A DNA stretch of 37,247 bases. It comes from Thermoplasmata archaeon (lineage in GTDB: Archaea > Thermoplasmatota > Thermoplasmata > Thermoplasmatales > GCA-001856825). The position numbers and the translations under genes were made by a program. Below the pieces are notes generated by a model, which worked only from the letters and a program-made list of their open reading frames with translations, ran no database searches and was not told where the DNA came from. Location of the stretch: contig JAKATW010000030.1 in assembly GCA_021827945.1 (NCBI GenBank), positions 1 to 37,247 on the forward strand. Direction: 5' to 3'. This document shows, one piece after another, positions 1 through 37,247 of the stretch (positions are counted from its first letter, which is position 1; every line of letters starts with the position of its first letter).

Positions 1-309
1 CCGATCTCCCGTCTAAAGGAAATGTGCACAAGATAAAAGAAAGATACTAAATGATAAATAAGTTAGCTTATTGGGCAGATGTGAGGGCAACTAGTCTAAG
101 ATTAGTTTATTGCAACGCGTCTACTGCACGAATTTTTAGAAAGCGTCAAGTTTCATCTAGCAACGGGAATATCGTCCATGAATAGAATTCACTTTTGAAT
201 CCATTACTTATATTTAAGACAATCAGGCCAATATAGAACACTCTGACAAAGTCACGGGACCCGTCGAAGAGACTGAAGTTATTATTACCGAATTTGTTTT
301 ACTTGGTCA
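1..309. other. Intergenic leader region, possible tail of an upstream gene
   Basis: There is no complete gene here. Frame 3 is open from the window edge to a stop at about 48-50 and ends in a basic, helix-like tail (KIKERY), which could be the C-terminus of a truncated upstream gene. A second short open stretch in frame 1 ends at 36. The rest is AT-rich spacer carrying the promoter of the SDR gene. Nothing else is recognisable. Confidence 0.35.
279..289 (+). promoter_or_regulatory. TATA box of SDR gene
   Basis: The AT-rich element TTATTATTA is centred about 25 nt before the ATG at 310. This is the archaeal TATA-to-start spacing, so the transcript is probably leaderless. No Shine-Dalgarno site precedes the ATG. 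Confidence 0.45.
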
Positions 310-1056
310 ATGACTGACGATCGTGAAAATTTGACAGTGATAGTGACGGGTGGGAATAGGGGTATAGGCAAATCAATCGTGATGAAGCTATCTGAATCTG
401 GTTACGACATCATTTTTACATACAACACAGGGACTGAAGAAGCCGCATCTACAGAGGAAGCTGTACGTAAATTTGGGGTAAAAGTGAAGGGGTATCAGGT
501 AGACCTCACTTCCAGAACCAGAATTGAGGACTTCTCAAAACAAGTGAAGAAGAGCGGTCAGCGTATTTTTGCAATCGTAAACAATGCAGGGATATACAAG
601 GGAGAGACCATAGATGAAATAACTGACGAAGACTGGGAAAAGACAATTAACCTGAACCTTTCAGCACCCTTTTATCTCACAAGGAATCTGCACAGTATTA
701 TCATGGATAACGGTTCCATAGTCAATATTTCTTCGGTCTATGGATTCAGGGCAGATCCGTGGGCCCATGGATACCAAGCATCTAAGGCTGCAATCATTCA
801 TCTCACCAGAGGACTTGCGAAAGAACTTGCGCCGCGAATCAGGGTAAACTGCGTCGCCCCGGGTTACATCAGGACCGACATGAACAAGGAAGGTTGGGAA
901 AGCGTAACATTTTACAATAAAATAAAGAAGATCACTCCAATGTCCAGATGGGGAGAGCCGGAGGATATTGCAAATGCAATCAAGTTCCTTATGGGTCCGT
1001 CTAATAGTTTCATAACTGGTGAGACATTGGTTGTAGATGGTGGAATAGGCCTTTAA
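310..1056 (+). CDS. Short-chain dehydrogenase/reductase (FabG-like)
   Basis: This is a classical SDR oxidoreductase of 248 aa, the usual length for the family. The Rossmann motif TGGNRGIG lies at residues 13-20, NNAG follows near residue 91, and the catalytic set is S142, Y155 and K159 (YQASK) with the usual 13-residue Ser-Tyr spacing. The C-terminal GETLVVDGG strand is also typical. Such enzymes reduce or oxidise a carbonyl/alcohol with NAD(P)(H). The sequence resembles 3-oxoacyl-ACP reductases, but archaea lack a standard fatty-acid synthase, so the substrate cannot be assigned; a sugar or hydroxyacid is as likely. The gene stands alone with its own promoter. Confidence 0.9.
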   Translation: MTDDRENLTVIVTGGNRGIGKSIVMKLSESGYDIIFTYNTGTEEAASTEEAVRKFGVKVKGYQVDLTSRTRIEDFSKQVKKSGQRIFAIVNNAGIYKGETIDEITDEDWEKTINLNLSAPFYLTRNLHSIIMDNGSIVNISSVYGFRADPWAHGYQASKAAIIHLTRGLAKELAPRIRVNCVAPGYIRTDMNKEGWESVTFYNKIKKITPMSRWGEPEDIANAIKFLMGPSNSFITGETLVVDGGIGL

Positions 1057-1486
1057 ATGGCCGACGAGAGAGATATGCAATAACAGATACAGTTCGCATT
1101 CTCTTCTCTTTACCAAGCACCAAAACATAAATTTTTTCACCCCCAAGGTCAGAAAAATTTCATCTTTTGCTCGCATGGAAACAGTTCCTCATGTTACCAC
1201 ATTGTCGTTACAGTCTAATATTCAGATCGTTGTGATTTGTAACAATCAGTCTACTGAAGGCGGGTCTAATTATCGATATAAACTGGTTCCCCTTCTAAAA
1301 CCATCCGAGCACGGTACCAAGTTTAGTATGACATCTTTCCGCTTGAGTTGCAGTGGATCCCCTGCCAACCAGGGCAAACGAGAATATTCGAAATGAAAGT
1401 TCACAGAGGGTTCACTCTTTCTTAACTCAGAAGACCAATCGAAAGTGTAATAAACGATTTGTTCGATACTATCTCCATTCCCTCTT
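1057..1486. other. 430-nt intergenic region
   Basis: The only plus-strand ORF here (1175-1396, 73 aa) has no TATA box at the right distance, no ribosome binding site and no recognisable motif, so I treat it as chance. A T-rich stretch near 1130-1140 could end the SDR transcript. The last 40 nt hold a TATA-like TAATAAA near 1448-1454 that could serve the next gene. No convincing RNA structure was seen. Confidence 0.4.
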
Positions 1487-2674
1487 ATGCAAAATAGAAG
1501 TAAAGTGTTCGCTGTAATAATCTTGACCTGTCTAGTTTCAGTACCTGTTAGTTCATTTTCTGTTCCATTGTCAACCGATAGTGGGGTCTCTTTGAATCCG
1601 CATTTTCCTACCGTTCCTCTCAGTTATAATTCTGTCTCTGTGAAATATTCCGTAACCTTTGTACAGTCTGGGCTCCCAAAGGGTACGAGCTGGTCTGTTT
1701 CACTGGATGGAGCAGACAAATCAACAAATACGAGTTCGATAGTCTTCAACAGGACAAATGGAATTTACAACTTCACGGTGGGAGGGGCACCAGGTTACAC
1801 TCCATCACCTGACCATGGTAGTGTCAACATTAATGGAACGAATGAGAGAGTTTCAATAACATTCGGTGCAAAGGAATATGACATTACCTTTCGTGAAGAG
1901 GGGCTTCCAGCCGGTATGCTCTGGAACGTATCCCTCAACGGTACGATGGAATCGTCGGCAACAAACGAGACTATATTCCTCAAACCGAACGGTACTTACT
2001 ACTATGTAGTTGGACTGATTAGCAACTATACTCTCTCCCCATTTGCAGGTCTCTTTACAGTGTCTGGTAAGCCGATTACGACCCTAATAATTTTCTCCAG
2101 GCTATACCAAGTCTTGTTCCACGAGACTGGGCTCCCGAAGGAAACCAGATGGTCGGTCGCGTTCAATGGAGTCACTAAGATTACGACGACGAACAACGTC
2201 TCGCTCAAGGAAATCAATGGAACCTACCCATACACGATAAATATGCCAGAAAACTTCACCACCTATCCAACCACAGGAACAATTATAGTCAATGGTTCTT
2301 CAGTTTTCCAGACCGTGAAGTTTGTGCTGTATACTATCACCTTCACTGGTCTCTTATCTCCTGAGACTGCTTCAATGTTCATTGACGGCCAAGAAGTAAG
2401 GACCGTCGCCGGGGTCTTTACATTGTCTCTCGCTGCAGGTCAGGAGTACGAGGTGGAAGTCAAATCACCGGGATACAGGAACTATTTCTACAACCTTACT
2501 GTCACATCGAGAACTAACCCCACGGTACTTCTCAATATCAATCTCGTATCGACTGAACCAGTACAAGGATTCCCTATAGCTTCTCTCATATATGCAGTAG
2601 TGATTTTAGCCTCAATAATCGCAGTATTCGTAATTACCATTCGTTTTCAGAGAAGACCAAAGAAGAAAATGTGA
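1487..2674 (+). CDS. Secreted membrane-anchored protein with repeated beta-sandwich-like domains
   Basis: The 395-aa protein starts with a signal peptide (basic start, hydrophobic run to about residue 24). Four repeats of about 75 residues follow at roughly 54-131, 132-207, 208-282 and 283-355. The first three share an opening of the type (V/I)TFxExGLPxGxxWxVxLNG, a repeat common in surface proteins of Thermoplasmatales and other archaea. The fourth is diverged and PEGA-like (FIDGQEV, GxEYEVEVKSPGY). A transmembrane helix spans about 363-386, and the tail RRPKKKM should lie in the cytoplasm. Many NxS/T sequons suggest glycosylation. The protein is therefore likely an external stalk or cell-envelope protein; its function is unknown. 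An ABC transporter lies immediately downstream. Confidence 0.8.
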   Translation: MQNRSKVFAVIILTCLVSVPVSSFSVPLSTDSGVSLNPHFPTVPLSYNSVSVKYSVTFVQSGLPKGTSWSVSLDGADKSTNTSSIVFNRTNGIYNFTVGGAPGYTPSPDHGSVNINGTNERVSITFGAKEYDITFREEGLPAGMLWNVSLNGTMESSATNETIFLKPNGTYYYVVGLISNYTLSPFAGLFTVSGKPITTLIIFSRLYQVLFHETGLPKETRWSVAFNGVTKITTTNNVSLKEINGTYPYTINMPENFTTYPTTGTIIVNGSSVFQTVKFVLYTITFTGLLSPETASMFIDGQEVRTVAGVFTLSLAAGQEYEVEVKSPGYRNYFYNLTVTSRTNPTVLLNINLVSTEPVQGFPIASLIYAVVILASIIAVFVITIRFQRRPKKKM

Positions 2675-2730
2675 CCAGATAATCAACGGCAATAGATCGC
2701 CTCAGGCTCTGGCTCACGCTGATGCCAGAA

Positions 2731-2741
2731 TTATTAAATTA
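2731..2741 (+). promoter_or_regulatory. TATA box upstream of ABC transporter operon
   Basis: TTATTAAATT is centred about 25 nt before the ATG at 2761. It predicts a transcript that starts at that ATG, which opens a small ORF in a different frame from the ABC ATPase. Confidence 0.5.
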
Positions 2742-2760
2742 TCGATTGGCATTTGTGTCC

Positions 2761-2874
2761 ATGAGTATCAATGACCGTTCCAGCCCCTACGAATCGCACT
2801 GGAATGTCAATGAGCTTCTTGAATCCAGCTCAGTCGGTAACAGAATTCAAGTTAGAGTCATGGATGGAGAGTGA
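2761..2874 (+). CDS. Possible 37-aa leaderless ORF upstream of ABC ATPase
   Basis: This ORF is too short for the track. It begins at an ATG (MSINDRSS...) exactly at the predicted transcription start, runs 37 codons and stops with TGA at 2872-2874, 4 nt before the ATG at 2879 of the ABC ATPase. Its 3' end contains a GGAGAGTGA stretch that can serve as ribosome binding site for that ATG. It could be a real small protein, a translational coupler or leader peptide, or chance. No homology is recognised. Confidence 0.35.
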
Positions 2875-2878
2875 GCGG

Positions 2879-3607
2879 ATGGAAAAGTCACTCGTTCCAC
2901 CATCTATAGAGCTTAACAACATCTCCAAGAGCTACGGAAACGTTCAGGCTCTGAAGGGGTTGAGCTTTAGACTCGAACCAGGAGAGAGATGTGCTTTACT
3001 TGGACCAAACGGTGCAGGTAAGACTACCACGCTCAAGATCCTGGTCGGCCTTCTAACTCCCAACTCCGGAGAGGCAAAGATCGGTAACTATTCGCCCTCT
3101 TCAGAAGATGCGCGCAGGATCATGGGCTACCTGCCAGACGATGCGTCTCCCTATAGGTCTTTTAGTGTAAGGGAAAACATGGAGTACATAGGTGCACTAA
3201 GGGGTGTGGAAGATGTTTCTGACAGGGTTGACAGACTTCTGGACCTGCTACAGTTGAGAGAATACGAAAAGGCAAAGGTCGGCAGACTTTCAAGAGGCAA
3301 TGTCCAGAAACTCGCACTATCTCTGGCAATCATTCACGAGCCACTGGCACTGCTGCTGGATGAACCACTGAACTATCTCGACATTCCAACTCAGGAAACA
3401 GTCATAGACCAGCTGAAGAATCTCAACTCAACTCTTCTGGTATCCACGCACATAATGGAAGTTGCCACCAGACTTACAGAAAGAGTCGTTATGATTTCCC
3501 ACGGGTCTGTTGTCTGGTCTGGGACACTAAATGATCTGAAGAAACTGGGGAAGGACGGAGAACCTGTCGAGAAAATAGTCGCGAGGATGTTAACCGATGT
3601 CCTATAA
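2879..3607 (+). CDS. ABC transporter ATP-binding protein
   Basis: This is the nucleotide-binding subunit of an ABC exporter. Counted from the longer track ORF (start 2771), Walker A GPNGAGKT is at 78-85, a signature LSRGN at 173-177, Walker B LALLLDEP at about 192-199 and the H-loop histidine at 227. I prefer the ATG at 2879 (M37, 242 aa) because it has a purine-rich ribosome binding site, it gives the usual length, and the extra N-terminus of the 2771 start is not ABC-like. The signature is LSRGN rather than LSGGQ, a tolerated variant. The 3' end overlaps the permease gene by 11 nt. The substrate is unknown; homologues are often annotated as drug or peptide exporters. Confidence 0.9.
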
Positions 3608-5027
3608 ACTACTCAAGTTCATTATACTCTCCAGATTTTCTAAGCAGCTTCTAGCCCTGATGCTTGTGCTTATGGTATACGCACTGTTCATTAGCTTTGA
3701 AACTGGCTCTACTACCTCAACCTCAATTTATTACTATTATGGACCTGCGTTTGTTGCATTCTTTCTCATACTGCCCATACTAAGCGGTGGAATAGCGGTC
3801 ATGAAATCAGACAGGGATTTCCTCTTCACGCTCCCCATAAAGAGATCGGATCTCGCCTTTTCACTGTTTGTGGTGCAGCTCCTTAGCTTTGGTCTCATCA
3901 TAATCTACGTCCTTGCCTATTCGTTCTCTAGTCTGAAACCGGTTTTTGTCTATGCGCTGATTGACTTTGCTGCGCTCATACTGGTCATAACATCGCTGGG
4001 ACCGATCACTTATTCGCTGAAAATTCAGTGGAGAATTCTACTTGCTATCGTACTGGCAATTTGGCCCCTCTCTGTTTTCGTAGGATTCCCATTCTCTCCT
4101 GCTGCGATATATTCGGGTCATCCATTATATGCAGATATTACTTCGATAATTCTGGCCGTCATTACTGTGCCCCTAGCGTTCAGATCTCTGTCCAGAGTGG
4201 ACCTCGATATGATGAAAACGTTTACTAGATACTCATCTGGACAGGTCAGGCACGTGAGAAGATTCAGCGGAATGTCACCCAATGGGGCAATATTCGCTGA
4301 GAACTTCTTCGTGGTTGAGATTTCAGGCAGGATGAATTCGATGGGTGGAGGTGGTTCGTACAGGTCTGGTAGGTTCAGATTGTGGAAAGGAGTTCTTGTC
4401 ACCGCAGTCCTTGCTGCTGTCTATTATTATATGTTCACATACCGACTGACCATGTCGTTACATACTCAAGAGATGGCCGTCTTAATCATATCTATCTACT
4501 CGATAATATTTGTAATGTTCACGACGATGGGAATCCTCGGGAACGAGAGACTCTGGCTAGGATTCATGACGCGAAATCCTACACGATACCTACGAGATAT
4601 TCTTGTCGCGAAATCGTTGTCCATGGCTACACTCCTTTCACCACTTGCAGTCGCAAATTTCCTCATCGCATATCATGGGAATGAACAGGCCCTGAATTTC
4701 GGCCTCCTTCTGCTGGTTGCAATCCCATCGCTGATCATAATTGTGGTTTTCATGTCAGCGTTTCTCTACCCTTTCCAGATAAAGGAAGATCTGATGATGC
4801 CTGGTCAGTTTAATCTAAGACAGATGGGCACGCTTCTACCTGCACTTCCTGTCTGGTTTTTGGTTGCTCTTTCATTTGGAGTCCTGGAAGCTGGGCTTAC
4901 GCTGGCTGCGATTATAATCACTCTGCTAACTTCTGTGATAATGGCAGGAATTGCACTGGCCATGATATACAGTAAATCTATGGGGCAGAAGCTTATAGAC
5001 AAGCTGGTTACGGTCGGATTTGTTTGA
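3597..5027 (+). CDS. ABC transporter permease (multi-spanning)
   Basis: The 476-aa protein is dominated by hydrophobic segments, about eleven by eye. The first begins near residue 17, and a hydrophilic cytoplasmic stretch lies at about 205-258 ([20 protein letters not shown] and a glycine/serine-rich part). It overlaps the ATPase gene by 11 nt, so the two are translationally coupled subunits of one exporter. No conserved catalytic motif is expected. The size and topology fit an ABC-2-like permease, though the sequence is not diagnostic of a named family. The repeat-domain surface protein upstream may be a partner or substrate; that is inference from proximity only. Confidence 0.75.
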
Positions 5028-5108
5028 TTTGTTCTGAGCTACAGACGGACCTTGAAGGGACTTAATTGCAAATGATACCTCCGTACAATTCCACCTTAGT
5101 CAACCGTT

Positions 5109-5118
5109 CTTAAATATG
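5109..5118 (+). promoter_or_regulatory. TATA box of TauE/SafE gene
   Basis: CTTAAATATG is centred about 24 nt before the GTG at 5138, which indicates a leaderless transcript and supports the GTG start. Confidence 0.6.
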
Positions 5119-5137
5119 AGCTCATTCTAACATATCA

Positions 5138-5926
5138 GTGCTATTATTGATTATTCTTGCCATTTTCGTCCTCGCCCTGTTAGTAGGGATGATCGGAAAC
5201 ATAGTTGGTATCGGGGGTGGCGTCATTATAGTGTTATTCCTGATCTACCTTTTCAAGTTGGATCCACTGGACGCCGCAGGGCTGAGTCTACTCGCAATAG
5301 TGTTCAGTTCATTCTCTGGATTTATCCAGGACATTAGAAAGAAACTTGTGGATCTAAAGCTGTTCGCGATGATCGGAGCGATCGCTGTTGTTGGCTCTGT
5401 CGCAGGATCGATAGCAACTCACTACATTTCTCCTAACATATTCAAGGGAATATTCAGTCTCATAGTGGTCTGCATTGGAATCTTCTCGATTTATTCTTCA
5501 CACATACAGACAAGAGGGGGTATTGAGAGCTACAGCGAAGGTGGGTCCTATTCAAGAAGTACTGGAGCCCTTTCACTTGTAGCAGGAGTCATATCTGGAT
5601 TCATGGGCATAGGAATCGGGGGGATAATGGGGACTTACCTGACTGCAATAAAGAGGCTCAAACCGAAGGTAGCATTCGCTACCATCATTGCAGCTATGTT
5701 TCCGGTTTCAATTGCAGGGTCGGTGATTCACTTTTACTACACAGGTCTTGTAAACATCGTTCTTGCTCCATCACTGATAGTCGGGGCAATGCTCGGAGGA
5801 GTACTTGGGTCGTGGGTGATAAGTAGGGCTCCCCAAACAAGGTTGAGGTTTTTCCAGGGGTACATCATAATAGCCTTCGGAATTCTTTCCGTATTGCTCT
5901 TCCTGATCTCGGTCTTTCACCCTTAG
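5138..5926 (+). CDS. TauE/SafE-family (sulfite/anion exporter-like) permease
   Basis: This is a 262-aa integral membrane protein with about eight helices arranged as two similar halves. Each half carries a glycine-rich signature: VGMIGNIVGIGGGVIIV near residues 16-32 and SGFMGIGIGGIMGTYL near 146-161. That duplicated motif is the hallmark of the TauE/SafE (DUF81) family, whose members move sulfonates, sulfite or other small organic anions. The start is a GTG placed at the expected leaderless position. No sulfur-metabolism gene adjoins it, so the substrate is unknown. Confidence 0.85.
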   Translation: MLLLIILAIFVLALLVGMIGNIVGIGGGVIIVLFLIYLFKLDPLDAAGLSLLAIVFSSFSGFIQDIRKKLVDLKLFAMIGAIAVVGSVAGSIATHYISPNIFKGIFSLIVVCIGIFSIYSSHIQTRGGIESYSEGGSYSRSTGALSLVAGVISGFMGIGIGGIMGTYLTAIKRLKPKVAFATIIAAMFPVSIAGSVIHFYYTGLVNIVLAPSLIVGAMLGGVLGSWVISRAPQTRLRFFQGYIIIAFGILSVLLFLISVFHP

Positions 5927-6173
5927 GAAGACGGTCTCACTTTCCTATGTGGATAGATCGGAGTTGAATGGCCAGCTAAAATGTTTTTAGCGATAGTTTG
6001 CATATAAAGCATGACAAGCCAGGCGGTTTCAGAGGTTATCGATTACTGGTAACTGACAGGTAAGACAAAAATGTACCCGAATACATGAACTTCCATCTCA
6101 ATGATGATGGAGCAGTTCAACCTTCAGAAATGTTAATACGAAGTGGGCATTCTTACTCTAGAAGGCGAACGCA

Positions 6174-8018
6174 GTGGCAAAATTACGCGAACATACCATT
6201 GAGGATTACCTGAATTCTAGAAGTGCATCCGATGTAGATTTTTCAAGAGATGGTTCAAGGATAACATTTACTGTTTCAGGCGTATTCAAGAATTTTAAGG
6301 AGGAGGCGATCTCCGAAGTTGCGGTAATTTCAAGGAAAGACAGCAAACAGAGATCGTTCTCTCAGCAGGGATGGTCCAACTACGCTCCGAAATTTAGTCC
6401 ATCCGGGAACAGACTTGCGTACCTGTCGAGGAAAGAAGAAGAATACCGACTATTTATTCACGACTTTGACAGAGACTCCGGCCAAGAGATCGTGGTCGAA
6501 GGGGCAGCTGAAAGTCTTCAGTGGAAAGACGAAGAATCACTCATCATTCTGATTAAAGACAAGGATCCATTCAACGAAGAGAAGAAGAAAGGGGATGATG
6601 GATTCTTCTTTGAGGAGAATCCGAGATACGATTCACTCTGGCGGTATGAGATAGGCTCAGGTTTTCAAAGAATAACTAGCGGAGTGCAGGTCTGGGAGTT
6701 CGACGTAAACGGAGATATAGCGGCATCGGTAACTTCGCCCCTACCTTATGAGTGGTCTTGGTATGAAGCCGTTGTATCCGAGGTAGATCTGAAAAATGGA
6801 GTGGTCAAGAAGATTTACTCAAAGAAAGATAGACAGGTTGCCAAACCCAGACTTTCACCAGACAACAAGAGAATAGTCTTTCTTGAGTCTCTTTGGAGCG
6901 ATAGAGGAGTTAATTCGGGTGATATAATAAGTACTGACATCAAGACCCTTAGTTCCAGGAACTTGACAGATGGGGAAAAAGAGAGCTATTCAGAGGTGCA
7001 GTGGAAAAATGAAGAGGAATTCTATGCACTGTCGAACATGGAAGGTACTTTCTCGATTAATCTATTTTCTGAAGGTGACAGAAGAGTCATTTGGTCAAAG
7101 TATGGATCAGTATATAGGCCATGGTCACCATCTTTTTCCGTATCCGGGAACATGGCGGTCGTTTCATTCGAAAGTTCGGTTCAACCTGATGAACTCTTCA
7201 TAATTGATATGGAATCTAAGAAAGAGAGAGTGATCACAAGCATAAACAGGCAGCTTGAAGGATGTAAGACCTACGACTCAGAGAAGATCACCTGGAAATC
7301 AAGCGATGGGTTGGAGATATTTGGAATCTTCAGATCAGCAGGAAAGAATGCACCACTGATGGTAATGGTACATGGTGGTCCAACTGGTGCTTCCGTTGAT
7401 TCTTTTATAGGTATGCAGTCTCTCTTCTTATCGCACGGGTATTCTGTCTTTCTCCCAAACTACAGGGGTAGTGTCGGAAAGGGGAGGAAGTACGCCGAAA
7501 TGAATCTAGGAGACATGGGAGGCATGGATCTACAGGATATTCTCACTGGTACGGAATATCTGATCAGGAACAAGGGGATTGACAGAGGCAAGATATTCAT
7601 CACAGGAGGATCATACGGGGGTTTTATGTCTGCTTGGGCAATAACACAGACGGACATGTTCAAGGGAGCGGTCTCTCTCTTTGGTATATCAGACTGGATA
7701 AGCTTCCATGGAGTTAGCAATCTTCCGACATGGGATCGTATTCACTACAATGAGGACCCCTATAAATTCAACAAGTTTCTGAAGTTCTCACCTATTTGGT
7801 ATGCTGATAGAGTGAGGACTCCTGTCCTACTAGCACACGGGATCGAGGACCCATATGTCCCTGTAGGACAGTACTACCAGTTCTACAGGGCTCTTAAGGA
7901 CAAGGGGAAAGACGTCAGATTCTTGTTATTCCCAAGGGAAGGACACGGTTTCAGAGAAAAGAAACACATTGAGAAGTTCTACTCCGAAGTATTTGCATGG
8001 CTGAAGAAGAGGAACTAG
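6174..8018 (+). CDS. S9 family acylaminoacyl-peptidase / prolyl oligopeptidase
   Basis: The 614-aa protein has an N-terminal beta-propeller (about residues 1-340, with WD-like repeats such as PKFSPSGNRLAYLS and PRLSPDNKRIVFLE) and a C-terminal alpha/beta hydrolase domain. The catalytic triad is S480 in GGSYGGF, D559 in GIEDPYVP and H591 in GHGF; the oxyanion-side motif VHGGPTG is also present. Such serine peptidases degrade short peptides or remove N-acylated residues inside the cell. The start is GTG; a TATA-like TTAATAC near 6133-6139 would give a short leader. Length and domain order are normal for S9C enzymes. The gene appears to be transcribed alone. Confidence 0.92.
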   Translation: MAKLREHTIEDYLNSRSASDVDFSRDGSRITFTVSGVFKNFKEEAISEVAVISRKDSKQRSFSQQGWSNYAPKFSPSGNRLAYLSRKEEEYRLFIHDFDRDSGQEIVVEGAAESLQWKDEESLIILIKDKDPFNEEKKKGDDGFFFEENPRYDSLWRYEIGSGFQRITSGVQVWEFDVNGDIAASVTSPLPYEWSWYEAVVSEVDLKNGVVKKIYSKKDRQVAKPRLSPDNKRIVFLESLWSDRGVNSGDIISTDIKTLSSRNLTDGEKESYSEVQWKNEEEFYALSNMEGTFSINLFSEGDRRVIWSKYGSVYRPWSPSFSVSGNMAVVSFESSVQPDELFIIDMESKKERVITSINRQLEGCKTYDSEKITWKSSDGLEIFGIFRSAGKNAPLMVMVHGGPTGASVDSFIGMQSLFLSHGYSVFLPNYRGSVGKGRKYAEMNLGDMGGMDLQDILTGTEYLIRNKGIDRGKIFITGGSYGGFMSAWAITQTDMFKGAVSLFGISDWISFHGVSNLPTWDRIHYNEDPYKFNKFLKFSPIWYADRVRTPVLLAHGIEDPYVPVGQYYQFYRALKDKGKDVRFLLFPREGHGFREKKHIEKFYSEVFAWLKKRN

Positions 8019-8087
8019 AGGAAGCAACCGCGAATTCGGTAAATCTCTAGTTACAGGAGAGTACTATACCATCCCGATGGATAATTT

Positions 8088-8112
8088 CCCTATTTCTTTT
8101 CTTTATTTCTCT
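8088..8112 (+). terminator. T-rich convergent terminator candidate
   Basis: A pyrimidine-rich run (CCCTATTTCTTTTCTTTATTTC) lies just after the peptidase gene and overlaps the 3' end of the convergent flavoprotein gene. Archaeal termination typically uses such T-rich tracts without a hairpin. Confidence 0.3.
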
Positions 8113-8749
8113 CCCTGATGTACTTCTCGATGTAATCAGGCACGCGGGGATCAGATGCAAATTCTGGTTGGTGCAAAATCATTGAGATTGGGATTACTCC
8201 AGACCAAATATCCAGGTCTTTTCTCACTTCAGAAGGTCCCCTTTTCCTTATCTTAATTGAGAATTGGTCCAATCTCACTCTGAACACTGAAACAGTATTC
8301 AATTCGTCGTGGCTGGGGAGTGCAGTATCATTCTTTCTACCAGGTAGTAGGTGATCGATCCATTCCTTGAAGAAGGAAAGCTTTTCATCTTCTCCTGTAA
8401 GTTCTTCTGGTTTTCCAAAAATGACTATTGACCTGTAATTCATGGAGTTATCAGCCAATCCCTTTGCGAGTACAAGGCCATTAAGCTCCAGAACCGATAT
8501 GGCCACAGAGATCCCGGATCTAAGTGCATTTGAAATCCTGGCGACAGGACTTCCGTGGATGTAGATGAAATCGGAATCGTTGTAGTATGTCATTGGTATA
8601 ATGAAAGGCTGTCCTTCAAGCTGAAAGGCAACTTGGCAGGCTAGACCGTCTTCGAGGATGCTTAGGAGCAACTCTCTGTCGTGACTGCCCCTCTCAGGAT
8701 GTCTCTTGATTTTCGTTGTATCAGTAGAAGTCACTCTTCTCAAATTCAA
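8090..8749 (-). CDS. Pyridoxamine 5'-phosphate oxidase-like FMN-binding split-barrel protein
   Basis: The 219-aa protein has the split-barrel pattern of the PNPOx-like / nitroimidazole-resistance (NimA-like) family: an N-terminal R-H-P-E-R motif, ILEDGLACQVAFQLEGQPFIIPMTYY, the strand DFIYIHGSPVARISNALRSG, and the SVAISVLELNGLVLA strand with the following NYRSIVIFGK segment. Family members bind FMN or a related flavin and act as reductases of uncertain substrate. The track start is TTG; a GTG at 8734 is an alternative and would remove five residues. Neither has a clear TATA box. The gene lies 66 nt downstream of the hydroxyacid dehydrogenase and may be co-transcribed with it. Confidence 0.8.
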   Translation of the reverse strand: MNLRRVTSTDTTKIKRHPERGSHDRELLLSILEDGLACQVAFQLEGQPFIIPMTYYNDSDFIYIHGSPVARISNALRSGISVAISVLELNGLVLAKGLADNSMNYRSIVIFGKPEELTGEDEKLSFFKEWIDHLLPGRKNDTALPSHDELNTVSVFRVRLDQFSIKIRKRGPSEVRKDLDIWSGVIPISMILHQPEFASDPRVPDYIEKYIRERNKEKK

Positions 8750-8815
8750 GGGACTAAAAGAATCTTCTCATATGGACAGCGAAGTACTCATTCTGGGAAG
8801 GAGAAGAATCGATCT

Positions 8816-9739
8816 CTAGATGCCTATCTTTTCCCGGTTCATGTAAAGGGTCTCATCCCTCTTGACCACGTTGTGTGGTTCCATCCCATCCACGAAACGC
8901 TTAATGTTTTCAAAGGCATACCTGAAGGAGAACTCCATCACTTCTCCAGAGAGCCCCCCTGCGATGTGAGGGGTTATAACTACATTTTCTCGATCAGAAC
9001 CTTCAAGTTTAGGCTCTCCCCACCATACGTCCGTCAGGTAAGATGCTTCCTTATTCTTGTCAACGAATTCGAGAAGATCCTGTTTCTTTACTATCTCTGG
9101 TCTTGCAATGTTAATGATTATACAGTTCTTCTTCACAATATCTAACTGTTTCTTCCCTATCAACCCGAAAGTACTAGTGGTCAAAGGAATAGAAATGAGA
9201 ATGTAGTCTGATTCCTTCAGCACAGTGTCCAACTCATCGAGTCCGAAGAATTCGTCGGAGTTGTGGTCCCTGTACCCTCTCCCTATGGATATTACCCTCA
9301 TACCGAACGATTTTGCAATAGATGCTACCCTGCTTCCAATTCCCCCATATCCTATTACCCCCATGGTCTTTCCGTATAGCAGCTTGGTGGATTTTGGTTT
9401 ATAGACACCGCCTCTCGTCTCATCTTTGAACGTCGAGATGTTTTTACATCTTTCCAAGAGCAGAGCAAATGCGTGTTCTGCAACCGAAATGGAATATGCC
9501 CCAGCATTGCTGGCCACGATAGTCTCTCTTGGTATGCCCTTAAAGTCAATGTGGTCCGTCCCTGCACTTAGAGTCTGGATAAACTTGAAATTCCTGTCCC
9601 TTGGAAAATCGTTACCTCGCACCAGTAAGATCTCCGCATCTCCACTTTCAGGAAACCACAATATATTTTCTTTTCCGAGGATTTCTCGACCTATTCTCTT
9701 GTATTTTTCATCCAGTTCGAACGGGACAAGGAGTTTCAT
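8816..9739 (-). CDS. D-2-hydroxyacid dehydrogenase (NAD(P)-dependent)
   Basis: This 307-aa enzyme belongs to the D-isomer-specific 2-hydroxyacid dehydrogenase family. The cofactor motif GYGGIGS is at 130-136. The catalytic residues are R213, E242 and H258 (in TPHIAGG). The usual RGxxV after the arginine is RPEIV here. The N-terminal substrate domain is short and starts directly with MKLLVPF. The enzyme likely reduces a 2-oxoacid such as glyoxylate, hydroxypyruvate or a branched 2-oxoacid; the sequence does not decide which. No obvious TATA box or ribosome binding site precedes the ATG. Given the large 2-oxoacid oxidoreductase operon nearby, a role in 2-oxoacid balance is possible but unproven. 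Confidence 0.9.
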   Translation of the reverse strand: MKLLVPFELDEKYKRIGREILGKENILWFPESGDAEILLVRGNDFPRDRNFKFIQTLSAGTDHIDFKGIPRETIVASNAGAYSISVAEHAFALLLERCKNISTFKDETRGGVYKPKSTKLLYGKTMGVIGYGGIGSRVASIAKSFGMRVISIGRGYRDHNSDEFFGLDELDTVLKESDYILISIPLTTSTFGLIGKKQLDIVKKNCIIINIARPEIVKKQDLLEFVDKNKEASYLTDVWWGEPKLEGSDRENVVITPHIAGGLSGEVMEFSFRYAFENIKRFVDGMEPHNVVKRDETLYMNREKIGI

Positions 9740-9804
9740 GTTTCTTTAATGCGGAAGTGCTAGTTATGACTTTTCTAAGGTTGAATTATGGACAATTTCT
9801 GACC

Positions 9805-10698
9805 TTAGAATGCATTGAAATTCGGATTCTTATCCCTTATGAAAGTTCCGTTGTTAAGCTCTCTAAGAGAGTCTTCTATCTCATTCCAATTGTTCATCAC
9901 TATCGGTCCGTACCATGTTATCGGTTCGTTAATTCTCCTTCCAGATATGTAGATGTAGCGGTGTCTCCGATCCCCATCAATCCTTATGGTTCCATTCCTT
10001 GAATCATATACTGCTACCTCAAGTCTGTCCAATGGGGTTCCGTTTGCTTCTAACTTTCCCTCCAATGGAATAATCAAAGAGGTGAATCCGTCAGATTTAG
10101 GAATCTCAAGAAATCCACCTCCAGATGTTATGTCGAAATAACTCACCTCAAGACTGTGCCTTTCCATCAAAGGGCTATCCCTTCCCATCAAAGTACCAGA
10201 AATTACCTTGATTTCACTTCTCTCAGACTGGAGTTTGTTCAAGCGGTTTACATCGATGCTTCGGTAAGTCGGTTTGGAGAATTTATCTGTTTTTCTGAGG
10301 TTTATCCACAGTTGAAATCCAAGCATTTCTTTGTCCTGGCCATATGAACTTGGCATTTCTTGATGGAATATTCCGCTCCCTGCCGTCATCCACTGGATCT
10401 CGCCAGAATGTATCACACCCTTGTTTCCCATGCTATCCTCGTGCTCCACCTTCCCCTTCAGTAGGTATGTGAGAGTCTCTATTCCTCTGTGTGGATGCCA
10501 GGGGAATCCCATTTCGTAGTCTTCGGGTCTATCCGATCCGAAATAGTCGAGCAAAAGGAACGGATCGGTGACCTCATAAGTCCTGGGAGAACCAAACAAT
10601 CTTGACAGTTTAACCCCTGCCCCATCCCTTACTTCCCTTCCTTTGAGGATCATACTAGGGGTGAAAGCGTTTCCTTTGTCTTCCAAATCTCTATTCAT
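9805..10698 (-). CDS. Pirin-like bicupin protein
   Basis: The 297-aa protein has the pirin signature HPHRGIETLTYLLKG with metal ligands H68 and H70, and the later FHQE contributing H112 and E114. The whole is a two-cupin iron-binding protein; some bacterial and eukaryotic homologues have quercetin dioxygenase activity, others act as redox-sensitive regulators. The real role here is unknown. The ATG at 10698 lies about 24 nt from a strong TATA box, so the transcript is leaderless. A palindromic repeat cluster just upstream of the TATA box suggests dedicated regulation. Confidence 0.92.
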   Translation of the reverse strand: MNRDLEDKGNAFTPSMILKGREVRDGAGVKLSRLFGSPRTYEVTDPFLLLDYFGSDRPEDYEMGFPWHPHRGIETLTYLLKGKVEHEDSMGNKGVIHSGEIQWMTAGSGIFHQEMPSSYGQDKEMLGFQLWINLRKTDKFSKPTYRSIDVNRLNKLQSERSEIKVISGTLMGRDSPLMERHSLEVSYFDITSGGGFLEIPKSDGFTSLIIPLEGKLEANGTPLDRLEVAVYDSRNGTIRIDGDRRHRYIYISGRRINEPITWYGPIVMNNWNEIEDSLRELNNGTFIRDKNPNFNAF

Positions 10699-10715
10699 GA
10701 TGGGAAATCAAATAT

Positions 10716-10727
10716 TGGTATATAAAA
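10716..10727 (-). promoter_or_regulatory. TATA box of pirin gene
   Basis: On the minus strand the sequence reads TTTTTTATATACC, centred about 24 nt before the ATG at 10698. It is one of the best TATA matches in the window. Confidence 0.7.
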
Positions 10728-10728
10728 A

Positions 10729-10753
10729 ATACTTAGTAAGTATAGATAAGTAT
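10729..10753. promoter_or_regulatory. Operator-like palindrome cluster upstream of pirin
   Basis: ATACTTAGTAAGTAT (10729-10743) is a perfect 7-bp inverted repeat around one G. The half-site TAAGTAT recurs at 10747-10753, so AATACTTA...TAAGTATT forms a second, wider inverted repeat. The cluster abuts the pirin TATA box where the BRE would lie. This is the expected geometry for a dimeric transcription-factor site. Confidence 0.5.
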
Positions 10754-10778
10754 TTCTTCATTTCGGGGAACCATCGCC

Positions 10779-11042
10779 TTATACTTTGCTCTCAGGCTTG
10801 TAGAACTTGCCAGAAATGACTCTCTCCTTACTCTCGCTATAGACGTAGATCTGGGATGGGTCTTCATCTTTGGTGATTCTGTGACTTCCGTCGCAAAAAG
10901 GCTTATCGTGGGAGAGTCCGCACCCGCAGAACTCTATTGGAAGTTCAAGCACTTTCGAGTTTGGGTCGAGCTTCTCAGCTCCAGGTAGATTTCTTACTTT
11001 CATTTTGTATGGACCCGTTCTTTCATGAGTTACTATCCTCAT
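10779..11042 (-). CDS. CDGSH iron-sulfur domain protein
   Basis: This 87-aa protein contains the full CDGSH motif: C39-G-C41...SHDKPFC50-DGSH54, the C-X-C-X2-S-X3-P-X-C-D-G-S-H pattern of mitoNEET-type [2Fe-2S] proteins with three Cys and one His ligand. These proteins act in redox sensing or iron-sulfur/electron transfer. A TATA-like stretch (TTTTTTTAAC, 11063-11073 on the minus strand) lies about 25 nt before the ATG, so it probably has its own leaderless transcript. It sits 80 nt upstream of the pirin start, next to other redox-type genes. Confidence 0.92.
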   Translation of the reverse strand: MRIVTHERTGPYKMKVRNLPGAEKLDPNSKVLELPIEFCGCGLSHDKPFCDGSHRITKDEDPSQIYVYSESKERVISGKFYKPESKV

Positions 11043-11454
11043 GACTGTTGCAATAAGACGTAGTTAAAAAAATTTTGTTGACTAAAAGTGGTTATAATCT
11101 TATAGTATCAAGAAAGTGGAGTTATATCTAGATTTAAGGTGAACAATAACAGAATTGTACTAGCCAGACACTAGGAAAGGGACGATCTGGACGCAGTTTT
11201 ATGTATATTCAAGTAGGTTTGTAATTGATATATATGAAACATTTTGAAAGTTGTTCGACAAGTTAAAAGTTGTCTCTGGAAAAGGGAAATCTCTCTTCCT
11301 GATAAACAAGGGGGAGAGAAGATACTAGATGGTGGATGCTTTGTCAGAACATTGAATTGGGATCCTGAAGGACGTGGGTACATTCATAAATTTCGGGTTC
11401 TCAGAACGTATGGTTTCTATGCAATTCTAAAAAGAAGACCTATAGCGATCTGGG
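11043..11454. other. 412-nt intergenic region
   Basis: The two track ORFs here (11171-11383 minus, 11244-11471 plus) lack motifs; the plus one uses a TTG and runs into the antisense of the hydrolase gene. A strong plus-strand TATA-like sequence, TTGATATATATG, lies at about 11226-11236 and could drive a short RNA starting near 11255, but no folded RNA or coding sequence is evident. The right part must hold the 3' end signal of the hydrolase gene. Confidence 0.35.
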
Positions 11455-12075
11455 TTAGAGAATTTCGCTGAAAAAGGGGTTATTGGCTCTCTCTTCTTCC
11501 AGAGTCGTCGACTCACCATGACCTGGATATATTTCTAGATCGTCTTTCAACCCCTTCACCCATCTAATACTAGCAGTCATTTCCCCGTACGATCCACCAA
11601 AATCGGTTCTGCCCACCGTACCTTTGAAAATGAAGTCCCCTGAAAACATTATGTGATCGACAATAAATGAGCAACTCCCATGAGTATGACCTGGTGTTTC
11701 CACGACGTTTATTGTCTTATTGCCCAGTTTGAATGTAGAATCGCGGTTGATGTACAGATTAGGTTCTGGTGGTGATCCCGGGTCTATTTGAAAGTACTTG
11801 TTGACAAATTCCGTGAAGCCATCGATGATCTTTTTGTCTTTATCATTTACCAGAAAAGGAATGCCAAACCTGGTCTTGAGGGGGTCGACCGCAAGGATAT
11901 GATCAAAGTGACCGTGGGTAGCCAGGATCATTTTAGGAGTAACTTCCCTGTCTTCGAGGTATTGGATTATGGTGTCTTGATCTCCGCCAGCATCGATTAT
12001 AATACACTCTGTGCCTTCAATCAAAACATAGCAGTTCGTTCTGAGAGGTCCGACGACGAGTCTTTCAATTTTCAT
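11455..12075 (-). CDS. Metallo-beta-lactamase fold hydrolase (glyoxalase II-like)
   Basis: The 206-aa protein carries the zinc motif THGHFDH (H54, H56, D58, H59), then TPGHTHGS, the bridging aspartate in MFSGDFIF and the last ligand in YPGHGEST. Its small size and motif order fit the hydroxyacylglutathione-hydrolase-like group of MBL proteins that cleave thioesters; archaeal substrates are generally unknown since glutathione is absent. A minus-strand TATA-like ATTATATTTT (12102-12110) places transcription start a few nt before the ATG. The gene is divergent from the coiled-coil gene. Confidence 0.9.
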   Translation of the reverse strand: MKIERLVVGPLRTNCYVLIEGTECIIIDAGGDQDTIIQYLEDREVTPKMILATHGHFDHILAVDPLKTRFGIPFLVNDKDKKIIDGFTEFVNKYFQIDPGSPPEPNLYINRDSTFKLGNKTINVVETPGHTHGSCSFIVDHIMFSGDFIFKGTVGRTDFGGSYGEMTASIRWVKGLKDDLEIYPGHGESTTLEEERANNPFFSEIL

Positions 12076-12182
12076 CCAGATATCATCTCTAGAACGTTCA
12101 CAAAATATAATGTCTTTGGAACCAGTATTGGTGCCACCAGTGACAGATCCTTATTGAAGCTATCCGTTAGACAAAAAAGAAC

Positions 12183-12193
12183 AGTTATATATC
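12183..12193 (+). promoter_or_regulatory. TATA box of coiled-coil gene
   Basis: GTTATATATC is centred 26 nt before the ATG at 12214, which implies a leaderless transcript. Confidence 0.65.
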
Positions 12194-12213
12194 GGATTTT
12201 CCTTGAAACCTGA

Positions 12214-13209
12214 ATGAGTTCAATTTCAATAAAAACTAAAAATCGGGTTATAGTTAAGTTCATAAATGGCAGAAAGCTCGAAGACATCTCACTGGAAGAA
12301 AGAATTTCCCTTAGCTCCGTAGAGGAGGTAATAGAGGAATGGAGGCAGGGCTACATCAACATGGACCTAGGAAACGATATAGCCCAAGAGCTGAAGGAGC
12401 TTGCATTCTTGATCCGAGACAAGGAGATAACTCCACATGACATAGTGGAAGGATATCACTACTACGGAATATTCAAAGAGAAGGACAGAGAGAAGATAAT
12501 TGGAATTGTGAATGAGATCTATTCCATCGGAGAAGAGAGGAGGAGCCATTTTGTAAAGACTGCAGAAAAGATGATGAAGCTTGCAAAGTATGCAAACATA
12601 GAATACGTCGACATTCCCAAAGCAATAGATGATATGGTCGAGAGGGGGAAGGAACTGAACAGAGAGATAAAGAGCAAGGAAATTCTAAACCTGGAACTGA
12701 CAGAAAGACTGACAAAGATAAGGAAAGAGCTCGAGAGTTTTGAGGAGGAGAAGAAGAGTCTGGAGAAAGAGATCGCATTTTCAAACTATCTCAAACAGGA
12801 ACTTACTATGGATGGAAAGTGGGACGAGAATGCGATTAAAAATACAATTGAGGGGCTCAAGCATTCGAACTACGATATCAGGAAGATAGAGGAGACATCT
12901 GCCCAGATAGCACTCATCGGAAAAAGGGAGCTCACCGTAGACCAGTTTCTAAAGATATCCAGGTATTTTGAGGAGCTCATGAACCTAGGACTTACGGTTC
13001 CGACGATGGAGAAGATACTGGACAATGTCAAGGAAGATGGCGTAACTATTGATGAGTACCTCAACGAGAGGGCAGTGTATGTAAGAGACAAACTGGCATA
13101 TCTGAAATCCCTAAAGGAGCTCATGGAAGCACACAAGAGAGCTGAAAAACAGATGAAGCAGATTAATGAGGAAATTTCATTAAAGAAGCTAAAGCTCGAA
13201 AGAACCTGA
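12214..13209 (+). CDS. Coiled-coil protein with possible N-terminal HTH, unrecognised family
   Basis: I do not recognise this 331-aa protein. Residues about 8-46 (VIVKFINGRKLEDISLEER...) look like a helix-turn-helix of the type in which a short helix, turn and recognition helix precede a WRQG segment. A charged helical middle follows, with a long coiled coil at about 135-190 (KELNREIKSKE...ESFEEEKKSLEKEI) and another at the C-terminus (about 300-330). No signal peptide or membrane segment is present, so it is cytoplasmic. The ATG is at a leaderless position. It may be a DNA-associated or scaffolding protein; that is inference from shape only. The gene is isolated between a hydrolase and an intergenic region. 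Confidence 0.8.
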   Translation: MSSISIKTKNRVIVKFINGRKLEDISLEERISLSSVEEVIEEWRQGYINMDLGNDIAQELKELAFLIRDKEITPHDIVEGYHYYGIFKEKDREKIIGIVNEIYSIGEERRSHFVKTAEKMMKLAKYANIEYVDIPKAIDDMVERGKELNREIKSKEILNLELTERLTKIRKELESFEEEKKSLEKEIAFSNYLKQELTMDGKWDENAIKNTIEGLKHSNYDIRKIEETSAQIALIGKRELTVDQFLKISRYFEELMNLGLTVPTMEKILDNVKEDGVTIDEYLNERAVYVRDKLAYLKSLKELMEAHKRAEKQMKQINEEISLKKLKLERT

Positions 13210-13229
13210 TACCTAATATATTGCTATTT

Positions 13230-13391
13230 ATGCTTGTTCTGGGTAGATCCATCGGTCTTATCAGGTCTTTGCAACTAATGGGACAAATAGTTACTGTCCT
13301 CCCTTTATCAAAATCTTATGTAATGTTCTGCAAATCTTCCACAATGAATGTTGCATCTGGATTCTCACAGGCAACTTCCACGGATATCTAA
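13230..13391 (+). pseudogene. Possible N-terminal remnant of an ATP-grasp family gene
   Basis: A 53-codon ORF, below the track cutoff, begins LVLGRSIGLIRSL and continues with VLPLSKSYVMFCKS. This resembles the pre-ATP-grasp Rossmann-like N-terminus of carboxylate-amine ligases, where a glycine turn and RSL helix are followed by a strand and S.Y...CK. It stops long before an ATP-grasp domain could form, and nothing downstream continues it convincingly. If real it is a degraded gene; the similarity is judged by eye only and is weak. Confidence 0.25.
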
Positions 13392-13594
13392 TTCAGTACA
13401 TCTCTTACACGGATCCTAAGCCTATCTCTGCCCTCCCGGAGTTTCCTAATCTTCTTCTGATTCCATGACATTGCTCTAATTTTAGGTACGGGTCCCCTAC
13501 TGATTTGTCTGATACTCCATTATGGATTGACTGATGGGTGACAATTGACAGTTAAGGTGAGACTTTTTAGATGATTAATGATATTAAAAGAAAT

Positions 13595-13604
13595 TTTAAT
13601 AAAC
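13595..13604 (+). promoter_or_regulatory. TATA box of EamA transporter gene
   Basis: TTTTAATAAA is centred 25 nt before the ATG at 13624, indicating a leaderless start. Confidence 0.6.
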
Positions 13605-13623
13605 GGAGAGCATTAGCAAGTAA

Positions 13624-14480
13624 ATGTCGCCCCAGGAACTTCTCCTGATATTCTTGATTACTCTCGGATTTTCTGGGGCAATCCCAATTGCAAAGGTGGG
13701 AGTAAACAGTGCGAATGTGCAGGGGTTTACTGCTATCTACATATCAGGGATCGTCTTCACGATGTTTGTAGAACAGTTGATATTCATACCTTTGAAGGCT
13801 TCCTTTGTCTCTTTCGGCCCCCCAGTTCTTGTGATCATCATTGCAGGTACGGTTGGTGCGTTCGGTTACCTCTCAGGATATGGAGGAATGAAGAAGGTCC
13901 ATGCCGGGATATCCAGCACAGTATTCAATTTGCAAGGACCGTTAATACTATTATTTGGAGCTCTTTTCACATCTATCTATCCAGGAAACATGATCACTCT
14001 TGGCCTTATTATTTCTCTAATGGGAATCGTGCTGATCGGTTCTTCAAGGGTCAAATTGAAGAACATGGCACTCGGCATCCCCTTCATTCTCGTAGTACTA
14101 GCTCCGATACTATGGGCATTAGAGTGGGTCTTCTTCTCTACAGTATCCGTAAAAGACCCGATCTTCTTCACCTTCCTTTTGTACCTGACAGCTTGCCTTG
14201 TAACCCTCGCCATAGGGATAGGCAGAAATACGCTATTCACAGCCCTAAGAGGGCTGCAACATATGCATTTATCGGGGGTGCTCTTGCTGGCGTTGCCAAC
14301 GCATCTTATGGAGTTTTCATCACAAACTTTGGTACAGCGCTAACAGGGATTGTGACTATAATTTCAGTTCCAGTATCAGTACTCTTGGTGATATCGGTTC
14401 TTCATGAAAGGTATTCGACAAGCGAAGTTATTGGACTAATCGTCACTGGAATAGGATTGGGAATCGCGTTGATTCTTTGA
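13624..14480 (+). pseudogene. EamA/DMT-family transporter split by a frameshift
   Basis: Two overlapping ORFs together make one drug/metabolite transporter of about 285 aa with ten membrane segments. The first (13624-14343) encodes the N-terminal five-helix half and the start of the second, up to about LAIGIGRNTLFTALRG. The second half (KRAATYAFIGGALAG...GIALIL) continues in the frame one base back, ending at 14480. The switch lies near 14245-14258 (CCCTAAGAGGGC). A one-base deletion explains it. No homopolymer or slippery heptamer is seen, so programmed shifting is unlikely. It may be a real inactivation or a sequencing error. The family exports or imports amino acids, sugars or metabolites. 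Confidence 0.8.
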
Positions 14481-14571
14481 AAAGTGAAATTATCTAATGC
14501 AAGAAGCATGGATTTATCGCTAGCGAGATGCCATCAAAAACGATATCAATGACCTTGTGGTGAACTAGCAG

Positions 14572-15390
14572 TTGACAGAATTCACGATTGAATCCAGCAG
14601 AGGAAGAGTGGTGGTAGACAGTTACGGTGCCTACATTCGAACACTGAGGCTTTTGGGAACGGAAGTACTCATGAAATCGGGGGACAATAGCCAGACTCAT
14701 GGAGGTTGTGCAACCCTGATTCCGTTTGCAAACAGAGTCAGGAGTGCCTCATATAAATGGCGCGGTAGGAATTACAGACTTCCCAAGAATAGTGGCGAAA
14801 ACAGTATTCATGGATTTACAAAGGAGATGGACTGGGAAGTAAAGCAGGAGAATGGGTCCCTAGTTCTGTCCACGACAATCGATGGGGAAGATTACCCAAC
14901 CATATTGGAGTGTCAATCCACGATAAGTCTAACAGACAATTCTCTGAGCATCAAGATAGAAATCTTCAACACAGGTGATTATGCCACTCCCCTGTCAATC
15001 GGTCTCCATCCATATTTCATCCATGATGGGAGATGGAGAATAAAAAGACCTTCGAGTCTAAAGATGTTGAATTATGTCGATTCATATTTTCCCGATGGCA
15101 CAATGACAAATATTGATTCAAAGAAGCTTTCTTCGAAAGGAAAGACAGAGTTTGACAACTGTTTCTATGTCGGTCCAAATTTGATATTGGAGACGGCTAC
15201 ACATGAGGTCAGCATTCGCACAGAGAACATGGATTATTTCGTAATTTACAACGGAGACTATTCCAATGGTGACTCGGTTGCAATAGAACCAATGACCTCA
15301 GCCCCGGATGCCTTTAACAATAGAATCGGTCTAGTAACACTCAGACCCAACTCCAAATTCTATTGTTCTGCAATCTTTTCCAGCTGCTGA
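14572..15390 (+). CDS. Aldose 1-epimerase family protein (galactose mutarotase-like)
   Basis: The 272-aa beta-sandwich enzyme has the aldose epimerase signatures PFANRVRSASY (51-61), NSIHGF with H80, GLHPYF with H146 and a C-terminal EPMTSAPDAF with catalytic-type E239. H80, H146 and E239 match the general acid/base set that interconverts sugar anomers. The start is TTG: an in-frame TAG lies only two codons upstream, so no longer start exists. The gene follows the EamA gene by 91 nt on the same strand, which may mean a sugar-related substrate for that transporter, though this is only proximity. Confidence 0.88.
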   Translation: MTEFTIESSRGRVVVDSYGAYIRTLRLLGTEVLMKSGDNSQTHGGCATLIPFANRVRSASYKWRGRNYRLPKNSGENSIHGFTKEMDWEVKQENGSLVLSTTIDGEDYPTILECQSTISLTDNSLSIKIEIFNTGDYATPLSIGLHPYFIHDGRWRIKRPSSLKMLNYVDSYFPDGTMTNIDSKKLSSKGKTEFDNCFYVGPNLILETATHEVSIRTENMDYFVIYNGDYSNGDSVAIEPMTSAPDAFNNRIGLVTLRPNSKFYCSAIFSSC

Positions 15391-15641
15391 CACGGGTTCC
15401 TACAACGTCTGCAGATAACTGAGGAAGGAAGTTCTGCGGGATCTATACAATAGGATAGATATCTGAACAGTTCCAAGCGGCTGTTTTAACATTATTGGAT
15501 TAGATTTCAGAGAGATTAAACGGGAGTGGTACATTTAATCAAACTGTAATCATTTCAAAAATCAATTTAGATGCTATTAATTTCAATAAGGTTAGTTAAA
15601 CGGTAGAACTTTATTCAGTAAGTGTAGTATGGATTGAAAAA

Positions 15642-15652
15642 TCTTATTATAC
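15642..15652 (+). promoter_or_regulatory. TATA box of small acidic protein gene
   Basis: TCTTATTATAC is centred 25 nt before the ATG at 15673 and lies inside the longer ORF proposed by the track, so the internal ATG is preferred. Confidence 0.6.
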
Positions 15653-15672
15653 TTCAATTTTCATACATCATT

Positions 15673-15993
15673 ATGATTGGCGAACAAGAGCATCTTGAAG
15701 ATAGATGCGATGTTGTAGCCAGAGTGAGAGGACTTTGCAGCGAGGGTAAAGAATACAAGCGAATATTGAAAATTTTCAAGATTGAGGGGGATTTCATAGT
15801 ACTAGAGCTCACTCGTGACGCTACCACTGAGGGATGGGTGGTATCTGCAAGTATGGAAGCTACCGCGGATAAGCCAGCCAGTTACGGAGCTGAATATTTT
15901 GACGAATACGCGGATGCTCTCGCCTGTTTTGGGGATATTGCGGAGAAGTACGGTTTAGAGGATTCTACCGGTAACGATTTTGGTAGCGACTGA
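15673..15993 (+). CDS. Small acidic protein, unrecognised
   Basis: The protein is 106 aa when started at the ATG at 15673 (MIGEQEHLED...) rather than the upstream start at 15634, because the TATA box lies between the two. It is acidic, with an alternating strand-like stretch (YKRILKIFKIEGDFIVLELT), a tryptophan-containing GWVVSASMEA strand and a helical C-terminus (FDEYADALACFGDIAEKYG) ending in DFGSD. This suggests one small alpha/beta domain. No cysteine motif or membrane segment is present. I do not recognise the family. It is convergent with etfB, 124 nt away. Confidence 0.7.
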   Translation: MIGEQEHLEDRCDVVARVRGLCSEGKEYKRILKIFKIEGDFIVLELTRDATTEGWVVSASMEATADKPASYGAEYFDEYADALACFGDIAEKYGLEDSTGNDFGSD

Positions 15994-16117
15994 ACATTTG
16001 TCTTCAAGCATCTAACAGGGCTGTGAAGCCCACCAGAGATGAGTATACTTAGCGATATACGTAAAAACACAATCAAAGTGTACCCATACCATAATGTTGA
16101 GGGTATTTGAGGCTGAA

Positions 16118-16909
16118 TCAACTTCTCTGTCGTTCTCTAAGCAGCTCTGCCAGCTGTGTCGACTTCTCGGCAACATCTCCTTCTATGAACACTTTCTTTC
16201 TTCGGATTGGTGTTATTTCACTCAATCCTCTCACAAACGTGAAAGAACCTTTATTGCCCGTGACCTCTTCTCTCAGACCAAGATCTCGAGATGACCATAC
16301 CGTTAGGTGAAACTGCGAGAGTGCCCTTTTCATCTTCTTGAAATCCGGGAATCTCGGTTGTACCGCTCCCATCTCTACACTTACCATTGCTGGGAGAGAT
16401 GTCTCAACTACTTCGTGTCCTCCCCTTATTCTCCTCCGTACCCTTAGTTTGCCTGCATCAGCCTCAACGGAAGAGGCAAACAGCACTTGGGGAATGTCCA
16501 GGAACTCTGCAATCTGTCCAGGTAGCTGTCCAAGCGCGGCATCGGATGACTCCTCACCCGCAAGGACCAGGTCATAATCCCCGATCTGAGCTATTGCAGT
16601 CGATAGAACGAGTGCGGTCGGATAGGTGTCTGCACCTCCAAAATTTCTGTCAGAAAGAAGAATGGCATCATCAGCCCCCATAGCTACTCCCAGTTTTAGG
16701 AAGTTCTCAAACAGAGGTGGGCCCATAGAGATAAGAATAACTCTCCCACCCTGCTTCTCTCTCACCCTAAGAGCGATCTCGATTGCAGTCTTGTCAGCTT
16801 CGTTTATCTGGTTCTCCGCCTTACTCCTGTCCAACCTCTTTGTCACTGGGTCAAAAATGATGTTTTCTGACTTCGGGACTACCTTCAGACAAACGATAAT
16901 GTTCCTCAT
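16118..16909 (-). CDS. etfB: Electron transfer flavoprotein beta subunit
   Basis: The 263-aa EtfB begins with the family strand MRNIIVCLKVVP and contains INEADKTAIEIALRVRE, and the nucleotide-binding loop GEESSDAALGQLPGQIAE, where the usual GKQ.DGD is replaced. It pairs with EtfA to bind FAD (and AMP or a second FAD) and carries electrons between flavin dehydrogenases and iron-sulfur proteins. The ATG overlaps the EtfA stop (ATGA), and it is the last gene of the eight-gene operon. Whether this ETF is bifurcating cannot be settled by eye, but its position beside HdrA/HdrD genes favours a role in flavin-based electron coupling. Confidence 0.92.
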   Translation of the reverse strand: MRNIIVCLKVVPKSENIIFDPVTKRLDRSKAENQINEADKTAIEIALRVREKQGGRVILISMGPPLFENFLKLGVAMGADDAILLSDRNFGGADTYPTALVLSTAIAQIGDYDLVLAGEESSDAALGQLPGQIAEFLDIPQVLFASSVEADAGKLRVRRRIRGGHEVVETSLPAMVSVEMGAVQPRFPDFKKMKRALSQFHLTVWSSRDLGLREEVTGNKGSFTFVRGLSEITPIRRKKVFIEGDVAEKSTQLAELLRERQRS

Positions 16910-17880
16910 CGTTTCTCCTCCAGTTTCTTAATGACAGCGGGAACGATTTCAGCTACATCGCCAACCACGCAGTAGTCCGAGTGGTTGAATATTTCTGATT
17001 CTTTGTCTATGTCTACAGATATAACGGTCCCGCAGTCCCTTATGCCTGATGTGAAGTGCTCCGAACCACTTACGCCCAAAATTAAAGTAAGTCTGGATTT
17101 CAGGGAATATCCGGTGGTTCCCACCTGCAGATCCCTGGGGGCTAATCCTTTGTCGGCGAGGGGTCTAGTGACTCCCACGTCAGAGTTAGTGAGTTCAGCA
17201 AGCCTCCGGACCATTGAAAGGTCTCCTCCAATTCCGTTCCCTCCGACTATCGTTCTCTCGGACTTGGTGAGATCCTTTGACTTTGTGACCTTTCTCTCTA
17301 TTACCCTTACCCTGTCTTGAATCGATGAGAGATCGGGTATCACCTCGACGATCTCCCCTTTCCTGTCCTGATCAAAGAACTTCGTGAATGTACCAGGTCT
17401 AACGGTTGACATCTGTGGACGAGCTCTCTCGCACACAATCTCTGCCATTATTTTGCCTCCATATGCGGGAACACCAAAAACGAGAAGCCCTTCCTCATCC
17501 ATTTTAAGGTTAATTGCGTTTGCAGTAAGTCCCGTTCTGAGCCTTGCTGCAAGTCTTCCCGCAAGATCCCTACCATAGTAGGTTGCACCGATCAGAAGAG
17601 CTGTTGGAAATTCCGATGAGGCTAAATCGAAGAGAACTTTTGAATACAGATCGTTCGAATACTCATTGAGCCTCTCGTGCTTCATCAGAATCACCTTGTC
17701 AGCACCGTACCTGATAACATCCCGCAACACACTCTCGTTAGATGTGCCCAGCACGATACCCACGACTTTATATCCTGATGACTTAGCAAGGACGGTCAAT
17801 TTACCCAGAATTTCAAGGGACACATCCTCTATCTCGTCTTCGTTCCTCTCGACAATTACCCATATCTCCTTTCTAGTCAT
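16906..17880 (-). CDS. etfA: Electron transfer flavoprotein alpha subunit
   Basis: The 324-aa EtfA has the N-terminal domain (WVIVERNEDEIEDVSLE) and the conserved C-terminal FAD domain: TRPLADKGLAPRDLQVGTTG, GVSGSEHFTSGI and the final DYCVVGDVAEIVPAVI. The usual SGGRGL at the domain entrance reads VGGNGIGG, and GISGAIQH reads GVSGSEHF, so the flavin pocket differs in detail from the standard respiratory ETF. It overlaps the HdrD-like gene (ATGA) and etfB (ATGA). The likely partners are EtfB and the HdrD-like iron-sulfur protein; the dehydrogenase that feeds it is not in the window. Confidence 0.92.
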   Translation of the reverse strand: MTRKEIWVIVERNEDEIEDVSLEILGKLTVLAKSSGYKVVGIVLGTSNESVLRDVIRYGADKVILMKHERLNEYSNDLYSKVLFDLASSEFPTALLIGATYYGRDLAGRLAARLRTGLTANAINLKMDEEGLLVFGVPAYGGKIMAEIVCERARPQMSTVRPGTFTKFFDQDRKGEIVEVIPDLSSIQDRVRVIERKVTKSKDLTKSERTIVGGNGIGGDLSMVRRLAELTNSDVGVTRPLADKGLAPRDLQVGTTGYSLKSRLTLILGVSGSEHFTSGIRDCGTVISVDIDKESEIFNHSDYCVVGDVAEIVPAVIKKLEEKR

Positions 17881-19001
17881 TTCAGATTCTCCTCCAGAAA
17901 TTCCGCAAACTCTTTCACGCGGACGTTCACTCCATTGGTCTTTGCGCTATCCAGGAGGTTCATGTTGCATATCGGACAGGAGGTTATCACAGTCTCTGCT
18001 CCCGTATCCCTGGCCTGTTCAATTCTGAAATCAGAGAGTCTCTTTCCCTCAAAATCGACGAACATCCTGTTTCCACCTCCTCCACAGCATAGGCTGTCCT
18101 TTCCCGAAGATGACATTTCCTTGACTTCTATCTCTGGGAAGAGGCTGAACATTTCCCTCAAGCTATCCGGTCCGTCGCCATATCTACTCAGGTAGCATGG
18201 ATCGTGAATCGTGATCTTCCCGTGCGCCTCCTTCCCGAGGTTCACCTTACCGTCTTGCAGCAGGGAATTGAGGAAATCAGAATAGTGTTTCACTTCAAGC
18301 TTCATCCCACTTTTCTTGTAGACCGTATTGAACATGTTCCCACAGTGCGGTGAGAAAGCCACTATCGTCTTTGCCCCGGTCTTCTCAAACTGCTCAATGT
18401 TATCCTGGACTAGATCGTCAAGGAAGTACCGTTCACCTGCGTTCCTTACCGGTTCTCCGCAGCATTTCTCTTCATTTCCCAGTATTCCAAAATCAACACC
18501 AGCCTTTTTCAAGATATCGGCCAGGCCCTTAAGTGACTTGTGAAGATTTTTATTGTAGGCTGCGTCACATCCAACGTACAGAAGAACCTCCGTTCCCTCT
18601 TTGGCATCTTTGAGGTTGAGTCCCTCTGACCATTTCGATCTGTCCACCTTCTTTCCGCCCCACGGGTTGCCAGTTTCGTAGATGTCCCACAAAAGTTTGA
18701 CTATCTTATCCGGTGCCCTTCGCTCTTCAAACTCAAGCTGGCGGAGGCCAGTAATTACATTCACGATCTCTACCTGCCTCGGACAGGACTGCTCGCAGAG
18801 TTTACATGTAGAACAGTTCCACACGGTTTCGGAGATATCAAGACCAATCTGGGCCCTTCGCATCAGATTTCTGACGTCCAGGTCTTCTTCTCCCAAGTAA
18901 CCAAGCGGACAGGTCGCGGTACACACTCCGCACTGGAAGCACTCGTTTCCGTTGAATCCGGTCAGGTTGGTGATCTTTTCCCACCTGAGATCATCGATCA
19001 C
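17877..19001 (-). CDS. HdrD-like CCG-domain iron-sulfur oxidoreductase
   Basis: The 374-aa protein has a HdrC-type ferredoxin part with two [4Fe-4S] motifs (C21, C24, C27, C31 and C63, C66, C69, C73) fused to two CCG domains. The second CCG is complete (C269, C305-C306, C342-C345). The first has C145, C180-C181 and C220 but serine at 217 where the first Cys of CxxC would be, so it may bind a different cluster or none. The order equals HdrC+HdrB fused, as in HdrD, GlpC and GlcF. No membrane helix is present. The start is a GTG sharing a base with the HdrA stop (TAGTG). It probably carries electrons between HdrA and the ETF. Confidence 0.9.
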   Translation of the reverse strand: MIDDLRWEKITNLTGFNGNECFQCGVCTATCPLGYLGEEDLDVRNLMRRAQIGLDISETVWNCSTCKLCEQSCPRQVEIVNVITGLRQLEFEERRAPDKIVKLLWDIYETGNPWGGKKVDRSKWSEGLNLKDAKEGTEVLLYVGCDAAYNKNLHKSLKGLADILKKAGVDFGILGNEEKCCGEPVRNAGERYFLDDLVQDNIEQFEKTGAKTIVAFSPHCGNMFNTVYKKSGMKLEVKHYSDFLNSLLQDGKVNLGKEAHGKITIHDPCYLSRYGDGPDSLREMFSLFPEIEVKEMSSSGKDSLCCGGGGNRMFVDFEGKRLSDFRIEQARDTGAETVITSCPICNMNLLDSAKTNGVNVRVKEFAEFLEENLK

Positions 19002-22000
19002 TAACGTCTTATCACTCCCTTCAGCTTCGAATCAGTGCTCGTAATCTCATCTCTTGAAAGAGATTTGATAAGTGCGTCCATTTCCCTGATCTTTGAGGCA
19101 AACCTGTTGCCTTCAGCCGCGCTGACCCACCACAGCTGCAGTCTATCGGGATTGACCTTCTTTGCTTCCAGAAAGTGTCTCCATCTCTCCACCCTCTTTT
19201 CCGTGTACTCGTTGGCATCAATATAATGGCAGTCGTTTATGTGGCAGCCCGTTACGAGTACAGCACCTGGGTTCCGGCTGAAGGCGTACATCACGAGCTT
19301 CTGCGAAATTCTGCTTGAACACATGGTCCTAATGACTCGTGCGCTTGGAGGGTACTGGATTTTGGAAATTCCTGCCTGATCTGCCCCTGCGTAGGAGCAC
19401 CAGTTGCACGCAAAAACAACCAACTTTTCCTCAGGCTTTTCTGCGGTTGCAGCATCTATCTGCGTCATGATTTCCGAATCCGTGAAATTAGGCATGGTGA
19501 TTGCCCCGTCTATGTTGCACTCTGCTACACAGTTTCCACATCCCATACAGGCTGCGGGAACGAGATTTATCCATTTCCCTCTCTCTCCCTTTATTGCTCC
19601 GTATGGGCAGACTTCCGCGCACCTAAGACACTTCACGCACTTTTTCTCGTCTATCTGTGGTATTATGGGTTCTTTGTTTATCTTACCACTAAACAGAAGT
19701 TTTGCAGCCTTTGCAGCAGTCGCGTATCCCTGCGATATGGACTCCTTTACACCCTTTGGTCCCTGAACAGTTCCAGCAAGGAAGACTCCCTGTACAGCGG
19801 CCTCTACCGGTCCAAGCTTGGGGTGCACTTCCAGCAGAAACCCTTCGCTATCTCTCGAGAGCTTGAGTTGAGTAAATATCTCCTCGTCTTTTGGCTTCAG
19901 CCCAATGTTCAGGACGAGATGATCCACCGGTGCCTTCATCCTGGTGGACGATAGCTGATCCACGAAAGTCAATGAAGAGCCATCAAATTCCAGGGCCTCA
20001 CTGGGGGTCTTGGAGGGATCGTACCGGAAGAATTGGACGCCCTTCTCCCCCGCCTTTCTGTAGAGTTCCTCCGCATTTCTCTCGTACGCCCTGATGTCCT
20101 TGTAAAAGACACGAACAGTCTTCCCCTTTTCCTTCAGATCTATTGCCTGTTGGAGCATGGTAGAACAGCAGAATCTCGAACAGCCTCTCTCTCCATTTCT
20201 CGAGCCTATGCAGGAAATCATAGCATATTTGTCGCCCTCGACCTTGGAGTAGCTCTTCTCCAGATCGAGAGAGGTTATCACCTCTGGAACTTCTCCGTAC
20301 CTGAATTCGGTTGGCTGGTATGGGTCCGCCCCAGTGGCAATAATGACCGCACCTGCATCGATTTTTCCACCATCTGACAGTGTCGCTGAGAAGTTCCCGA
20401 CGAATCCCGTTATTTCCTTTACTGTTGTGGAGGTGTGAACAGTTGCACCAGAGTTCTGCAAGCCCTCCTGCAGTTTTTGAAGAGTCCTGTCTGCCCTCTC
20501 AAGTTCCGGAGAGACTATGTCTATCGAATTCAGAAGTCCACCCAGTCTCCCTTCTTTCTCGACTAGGTGAACCTCAATGCCCATCCTCGAGAGAGAAGAT
20601 GCAGCCGCAATCCCGGCAGGTCCTCCGCCTATGACCAGACCAGTTCTGATAACGGGGAACTCAATGTCATCCATTGGAGTGAGTAGCCTGGCCTTTGAGA
20701 CTGCCATGTTCACGATGTCTACAGCCTTTTCAGTGGCCAGGATCTTCTCCTTCTTGTGGACCCAAGAGTCCATGTTTCTAACGTTGGCCATCTCAAAGAG
20801 GTATGGGTTCAGTCCCGCTCTAGAACACACCCTCTGGAATGTAACGCCGTGGGTCTTGGGAGAACAAGCTCCAACGACGAGTCTGTTCAGTTTCTTTTCC
20901 TTTATCTTCTCCCTGATAGAATCCTGCGTGCTCCCTGCACAGGTATATTTGTTCTCCTCCACATAAGCTACGTTGGGCAGGGCCCTTATTTGGTCCACAA
21001 CCTTTTTGACGTCAACGACCCCCGCAATGTTGGAGCCGCAGTCGCACAGGAAAACACCAATCCTCGGGTCTCCAGAGACATCCAGGGGAGGAGGCAGAGG
21101 TTCCTCTATCCATTCTCTCTTCTTCACGTATCTCAGTGCCTGGGCCGTTGCAGCGGAGGCTTCCGTCACGCTATCTGGAATATCCTTAGGTCCAGAGGCG
21201 CAACCTGCAACGAAAATTCCGTTTCTGGTTGTTGAAACAGGGTCTTCAAGTCTGTTCTTGAAGAATCCGTCCTCGGACAGTTCAATTCCAAGGGTTTTCG
21301 CTAGCTTGGGAGTGCCCTTCGATGGGATGGAGGCAGTTGCCAGAACGACCATTCCATATTCTTCCTCTATGATCGAACCATCGCTCGTCGCATACCTCAC
21401 CGATATGTCATCATCCTTCCTCTTCACGGATGCAGGTCTTGACCTTATGTATCTAATGTCCTTTTGAGATCTCGAGTAGAGTTCGTCGAATCCTTTTCCG
21501 TAAGCCCTTATGTCCATGTAGAGTACAGTCACGTTCTTTATACCGTGATCCACGAGCTGCGATGCCTCCTTTATTGAGTACATGCAGCACGTCCTCGAGC
21601 AGTAGGGAACGAACCTGGTATCGCGAGACCCTGCGCAGAGAACGAACAAGACGCTATCCGGATGCTTTCCGTTGGAAGGTTTTATTATCTCCCCCTCAGT
21701 CGGACCCGCAGCATTGATAAGTCTTTCCAGCTCGTATGATGTCACTATGTCTGGGTCAGATGAGTAACCAAATTCGTCCAGAAGCGAGGCATTGAAGAGG
21801 TCAAAACCAGTTGCTACTATTATGGACGCAACGTTTTCTCTTATGACGCTGGGTGCCATGTTAAAATCTATTGCATCGGGTCCGCACGCATCGGTGCATC
21901 GTCCGCACGGAAGATAGTTCGGAGGATCATTCAGGCAGCTCTCTATATCTATAACGTAGGGTCCTGGTTCTGCCTGGGAAAATGGCGTGTAAATTGCCTT

Positions 22001-22387
22001 CCTTGCTCCAATGCCAGCATCAAATTCATTCTTGCGAATCTGAGGACATGCTTGGGTACACAGGTCGCATCTGGTACACGCATCCGTCACAAACCTCGGT
22101 TTCTGGTTGATCGTTACCTGGAAATTTCCCTCTTCCCCCTTCACCTCGGTGACCTCCGCAAGGGTGAGCACCCTGATGTTCGGATTGTGTGTGACGTCGC
22201 TCATCTTGGGTGCCTCTATGCATATCGAACAATCAAAGGTCGGAAAATTTTTGTCGAGGGCAGCCATCTTGCCACCAATGGAGGCTGTCTTCTCGACCAG
22301 CAGGACCTCTGCTCCGGCCTCTGCCAGATCGAGGGAGGCCTGGATACCCGCTATTCCTCCTCCTATAATCAGTACCTTATCTGCCAT
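19001..22387 (-). CDS. Tandem HdrA-HdrA-ferredoxin-MvhD fusion protein
   Basis: This 1128-aa protein is a heterodisulfide reductase A-type flavoprotein in duplicate. Residues about 1-430: FAD fold (IIGGGIAG), HdrA cysteine insert (FPTFDCSICIEAPKM, C53/C56) and ferredoxin-type clusters (C104, C107, C110, C114, then PCGRCTDACGP). About 440-900: a second HdrA core (LCDCGSNIAG, GACSPKTH, VIGGGPAGIAA, ISCIGSRNGERGCSRFCC). About 905-965: two [4Fe-4S] motifs. From about 988: an MvhD/FlpD [2Fe-2S] domain (CNWCSYAGAD, MCSSR, TGCHINDCHY). I moved the start to M11 of the track ORF because GAGGGGG precedes that ATG by 6 nt. The gene overlaps both neighbours. The architecture resembles QmoA plus QmoB in one chain. 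Confidence 0.93.
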   Translation of the reverse strand: MADKVLIIGGGIAGIQASLDLAEAGAEVLLVEKTASIGGKMAALDKNFPTFDCSICIEAPKMSDVTHNPNIRVLTLAEVTEVKGEEGNFQVTINQKPRFVTDACTRCDLCTQACPQIRKNEFDAGIGARKAIYTPFSQAEPGPYVIDIESCLNDPPNYLPCGRCTDACGPDAIDFNMAPSVIRENVASIIVATGFDLFNASLLDEFGYSSDPDIVTSYELERLINAAGPTEGEIIKPSNGKHPDSVLFVLCAGSRDTRFVPYCSRTCCMYSIKEASQLVDHGIKNVTVLYMDIRAYGKGFDELYSRSQKDIRYIRSRPASVKRKDDDISVRYATSDGSIIEEEYGMVVLATASIPSKGTPKLAKTLGIELSEDGFFKNRLEDPVSTTRNGIFVAGCASGPKDIPDSVTEASAATAQALRYVKKREWIEEPLPPPLDVSGDPRIGVFLCDCGSNIAGVVDVKKVVDQIRALPNVAYVEENKYTCAGSTQDSIREKIKEKKLNRLVVGACSPKTHGVTFQRVCSRAGLNPYLFEMANVRNMDSWVHKKEKILATEKAVDIVNMAVSKARLLTPMDDIEFPVIRTGLVIGGGPAGIAAASSLSRMGIEVHLVEKEGRLGGLLNSIDIVSPELERADRTLQKLQEGLQNSGATVHTSTTVKEITGFVGNFSATLSDGGKIDAGAVIIATGADPYQPTEFRYGEVPEVITSLDLEKSYSKVEGDKYAMISCIGSRNGERGCSRFCCSTMLQQAIDLKEKGKTVRVFYKDIRAYERNAEELYRKAGEKGVQFFRYDPSKTPSEALEFDGSSLTFVDQLSSTRMKAPVDHLVLNIGLKPKDEEIFTQLKLSRDSEGFLLEVHPKLGPVEAAVQGVFLAGTVQGPKGVKESISQGYATAAKAAKLLFSGKINKEPIIPQIDEKKCVKCLRCAEVCPYGAIKGERGKWINLVPAACMGCGNCVAECNIDGAITMPNFTDSEIMTQIDAATAEKPEEKLVVFACNWCSYAGADQAGISKIQYPPSARVIRTMCSSRISQKLVMYAFSRNPGAVLVTGCHINDCHYIDANEYTEKRVERWRHFLEAKKVNPDRLQLWWVSAAEGNRFASKIREMDALIKSLSRDEITSTDSKLKGVIRR

Positions 22388-22910
22388 ACTTGGCCCCCTC
22401 GTCGTACCCGCGCTCAAAACACGCTATATTTGCATCCACATACTTGGGGAACCTCTTCGTTATTGCCCTTCTCCCCGACTCAGCTGAGAAAGTCTTTGTC
22501 AGGCCAGAAAATGCTCCCATCAGTACTATGTTTGCCCCCTTAGGGTTCCTCAGGGACTTTGAAATCTCTATACCGTTGATCTCTATGCTTCTGGGCCTCA
22601 TGTTTTCGGGAACTGTCACCAGACTCTTCTCTGTTAGTACCGTTGATTTTGAGTCTAGATCTTTAAGTGTCGCGTCTAATCCTTCTTGTGAAAGAGTCAC
22701 CAGGTAATTGAGTTCTTCAGGAAGCGGATAGTCTATCGTCTCATCACTTATGACCAGATCAGCCTTGGACCACCCTCCGGTGATATAAGGACTGTATTCC
22801 TCGGTCATTATGACGAATTTTCCATCCTCTAATGCCGCCTCCCCAACCAGTTTTGCAAGAGTTATTATCCCCTGACCTCCCATTCCGTACATCCTGATTC
22901 CAAGCTTCAT
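22377..22910 (-). CDS. korC: 2-oxoacid:ferredoxin oxidoreductase gamma subunit
   Basis: The 177-aa protein has the gamma-subunit fold, starting with YGMGGQGIITLAKLVGEAA, then EEYSPYITGGWSKADLVISDE. The family subunit usually contacts CoA. The gene overlaps both neighbours: ATGA with the beta gene and 11 nt with HdrA. It belongs to a four-subunit enzyme (delta, alpha, beta, gamma) that converts a 2-oxoacid and CoA to an acyl-CoA and CO2, giving two electrons. The specificity (2-oxoglutarate, pyruvate or branched) is not determined by this subunit. Confidence 0.88.
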   Translation of the reverse strand: MKLGIRMYGMGGQGIITLAKLVGEAALEDGKFVIMTEEYSPYITGGWSKADLVISDETIDYPLPEELNYLVTLSQEGLDATLKDLDSKSTVLTEKSLVTVPENMRPRSIEINGIEISKSLRNPKGANIVLMGAFSGLTKTFSAESGRRAITKRFPKYVDANIACFERGYDEGAKYGR

Positions 22911-23749
22911 TTCCTCGCCCCCATTGCTTTTTCCACAAGCTCATTTTCCAGCATGACGTAAGAAGGTCTCTTCCTGTCGACGAAATCTCCAAGAATGACC
23001 GGTTTTCCATGGAACGGGTCAATGGATACGTCCTCGAGCCTCGCATCATTCTGCACCGTCGATTTGGTGCGGTAGAACTCCATCTCTTCAAAACCATCTC
23101 CGAATCCGTTGAATTTGCCAAAATTTGGGGGGCACGGAGAAAGCACTTCAATGAAAGCAAATCCCTTCGTATCCATAGCCATTCTGATCGATTTTGCAAG
23201 CTGTCTTGGGTGCATTACCGTCCACCTGGCCACATATGAAGCCCCAAGGGCTGATGCAAGGTAGGGGAGGTTGAAAGTTGGTTCAACGTTACCGTAAGGG
23301 GTGGACGCTGACTTCGAGGTCAGCGGAGTAGTTGAACCGTGCTGTCCGCCCGTCATTCCATAATTGAAGTTGTTTGAACAGATAACGACAAGGTCCATGT
23401 TTCTCCTGGCAGCGTGGATAAAATGGTTTCCTCCGATGTTGAAGAGATCGCCATCACCGCTTATCACCGTGACCTTCAGTTCTGGGTTTGCAATTTTCAT
23501 CCCAGTAGCGAAGGGTATCGCCCTCCCATGCGTGGTGTGATACGAATCGAATTTGGCGTAGCCTGGAAGTCTAGCCGTACATCCGATTCCTGAAACGAGA
23601 ACTTGTCGTTCTAGAGGTACCGCAGACTTTTCAACTGCATTCAGGTAACTCTGTAGGAGGATACCGAGTCCGCAGCCAGGGCACCACACGTTTGGAAATC
23701 TCTCTTCCCTAATGAGAGCGTGTTTTGGATGGAACTCTTCAGTGGTCAT
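22907..23749 (-). CDS. korB: 2-oxoacid:ferredoxin oxidoreductase beta subunit
   Basis: The 280-aa subunit binds thiamine pyrophosphate and a [4Fe-4S] cluster. Cluster cysteines are C23 and C26 (VWCPGCG), C57 (GIGCTARLP) and a later one in SPCPPN. The TPP/Mg motif is GDGD at 98-101 followed by the asparagine of ICSNNFNYGMTGGQ. These match 2-oxoglutarate-type ferredoxin oxidoreductases. It overlaps the alpha gene at its start and the gamma gene at its end (ATGA at both). Electrons from TPP-bound substrate pass here to the cluster, then to the delta subunit or, in this operon, possibly to HdrA. Confidence 0.93.
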   Translation of the reverse strand: MTTEEFHPKHALIREERFPNVWCPGCGLGILLQSYLNAVEKSAVPLERQVLVSGIGCTARLPGYAKFDSYHTTHGRAIPFATGMKIANPELKVTVISGDGDLFNIGGNHFIHAARRNMDLVVICSNNFNYGMTGGQHGSTTPLTSKSASTPYGNVEPTFNLPYLASALGASYVARWTVMHPRQLAKSIRMAMDTKGFAFIEVLSPCPPNFGKFNGFGDGFEEMEFYRTKSTVQNDARLEDVSIDPFHGKPVILGDFVDRKRPSYVMLENELVEKAMGARK

Positions 23750-24882
23750 ATGAACGTCCCCTCGATTTTCTTAAGGATGATGCTGTAATCTGGAACTGCT
23801 CCTGGTGGAAAATGGATCTCCTTGGTCTCGGATCTACTGTACTCTCTTATCGGGTGTGAATACTGACCGTAGTTGATCTCCGGAACTATGAATTCCCTCG
23901 TCCGTTCCGCAATCTGTTCGATCCTCTTCTGCGGAAAAGGCCACAGGGTTATTGGCCTGAAGAGACCCACTTTAAGTCCCCGCTTTCTGGCAATACTCAC
24001 GGCCTGCTTTGCTGCACGGGAAGTTATACCGTATGCAACAACGGTCACCTCGGCGTCCTCCATGAAAAATTCTTCGTATCTCACTATTTTTCCCTCATTG
24101 TTCTTCACCTTACCGAGTAGATGCTCGAGCATCTCCCTCTCAACAGAAGCTTCATTTGAAGGATAGCCTCTCTCGTCGTGCGTCAGGCTGTCGACATTTC
24201 CCTTGAAGCCTGTTCCAGCAACAAACATTGGAATGTAGTCTTCTGTGTAACTGAAGACTCTATTCTCATCATCATGCTTCCTTGTCATCCTCTGGACGAC
24301 CTCATACTCCTCAGATGGCTTCACCTCTAAGACTTCCGAAAGATGACCTACAACTTGGTCAGATGCTATTATGACTGGTTGTCTGTACTTTTCAGCAGAA
24401 TTGAATGCCTCTATTGTAATATCGAAGGATTCCTGAACGCTGTTTGGAGCATATGTTATCGGTGCCAGATCCCCATGGGAGCCATATCGTGTTTGCATTA
24501 CGTCTCCCTGACCAACCCTGGTCGGGATGCCCGTGGAAGGGCCGGCTCTCATCTCATCCAGAACGACGGTGGGAGTTTCAGTTATGATACCTAGGCCGAT
24601 GTTCTCTTGCATAAGTGAAAACCCTGGGCCAGAAGTGGCGGTCATGCTCTTTGCACCTGCGTTGGAAGCTCCAATTATTGCGGCCATGCTTCCTATTTCG
24701 TCTTCCATTTCAATGAAGTGCCCACCAAGTTTTGGCAGCCGTTCACTCATCCTTTCTAGCACTTCGCTGGAAGGAGTTATAGGATAACCGGCGAAGAATC
24801 TGCAGCCACCCATTAGAGCACCCTCCGTAACTGCAAAGTTGCCGTCAGCAAAGTACTTGCCTGGTTCCAGCAGAGCAGTCAT
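23746..24882 (-). CDS. korA: 2-oxoacid:ferredoxin oxidoreductase alpha subunit
   Basis: The 378-aa subunit carries the FAGYPITPSSEVLE motif that contacts the 2-oxoacid carboxylate, the E-rich EMEDEIGSMAAIIGASNAGAKSMTATSGPGFSLM segment, and GIPTRVGQGDVMQTRYG. I shortened the track ORF (start 24951) to the internal ATG at 24882. This gives an ATGA overlap with the delta gene and a GGGAGG ribosome binding site 7 nt upstream, and the removed 23 residues read in another frame of the delta gene. It forms the catalytic core with KorB. Confidence 0.93.
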   Translation of the reverse strand: MTALLEPGKYFADGNFAVTEGALMGGCRFFAGYPITPSSEVLERMSERLPKLGGHFIEMEDEIGSMAAIIGASNAGAKSMTATSGPGFSLMQENIGLGIITETPTVVLDEMRAGPSTGIPTRVGQGDVMQTRYGSHGDLAPITYAPNSVQESFDITIEAFNSAEKYRQPVIIASDQVVGHLSEVLEVKPSEEYEVVQRMTRKHDDENRVFSYTEDYIPMFVAGTGFKGNVDSLTHDERGYPSNEASVEREMLEHLLGKVKNNEGKIVRYEEFFMEDAEVTVVAYGITSRAAKQAVSIARKRGLKVGLFRPITLWPFPQKRIEQIAERTREFIVPEINYGQYSHPIREYSRSETKEIHFPPGAVPDYSIILKKIEGTFI

Positions 24883-25178
24883 ATCTGTACCTCCCTTACG
24901 AAAATTGCAAAGTCTGGACAGATGGTCTGGCACATTCCGCAGGCAACGCACGAATCTTCCTTACCTGCTTTTACCCTGACTGGATGGTAGCCGTGACTGT
25001 TCACAATGGGAGATCTTTCCAGAACATCATTTGGACAGTAGTTCGTGCAATAATTGCACTCCTTGCACCTTTCGGGAATTATGTGCACCTCCCCTCTGGG
25101 CTTGGCGAACTTTTCATAATTAACTGGTTCTCTCCAGATCTCTTTTTGGGCATCAGAAATCTTAGGTCCTTTCAACAT
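24879..25178 (-). CDS. korD: 2-oxoacid:ferredoxin oxidoreductase delta (ferredoxin-like) subunit
   Basis: This roughly 100-aa protein holds two [4Fe-4S] motifs, CKECNYCTNYCP and CVACGMCQTICP, flanked by PERCKEC and SPIVNSHGYHP. It is the electron-exit subunit of the 2-oxoacid oxidoreductase and the first gene of the operon. The start is uncertain: the track begins at a GTG (25187), whereas I prefer the ATG three codons later (25178, MLKGPK...). Both are within reach of a TATA box near 25220 that gives only a short leader. It overlaps korA by ATGA. Confidence 0.9.
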   Translation of the reverse strand: MLKGPKISDAQKEIWREPVNYEKFAKPRGEVHIIPERCKECNYCTNYCPNDVLERSPIVNSHGYHPVRVKAGKEDSCVACGMCQTICPDFAIFVREVQI

Positions 25179-25216
25179 AATATGCACTATTAAACAATAA
25201 CATTATTCTTAAATCT

Positions 25217-25224
25217 CTATAAAT
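25217..25224 (-). promoter_or_regulatory. TATA box of the kor-hdr-etf operon
   Basis: On the minus strand TTTATAGA is centred about 33-42 nt before the candidate starts of korD and predicts transcription start near 25196. All eight genes downstream lack room for another promoter between them. Confidence 0.5.
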
Positions 25225-25318
25225 CAATTGCGTTTAGCAGGCCTAAATTATTAAGGTTTCCTAAGCTTCTATATGATGCGAATTACTGCCTTCTTGATAT
25301 TCTGTACAGCTAATCAAG

Positions 25319-25329
25319 AGTTAAATACA
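25319..25329 (+). promoter_or_regulatory. TATA box of radical SAM gene
   Basis: AGTTAAATAC is centred 25 nt before the ATG at 25349, so the transcript is probably leaderless. Confidence 0.55.
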
Positions 25330-25348
25330 GAATCTTGGTAGTGAGAAG

Positions 25349-26353
25349 ATGGGGCACCTGGAGAATGTTGCCTTACGTACGGTCAAGAGAAAGATCAGGA
25401 GCCTCTCTGGGAACAAGATTCCAGTGATTGCAGGGCACAAGCTCCTTTACACCTGCAACCTCAGATGTAAGGTGTGCCCATTCTGGAGGAGGATCGACCC
25501 TCCTCTGCTGAGCTTAGATGAAGAGACAAAGATGATGGATTCCCTTGCCTCCATAGGTGTCTCCTTCATGGGTTTCGAGGGAGGAGAACCATTCCTCCGG
25601 AAGGAACTGCTGGAGATACTGAAACTGTCGCACGAACGATTCTTTACTTCTTTGGTATCTAACGGATGGATGCTCGCAAATCGTATCAAGGAGGTAAGGG
25701 AATACGTGGACTATGTGTTCGTATCTATAGATGGAGTTGGAGAGGTCCACGACAGACTTAGGGGAGTGGAAGGGTCGTTTGAGAGAGCCAGGGAAGGGAT
25801 AGCCGTTGCGAGCAAAGAAGTGCCGCTATCCCTCAGTAGCACGATCACGTCTGAGAACACGGACCAGGTCGAAAGAATAGTAGATTTTGCTAGAGAGATG
25901 GATGTATCCGTATCGTTCCAGGTCGTCTACGATTATTCAACTGCGGAGAAGATGTTTCCCTCCTCAGCGAAGCTCAGGGGGGCCCTGTTCAAGCTTCTGG
26001 ACCTAAAGAAATCTGGTGCGCCTATCGTTGAGTCGAAGGAATACTTCGAATCCGTCATAAACTCTTGGTACAATGGCAAAGGCTGGAAGTGCAAACCCTG
26101 GCTCGTCATCAACATAGATCCGGAGGGGAGGGTGGTCTTGCCCTGCTACGCTCTTAGCGAATACACCGGCTCAAAGAGGGTATGGGAGATCGATCTTCCA
26201 AGGGTTTGGAATTCTGTAGACTGGGAGCAATATGAGACCTGCAACAAGTGTGCGCTTTCCTGCTATCTCGAACCATCACTCTTCAGCTGGGACAATTTTA
26301 GTATGGTCAAGGAGAGAATCATAGACAATATGCTCTCCTACATAGTAGAGTAA
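25349..26353 (+). CDS. Radical SAM protein with SPASM/twitch-like C-terminus
   Basis: The 334-aa protein has the radical SAM cluster motif C36NLRC40KVC43 (CX3CX2C), the SAM-binding FEGGEPFLR near 76-84 and the VSIDGVGEVHDRLRG segment. The C-terminus has extra cysteines (WKCKPW, VLPCYA, CNKCALSC) that would bind one auxiliary [4Fe-4S] cluster as in SPASM or twitch domains. Such enzymes modify peptides, cofactors or lipids by radical chemistry. There is no small precursor peptide or cofactor gene beside it, so the substrate is unknown. It is divergent from the kor-hdr-etf operon and shares its 160-nt upstream region. Confidence 0.88.
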   Translation: MGHLENVALRTVKRKIRSLSGNKIPVIAGHKLLYTCNLRCKVCPFWRRIDPPLLSLDEETKMMDSLASIGVSFMGFEGGEPFLRKELLEILKLSHERFFTSLVSNGWMLANRIKEVREYVDYVFVSIDGVGEVHDRLRGVEGSFERAREGIAVASKEVPLSLSSTITSENTDQVERIVDFAREMDVSVSFQVVYDYSTAEKMFPSSAKLRGALFKLLDLKKSGAPIVESKEYFESVINSWYNGKGWKCKPWLVINIDPEGRVVLPCYALSEYTGSKRVWEIDLPRVWNSVDWEQYETCNKCALSCYLEPSLFSWDNFSMVKERIIDNMLSYIVE

Positions 26354-26577
26354 TTCAATGACAAGAAAGGATAAGGCAACCAATAGAAACGAAAGAAGAT
26401 ATTGAGAATACGAGAGCGTCAATAGAGACGCAGGGAAACCAACTTAGGACTTACTGTGGCAAATGTGCCTAATGAACCTTTTGGGACACTCGAACACGAA
26501 TCAATGAATGTCAACACACTCTAACTGTCCCTCTAATGCGCATCCTCAGATACGCAGTCGGAAATTCCGAAGAACAG

Positions 26578-26662
26578 TGCGGAGGGCCGGATTTGAACCG
26601 GCGAACCCCTATGGAAACAGATCTTGAGTCTGTCGCCTTTGGCCAAGCTCGGCAACCTCCGC
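26578..26662 (-). tRNA. tRNA-Leu (anticodon CAA)
   Basis: The 85-nt class II tRNA folds by eye: acceptor GCGGAGG with CCTCCGC, D arm from GCCGAGCTTGGCC, anticodon stem ACAGA/TCTGT around loop CTCAAGA (anticodon CAA), a long variable arm and the T arm GCCGG-TTCAAAT-CCGGC. Discriminator A precedes no encoded CCA. It decodes UUG. No intron is present. It lies immediately downstream of gcvPB on the same strand with its own TATA box. Confidence 0.95.
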
Positions 26663-26683
26663 TGGGGGGAGAACTGTTGGAAA

Positions 26684-26692
26684 CTTATATTA
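26684..26692 (-). promoter_or_regulatory. TATA box of tRNA-Leu, contains gcvPB stop codon
   Basis: TAATATAAG on the minus strand is centred 26 nt before the first base of the tRNA and encodes the last codons and TAA of gcvPB. The predicted transcription start coincides with the mature tRNA 5' end. Confidence 0.65.
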
Positions 26693-28160
26693 CTTGCTGT
26701 AGTGGCTCCCTTTGCTCCTTTCGAACCATTCTCAGGGTCGGCTTTGGATTCTTTGAGGCGTCGACATCGTCGATCCTCGTGACTTTCAGATTCATAGGTT
26801 CCTTTTCAAAAGTTTCGTGTGTCAATTTGAGTGTTTGTCTTACGGTCTCAACAAACAGATCCATCTCTGCCTTTGTAGCACTTTCAGTTGGTTCAATCAT
26901 GAGAGCCTCAGGAACGATGAGGGGGAAGTAGATGGTCGGGGCATGGACTCCGTTATCTATCAGGTGCTTAGCAATGTCCCCTGCCTTTGGCATGTTCTGT
27001 CCTACGGATGAAGCTACGAATTCGTGTTTTTTGACTGTTTTGCCTGGTACTGGCATGAATTCCTGGATCTTTTTCCTCATATAGTTGGAGTTCAGGACTG
27101 CAGTTTCACAAGCGTCTCTGAGACCTTCCTCTCCCATCATTTTTATGTAAGTCCAGGCCCTTACAAGTACGCCGAAATTTCCGTAGAAGCTAGCTACTTT
27201 CCCTATCGATTTCGGTGGGGCATAGTCGTTGTAGTACTTCTCACCATCAAACGTTACCAGTGGATAGGGAAGGAAATCCTTGAGTTTCTCTACCACTCCC
27301 ACAGGTCCCGCACCTGGCCCTCCGCCCCCATGAGGCGTGGAGAATGTCTTGTGGAGGTTGAGGTGGACTATATCGAATCCCATCTTGGCAGGGGTGGTCT
27401 TTGTCATAATTCCATTCAGATTTGCGCCATCGTAGTAGAGCAGAGCCCCTTTAGAATGAGCATAGTTTGCCATTTCTACAATCTTATCCTCAAAGATTCC
27501 TAGTGTGTTCGGATTTGTGATCATGAACGCGGCGGTCCTCTCCGTTACTGCCTCTTTGAACTTTTCGATGTCAACTGTTCCATCTGGGGTGGAAGGAATC
27601 TGGACCACTTCGAAACCTGCCATGTGAGATGATGCAGGGTTGGATCCATGTGCAGAATCTGGAACTACGACCTCCCTTCTGGTTTCAAGCTCCTTCTTGC
27701 ACTCGAAATATGCCCTTACTATTGATAGTCCGGTAAACTCTCCTCCCGCTCCAGCAAGCGGTTGGAGTGTTATCTCGTCCATTCCAGTAATCTTCTTGAG
27801 AGACTCTGAGAGTTCGTAGAGCAGTTTCAATGCGCCCTGGACCTCGCCGCAATCCTGAAGAGGATGGATCATCCTGAATCCCTCCAGGCCTGCGATTTCA
27901 TCGTTGATCTTTGGGTTATACTTCATTGTACAGGATCCCAGGGGGTAAAAGCCGGTATCTGCACCGAAATTCATTTCTGAGAGTTTCACAAAGTGCCTGA
28001 TGACTGAAAATTCTTCCCTGTCACCAATTCCAACACTTTCTCTCTTCATGATCTCTGGTACTGTTATTTTGAAGTTCTCGTTCTCCCGAGGAATCTTTAA
28101 GGTTCTCCTTCCCCTTAAATCGAGGATGATTGGCTCATCAAACACGGCCTGATGATACAT
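26685..28160 (-). CDS. gcvPB: Glycine dehydrogenase (decarboxylating) subunit 2
   Basis: The 491-aa protein is the C-terminal half of the PLP-dependent P-protein of the glycine cleavage system. The Schiff-base lysine is K271 in HLNLHKTFSTPHGGGGPG; the PDSAHGSNPAS, NPNTLGIFE and YYDGANLNGI segments are canonical. With subunit 1 it decarboxylates glycine and loads the aminomethyl group on lipoyl-GcvH. GcvH and GcvT are not in the window. The ATG follows the gcvPA stop directly (TAGATG), so the subunits are coupled. Confidence 0.96.
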   Translation of the reverse strand: MYHQAVFDEPIILDLRGRRTLKIPRENENFKITVPEIMKRESVGIGDREEFSVIRHFVKLSEMNFGADTGFYPLGSCTMKYNPKINDEIAGLEGFRMIHPLQDCGEVQGALKLLYELSESLKKITGMDEITLQPLAGAGGEFTGLSIVRAYFECKKELETRREVVVPDSAHGSNPASSHMAGFEVVQIPSTPDGTVDIEKFKEAVTERTAAFMITNPNTLGIFEDKIVEMANYAHSKGALLYYDGANLNGIMTKTTPAKMGFDIVHLNLHKTFSTPHGGGGPGAGPVGVVEKLKDFLPYPLVTFDGEKYYNDYAPPKSIGKVASFYGNFGVLVRAWTYIKMMGEEGLRDACETAVLNSNYMRKKIQEFMPVPGKTVKKHEFVASSVGQNMPKAGDIAKHLIDNGVHAPTIYFPLIVPEALMIEPTESATKAEMDLFVETVRQTLKLTHETFEKEPMNLKVTRIDDVDASKNPKPTLRMVRKEQREPLQQVI

Positions 28161-29492
28161 CTATGCCACCTCCCTCAGGAATTCCCTGTATGCATTGAAA
28201 TCTTCATTCGTATTTCTCTCTGTCACATTGGTCACAATATTTACCTGGTTCCTGTCGTTAAATCCATAGTCCTTCCCGAGCATGTACCCCGGGTTCAGAT
28301 TGTACTTCTTGGCTATCCGGCTTACGAACGTTTTAGACTCCTTGAGTCTGATCAAAAATTCATTGAAAACAGGAGATCCTTCATATGGAAAATACGTGCC
28401 AAACTCTTTTGCGATCTCAATGAGTTCTCTCGTTCTGCCCATGTTGACTTCTCCAATCTTTCTGAGACCTGAGTCTCCAAGCAAAGAGAGATATACGGCT
28501 GATGCAACTGCCATCAGTGCCTGATTGCTAGTCATGTTGGTTACTGCCCTCTCTCTCCTAATGTGCTGCTCTCTGGTCTGGAGAATCATTGAAAATGCAA
28601 CATTACCATTGTGATCTTTAGTCATTCCCATAATCTTTCCCGGCATCTTTCTGATATATTGTTCCTTAGTTCCGAACAAGCCAACTACTGGACCTCCATA
28701 ATTGAGACCGAGACCCAGCACCTGCCCTTCCCCAATTGCAATGTCTGCGCCGAATTTTCCCGGTGGAGCAAGTACTCCCAGAGAGATTGGGTTAACTCCA
28801 GCTACGAATAATCTCTCCTCTCCAATCATCTCTTTGATCTTTGAGACGTTTGTATCTATGATGCCGAACATGTTTGGATACTCCGCATAGACTCCAGATG
28901 TATTTTCAGTGATCATCTTTTCAAGAGAAGATAGATCGATCATTCCCCTGTCGTCAAAATCGACCTCCTTAATTCTTATGCCTGCACCTTTAGCATAGTT
29001 GTCCAGAACGGCCCGCCTGTTTCTGCTTATGTACTTAGGAACTATGAACTCATCCTTGCCCGTTATGTTCTTCGCCATTCTAGCAGCTTCACCTAGGGAG
29101 GTGGCCACATCGTACATTGAAGAATTTACCGCATCCATCTCTAGGAGCTCTGCAACAAGGCTCTGATACTCGTAAAGAGCCTGCATTATGCCCTGAGATA
29201 TCTCTGCCTGATAGGGGGTGTATGCTGTCAAGAATTCGTTCCTGTTCACGACATTGGCTATGGCAGCTGGAACGAAATGATTATACATACCGAAACCCAG
29301 GAACGAATGCTGCTGATTGACCGTCTTGTTCATGCCTGCATACTCACCAGCTACTCTCCTTATTTCATCTTCATCCAGTCCTATGGGAAGACCCAATATT
29401 CTGGTTCTTATTGATTCTGGGATGTCTCTGAAAAGTTCATCGGGACTTTGGATTTTTAACTCCTTCAATAATTCTGATAGATCGTTACTCAT
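28161..29492 (-). CDS. gcvPA: Glycine dehydrogenase (decarboxylating) subunit 1
   Basis: The 443-aa N-terminal-half subunit of glycine decarboxylase starts ...FRDIPESIRTR and contains SFLGFGMYNHFVPA, TAYTPYQAEISQGIMQALYEYQ and EGQVLGLGLNYGGPVVGLFG. Length and motifs match the two-gene P-protein of archaea and Gram-positive bacteria. It is the first gene of the pair. Its minus-strand TATA-like TTTTATT (about 29520-29526) is half of a perfect palindrome shared with the divergent transporter region, leaving a leader of only a few nt. Confidence 0.96.
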   Translation of the reverse strand: MSNDLSELLKELKIQSPDELFRDIPESIRTRILGLPIGLDEDEIRRVAGEYAGMNKTVNQQHSFLGFGMYNHFVPAAIANVVNRNEFLTAYTPYQAEISQGIMQALYEYQSLVAELLEMDAVNSSMYDVATSLGEAARMAKNITGKDEFIVPKYISRNRRAVLDNYAKGAGIRIKEVDFDDRGMIDLSSLEKMITENTSGVYAEYPNMFGIIDTNVSKIKEMIGEERLFVAGVNPISLGVLAPPGKFGADIAIGEGQVLGLGLNYGGPVVGLFGTKEQYIRKMPGKIMGMTKDHNGNVAFSMILQTREQHIRRERAVTNMTSNQALMAVASAVYLSLLGDSGLRKIGEVNMGRTRELIEIAKEFGTYFPYEGSPVFNEFLIRLKESKTFVSRIAKKYNLNPGYMLGKDYGFNDRNQVNIVTNVTERNTNEDFNAYREFLREVA

Positions 29493-29519
29493 ATTGACCG
29501 GGTCGATATCATTTAGAGG

Positions 29520-29536
29520 AATAAAACTGTTTTATT
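29520..29536. promoter_or_regulatory. Palindrome in gcvPA / MFS divergent promoter region
   Basis: AATAAAACTGTTTTATT is a perfect 8-bp inverted repeat around a single T. One half coincides with the likely gcvPA TATA box. It may be a transcription-factor operator or simply the chance outcome of AT-rich promoter sequence. Confidence 0.45.
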
Positions 29537-29552
29537 GATTTAACCAAAATAA

Positions 29553-29563
29553 AAAGATATTTA
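29553..29563 (+). promoter_or_regulatory. TATA box of MFS transporter gene
   Basis: AAGATATTTAG is centred about 28 nt before the GTG at 29586, which supports that start over the TTG at 29568. Confidence 0.45.
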
Positions 29564-29585
29564 GAACTTGCAATGTTCTCATACA

Positions 29586-30746
29586 GTGGATTCGAGATAT
29601 CTCCTATTCGTCGCGAGAGCCTTAAGGGGCTTCATATATGGAGTCTTCTCGGTCATCACAATCATATACCTGATAGATAACAAGTTATCTCCTCTGGAGG
29701 CCGGTCTGACGGTGACTGCCTCCATTTTGATAGGTTCATTTCTCACGTTCTACATAACATCCAGGTTTGGAATTGGCTATTCCAGAGCATTCCTTCTCCT
29801 CTTTTCCTTCCTTCTTTTCGCTGGTATAACTGGTATCTTCTTAAGCCCTAGCCCTCTCTTAAAGGCGCTTTTTGCAATGGTCGGGTCGCTAGGAGTGAAC
29901 CCATCTGACAATACAATATTCTCAGCTTATGAACAACCGATCATTGCTAGGATCAAGGAAGACCAACACTCGAAGAACAAACTATTTGCGCGTTACACTT
30001 TCGGGGGCTACATAGCGTCCTCCTTTGGTGCAGCTGCCCTGAATCTGGGGCTGAACCTTTCCTTTGAGATTTCTATAGTATTCGCCCTGGTCGTCATCCT
30101 GTCTTATCTGTTCATACCAAAAATACAGGGGAATAAGAGATTAAAGACAGCAAGAGTGAGCAAGCAGAGCAAGAAAATCACAAGAGACGTCAGCGCTCTC
30201 TTCTCAGTGGATGCTGCCGCAGGAGGATTCGTACTTCAGAGTCTCATGGCGTATTGGTTTAAGTTAAGATATTCCATCAACCTTTCACAGCTCGGTTACG
30301 TTTTCATGGTAGTTGACGTAATAACAGCACTTTCAGTTCTGGTTACTCCTTATATCTCCTCGAGAATCGGACTCGTAAGGACAATGGTTTTCACGCACTT
30401 ACCTTCAAATGTCTTCCTCATCCTGATCCCCCTTGTTCCGACGCTCCCACTATCGCTCCTATTTCTTTTCCTGAGGCAGAGCATTAGTCAGATGGACGTT
30501 CCTACTAGACAGTCTTATCTGAACAGTGTCGTTGAGGGGGAGGACAGGAGCTACGTCGTAGGAGTGTCCAATGCTCTCAGAAGCGCATCGAGTGGTGCGT
30601 CTCCATATATTTCTTCTTACATGATTTCCGTCGCAGCCGGAGCACTTTCGTTTGTCGCAGGCGGGGCTATAAAAATAGCATATGATATTGCATTCTACGA
30701 AAGATTTAAAAGTTTAAAAGAGCATTATGGAAGAGAGGAAAAATGA
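29586..30746 (+). CDS. Major facilitator superfamily transporter
   Basis: The protein of about 386 aa has 11-12 hydrophobic segments with a charged central loop (PKIQGNKRLKTARVSKQSKKITRD, residues about 185-208 of the track ORF) that separates two six-helix halves, as in MFS carriers. The C-terminal half includes DVPTRQSYLNSVVEGEDRSYVVGVSNALRS, a motif-rich loop also seen in MFS proteins of the multidrug-like type. The track start is TTG at 29568; the GTG at 29586 fits the TATA spacing better. The stop overlaps the small zinc protein gene (ATGA). The substrate is unknown. Confidence 0.85.
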   Translation: MDSRYLLFVARALRGFIYGVFSVITIIYLIDNKLSPLEAGLTVTASILIGSFLTFYITSRFGIGYSRAFLLLFSFLLFAGITGIFLSPSPLLKALFAMVGSLGVNPSDNTIFSAYEQPIIARIKEDQHSKNKLFARYTFGGYIASSFGAAALNLGLNLSFEISIVFALVVILSYLFIPKIQGNKRLKTARVSKQSKKITRDVSALFSVDAAAGGFVLQSLMAYWFKLRYSINLSQLGYVFMVVDVITALSVLVTPYISSRIGLVRTMVFTHLPSNVFLILIPLVPTLPLSLLFLFLRQSISQMDVPTRQSYLNSVVEGEDRSYVVGVSNALRSASSGASPYISSYMISVAAGALSFVAGGAIKIAYDIAFYERFKSLKEHYGREEK

Positions 30747-30979
30747 CGGTTCTTTCTCTCTGTTACATATGCGGCATGCCAGCGGGGGTAACATGCAAAA
30801 TGTGCGGCAAGCCCGTCTGCTCTGAGCACTATGTGGCGAGATTGGAACTGTGCGTCAAGTGTGCCGGGAAACTGCACTCCCAGAGGTTAGTCTATAAAAG
30901 ACTGAAGGTAGAGATTCCACATTCGACATCTGCGACACCATTGAAAAGCACAGCCTCCAAAAATCAAAATCGGTCTTGA
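30743..30979 (+). CDS. Small zinc-binding protein (B-box/HIT-like)
   Basis: The 78-aa protein has eight potential ligands in its first 40 residues: C7, C10, C18, C21, C26, H29, C37 and C40, arranged as interleaved CxxC pairs (CYIC, CKMC, CVKC) that can hold two zinc ions like a B-box or HIT finger. The rest is a polar low-complexity tail. It is coupled to the MFS gene by ATGA. Its last 125 nt overlap the 3' end of the convergent Toprim gene on the other strand. The function is unknown; a protein- or nucleic-acid-binding role is possible. Confidence 0.8.
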   Translation: MTVLSLCYICGMPAGVTCKMCGKPVCSEHYVARLELCVKCAGKLHSQRLVYKRLKVEIPHSTSATPLKSTASKNQNRS

Positions 30980-31262
30980 CTTCATAAGAATTCAGGTGCC
31001 TTATAAGTGAAGAGGTGAGTCTTTTCCCTTTTGGATCCCAGTCCATCAGGAGTATCACCTCCTTGTGTTCCGTGGACAGGTTTCTACAAAACTTCTCAAT
31101 CGTCACCCGAGAATGGAGCTGTATTATCTCTCCCTCAAAGCTCAACTTTCTCAGAGCTCTGATATCGTTCTTTCCCTCCACAATTATAGGAATAGATCGA
31201 TTCCTCTCTCTCAAATCTTCCAGTGATTTGAAGATCCTCTCAACGTTGTCTTTAGCACTCAA
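30855..31262 (-). CDS. Toprim domain protein (UPF0292-like)
   Basis: The protein of about 135 aa carries the Toprim fold: the glutamate motif IPIIVEGKNDIRALRKL and the DxD-type motif LLMDWDPKGKRL. A C-terminal NVESLPS segment resembles that of the archaeal small Toprim family. Toprim domains bind Mg2+ and act on nucleic-acid phosphodiesters (primases, topoisomerases, RNase M5-like enzymes). The track start is GTG at 31271, but that GTG lies inside GAGGGTGA, a good ribosome binding site for the TTG at 31262, so I prefer the TTG. It is the last gene of a three-gene operon. Confidence 0.82.
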   Translation of the reverse strand: MSAKDNVERIFKSLEDLRERNRSIPIIVEGKNDIRALRKLSFEGEIIQLHSRVTIEKFCRNLSTEHKEVILLMDWDPKGKRLTSSLIRHLNSYEVKTDFDFWRLCFSMVSQMSNVESLPSVFYRLTSGSAVSRHT

Positions 31263-31278
31263 CGGACTCACCCTCTAA

Positions 31279-31971
31279 TCAGATGGCCTTCGCCCTCACT
31301 ATCAGTTTCTCCGATTCTAATTCCAGGGGGGAGAGATCATAGTCGCCAAAAGTCCCATCAACCTCAAAATTCTCTGAAGTCAACATCTCCCTCAGCTCTT
31401 CTGGAGTTATGGGATAAATGGTTATAGTCTTTTCCACGCTTCTCTTGGTCTGATCGAAAATGCTGTATGAGTACCTGAGCTGGTAACGGTCCCTCAGTCT
31501 CCTCGCCTTCATCTTGAGTGAAATCTCGGTCCTGCCGTCGTTGAACTTTGAGATATCGTATGTTCCTCTCCTTAGCGTGAAACCATTGATGATGTCGACG
31601 AAAAGGAACCCATTCCTGTTCAGGACTCTTCTGGCCTCACTCAGTATCGATTTTTTCTGCTCGTTTGGAACCAGCAGCAAGCTGTTCAGCCCTATGATCA
31701 CGGTGTTGAAGTATTTCTTGAATGGAAGCGTTCTCGCATCTCCCATTACCTTTATAAAGGAGTTGACTGACTTCCTGAGCATGTTGGGATTGATCTCTAG
31801 TCCAATGCCTCCATTGAATTTTGAAATTATCCTCCCAGTACCTGCAAATATCTCCAGATAAGGTGGGGTTGCTGACATAGACTTGTAGAAGGATATGTCT
31901 TGGCTGAATATGCCGTATATCTTGTCATAGTATGTCGATTCGAAATCATAGAAATCTTCAATTTCCCTCAT
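31279..31971 (-). CDS. SAM-dependent class I methyltransferase
   Basis: The 230-aa protein has motif I YLEIFAGTGRIISKF, an acidic end of strand 2 (GIGLEINPNML), MGDARTLPF as motif III and VIIGLNSLLLV, followed by LNRNGFLFVDIINGF. This is a Rossmann-fold methyltransferase with substrate unknown. The C-terminal part is strand-rich (RYSYSIFDQTKRSVEKTITIYPITPEEL). The ATG overlaps the stop of the adenosine-specific kinase family gene (ATGA), and the Toprim gene follows 16 nt later, so one operon joins three possibly nucleotide- or RNA-related functions. Confidence 0.88.
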   Translation of the reverse strand: MREIEDFYDFESTYYDKIYGIFSQDISFYKSMSATPPYLEIFAGTGRIISKFNGGIGLEINPNMLRKSVNSFIKVMGDARTLPFKKYFNTVIIGLNSLLLVPNEQKKSILSEARRVLNRNGFLFVDIINGFTLRRGTYDISKFNDGRTEISLKMKARRLRDRYQLRYSYSIFDQTKRSVEKTITIYPITPEELREMLTSENFEVDGTFGDYDLSPLELESEKLIVRAKAI

Positions 31972-32447
31972 CGTTTATATCCTATATCCCTCAGAAATTT
32001 CTTTCTCTCTTCAATGTCTCCGATCTTTTCAACACCAAGGGGTCTCTCTCCATCCAGTACTCCCATGACGCCCCTCCGATCTCCCTCCTCTGCAACAACA
32101 ACTGATAGGGGGTTGGAGGTCGCGGCGTAAAGATTGAGCACTTCTGGAATGTTCCTGATGTGCGGAATCGCGTTGATGGGGAATGAATCCTTAAGGTGTA
32201 CAATGAATACGTGACCGCTACCGAGTTTTTCTGCATTCTTGACTGCACGTTTTATGAGGACTTCATCGTTTCCGTCGAATCTGATCAACCTCCTTCCCGA
32301 TGCCTCGCAGAAGGCTATTCCGAACGTGGCAGTCGGAGACGAGTTCTTGATAGCCTCGTACAGGTCTTCCACCGACTTGATGAAGTGAGACTGTCCAAGG
32401 ATTACATTCTCATCTTCCTTTTCGATGTCTACAACTGAAAAATTCAC
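31968..32447 (-). CDS. Adenosine-specific kinase family protein (PF04008, DUF355)
   Basis: The 159-aa protein matches the archaeal family with sequence features GQSHFIKSVEDLYEAI, FGIAFCEASGRRLIRFDGND, GHVFIVHLKDSFPINAI, NIPEVLNLYAATSNPLSVVVAE and the C-terminal GVMGVLDGERPLGVE. The Pfam family is called adenosine-specific kinase after a structural study of a Pyrobaculum homologue; its physiological role is unsettled. The start is GTG, which lies 26 nt from a palindromic TATA box, so the transcript is leaderless. It is the first gene of the operon with the methyltransferase and Toprim genes. Confidence 0.9.
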   Translation of the reverse strand: MNFSVVDIEKEDENVILGQSHFIKSVEDLYEAIKNSSPTATFGIAFCEASGRRLIRFDGNDEVLIKRAVKNAEKLGSGHVFIVHLKDSFPINAIPHIRNIPEVLNLYAATSNPLSVVVAEEGDRRGVMGVLDGERPLGVEKIGDIEERKKFLRDIGYKR

Positions 32448-32468
32448 TAATTATCAATGAATACACAC

Positions 32469-32478
32469 ATAAATTTAT
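32469..32478. promoter_or_regulatory. Bidirectional palindromic TATA box
   Basis: ATAAATTTAT is its own reverse complement. It is centred 26-28 nt from GTG codons on both sides: 32447 on the minus strand and 32502 on the plus strand. One element could therefore drive two divergent leaderless genes. Confidence 0.55.
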
Positions 32479-32501
32479 TTTCCTTGTCGAGATTGAAAGG
32501 A

Positions 32502-32849
32502 GTGAAGGCTTTACTTGTGAGAAGAGAGCGAGTAAGGGAAGTCAGGGACGGCCTAATTTCCATGGGGATTGAGTTTTACGAGGAGAGGGACAATTTTCAC
32601 TTCCTGTTCATATTTCCAGAATTGAAGGAGAGCACGGGCTTGAATGGCAAAGTCTGCTATTTAGTGAGTGAAGAAATAGGGGAGGTCAGTACTTCTGGGA
32701 GCACATTCAAGATCGAAGGTCCAAGAGACGCCATTAACCTCTTCGCCCCCCTGTTCGAAAAAAGAGGCTTGAAGGCCAGGATGGAGAACCCTGAGAACCT
32801 GATAGAAATAAAGAAATGGGGGACTAAGTACCTGATCAGTGTCGCCTGA
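32502..32849 (+). CDS. Small alpha/beta protein, unrecognised
   Basis: With the GTG at 32502 as start the protein has 115 aa and begins with a beta strand (KALLVRRERVREVRDGLISMG). The track start at 32457 lies upstream of the palindromic TATA box and would need a different promoter. Content: a strand-helix-strand opening, FHFLFIFPEL, GKVCYLVSEEIGE, then a helical FAPLFEKRGLKARM and a final strand. The opening loosely recalls the small N-terminal domain of archaeal Trm5 tRNA methyltransferases, but the catalytic domain is absent, so no function is assigned. Its 3' end overlaps the convergent L15e gene by 14 nt. Confidence 0.65.
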   Translation: MKALLVRRERVREVRDGLISMGIEFYEERDNFHFLFIFPELKESTGLNGKVCYLVSEEIGEVSTSGSTFKIEGPRDAINLFAPLFEKRGLKARMENPENLIEIKKWGTKYLISVA

Positions 32850-33429
32850 GTCTTCCTTTCGCCCTGATAGATGGCCTGGATTTCACTGATCCCTTTCCCT
32901 TAGTTGCAAGTCCTCTCGCTTTCTTGCCTGCAGTTGACAGACCCCTGTAGACTCTTCCTTTTTGGGCCCGGTCTGCAGTCCAGTTGAGGTTCTTGTCGTT
33001 TGTAATGGAGGGATTAGTGGGATCAACAAACATCACTTCGTAGAACTTGTTTTTCCCATCTTCAGCCAGATAGTATGAGTTTAGGAGAACTAGGTTTGGA
33101 TATCTCCTCTGGGCCCTCTCTTCCGCGATCCACTTCTCACTCTTTCCGTGAGTGAGCTTGTTGTAACCGTATCTTCTGGGCCTTCTGCCACCCATAATCT
33201 TGGGCTTGTGGAGTCCCCCTCTCCTCACCTTGACCCTTGCAACAACAAATCCTGGTTTTGCTTTGTATCCGAGTGCCCTAGCCCTCGATAATTTTGTTGG
33301 TGTGGATATTCTCTCTACTGTTCCTGATGCTCTCCATTCTGTCATTCTCTTTCGGACTATCCCTTTCATCTCTTCCTTTGCAGTGAGAAAGTTTTCAGAC
33401 TGGAACGAATAACTACTTTTTGAGGGCAA
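32836..33429 (-). CDS. rpl15e: Ribosomal protein L15e
   Basis: The 197-aa protein is the archaeal/eukaryotic large-subunit protein L15e. Motifs RARALGYKAKPGFVVARVKVRRGG, KPKIMGGRRPRRYGYNKL, EERAQRRYPNLVLLNSYYLAEDGK and YRGLSTAGKKARGL are diagnostic. It binds 23S rRNA. The start is TTG: GGTGA lies 6 nt upstream of it, and the N-terminus (SYSFQSENFLTAKEEMKG) aligns with the usual family start, whereas the first ATG, 20 codons in, would delete a conserved helix. Confidence 0.96.
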   Translation of the reverse strand: MPSKSSYSFQSENFLTAKEEMKGIVRKRMTEWRASGTVERISTPTKLSRARALGYKAKPGFVVARVKVRRGGLHKPKIMGGRRPRRYGYNKLTHGKSEKWIAEERAQRRYPNLVLLNSYYLAEDGKNKFYEVMFVDPTNPSITNDKNLNWTADRAQKGRVYRGLSTAGKKARGLATKGKGSVKSRPSIRAKGRLRRH

Positions 33430-33435
33430 TTTACT

Positions 33436-33440
33436 TCACC
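33436..33440 (-). promoter_or_regulatory. Ribosome binding site deciding the L15e TTG start
   Basis: GGTGA on the minus strand, within AAAGGTGAAG, is 6 nt before the TTG at 33429. It decides the start in favour of TTG. A TATA-like AATAAATAAC lies further upstream near 33470. Confidence 0.6.
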
Positions 33441-33559
33441 TTTGAGCAAACAGGATTGTGACTTGTTATTTATTGATTTCTAAGCAGTCTGGCAATAGAT
33501 GGAATGTCTGAAGAGATTTTTCCTTCATACCAGTTTGTCAATAGTTAGCTCTCGTAATA

Positions 33560-33569
33560 CTAATATATC
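33560..33569 (+). promoter_or_regulatory. TATA box of unknown helical protein gene
   Basis: CTAATATATC is centred 25 nt before the ATG at 33590, fitting a leaderless transcript. Confidence 0.6.
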
Positions 33570-33589
33570 GCTCTCCTATCTGAAGATGG

Positions 33590-34099
33590 ATGAGCAGTAT
33601 AAGAATAGACCTACCTTCAGACAAGGCGGCGATCATTCTCAAGAGAATTCAAAACAAACTCAGCACTTACAAGGGGTACAAGACAGGGGCAGATGCAAGG
33701 ATATCCTCGCAGGTGCTTGGAGATGATATAGAGAAGAGGATAGACGTCTCCTTGACTAACTTCAAGGCTGCCATAGAGAACCTAGAGATGTACGACAAGC
33801 TCGAAGAGAAGGAAAAGGCCGGTGAAGTCTACAATAAGATCGAGAACCTAAGGAGCAAGAAGGTATCAGTTCCTGCAGAACCATTTCTGGCAAAGGAGGA
33901 AGTCATTCAGAAGTTCTATCTACTCGACGAAGTCGGATTCAGGAATTCTATTGATCTGCTGGACAACATAAACAGCTTCAGATCGGCATCAATATCAGGG
34001 GATTTTGACGCGACCATTCTCCAAAAGATCAGCGAAAATATCGAAAAGATAGCAAGTTTCGTAGACGAAAAGAACCTATCCCTTAAGCCACAGGTCTAG
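33590..34099 (+). CDS. Helical cytoplasmic protein, unrecognised
   Basis: The 169-aa protein is mostly alpha-helical by eye, opening with SSIRIDLPSDKAAIILKRIQNKLSTY and containing LTNFKAAIENLEMYDKLEEKEKAGEVYNKIENL, then helices to the end (LQKISENIEKIASFVDEKN). No cysteines, signal peptide or membrane segment are present. I do not recognise it. The ATG is at a leaderless position. The 3' end overlaps the convergent reductase gene by 4 nt. Its place beside the L15e gene, divergently transcribed, does not by itself say more. Confidence 0.75.
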   Translation: MSSIRIDLPSDKAAIILKRIQNKLSTYKGYKTGADARISSQVLGDDIEKRIDVSLTNFKAAIENLEMYDKLEEKEKAGEVYNKIENLRSKKVSVPAEPFLAKEEVIQKFYLLDEVGFRNSIDLLDNINSFRSASISGDFDATILQKISENIEKIASFVDEKNLSLKPQV

Positions 34100-35109
34100 A
34101 ATTTGATAAAGGCCTTCCCGAAGAGCTCCCTGTTCTTCATTGCTTTGTAGGCAATGTCGACTTCTTCCAGGGAAAAGATCTTTCCCACTACTGGAGTAAT
34201 CTTCCCTTCATTGGAAAGATTCAACGCTCTTACCATACTCTTCTTTGTCGAACTGACGCTGCCTGCTATCGAGTTGCCTTTCAATATCAGGTTTCCGAGC
34301 GGAAGGCTTACGGGATTAACGTCGACGTTACCCACAACAACCATTCTTCCACCAAATTTCAGTGATCTGAATGCATCAGTGAAAGTTGGTGATCCAACAG
34401 TCTCGAGCACAAGATCCACGCCTTCGCCGGTTATTTCCTTCACCTTCTTTGAGAAATCAGGGTCACCTACCACAAAATCAGCTCCAGCTTTCTGGATCCC
34501 CTCTCTCTTCCACTCGCTGCTGGTCTCTGCGACGACTGTTGCACCCAGTGCCTTGGCTATCTGAACTGCGTGGGAACCAACTCCCCCACCAGCTCCCGTG
34601 ATGAGAACGGTCTGTCCGGCTTTAAGCCCGCCAACGACTTCCATAGCTTGAACTACCATCCCGGTTACGCAAGCCGAAATAGCTGCTGCTTCTGGAGTGA
34701 CTCTTGCAGGGACTTTGACCAAAGAGATCTCAGGAACATTGATGTACTTCCTGTATGCACCATTCATACTCTCTCCAAATGTCTTCTTGTTCCTGCAGAG
34801 GTTTTCCCTTCCTGATCTGCAGTATTCACAAGTCCCACAGGGTACGTAGATGAGGCTAGCAACCCTGTCTCCCACCTTGAATTTGGTAACTCCAGATCCG
34901 ACCATCCTGACTGTGCCAGAAATTTCGTGACCCGGGACAATTGGAAGGACGAGTCTTGGCATGAATCCTTCCATTGTTAGAATATCTCTGAAACAGATTC
35001 CAGTTTCACTCTGTTCTATTTGGACTTCATTTTCCTTGAGTGGTTCTTCCTCAATTTCTTTGACCTGCGGGTACTCTTTGATCCTTGTTAGGACGGCCGC
35101 CTTCTGCAT
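34096..35109 (-). CDS. Zinc-dependent medium-chain reductase, acryloyl-CoA reductase-like
   Basis: The 337-aa MDR protein has the catalytic-site residues C39 (in ICFRD) and H61-E62, the structural zinc set C91, C94, C97 and C105, and the cofactor loop GAGGGVGSHA. The CFRD motif, SPTFTDAFRSLKFGG and the ILKGNSIAGSVSSTKKSM region resemble archaeal acryloyl-CoA reductases of the Sulfolobales (which have CYRD), more than typical alcohol dehydrogenases. That specific role is inference; a general alcohol or quinone reductase is possible. The ATG lies 25 nt from a TATA box that abuts the metE stop codon, so it has its own leaderless promoter. Confidence 0.85.
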   Translation of the reverse strand: MQKAAVLTRIKEYPQVKEIEEEPLKENEVQIEQSETGICFRDILTMEGFMPRLVLPIVPGHEISGTVRMVGSGVTKFKVGDRVASLIYVPCGTCEYCRSGRENLCRNKKTFGESMNGAYRKYINVPEISLVKVPARVTPEAAAISACVTGMVVQAMEVVGGLKAGQTVLITGAGGGVGSHAVQIAKALGATVVAETSSEWKREGIQKAGADFVVGDPDFSKKVKEITGEGVDLVLETVGSPTFTDAFRSLKFGGRMVVVGNVDVNPVSLPLGNLILKGNSIAGSVSSTKKSMVRALNLSNEGKITPVVGKIFSLEEVDIAYKAMKNRELFGKAFIKF

Positions 35110-35128
35110 GCACCAGAATAGAATATTG

Positions 35129-35139
35129 GGATAAATGTT
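35129..35139 (-). promoter_or_regulatory. TATA box of reductase gene, next to metE stop
   Basis: ACATTTATCC on the minus strand is centred 25 nt before the ATG at 35109 and touches the TAA of the upstream metE gene (35139-35141). Confidence 0.5.
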
Positions 35140-36149
35140 TATAGAGTCTTTACGACCTCGTCTCTTGCCAAATCCATGTTCTTCAATTTCTCAAATCCAA
35201 CTTCCCTGCTCCTGGTCCTAAGTCCACAGTCCGGATTGATCCTCAACCTATCCGGTTCCATGAATTTAAGAGCAAACTCGATTCTTTCCTTGATCAGGGA
35301 CGGTGGCTCTAGGAAGTCTCTGTGAATGTCTGTCACTCCCAACCCCAATGAAATCTCTCTTGTAGTTACGTCCGCTGTCTCTTTAAATCTCCGGACGTCG
35401 TCATATCCTTTTCTGTCCTCCCCAAGCGCAACCGGATCCCTGTTCGCAAATTCTAGATTGTAGACCGAAACGTTGAGGGACGGCACTATATTGAACAAGA
35501 GGCCATAGTCTGAGCTGTAACAGACGTGAAGATGAGTCTCAATTCCTTCTATTCCCTTGACGCTCTCGTTCACAGAATCTAGGACAATATCCATCTCTTC
35601 CGGGTGTGTGGTTGCAGCGGGCTCGTCGATCTGAATCTGAAGGATTCCGTCTCCCCAGGCAGATTTTAACTCCCTTATCTCCTGGTTCATTATTCTTCCA
35701 AATGCGAGGGCCAAATCAGCCCTGTTCTTGTAGTGGTCATTGAATGACCAGTCCATAAGAGTGTATGGTCCAGTCACGGGGATTTTTATATTGTTCATCC
35801 CGAGTTCCTTGAACAATCTGATCTCTTCTATATGGAACGGTTCCTTTCTTGAAATGTCTTCATACACACTCCCCTTGTTGTAGTACCTGTTGTCGAATGA
35901 TCTCACCGGTCCAAATATTTCAACTCCGCTCATTCTTGCAATTGGATGCTCGTACATCTCCCATCTATACATTTCCCCCCCAACTCCAATGTTCATGAGT
36001 CCACTTTTGCTGAACAGGTCAAGGGTCTCAAGAGTCGCCTTCTTGGCAACTTTCTCGAATTCCTGGCCCTTGTAAGACCTGAACTTGGAGGATAGATATG
36101 TTGGCTTTCTGAAGCTTCCTATTTCCTGTGTTATAAGATCTTCCATCAT
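35139..36149 (-). CDS. metE: Cobalamin-independent methionine synthase, catalytic (C-terminal) domain protein
   Basis: The 336-aa protein equals the C-terminal catalytic barrel of MetE. Zinc ligands are H208 and C210 (HLHVCYS), E233 (NLEFANRD) and C308 (NPDCGLRTR). It transfers a methyl group to homocysteine. QIQIDEPA and the LGLGVTDIHRDFLEPP segment are also conserved. In archaea such single-domain MetE proteins probably use a methyl donor other than methyltetrahydrofolate-polyglutamate. The ATG overlaps the stop of the upstream partner gene (ATGA), so it is coupled. Confidence 0.94.
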   Translation of the reverse strand: MMEDLITQEIGSFRKPTYLSSKFRSYKGQEFEKVAKKATLETLDLFSKSGLMNIGVGGEMYRWEMYEHPIARMSGVEIFGPVRSFDNRYYNKGSVYEDISRKEPFHIEEIRLFKELGMNNIKIPVTGPYTLMDWSFNDHYKNRADLALAFGRIMNQEIRELKSAWGDGILQIQIDEPAATTHPEEMDIVLDSVNESVKGIEGIETHLHVCYSSDYGLLFNIVPSLNVSVYNLEFANRDPVALGEDRKGYDDVRRFKETADVTTREISLGLGVTDIHRDFLEPPSLIKERIEFALKFMEPDRLRINPDCGLRTRSREVGFEKLKNMDLARDEVVKTL

Positions 36150-37018
36150 TCACCACCCTTGAAACTGAATATCTTCTTGTCTGCAATTACCCTAGGAAGG
36201 AAATCAAAACTTTCTGTATTAGCGACTATCAGCCGTTCGAAATCAGTCGAATAGGGCTTCACTTTCTGAAGCACGTCATCGCCTATCCTAGTGGAATGGG
36301 CATCGACCAATTTTATTCCAGGTATCTCACAGTATTTGGAGTACGAATATGGGTCATCGCCAATTATCGAAAAGAATTTCTTCCCACCATTCAAGTTAAG
36401 CTTACCGGTATTTCCCGTTACCACCAGGAAAATTGTTGTGATATTGTTGAGTTCGCTATACAGCCTGAGATCTTCAGTCTCAAAAGGCTCGTATATTAGG
36501 AGGCGCCTTATTTTCAGTCTTTTAATTATTTCGGAATAAACCTCCCTTAGTCGTTCCTTTACCTCTGAAGTGTCGCCAGAGACCTTGCTCATCTTCAGGA
36601 ATGAATTTATTCCAGGGAGGAAGTGAAGATAAGATTCACTTTCCAGTCCGTGAAATATTGGAAAAGGTGGATTCTCCTCCACTTCCCTGAATTTGTTCAG
36701 TTCGCCCAGATTTCCTATTCTTTCAATTTCTGGCTCCCTGTAAAAGGTGTTGGTCGCCTTGTATCTTGCTAACTGACCGAGTCTTATTCCCTCTATGGAT
36801 AGTGCAATTGGGCGAAGCAGGTCGTACCAGTTGAAGAGCGGGTCTGTAAAGTAATTGAGGGATGCCTCTCTCACAAGATCGTAGTAAAGCGATGACTCTT
36901 CCTGAATCTTTATGGAAATATCTACAGAAGTCAGATCTCCCTTCTCCCATTTACCGTAAGCTTTCCTTAGGTTCTCCGTTCTAGGGTATATCCCATACAG
37001 TAACGAAATCAATTCCAT
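36146..37018 (-). CDS. MetE N-terminal-domain-like partner protein
   Basis: The 290-aa protein opens with LISLLYGIYPRTENLRKAYGKWEKGDLT, the pattern of the N-terminal half of MetE (PR.....KA...W.G). It then has barrel-type strands (FPIFHGLESESYLHFLPGINSFLKMS and RRLLIYEPF). It lacks the zinc-binding half, which is the next gene. The pair is a split MetE, as in several Thermoplasmatales and Sulfolobales. A weak GAGGCGA lies 7 nt before the ATG, so a leader exists. The N-terminal half in full-length MetE helps hold the folate substrate; its job in the split form is unclear. Confidence 0.82.
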   Translation of the reverse strand: MELISLLYGIYPRTENLRKAYGKWEKGDLTSVDISIKIQEESSLYYDLVREASLNYFTDPLFNWYDLLRPIALSIEGIRLGQLARYKATNTFYREPEIERIGNLGELNKFREVEENPPFPIFHGLESESYLHFLPGINSFLKMSKVSGDTSEVKERLREVYSEIIKRLKIRRLLIYEPFETEDLRLYSELNNITTIFLVVTGNTGKLNLNGGKKFFSIIGDDPYSYSKYCEIPGIKLVDAHSTRIGDDVLQKVKPYSTDFERLIVANTESFDFLPRVIADKKIFSFKGGE

Positions 37019-37140
37019 CTTTGGTCGCCTCTTTGTACAATTTCTAATGAAGACCGAATCTCCAATTCGAATTCTGTCTCTGTCTTCGAAGTGTTCGAAC
37101 TCATTGGTAAATTTGTTAATGGTCTATATGATATTAAATA
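37019..37140 (-). promoter_or_regulatory. Long leader and promoter region of the split metE operon
   Basis: No TATA box lies at leaderless distance from the ATG at 37018. AT-rich candidates occur near 37107-37140 (for example TATTTAATATC), which would give a leader of about 65-100 nt with the GAGGCGA site. I see no obvious riboswitch fold in it. Confidence 0.3.
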
Positions 37141-37247
37141 TTCTTAACAATGAAAGGAAAAAAAGATGCAAATCTAGTCACAGCCTCAAATAAAAAGTGG
37201 AAGCAAGGAGCATGACAGTCCTTCATTTGAACTACCTTCAAGTTATG

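Follow-up and report, generated by a model that had tools for sequence, protein, structure and literature searches.

We analysed a window of 37,247 nt from a Thermoplasmata archaeon (GCA_021827945.1, contig JAKATW010000030.1, positions 1 to 37,247). Eight genes lie on its minus strand in the order korD-korA-korB-korC-hdrAA-hdrD-etfA-etfB, and most neighbours within the cluster overlap by 1-11 bp. The longest product, HdrAA, is encoded by an ORF at 19001-22387, which is open from an ATG at 22387 that overlaps the end of korC. The start of KorA was set by comparison with homologues. The features are as follows.

24879..25187, minus strand: KorD, dicluster ferredoxin subunit of a 2-oxoacid oxidoreductase (KOR); 8 Cys in 43/43 sequences
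23746..24882, minus strand: KorA, 378 aa when read from the conserved start, the mechanical ORF opening at 24951; above the NF006412 cut-off
22907..23749, minus strand: KorB, TPP subunit (PF02775); GDGD...N motif invariant
22377..22910, minus strand: KorC (PF01558); 11 bp overlap with the HdrAA start
19001..22387, minus strand: HdrAA, double HdrA-ferredoxin-MvhD fusion (type II HdrA), 1128 aa
21098..22387, minus strand: HdrAA residues 1-430 (3-430 in the searches), FAD unit 1; E221 and K273 kept, HdrA N-terminal domain absent
22220..22246, minus strand: FPTFDCSIC, including C56, the equivalent of HdrA Cys197 by alignment
21878..22105, minus strand: residues ~95-170, inserted ferredoxin domain with 8 cysteines, from cysteine conservation
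20663..21070, minus strand: residues about 440-575, HdrA N-terminal Fe-S domain (C448, C450, C483, C508) with FLCDCGSNIAG
19673..20650, minus strand: residues 580-905, FAD unit 2; C-CxxxCC cluster motif kept, K409 position occupied by Q746
19493..19663, minus strand: residues 909-965, C-terminal dicluster ferredoxin, from profile search and conservation
19052..19432, minus strand: residues 986-1112, MvhD/FlpD domain (PF02662 at 990-1110, E 7e-43)
17877..19001, minus strand: EtfD-like protein ('HdrD'), soluble, with HdrC-type 2x4Fe-4S and two CCG domains, from fold, sequence and ligand conservation
16906..17880, minus strand: EtfA (PF01012, PF00766)
16118..16909, minus strand: EtfB, bifurcating type by sequence; A124 at the Gly123 position, R159

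A scan for TATA-like motifs gave matches at chance level. The cluster adjoins a gene for a PTO1314-family radical SAM protein (TIGR03961; 25349-26353, plus strand), which separates it from two genes reading like glycine decarboxylase P-protein subunits (26685-29492, minus strand). At 13624-14480 (plus strand) a DMT-permease-like membrane protein is apparently interrupted by a frameshift close to 14.25 kb, frame 1 stopping and the transmembrane pattern going on in frame 3; an assembly error or a pseudogene may lie behind this.

An earlier note on this DNA, which named no strand, had described the 1128-aa chain as carrying two diverged HdrA-type FAD domains, and our data bear this out. The aligned parts of the two FAD units are 27% identical. 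An AlphaFold model of the single chain (pLDDT 86.8, pTM 0.88) can be superposed on HdrA twice, by residues 1-424 on HdrA 150-575 (Z 49, rmsd 1.8) and by residues 439-983 on HdrA 2-652 (Z 41, rmsd 2.5). GxGxxG motifs are present in both halves and, taken with the superpositions, therefore indicate an HdrA-type FAD fold with predicted FAD sites in each. The motifs were also as stated: FPTFDCSIC is found only in the first FAD unit, as is the inserted 4Fe-4S ferredoxin (where model confidence is lowest, around residues 120-129), and LCDCGSNIAG marks the entry to the second. The dicluster ferredoxin and MvhD domain reported for the chain end were recovered by profile and sequence search, confirming the tandem HdrA-HdrA-ferredoxin-MvhD arrangement. 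In 48 full-length sequences (the window's own and 47 homologues) all recognisable Fe-S cysteines of both halves are invariant except at one site (47/48). The layout is therefore far beyond chance. C56 is kept in 48/48, and the C...CxxxCC cluster motif is conserved in each FAD unit. When HdrA dimerises, the N-terminal cluster of each chain is completed by Cys197 of its partner, and in fused HdrAs these elements are lost in a complementary way (PMC9012536); the same split between Cys197 and the N-terminal domain accounts for the missing FPTFDCSIC insert in half 2.

The window genes were matched against 79 named homologous loci. We refer to the 60 loci with an HdrAA match of at least 49% identity as the KOR-linked clade, and genes were counted only where the contig reaches. 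The gene order of the window is preserved there. Within the clade, KorB was found at 46/46 loci, KorA at 40/40, KorD at 37/37 and KorC at 48/49; downstream, HdrD was present at 52/52, EtfA at 50/51 and EtfB at 41/41. All eight genes occur together at 36 loci. More distant type II HdrAs, in contrast, had KorB at 1/16 loci and EtfA at 0/11. The carriers include Thermoplasmatota, Nitrososphaerota, Asgard archaea (Heimdall/Kariarchaeota), Chloroflexota and one Elusimicrobiota bin; the names were taken from bins, and individual ones could be in error, but the synteny was read within single contigs. Distance matrices of the subunits correlate with r 0.85-0.95, a value that shared descent alone can produce; it fits co-inheritance and does not prove a complex. 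At locus L072 (a Candidatus Eisenbacteria bin) KorDABC lies beside a more distant type II HdrA, 43% identical, with the lysine kept in both FAD units, possibly an intermediate or a separate origin of the KOR linkage.

Double HdrAs have been named 'type II' and derived from two different single HdrA classes, and an MvhD-fused class (A3+MVH) is listed among the type II forms (PMC12054007), and duplicated HdrA fused to MvhD has been described in archaea (PMC11237513). HdrAA has two thioredoxin-reductase (FAD) units in one chain, with the N-domain only before the second, as in type II. In a tree of separated halves, its second half groups with all other type II second halves (SH-aLRT 100), and the halves of the KOR-linked clade form two clean groups (support 99 each). 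HdrAA is thus a type II HdrA, a fusion form that was already known. On the question raised in the earlier note, whether phylogeny would reveal a common HdrA form of known function, the form is indeed common but we found no function for it; the biochemistry of type II HdrA is stated to be unstudied (PMC12054007). In a drawn sample of 145 Thermoplasmatota genomes, 55 had a strong double-HdrA match, four of which, assigned to the KOR-linked clade, are set apart by score (>1700 bits vs 1450 for the next). Several double-HdrA matches (G099, G212, G100 and other Thermoplasmatota) run through a single in-frame stop codon (TGA, TAG or TAA), in many cases ahead of MvhD; this may reflect separate mvhD genes or selenocysteine.

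The two flavin sites were found to be unequal. E356 and K409 of M. thermolithotrophicus HdrA, which correspond to E221 and K273 of HdrAA, have been proposed as the signature of bifurcating HdrA; in type II HdrA their presence in both FAD units is usual (75%) but not obligatory (PMC12054007). In FAD unit 1 both were kept in 48/48 full-length HdrAA sequences. In FAD unit 2 the glutamate was retained in 43/46 KOR-linked chains, whereas the lysine was lost in 45/46 (replaced by Q, G, S, A, H and others). HdrAA therefore departs from the usual type II pattern, and in view of the lysine loss we rejected the idea of two equivalent bifurcating flavins. Outside the clade, the picture for type II HdrAs is mixed. 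Of the two FAD domains claimed earlier, both have the HdrA fold, but the sites are not equivalent; the residue pattern suggests one bifurcating flavin (FAD 1) and one relay flavin (FAD 2).

We next turn to the partner called 'HdrD'. The earlier description of an HdrD-like protein holds for its HdrC- and HdrB-like domains. Its best solved sequence match, however, is mycobacterial EtfD (PDB 9ojn, E 7e-49), which is also the better fold match, with Z 32 over 361 residues against Z 21 for HdrB. In EtfD, five Cys bind the second CCG cluster (D2) together with a capping His that renders it non-catalytic, and in the ETF partners FadF and DgcB the cysteines of the first site (D1) are dispensable (PMC13083937). 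In 'HdrD' the corresponding D2 ligands (C269, C305, C306, C342, C345 and H219) were invariant in 54/54 sequences, the pattern of the EtfD/FadF/DgcB family. At the D1 site the CxxC is missing (S217) and several homologues have lost the cysteines, so that the two complete CCG motifs and two catalytic non-cubane clusters of an HdrB-type partner in HdrABC are not found. As D2 is invariant and D1 dispensable, we read 'HdrD' as an EtfD-type ETF partner whose probable role is to pass electrons on to ETF, not to reduce a disulfide. The protein is 374 aa long and aligns only to EtfD 285-746; the membrane domain of EtfD with heme b is missing. A second soluble EtfD-like protein, with a complete CPHC, is encoded on contig C44 of the same genome (L105, L106), followed by EtfB-EtfA and adjoining an enoyl-CoA hydratase-like gene. 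This set is probably a beta-oxidation ETF route.

The position of Gly123 in A. fermentans EtfB distinguishes bifurcating from canonical ETF (PMC12630350). It was occupied by a small residue in 49/49 EtfB sequences (G35/A12/S2); the window EtfB has Ala, not Gly. The five best PDB matches of EtfB were all from bifurcating ETF complexes. By sequence, EtfB is of the bifurcating type with a predicted FAD/NAD(H) function. A search for ETF-QO gave only weak FixX-like matches, one genome excepted. On contig C152 of the same genome (L101, L102), EtfAB is accompanied by FixC- and FixX-like genes, a set that resembles the quinone-linked EtfABCX.

KorA passed the cut-off of a general 2-oxoacid model, and KorB scored best to 2-oxoglutarate models but below their cut-off. 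The substrate is putatively 2-oxoglutarate, with other 2-oxoacid oxidoreductase (OFOR) genes in the genome (contigs C4 and C48) weighing against a firm assignment. KOR is thus not the only enzyme of its kind in this genome. An argument that the hosts lack a classical 2-oxoacid dehydrogenase was dropped, as an E2 gene was found in 21/27 module-bearing genomes. The suggestion that MvhD here lacks its usual hydrogenase partner was supported: no NiFe hydrogenase was found in the genome (87% complete), and hydrogenase was present in only 1/12 module-bearing Thermoplasmata genomes. KOR, proposed in the same note as a replacement donor, is a likely electron source, backed by the invariant synteny. 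Heme-copper oxidase genes were found in 9/12 module-bearing Thermoplasmata genomes and 18/28 other carriers; with COX1 this common among hosts, the idea of an obligate-anaerobe module was dropped.

Taken together, these results lead us to propose, at a confidence that falls just short of even, that a conserved electron-transfer module, KOR-HdrA-EtfD-ETF, has HdrAA as its hub and NAD+ as its probable end. KOR (KorDABC) would oxidise a 2-oxoacid, probably 2-oxoglutarate, and low-potential electrons would pass through KorD to HdrAA, entering by the MvhD/C-terminal ferredoxin end, the inserted ferredoxin or both. The halves of HdrAA would act as their own 'HdrA dimer', with C56 of half 1 serving as a ligand to the N-terminal cluster in half 2. 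FAD 1, the only HdrAA flavin with both bifurcation residues, would be the bifurcating site, and FAD 2 a relay. Electrons would leave to the soluble EtfD-like protein and travel through its capped, non-catalytic cluster to the alpha-FAD of EtfAB, where the bifurcating-type beta-FAD may join one higher- and one lower-potential electron to form NADH. The data show the architecture of the chain, the conservation of its motifs, the operon with its synteny, and the types of EtfD and ETF; a single physical complex with these contacts, 2-oxoglutarate as substrate, the oxidative direction and NAD+ as end acceptor are what we infer. Against the proposal, electrons at the potential of KOR could reach NAD+ by simpler routes, so that the model gives no reason for a bifurcation-type flavin; the Ala of the window's EtfB at the diagnostic position also speaks against it. 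It is possible, though we rather doubt it, that the whole forms a hitherto undescribed supercomplex running from KOR through a double HdrA, in which one flavin bifurcates, and on through a soluble EtfD to EtfAB, with two bifurcation sites in series, also in oxygen-respiring prokaryotes.

Other readings of the locus were considered. HdrAA, HdrD and EtfAB might form one NADH/ferredoxin-linked ETF complex, with KOR an independent enzyme, encoded in the same operon but in contact with that complex through free ferredoxin alone. KorD is a complete dicluster ferredoxin, and the EtfAB-EtfD pair on contig C44 stands without KOR, both as this arrangement would have it; yet KOR is present at every reachable clade locus, against 1/16 type II relatives, and loose partners would be expected to part at times across phyla. 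We regard it as somewhat unlikely. A reversed module, in which ETF/HdrAA would bifurcate NADH and so power KOR as a reductive carboxylase, draws on the reversibility in principle of HdrA and bifurcating ETF reactions and on the EtfB type, but the operon encodes no high-potential acceptor subunit and the oxidases of many hosts fit oxidative metabolism better, making this improbable.

A true disulfide reductase, with HdrAA bifurcating and the HdrD-like protein reducing some disulfide as HdrABC does, would agree with an HdrA hub holding K/E in FAD 1 and with the HdrC- and HdrB-like domains. It is just as improbable as the reversed module, given the degenerate CCG1, the EtfD-type His ligand on a non-catalytic CCG2 cluster and a best structural match to EtfD, not HdrB. 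The comparison of the chain with QmoA plus QmoB holds for domain layout, and a Qmo-like quinone-interacting complex built on a QmoA-QmoB fusion would share that order. In the tree of halves, however (a quick method with long branches and only two Qmo sets), QmoA and QmoB group together, away from both HdrAA halves; half 1 is 33-35% identical to QmoA and 42-46% to canonical HdrA; and none of the eight operon genes is a qmoC, HdrD scoring 37.5 bits against the NF038018 cut-off of 300. We therefore rejected the fusion and consider such a complex highly improbable.

HdrA belongs to the electron-bifurcating flavoproteins and is best known from methanogens. The module described here ties a conserved HdrA to 2-oxoacid oxidation and ETF in non-methanogen lineages, many with terminal oxidases. 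If it is a true complex, electrons from KOR would be channelled via HdrA and ETF and not simply to free ferredoxin, the metabolism of many uncultured archaea and Chloroflexota would have to be reconstructed differently, and the role of type II HdrA would become directly testable. In searches of the openly accessible full-text literature we found no description of the eight-gene cluster, the asymmetric flavins or the EtfD nature of 'HdrD'; the novelty lies in these, the fusion being known.

Compared with known systems, HdrAA is closest in build to type II A3+MVH (PMC12054007) and the archaeal fusions (PMC11237513), which likewise have two fused thioredoxin-reductase units, the N-domain in the second and a C-terminal MvhD. 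It differs in forming a separate clade, in the loss of the FAD 2 lysine and in its partners, KOR, an EtfD-like protein and ETF instead of HdrBC, FdhB or molybdopterin proteins. Moorella HdrABC-MvhD-MetVF and the ANME fused HdrA3/HdrA4 show the same complementary Cys197 and N-terminal domain, but their partners are methylene-THF reductase and FdhAB-like proteins, and the HdrA3/HdrA4 halves are stated in the order opposite to that of HdrAA (PMC9012536). QmoA and QmoB of sulfate reducers, read consecutively, have the same domain order, but are separate proteins with another phylogenetic position and with QmoC and APS reductase as partners. Mycobacterial EtfD, which works with EtfBA, resembles 'HdrD' in fold and in its D2 ligands including the His; it has a membrane/heme part and couples to menaquinone, whereas 'HdrD' is soluble and paired with HdrA. 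Finally, the bifurcating ETFs (CarDE, Bcd-EtfAB, Ldh-EtfAB, EtfABCX) share the EtfB sequence class and the small residue beside the beta-FAD, but pair with acyl-CoA or lactate dehydrogenase or FixCX, while EtfAB here accompanies an EtfD/HdrA module.

Follow-up and report, generated by a model that had tools for sequence, protein, structure and literature searches.

Bidirectional TATA boxes in archaea have mostly been linked to antisense noise. Two-way archaeal promoters are already known, and the locus analysed here is probably a clean, conserved example. The closest described system is that of Pyrococcus furiosus, where one TATA box initiates transcription both ways in vitro, with starts 49 bp apart, and where the second transcript is antisense and thought to be non-functional (PMC6640164). 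The BRE of these promoters is RRAAA at −36 to −32, the TATA box lies at −30 to −23, and the antisense BRE is the weaker of the two (PMC6640164). Divergent promoters that arise from symmetry of the DNA sequence have also been reported for bacteria and archaea (Warman et al. 2021, Nat Microbiol, cited in PMC10268837). Symmetry of the core element is reported to allow two-way initiation there, as it may here, but the bacterial cases depend on a −10 element and their starts are usually separated by 18 bp, whereas at our locus the spacing is that of TATA/TFB promoters. On archaeal pairs of coding genes with one common TATA box, we found nothing in open-licence papers beyond PMC6640164.

The locus lies in a contig of 37,247 nucleotides from a Thermoplasmata archaeon, which we call the window. 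A palindromic TATA box, ATAAATTTAT (32469–32478), reads the same on both strands and is common to the predicted promoters of two divergent genes. From its centre at 32473.5 it is 26.5 nt to the GTG start codon at 32447 of a minus-strand gene (31968–32447) and 28.5 nt to a GTG at 32502, where a gene for a protein of 115 aa starts on the plus strand (32502–32849; the plus gene below). The first-pass annotation had given these distances as 26 and 28 nt, which agrees with our measurement from the centre. It had also assigned the minus-strand product to the adenosine-specific kinase family, and the match to PF04008 confirms this (216.6 bits against a cut-off of 25, E = 1.9e-64, residues 9–158).

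Like the BRE-TATA-BRE promoters of P. furiosus (PMC6640164), the locus combines a near-symmetric TATA box, divergent starts about 50 bp apart and a potential for orientation through TFB and BRE, although the starts compared are in our case start codons. On the kinase side, the window carries GGAAA (32479–32483, minus strand) exactly at the published BRE position of −36 to −32, counted with +1 at the first base of the GTG at 32447. Unlike in P. furiosus, both sides lead straight into conserved coding genes that are apparently leaderless, the plus-side BRE is weak and initiation is predicted from sequence. What differs here is the presence of coding genes on both sides and their family-wide conservation, as opposed to the antisense partner in P. 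furiosus. Leaderless coding genes on both sides would leave hardly any space for separate promoters or for long leaders.

A protein search found the plus protein in 15 of 61 genomes. All 15 belong to one family of uncultured Thermoplasmata that includes I-plasma (ATMD01000001); 11 of them fall in one genus and four come from three other genera. When 13 genomes from other families were searched with a profile of the plus family, no convincing member turned up. The plus-strand frame in the window is open from an ATG at 32457, which would give a protein of 130 aa, and the start at 32502 is an internal GTG. That the start should be shifted from 32457 to 32502 had been proposed before, and the comparison of homologues strongly supports it, with no conserved residues between the two positions. 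In the locus alignment, position 32502 is GTG or ATG in 15 of 15 genomes, and in 12 of 15 a stop codon lies in frame between the 32457 position and this codon. The frame is open over the whole stretch only in the window genome, L002 and L003. Pairwise differences among eight congeners without indels, counted by codon position, are flat upstream of 32502 (0.19/0.20/0.17) and periodic downstream of it (0.23/0.15/0.53). One could argue that the gene nevertheless starts at the ATG, since the window genome and L002 have both the open frame and the ATG. We consider this next to impossible, given the stops in the other 12 genomes, the missing ATG in L003 and the absence of coding periodicity before 32502. 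The ATG would also fall within the promoter. From the alignment, we judge that the old N-terminal extension (32457–32501) is not protein but non-coding promoter DNA.

Promoters were scored with a BRE and TATA motif learned from 430 genes that come first in their transcription units, called on 0.8 Mb of two congeners and on the window contig, with the window's copy of the locus excluded. The learned motif is approximately RAAA-nn-TTTWWATA. Half of the positional mass of its starts falls at −36 to −34, which is the leaderless position. In the window genome the motif scores 8.7 for the kinase, at −36, and 6.8 for the plus gene, at −34; among shuffled upstream regions 4.4% reach a score of 6 and 2.3% reach 7. 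In all 15 family genomes, including L014 and L015, which are without the palindrome, a score of at least 6.75 is reached in each direction, and the positions of the two overlap. When all plus-strand sites within 250 nt are ranked, the shared element comes first in the window genome and first or second in every one of the 15, and it stands at leaderless spacing from the plus start codon in all of them. The best plus motif shifts to −44 in L005–L007, and in L014 a site at −54 scores slightly above the shared element. The anatomy of the locus, its conserved start codons and spacings and the promoter-model scores on the two strands are observations. The earlier proposal of one TATA box common to both genes is well supported by the comparison of genomes and by these scores.

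In the window genome both the kinase and the plus gene have a TATA box about 26 nt before the start and no Shine-Dalgarno sequence, and both are predicted to be leaderless. For the kinase, a motif resembling a Shine-Dalgarno sequence is absent upstream in all 15 family genomes. For the plus gene, the window genome has no usable one. The candidate AAAGGAGTG was rejected because its GGAG runs into the start codon and is not conserved among relatives. A GAGG does occur upstream of the plus start in some relatives (L005–L007, L009 and L014).

The palindrome ATAAATTTAT is exact in 10 of the 15 family genomes, among them members of two other genera. Three genomes have ATAAACTTAT instead and two have a different AT-rich element. 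Where the palindrome is lost (L005–L007 and L014/L015), an AT-rich element that scores both ways stays in place; in L005–L007 a 3-nt insertion makes the AT-rich stretch longer and changes the best registers. The distance from start to start is 52–58 bp in all 15 genomes (mostly 55, 58 in L005–L007 and 52 in L014/L015), which is consistent with a transcription-start spacing of about 50 bp if both genes are leaderless. In other families of the order no plus gene was found, and none of 55 kinase upstream regions taken from them contains the palindrome; most of these regions keep a leaderless BRE-TATA. A score of at least 6.75 on the opposite strand is found in 34% of these kinase promoters compared with 15 of 15 in the family; the corresponding rank-test values of 4e-6 and 2e-4 are only indicative because of the relatedness within the family.

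Another line of evidence is the conservation of the element itself. Between congeners, a 16-nt promoter window is identical at 16 of 16 positions, and the single-direction TATA boxes in the neighbouring L15e intergenic region have drifted. Such identity is equalled in only three of 37 other orthologue comparisons; these three are the reason why we reject conservation of the element as a stand-alone proof of dual use. The kinase promoter by itself could account for this strong conservation, and the sequences are not phylogenetically independent of each other. Taken together, the aligned sequences fit a double constraint but fall short of proving one. In the stretch between the TATA box and the kinase start (32450–32468), parts of the sequence (TTATCAAT and CAC) are invariant in the genus, which possibly marks a melting region or the site of a regulator.

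It would be tempting to base the argument on the rarity of the palindrome. ATAAATTTAT has a single copy in the window, where 0.06 copies are expected by shuffling. The genome of 1.83 Mb contains eight copies, compared with four of a control pattern (the same letters read backwards), and several of the eight lie upstream of single genes. The idea that a palindromic TATA box is rare in itself was rejected for this reason. Symmetric TATA boxes are in fact common: in 23% of 160 leaderless promoters from relatives the opposite strand scores at least as high. However, only one of the eight genomic copies, that at 32469–32478, is flanked on either side by a gene start at promoter distance. What does stand above chance in the alignments is the fixed spacing of the TATA box to two conserved start codons across 15 genomes.

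We think it probable that a single bidirectional archaeal core promoter serves both genes. TBP would bind the symmetric TATA box at 32469–32478, and TFB, guided by the flanking BRE, would set the orientation of the complex. In one orientation a leaderless transcript would begin at or near the kinase GTG at 32447. In the other a transcript from about 32500–32502, effectively leaderless, would encode the 115-aa THUMP-like protein. The TBP and TFB footprints of the two directions would overlap, and hence direct competition is to be expected: two pre-initiation complexes on the same DNA would exclude each other on one DNA molecule. Competition between the directions, which the first-pass annotation had suggested, is thus a reasonable prediction. 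That transcription starts in both directions, that the two starts exclude each other and that one of them is favoured, as described below, we infer from the observations given above.

The two directions are likely to be unequal, judging from their flanks. The position of the plus-direction BRE is occupied in the window by CACAC (32464–32468, plus strand), and in most congeners too the sequence there differs from RRAAA. Since a consensus BRE is present only on the kinase side, initiation is predicted to be kinase-biased in the genus, with GGAAA leading to more kinase than plus-gene initiation. This asymmetry between GGAAA and CACAC had been overlooked in the earlier reading of the locus. The plus flank is better in L009, L012 and L013, where plus scores of 8.6–9.5 are nearly equal to those of the kinase. 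Hence, the bias may have shifted within the family. The locus could serve as a minimal natural system in which to ask how the strength of the BRE determines direction and whether two genes compete for one TATA box.

Several properties count against a shared promoter, namely the weak plus BRE in the genus, a spacing from TATA box to plus start that is 2 nt longer than that of the kinase, the loss of the palindrome in L005–L007 and L014/L015, and the other best plus sites in L005–L007 and L014. One could argue that the TATA box serves the kinase only, that its symmetry is incidental and that the plus gene is expressed as a leadered transcript from a weaker upstream promoter, which might lie near −52 or within the kinase gene. 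This would agree with the restriction of the consensus BRE to the kinase side and with the proportion of unrelated leaderless promoters, given above, that are equally good on the reverse strand. Alternative plus sites do exist near −52 to −54 in L003, L010, L011 and L014 (scores 6.0–8.1) and at −163 in L010 (score 7.9). Nevertheless, we regard it as quite unlikely. In the window genome, no plus-strand site within 250 nt outranks the shared element, whose leaderless spacing is kept throughout the family. A usable Shine-Dalgarno sequence is missing in that genome, and kinase promoters in other families lack the palindrome.

It is also conceivable that two distinct TATA elements overlap, one per direction and a few bases apart. 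In the window, the best registers for the two directions lie about 5 nt apart; they also differ after the 3-nt insertion in L005–L007, and the two start spacings (26.5 versus 28.5 nt) are unequal. Yet L013 speaks for a single element: its palindrome lies exactly 21 nt from each start, if the kinase begins at an ATG that lies 3 bases upstream of where the alignment would place its start, and it scores 9.5 in both directions. Given that the palindrome is also intact in 10 of 15 genomes, two separate elements seem quite unlikely to us.

What the plus protein might do is suggested mainly by its predicted structure. The AlphaFold model, built from 15 sequences, reaches a pLDDT of 89.6, although only two of five models are this confident. 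Nearly all of the top Foldseek matches are THUMP enzymes (4-thiouridine synthetase, Trm11, PH1313, Trm14 and archaeal tRNA cytidine deaminase) with E values of 1.5e-4 to 2e-2, but with TM-scores of 0.5–0.67 and an rmsd of about 5 Å. The window protein has no match to the Pfam THUMP domain (PF02926) over the curated cut-off; weak matches to it occur in seven of 15 family members (best E 0.001), and a PDB sequence search with the plus-family profile gave nothing credible. A likeness to the N-terminal domain of Trm5 was rejected as the best fold match because THUMP enzymes rank far ahead of it in Foldseek. The plus protein is a probable stand-alone THUMP-like protein, which would probably bind RNA and act as a partner in tRNA modification. 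Our analysis yields a corrected start codon and, for an unnamed protein family, a probable THUMP-like (RNA-binding) identity. On the other side of the promoter, a class I methyltransferase gene (31279–31971, minus strand) follows the kinase gene with an overlap of 4 nt. This order is kept at all 15 family loci, and the methyltransferase is probably co-transcribed with the kinase from the shared promoter.

Is this arrangement unique in the family? We scanned 1.4 Mb with 207 divergent pairs, using simple gene models, for starts 40–64 bp apart with overlapping promoters. The scan gave 12 candidates, three of which are the kinase/plus locus in three genomes. In the relative G006, seven of 146 divergent pairs (about 5%) are candidates. 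Candidate pairs whose predicted promoters overlap on one element lie at G006:C1:511165-511216, G006:C4:346053-346108 and G010:C7:315547-315603, all with starts taken from the simple gene models. They include a 12-bp palindrome, ATAAATATTTAT, before pyrB in G006; from reading the sequence, we take its flanking genes to be an asparaginase-like gene and pyrB.

The clearest other case, conserved in the family, is that of alaS and a gene for a GCD14/TrmI-like methyltransferase, which diverge with GTG and GTG from one AT-rich AATTTAAAATAG element (L156–L169) and have promoters predicted on both strands. Their modelled starts are 47 bp apart in 12 genomes, including the window's own genome (L157, G000:C161 near 17.9 kb), and 46 bp apart in L168 and L169 if alaS begins in these two at the GTG that lies six bases upstream of its extrapolated start. 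Outside the family, this divergent neighbour of alaS was not found. This pair resembles the kinase/plus locus in its single AT-rich element, its two GTG codons and its conservation within the family. It differs in that AATTTAAAATAG is only near-symmetric and in that the spacing is 8 bp shorter. One might speculate that, in this family of I-plasma relatives, selection has repeatedly favoured single TATA boxes shared between two leaderless coding genes, a design that would couple or trade off the expression of pairs that are often tRNA-related (THUMP-like, alaS/TrmI-like) through mutually exclusive loading of TBP and TFB. We hold this generalization to be doubtful at present.

A few further observations concern start codons and neighbouring genes. 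Nearly every genome of the genus has GTG at all four starts of the kinase/plus and alaS/TrmI-like pairs, with an ATG for the kinase in L009, although GTG starts occur in only about 14% of gene models in the genus. G006 and G010 contain several divergent leaderless pairs with starts 81–84 bp apart and with about 30 bp between their two TATA boxes, which may point to a second preferred arrangement. The gene for ribosomal protein L15e (32836–33429, minus strand) has a TTG start, as it does at 12 of the 13 loci checked, with GTG at the remaining one. Upstream of it are AAAGGTGA and a TATA box near −51; hence, this gene appears to be leadered with a Shine-Dalgarno sequence, unlike its neighbours. 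The plus gene and the L15e gene are convergent, and their 3′ ends overlap by 14 nt (32836–32849).
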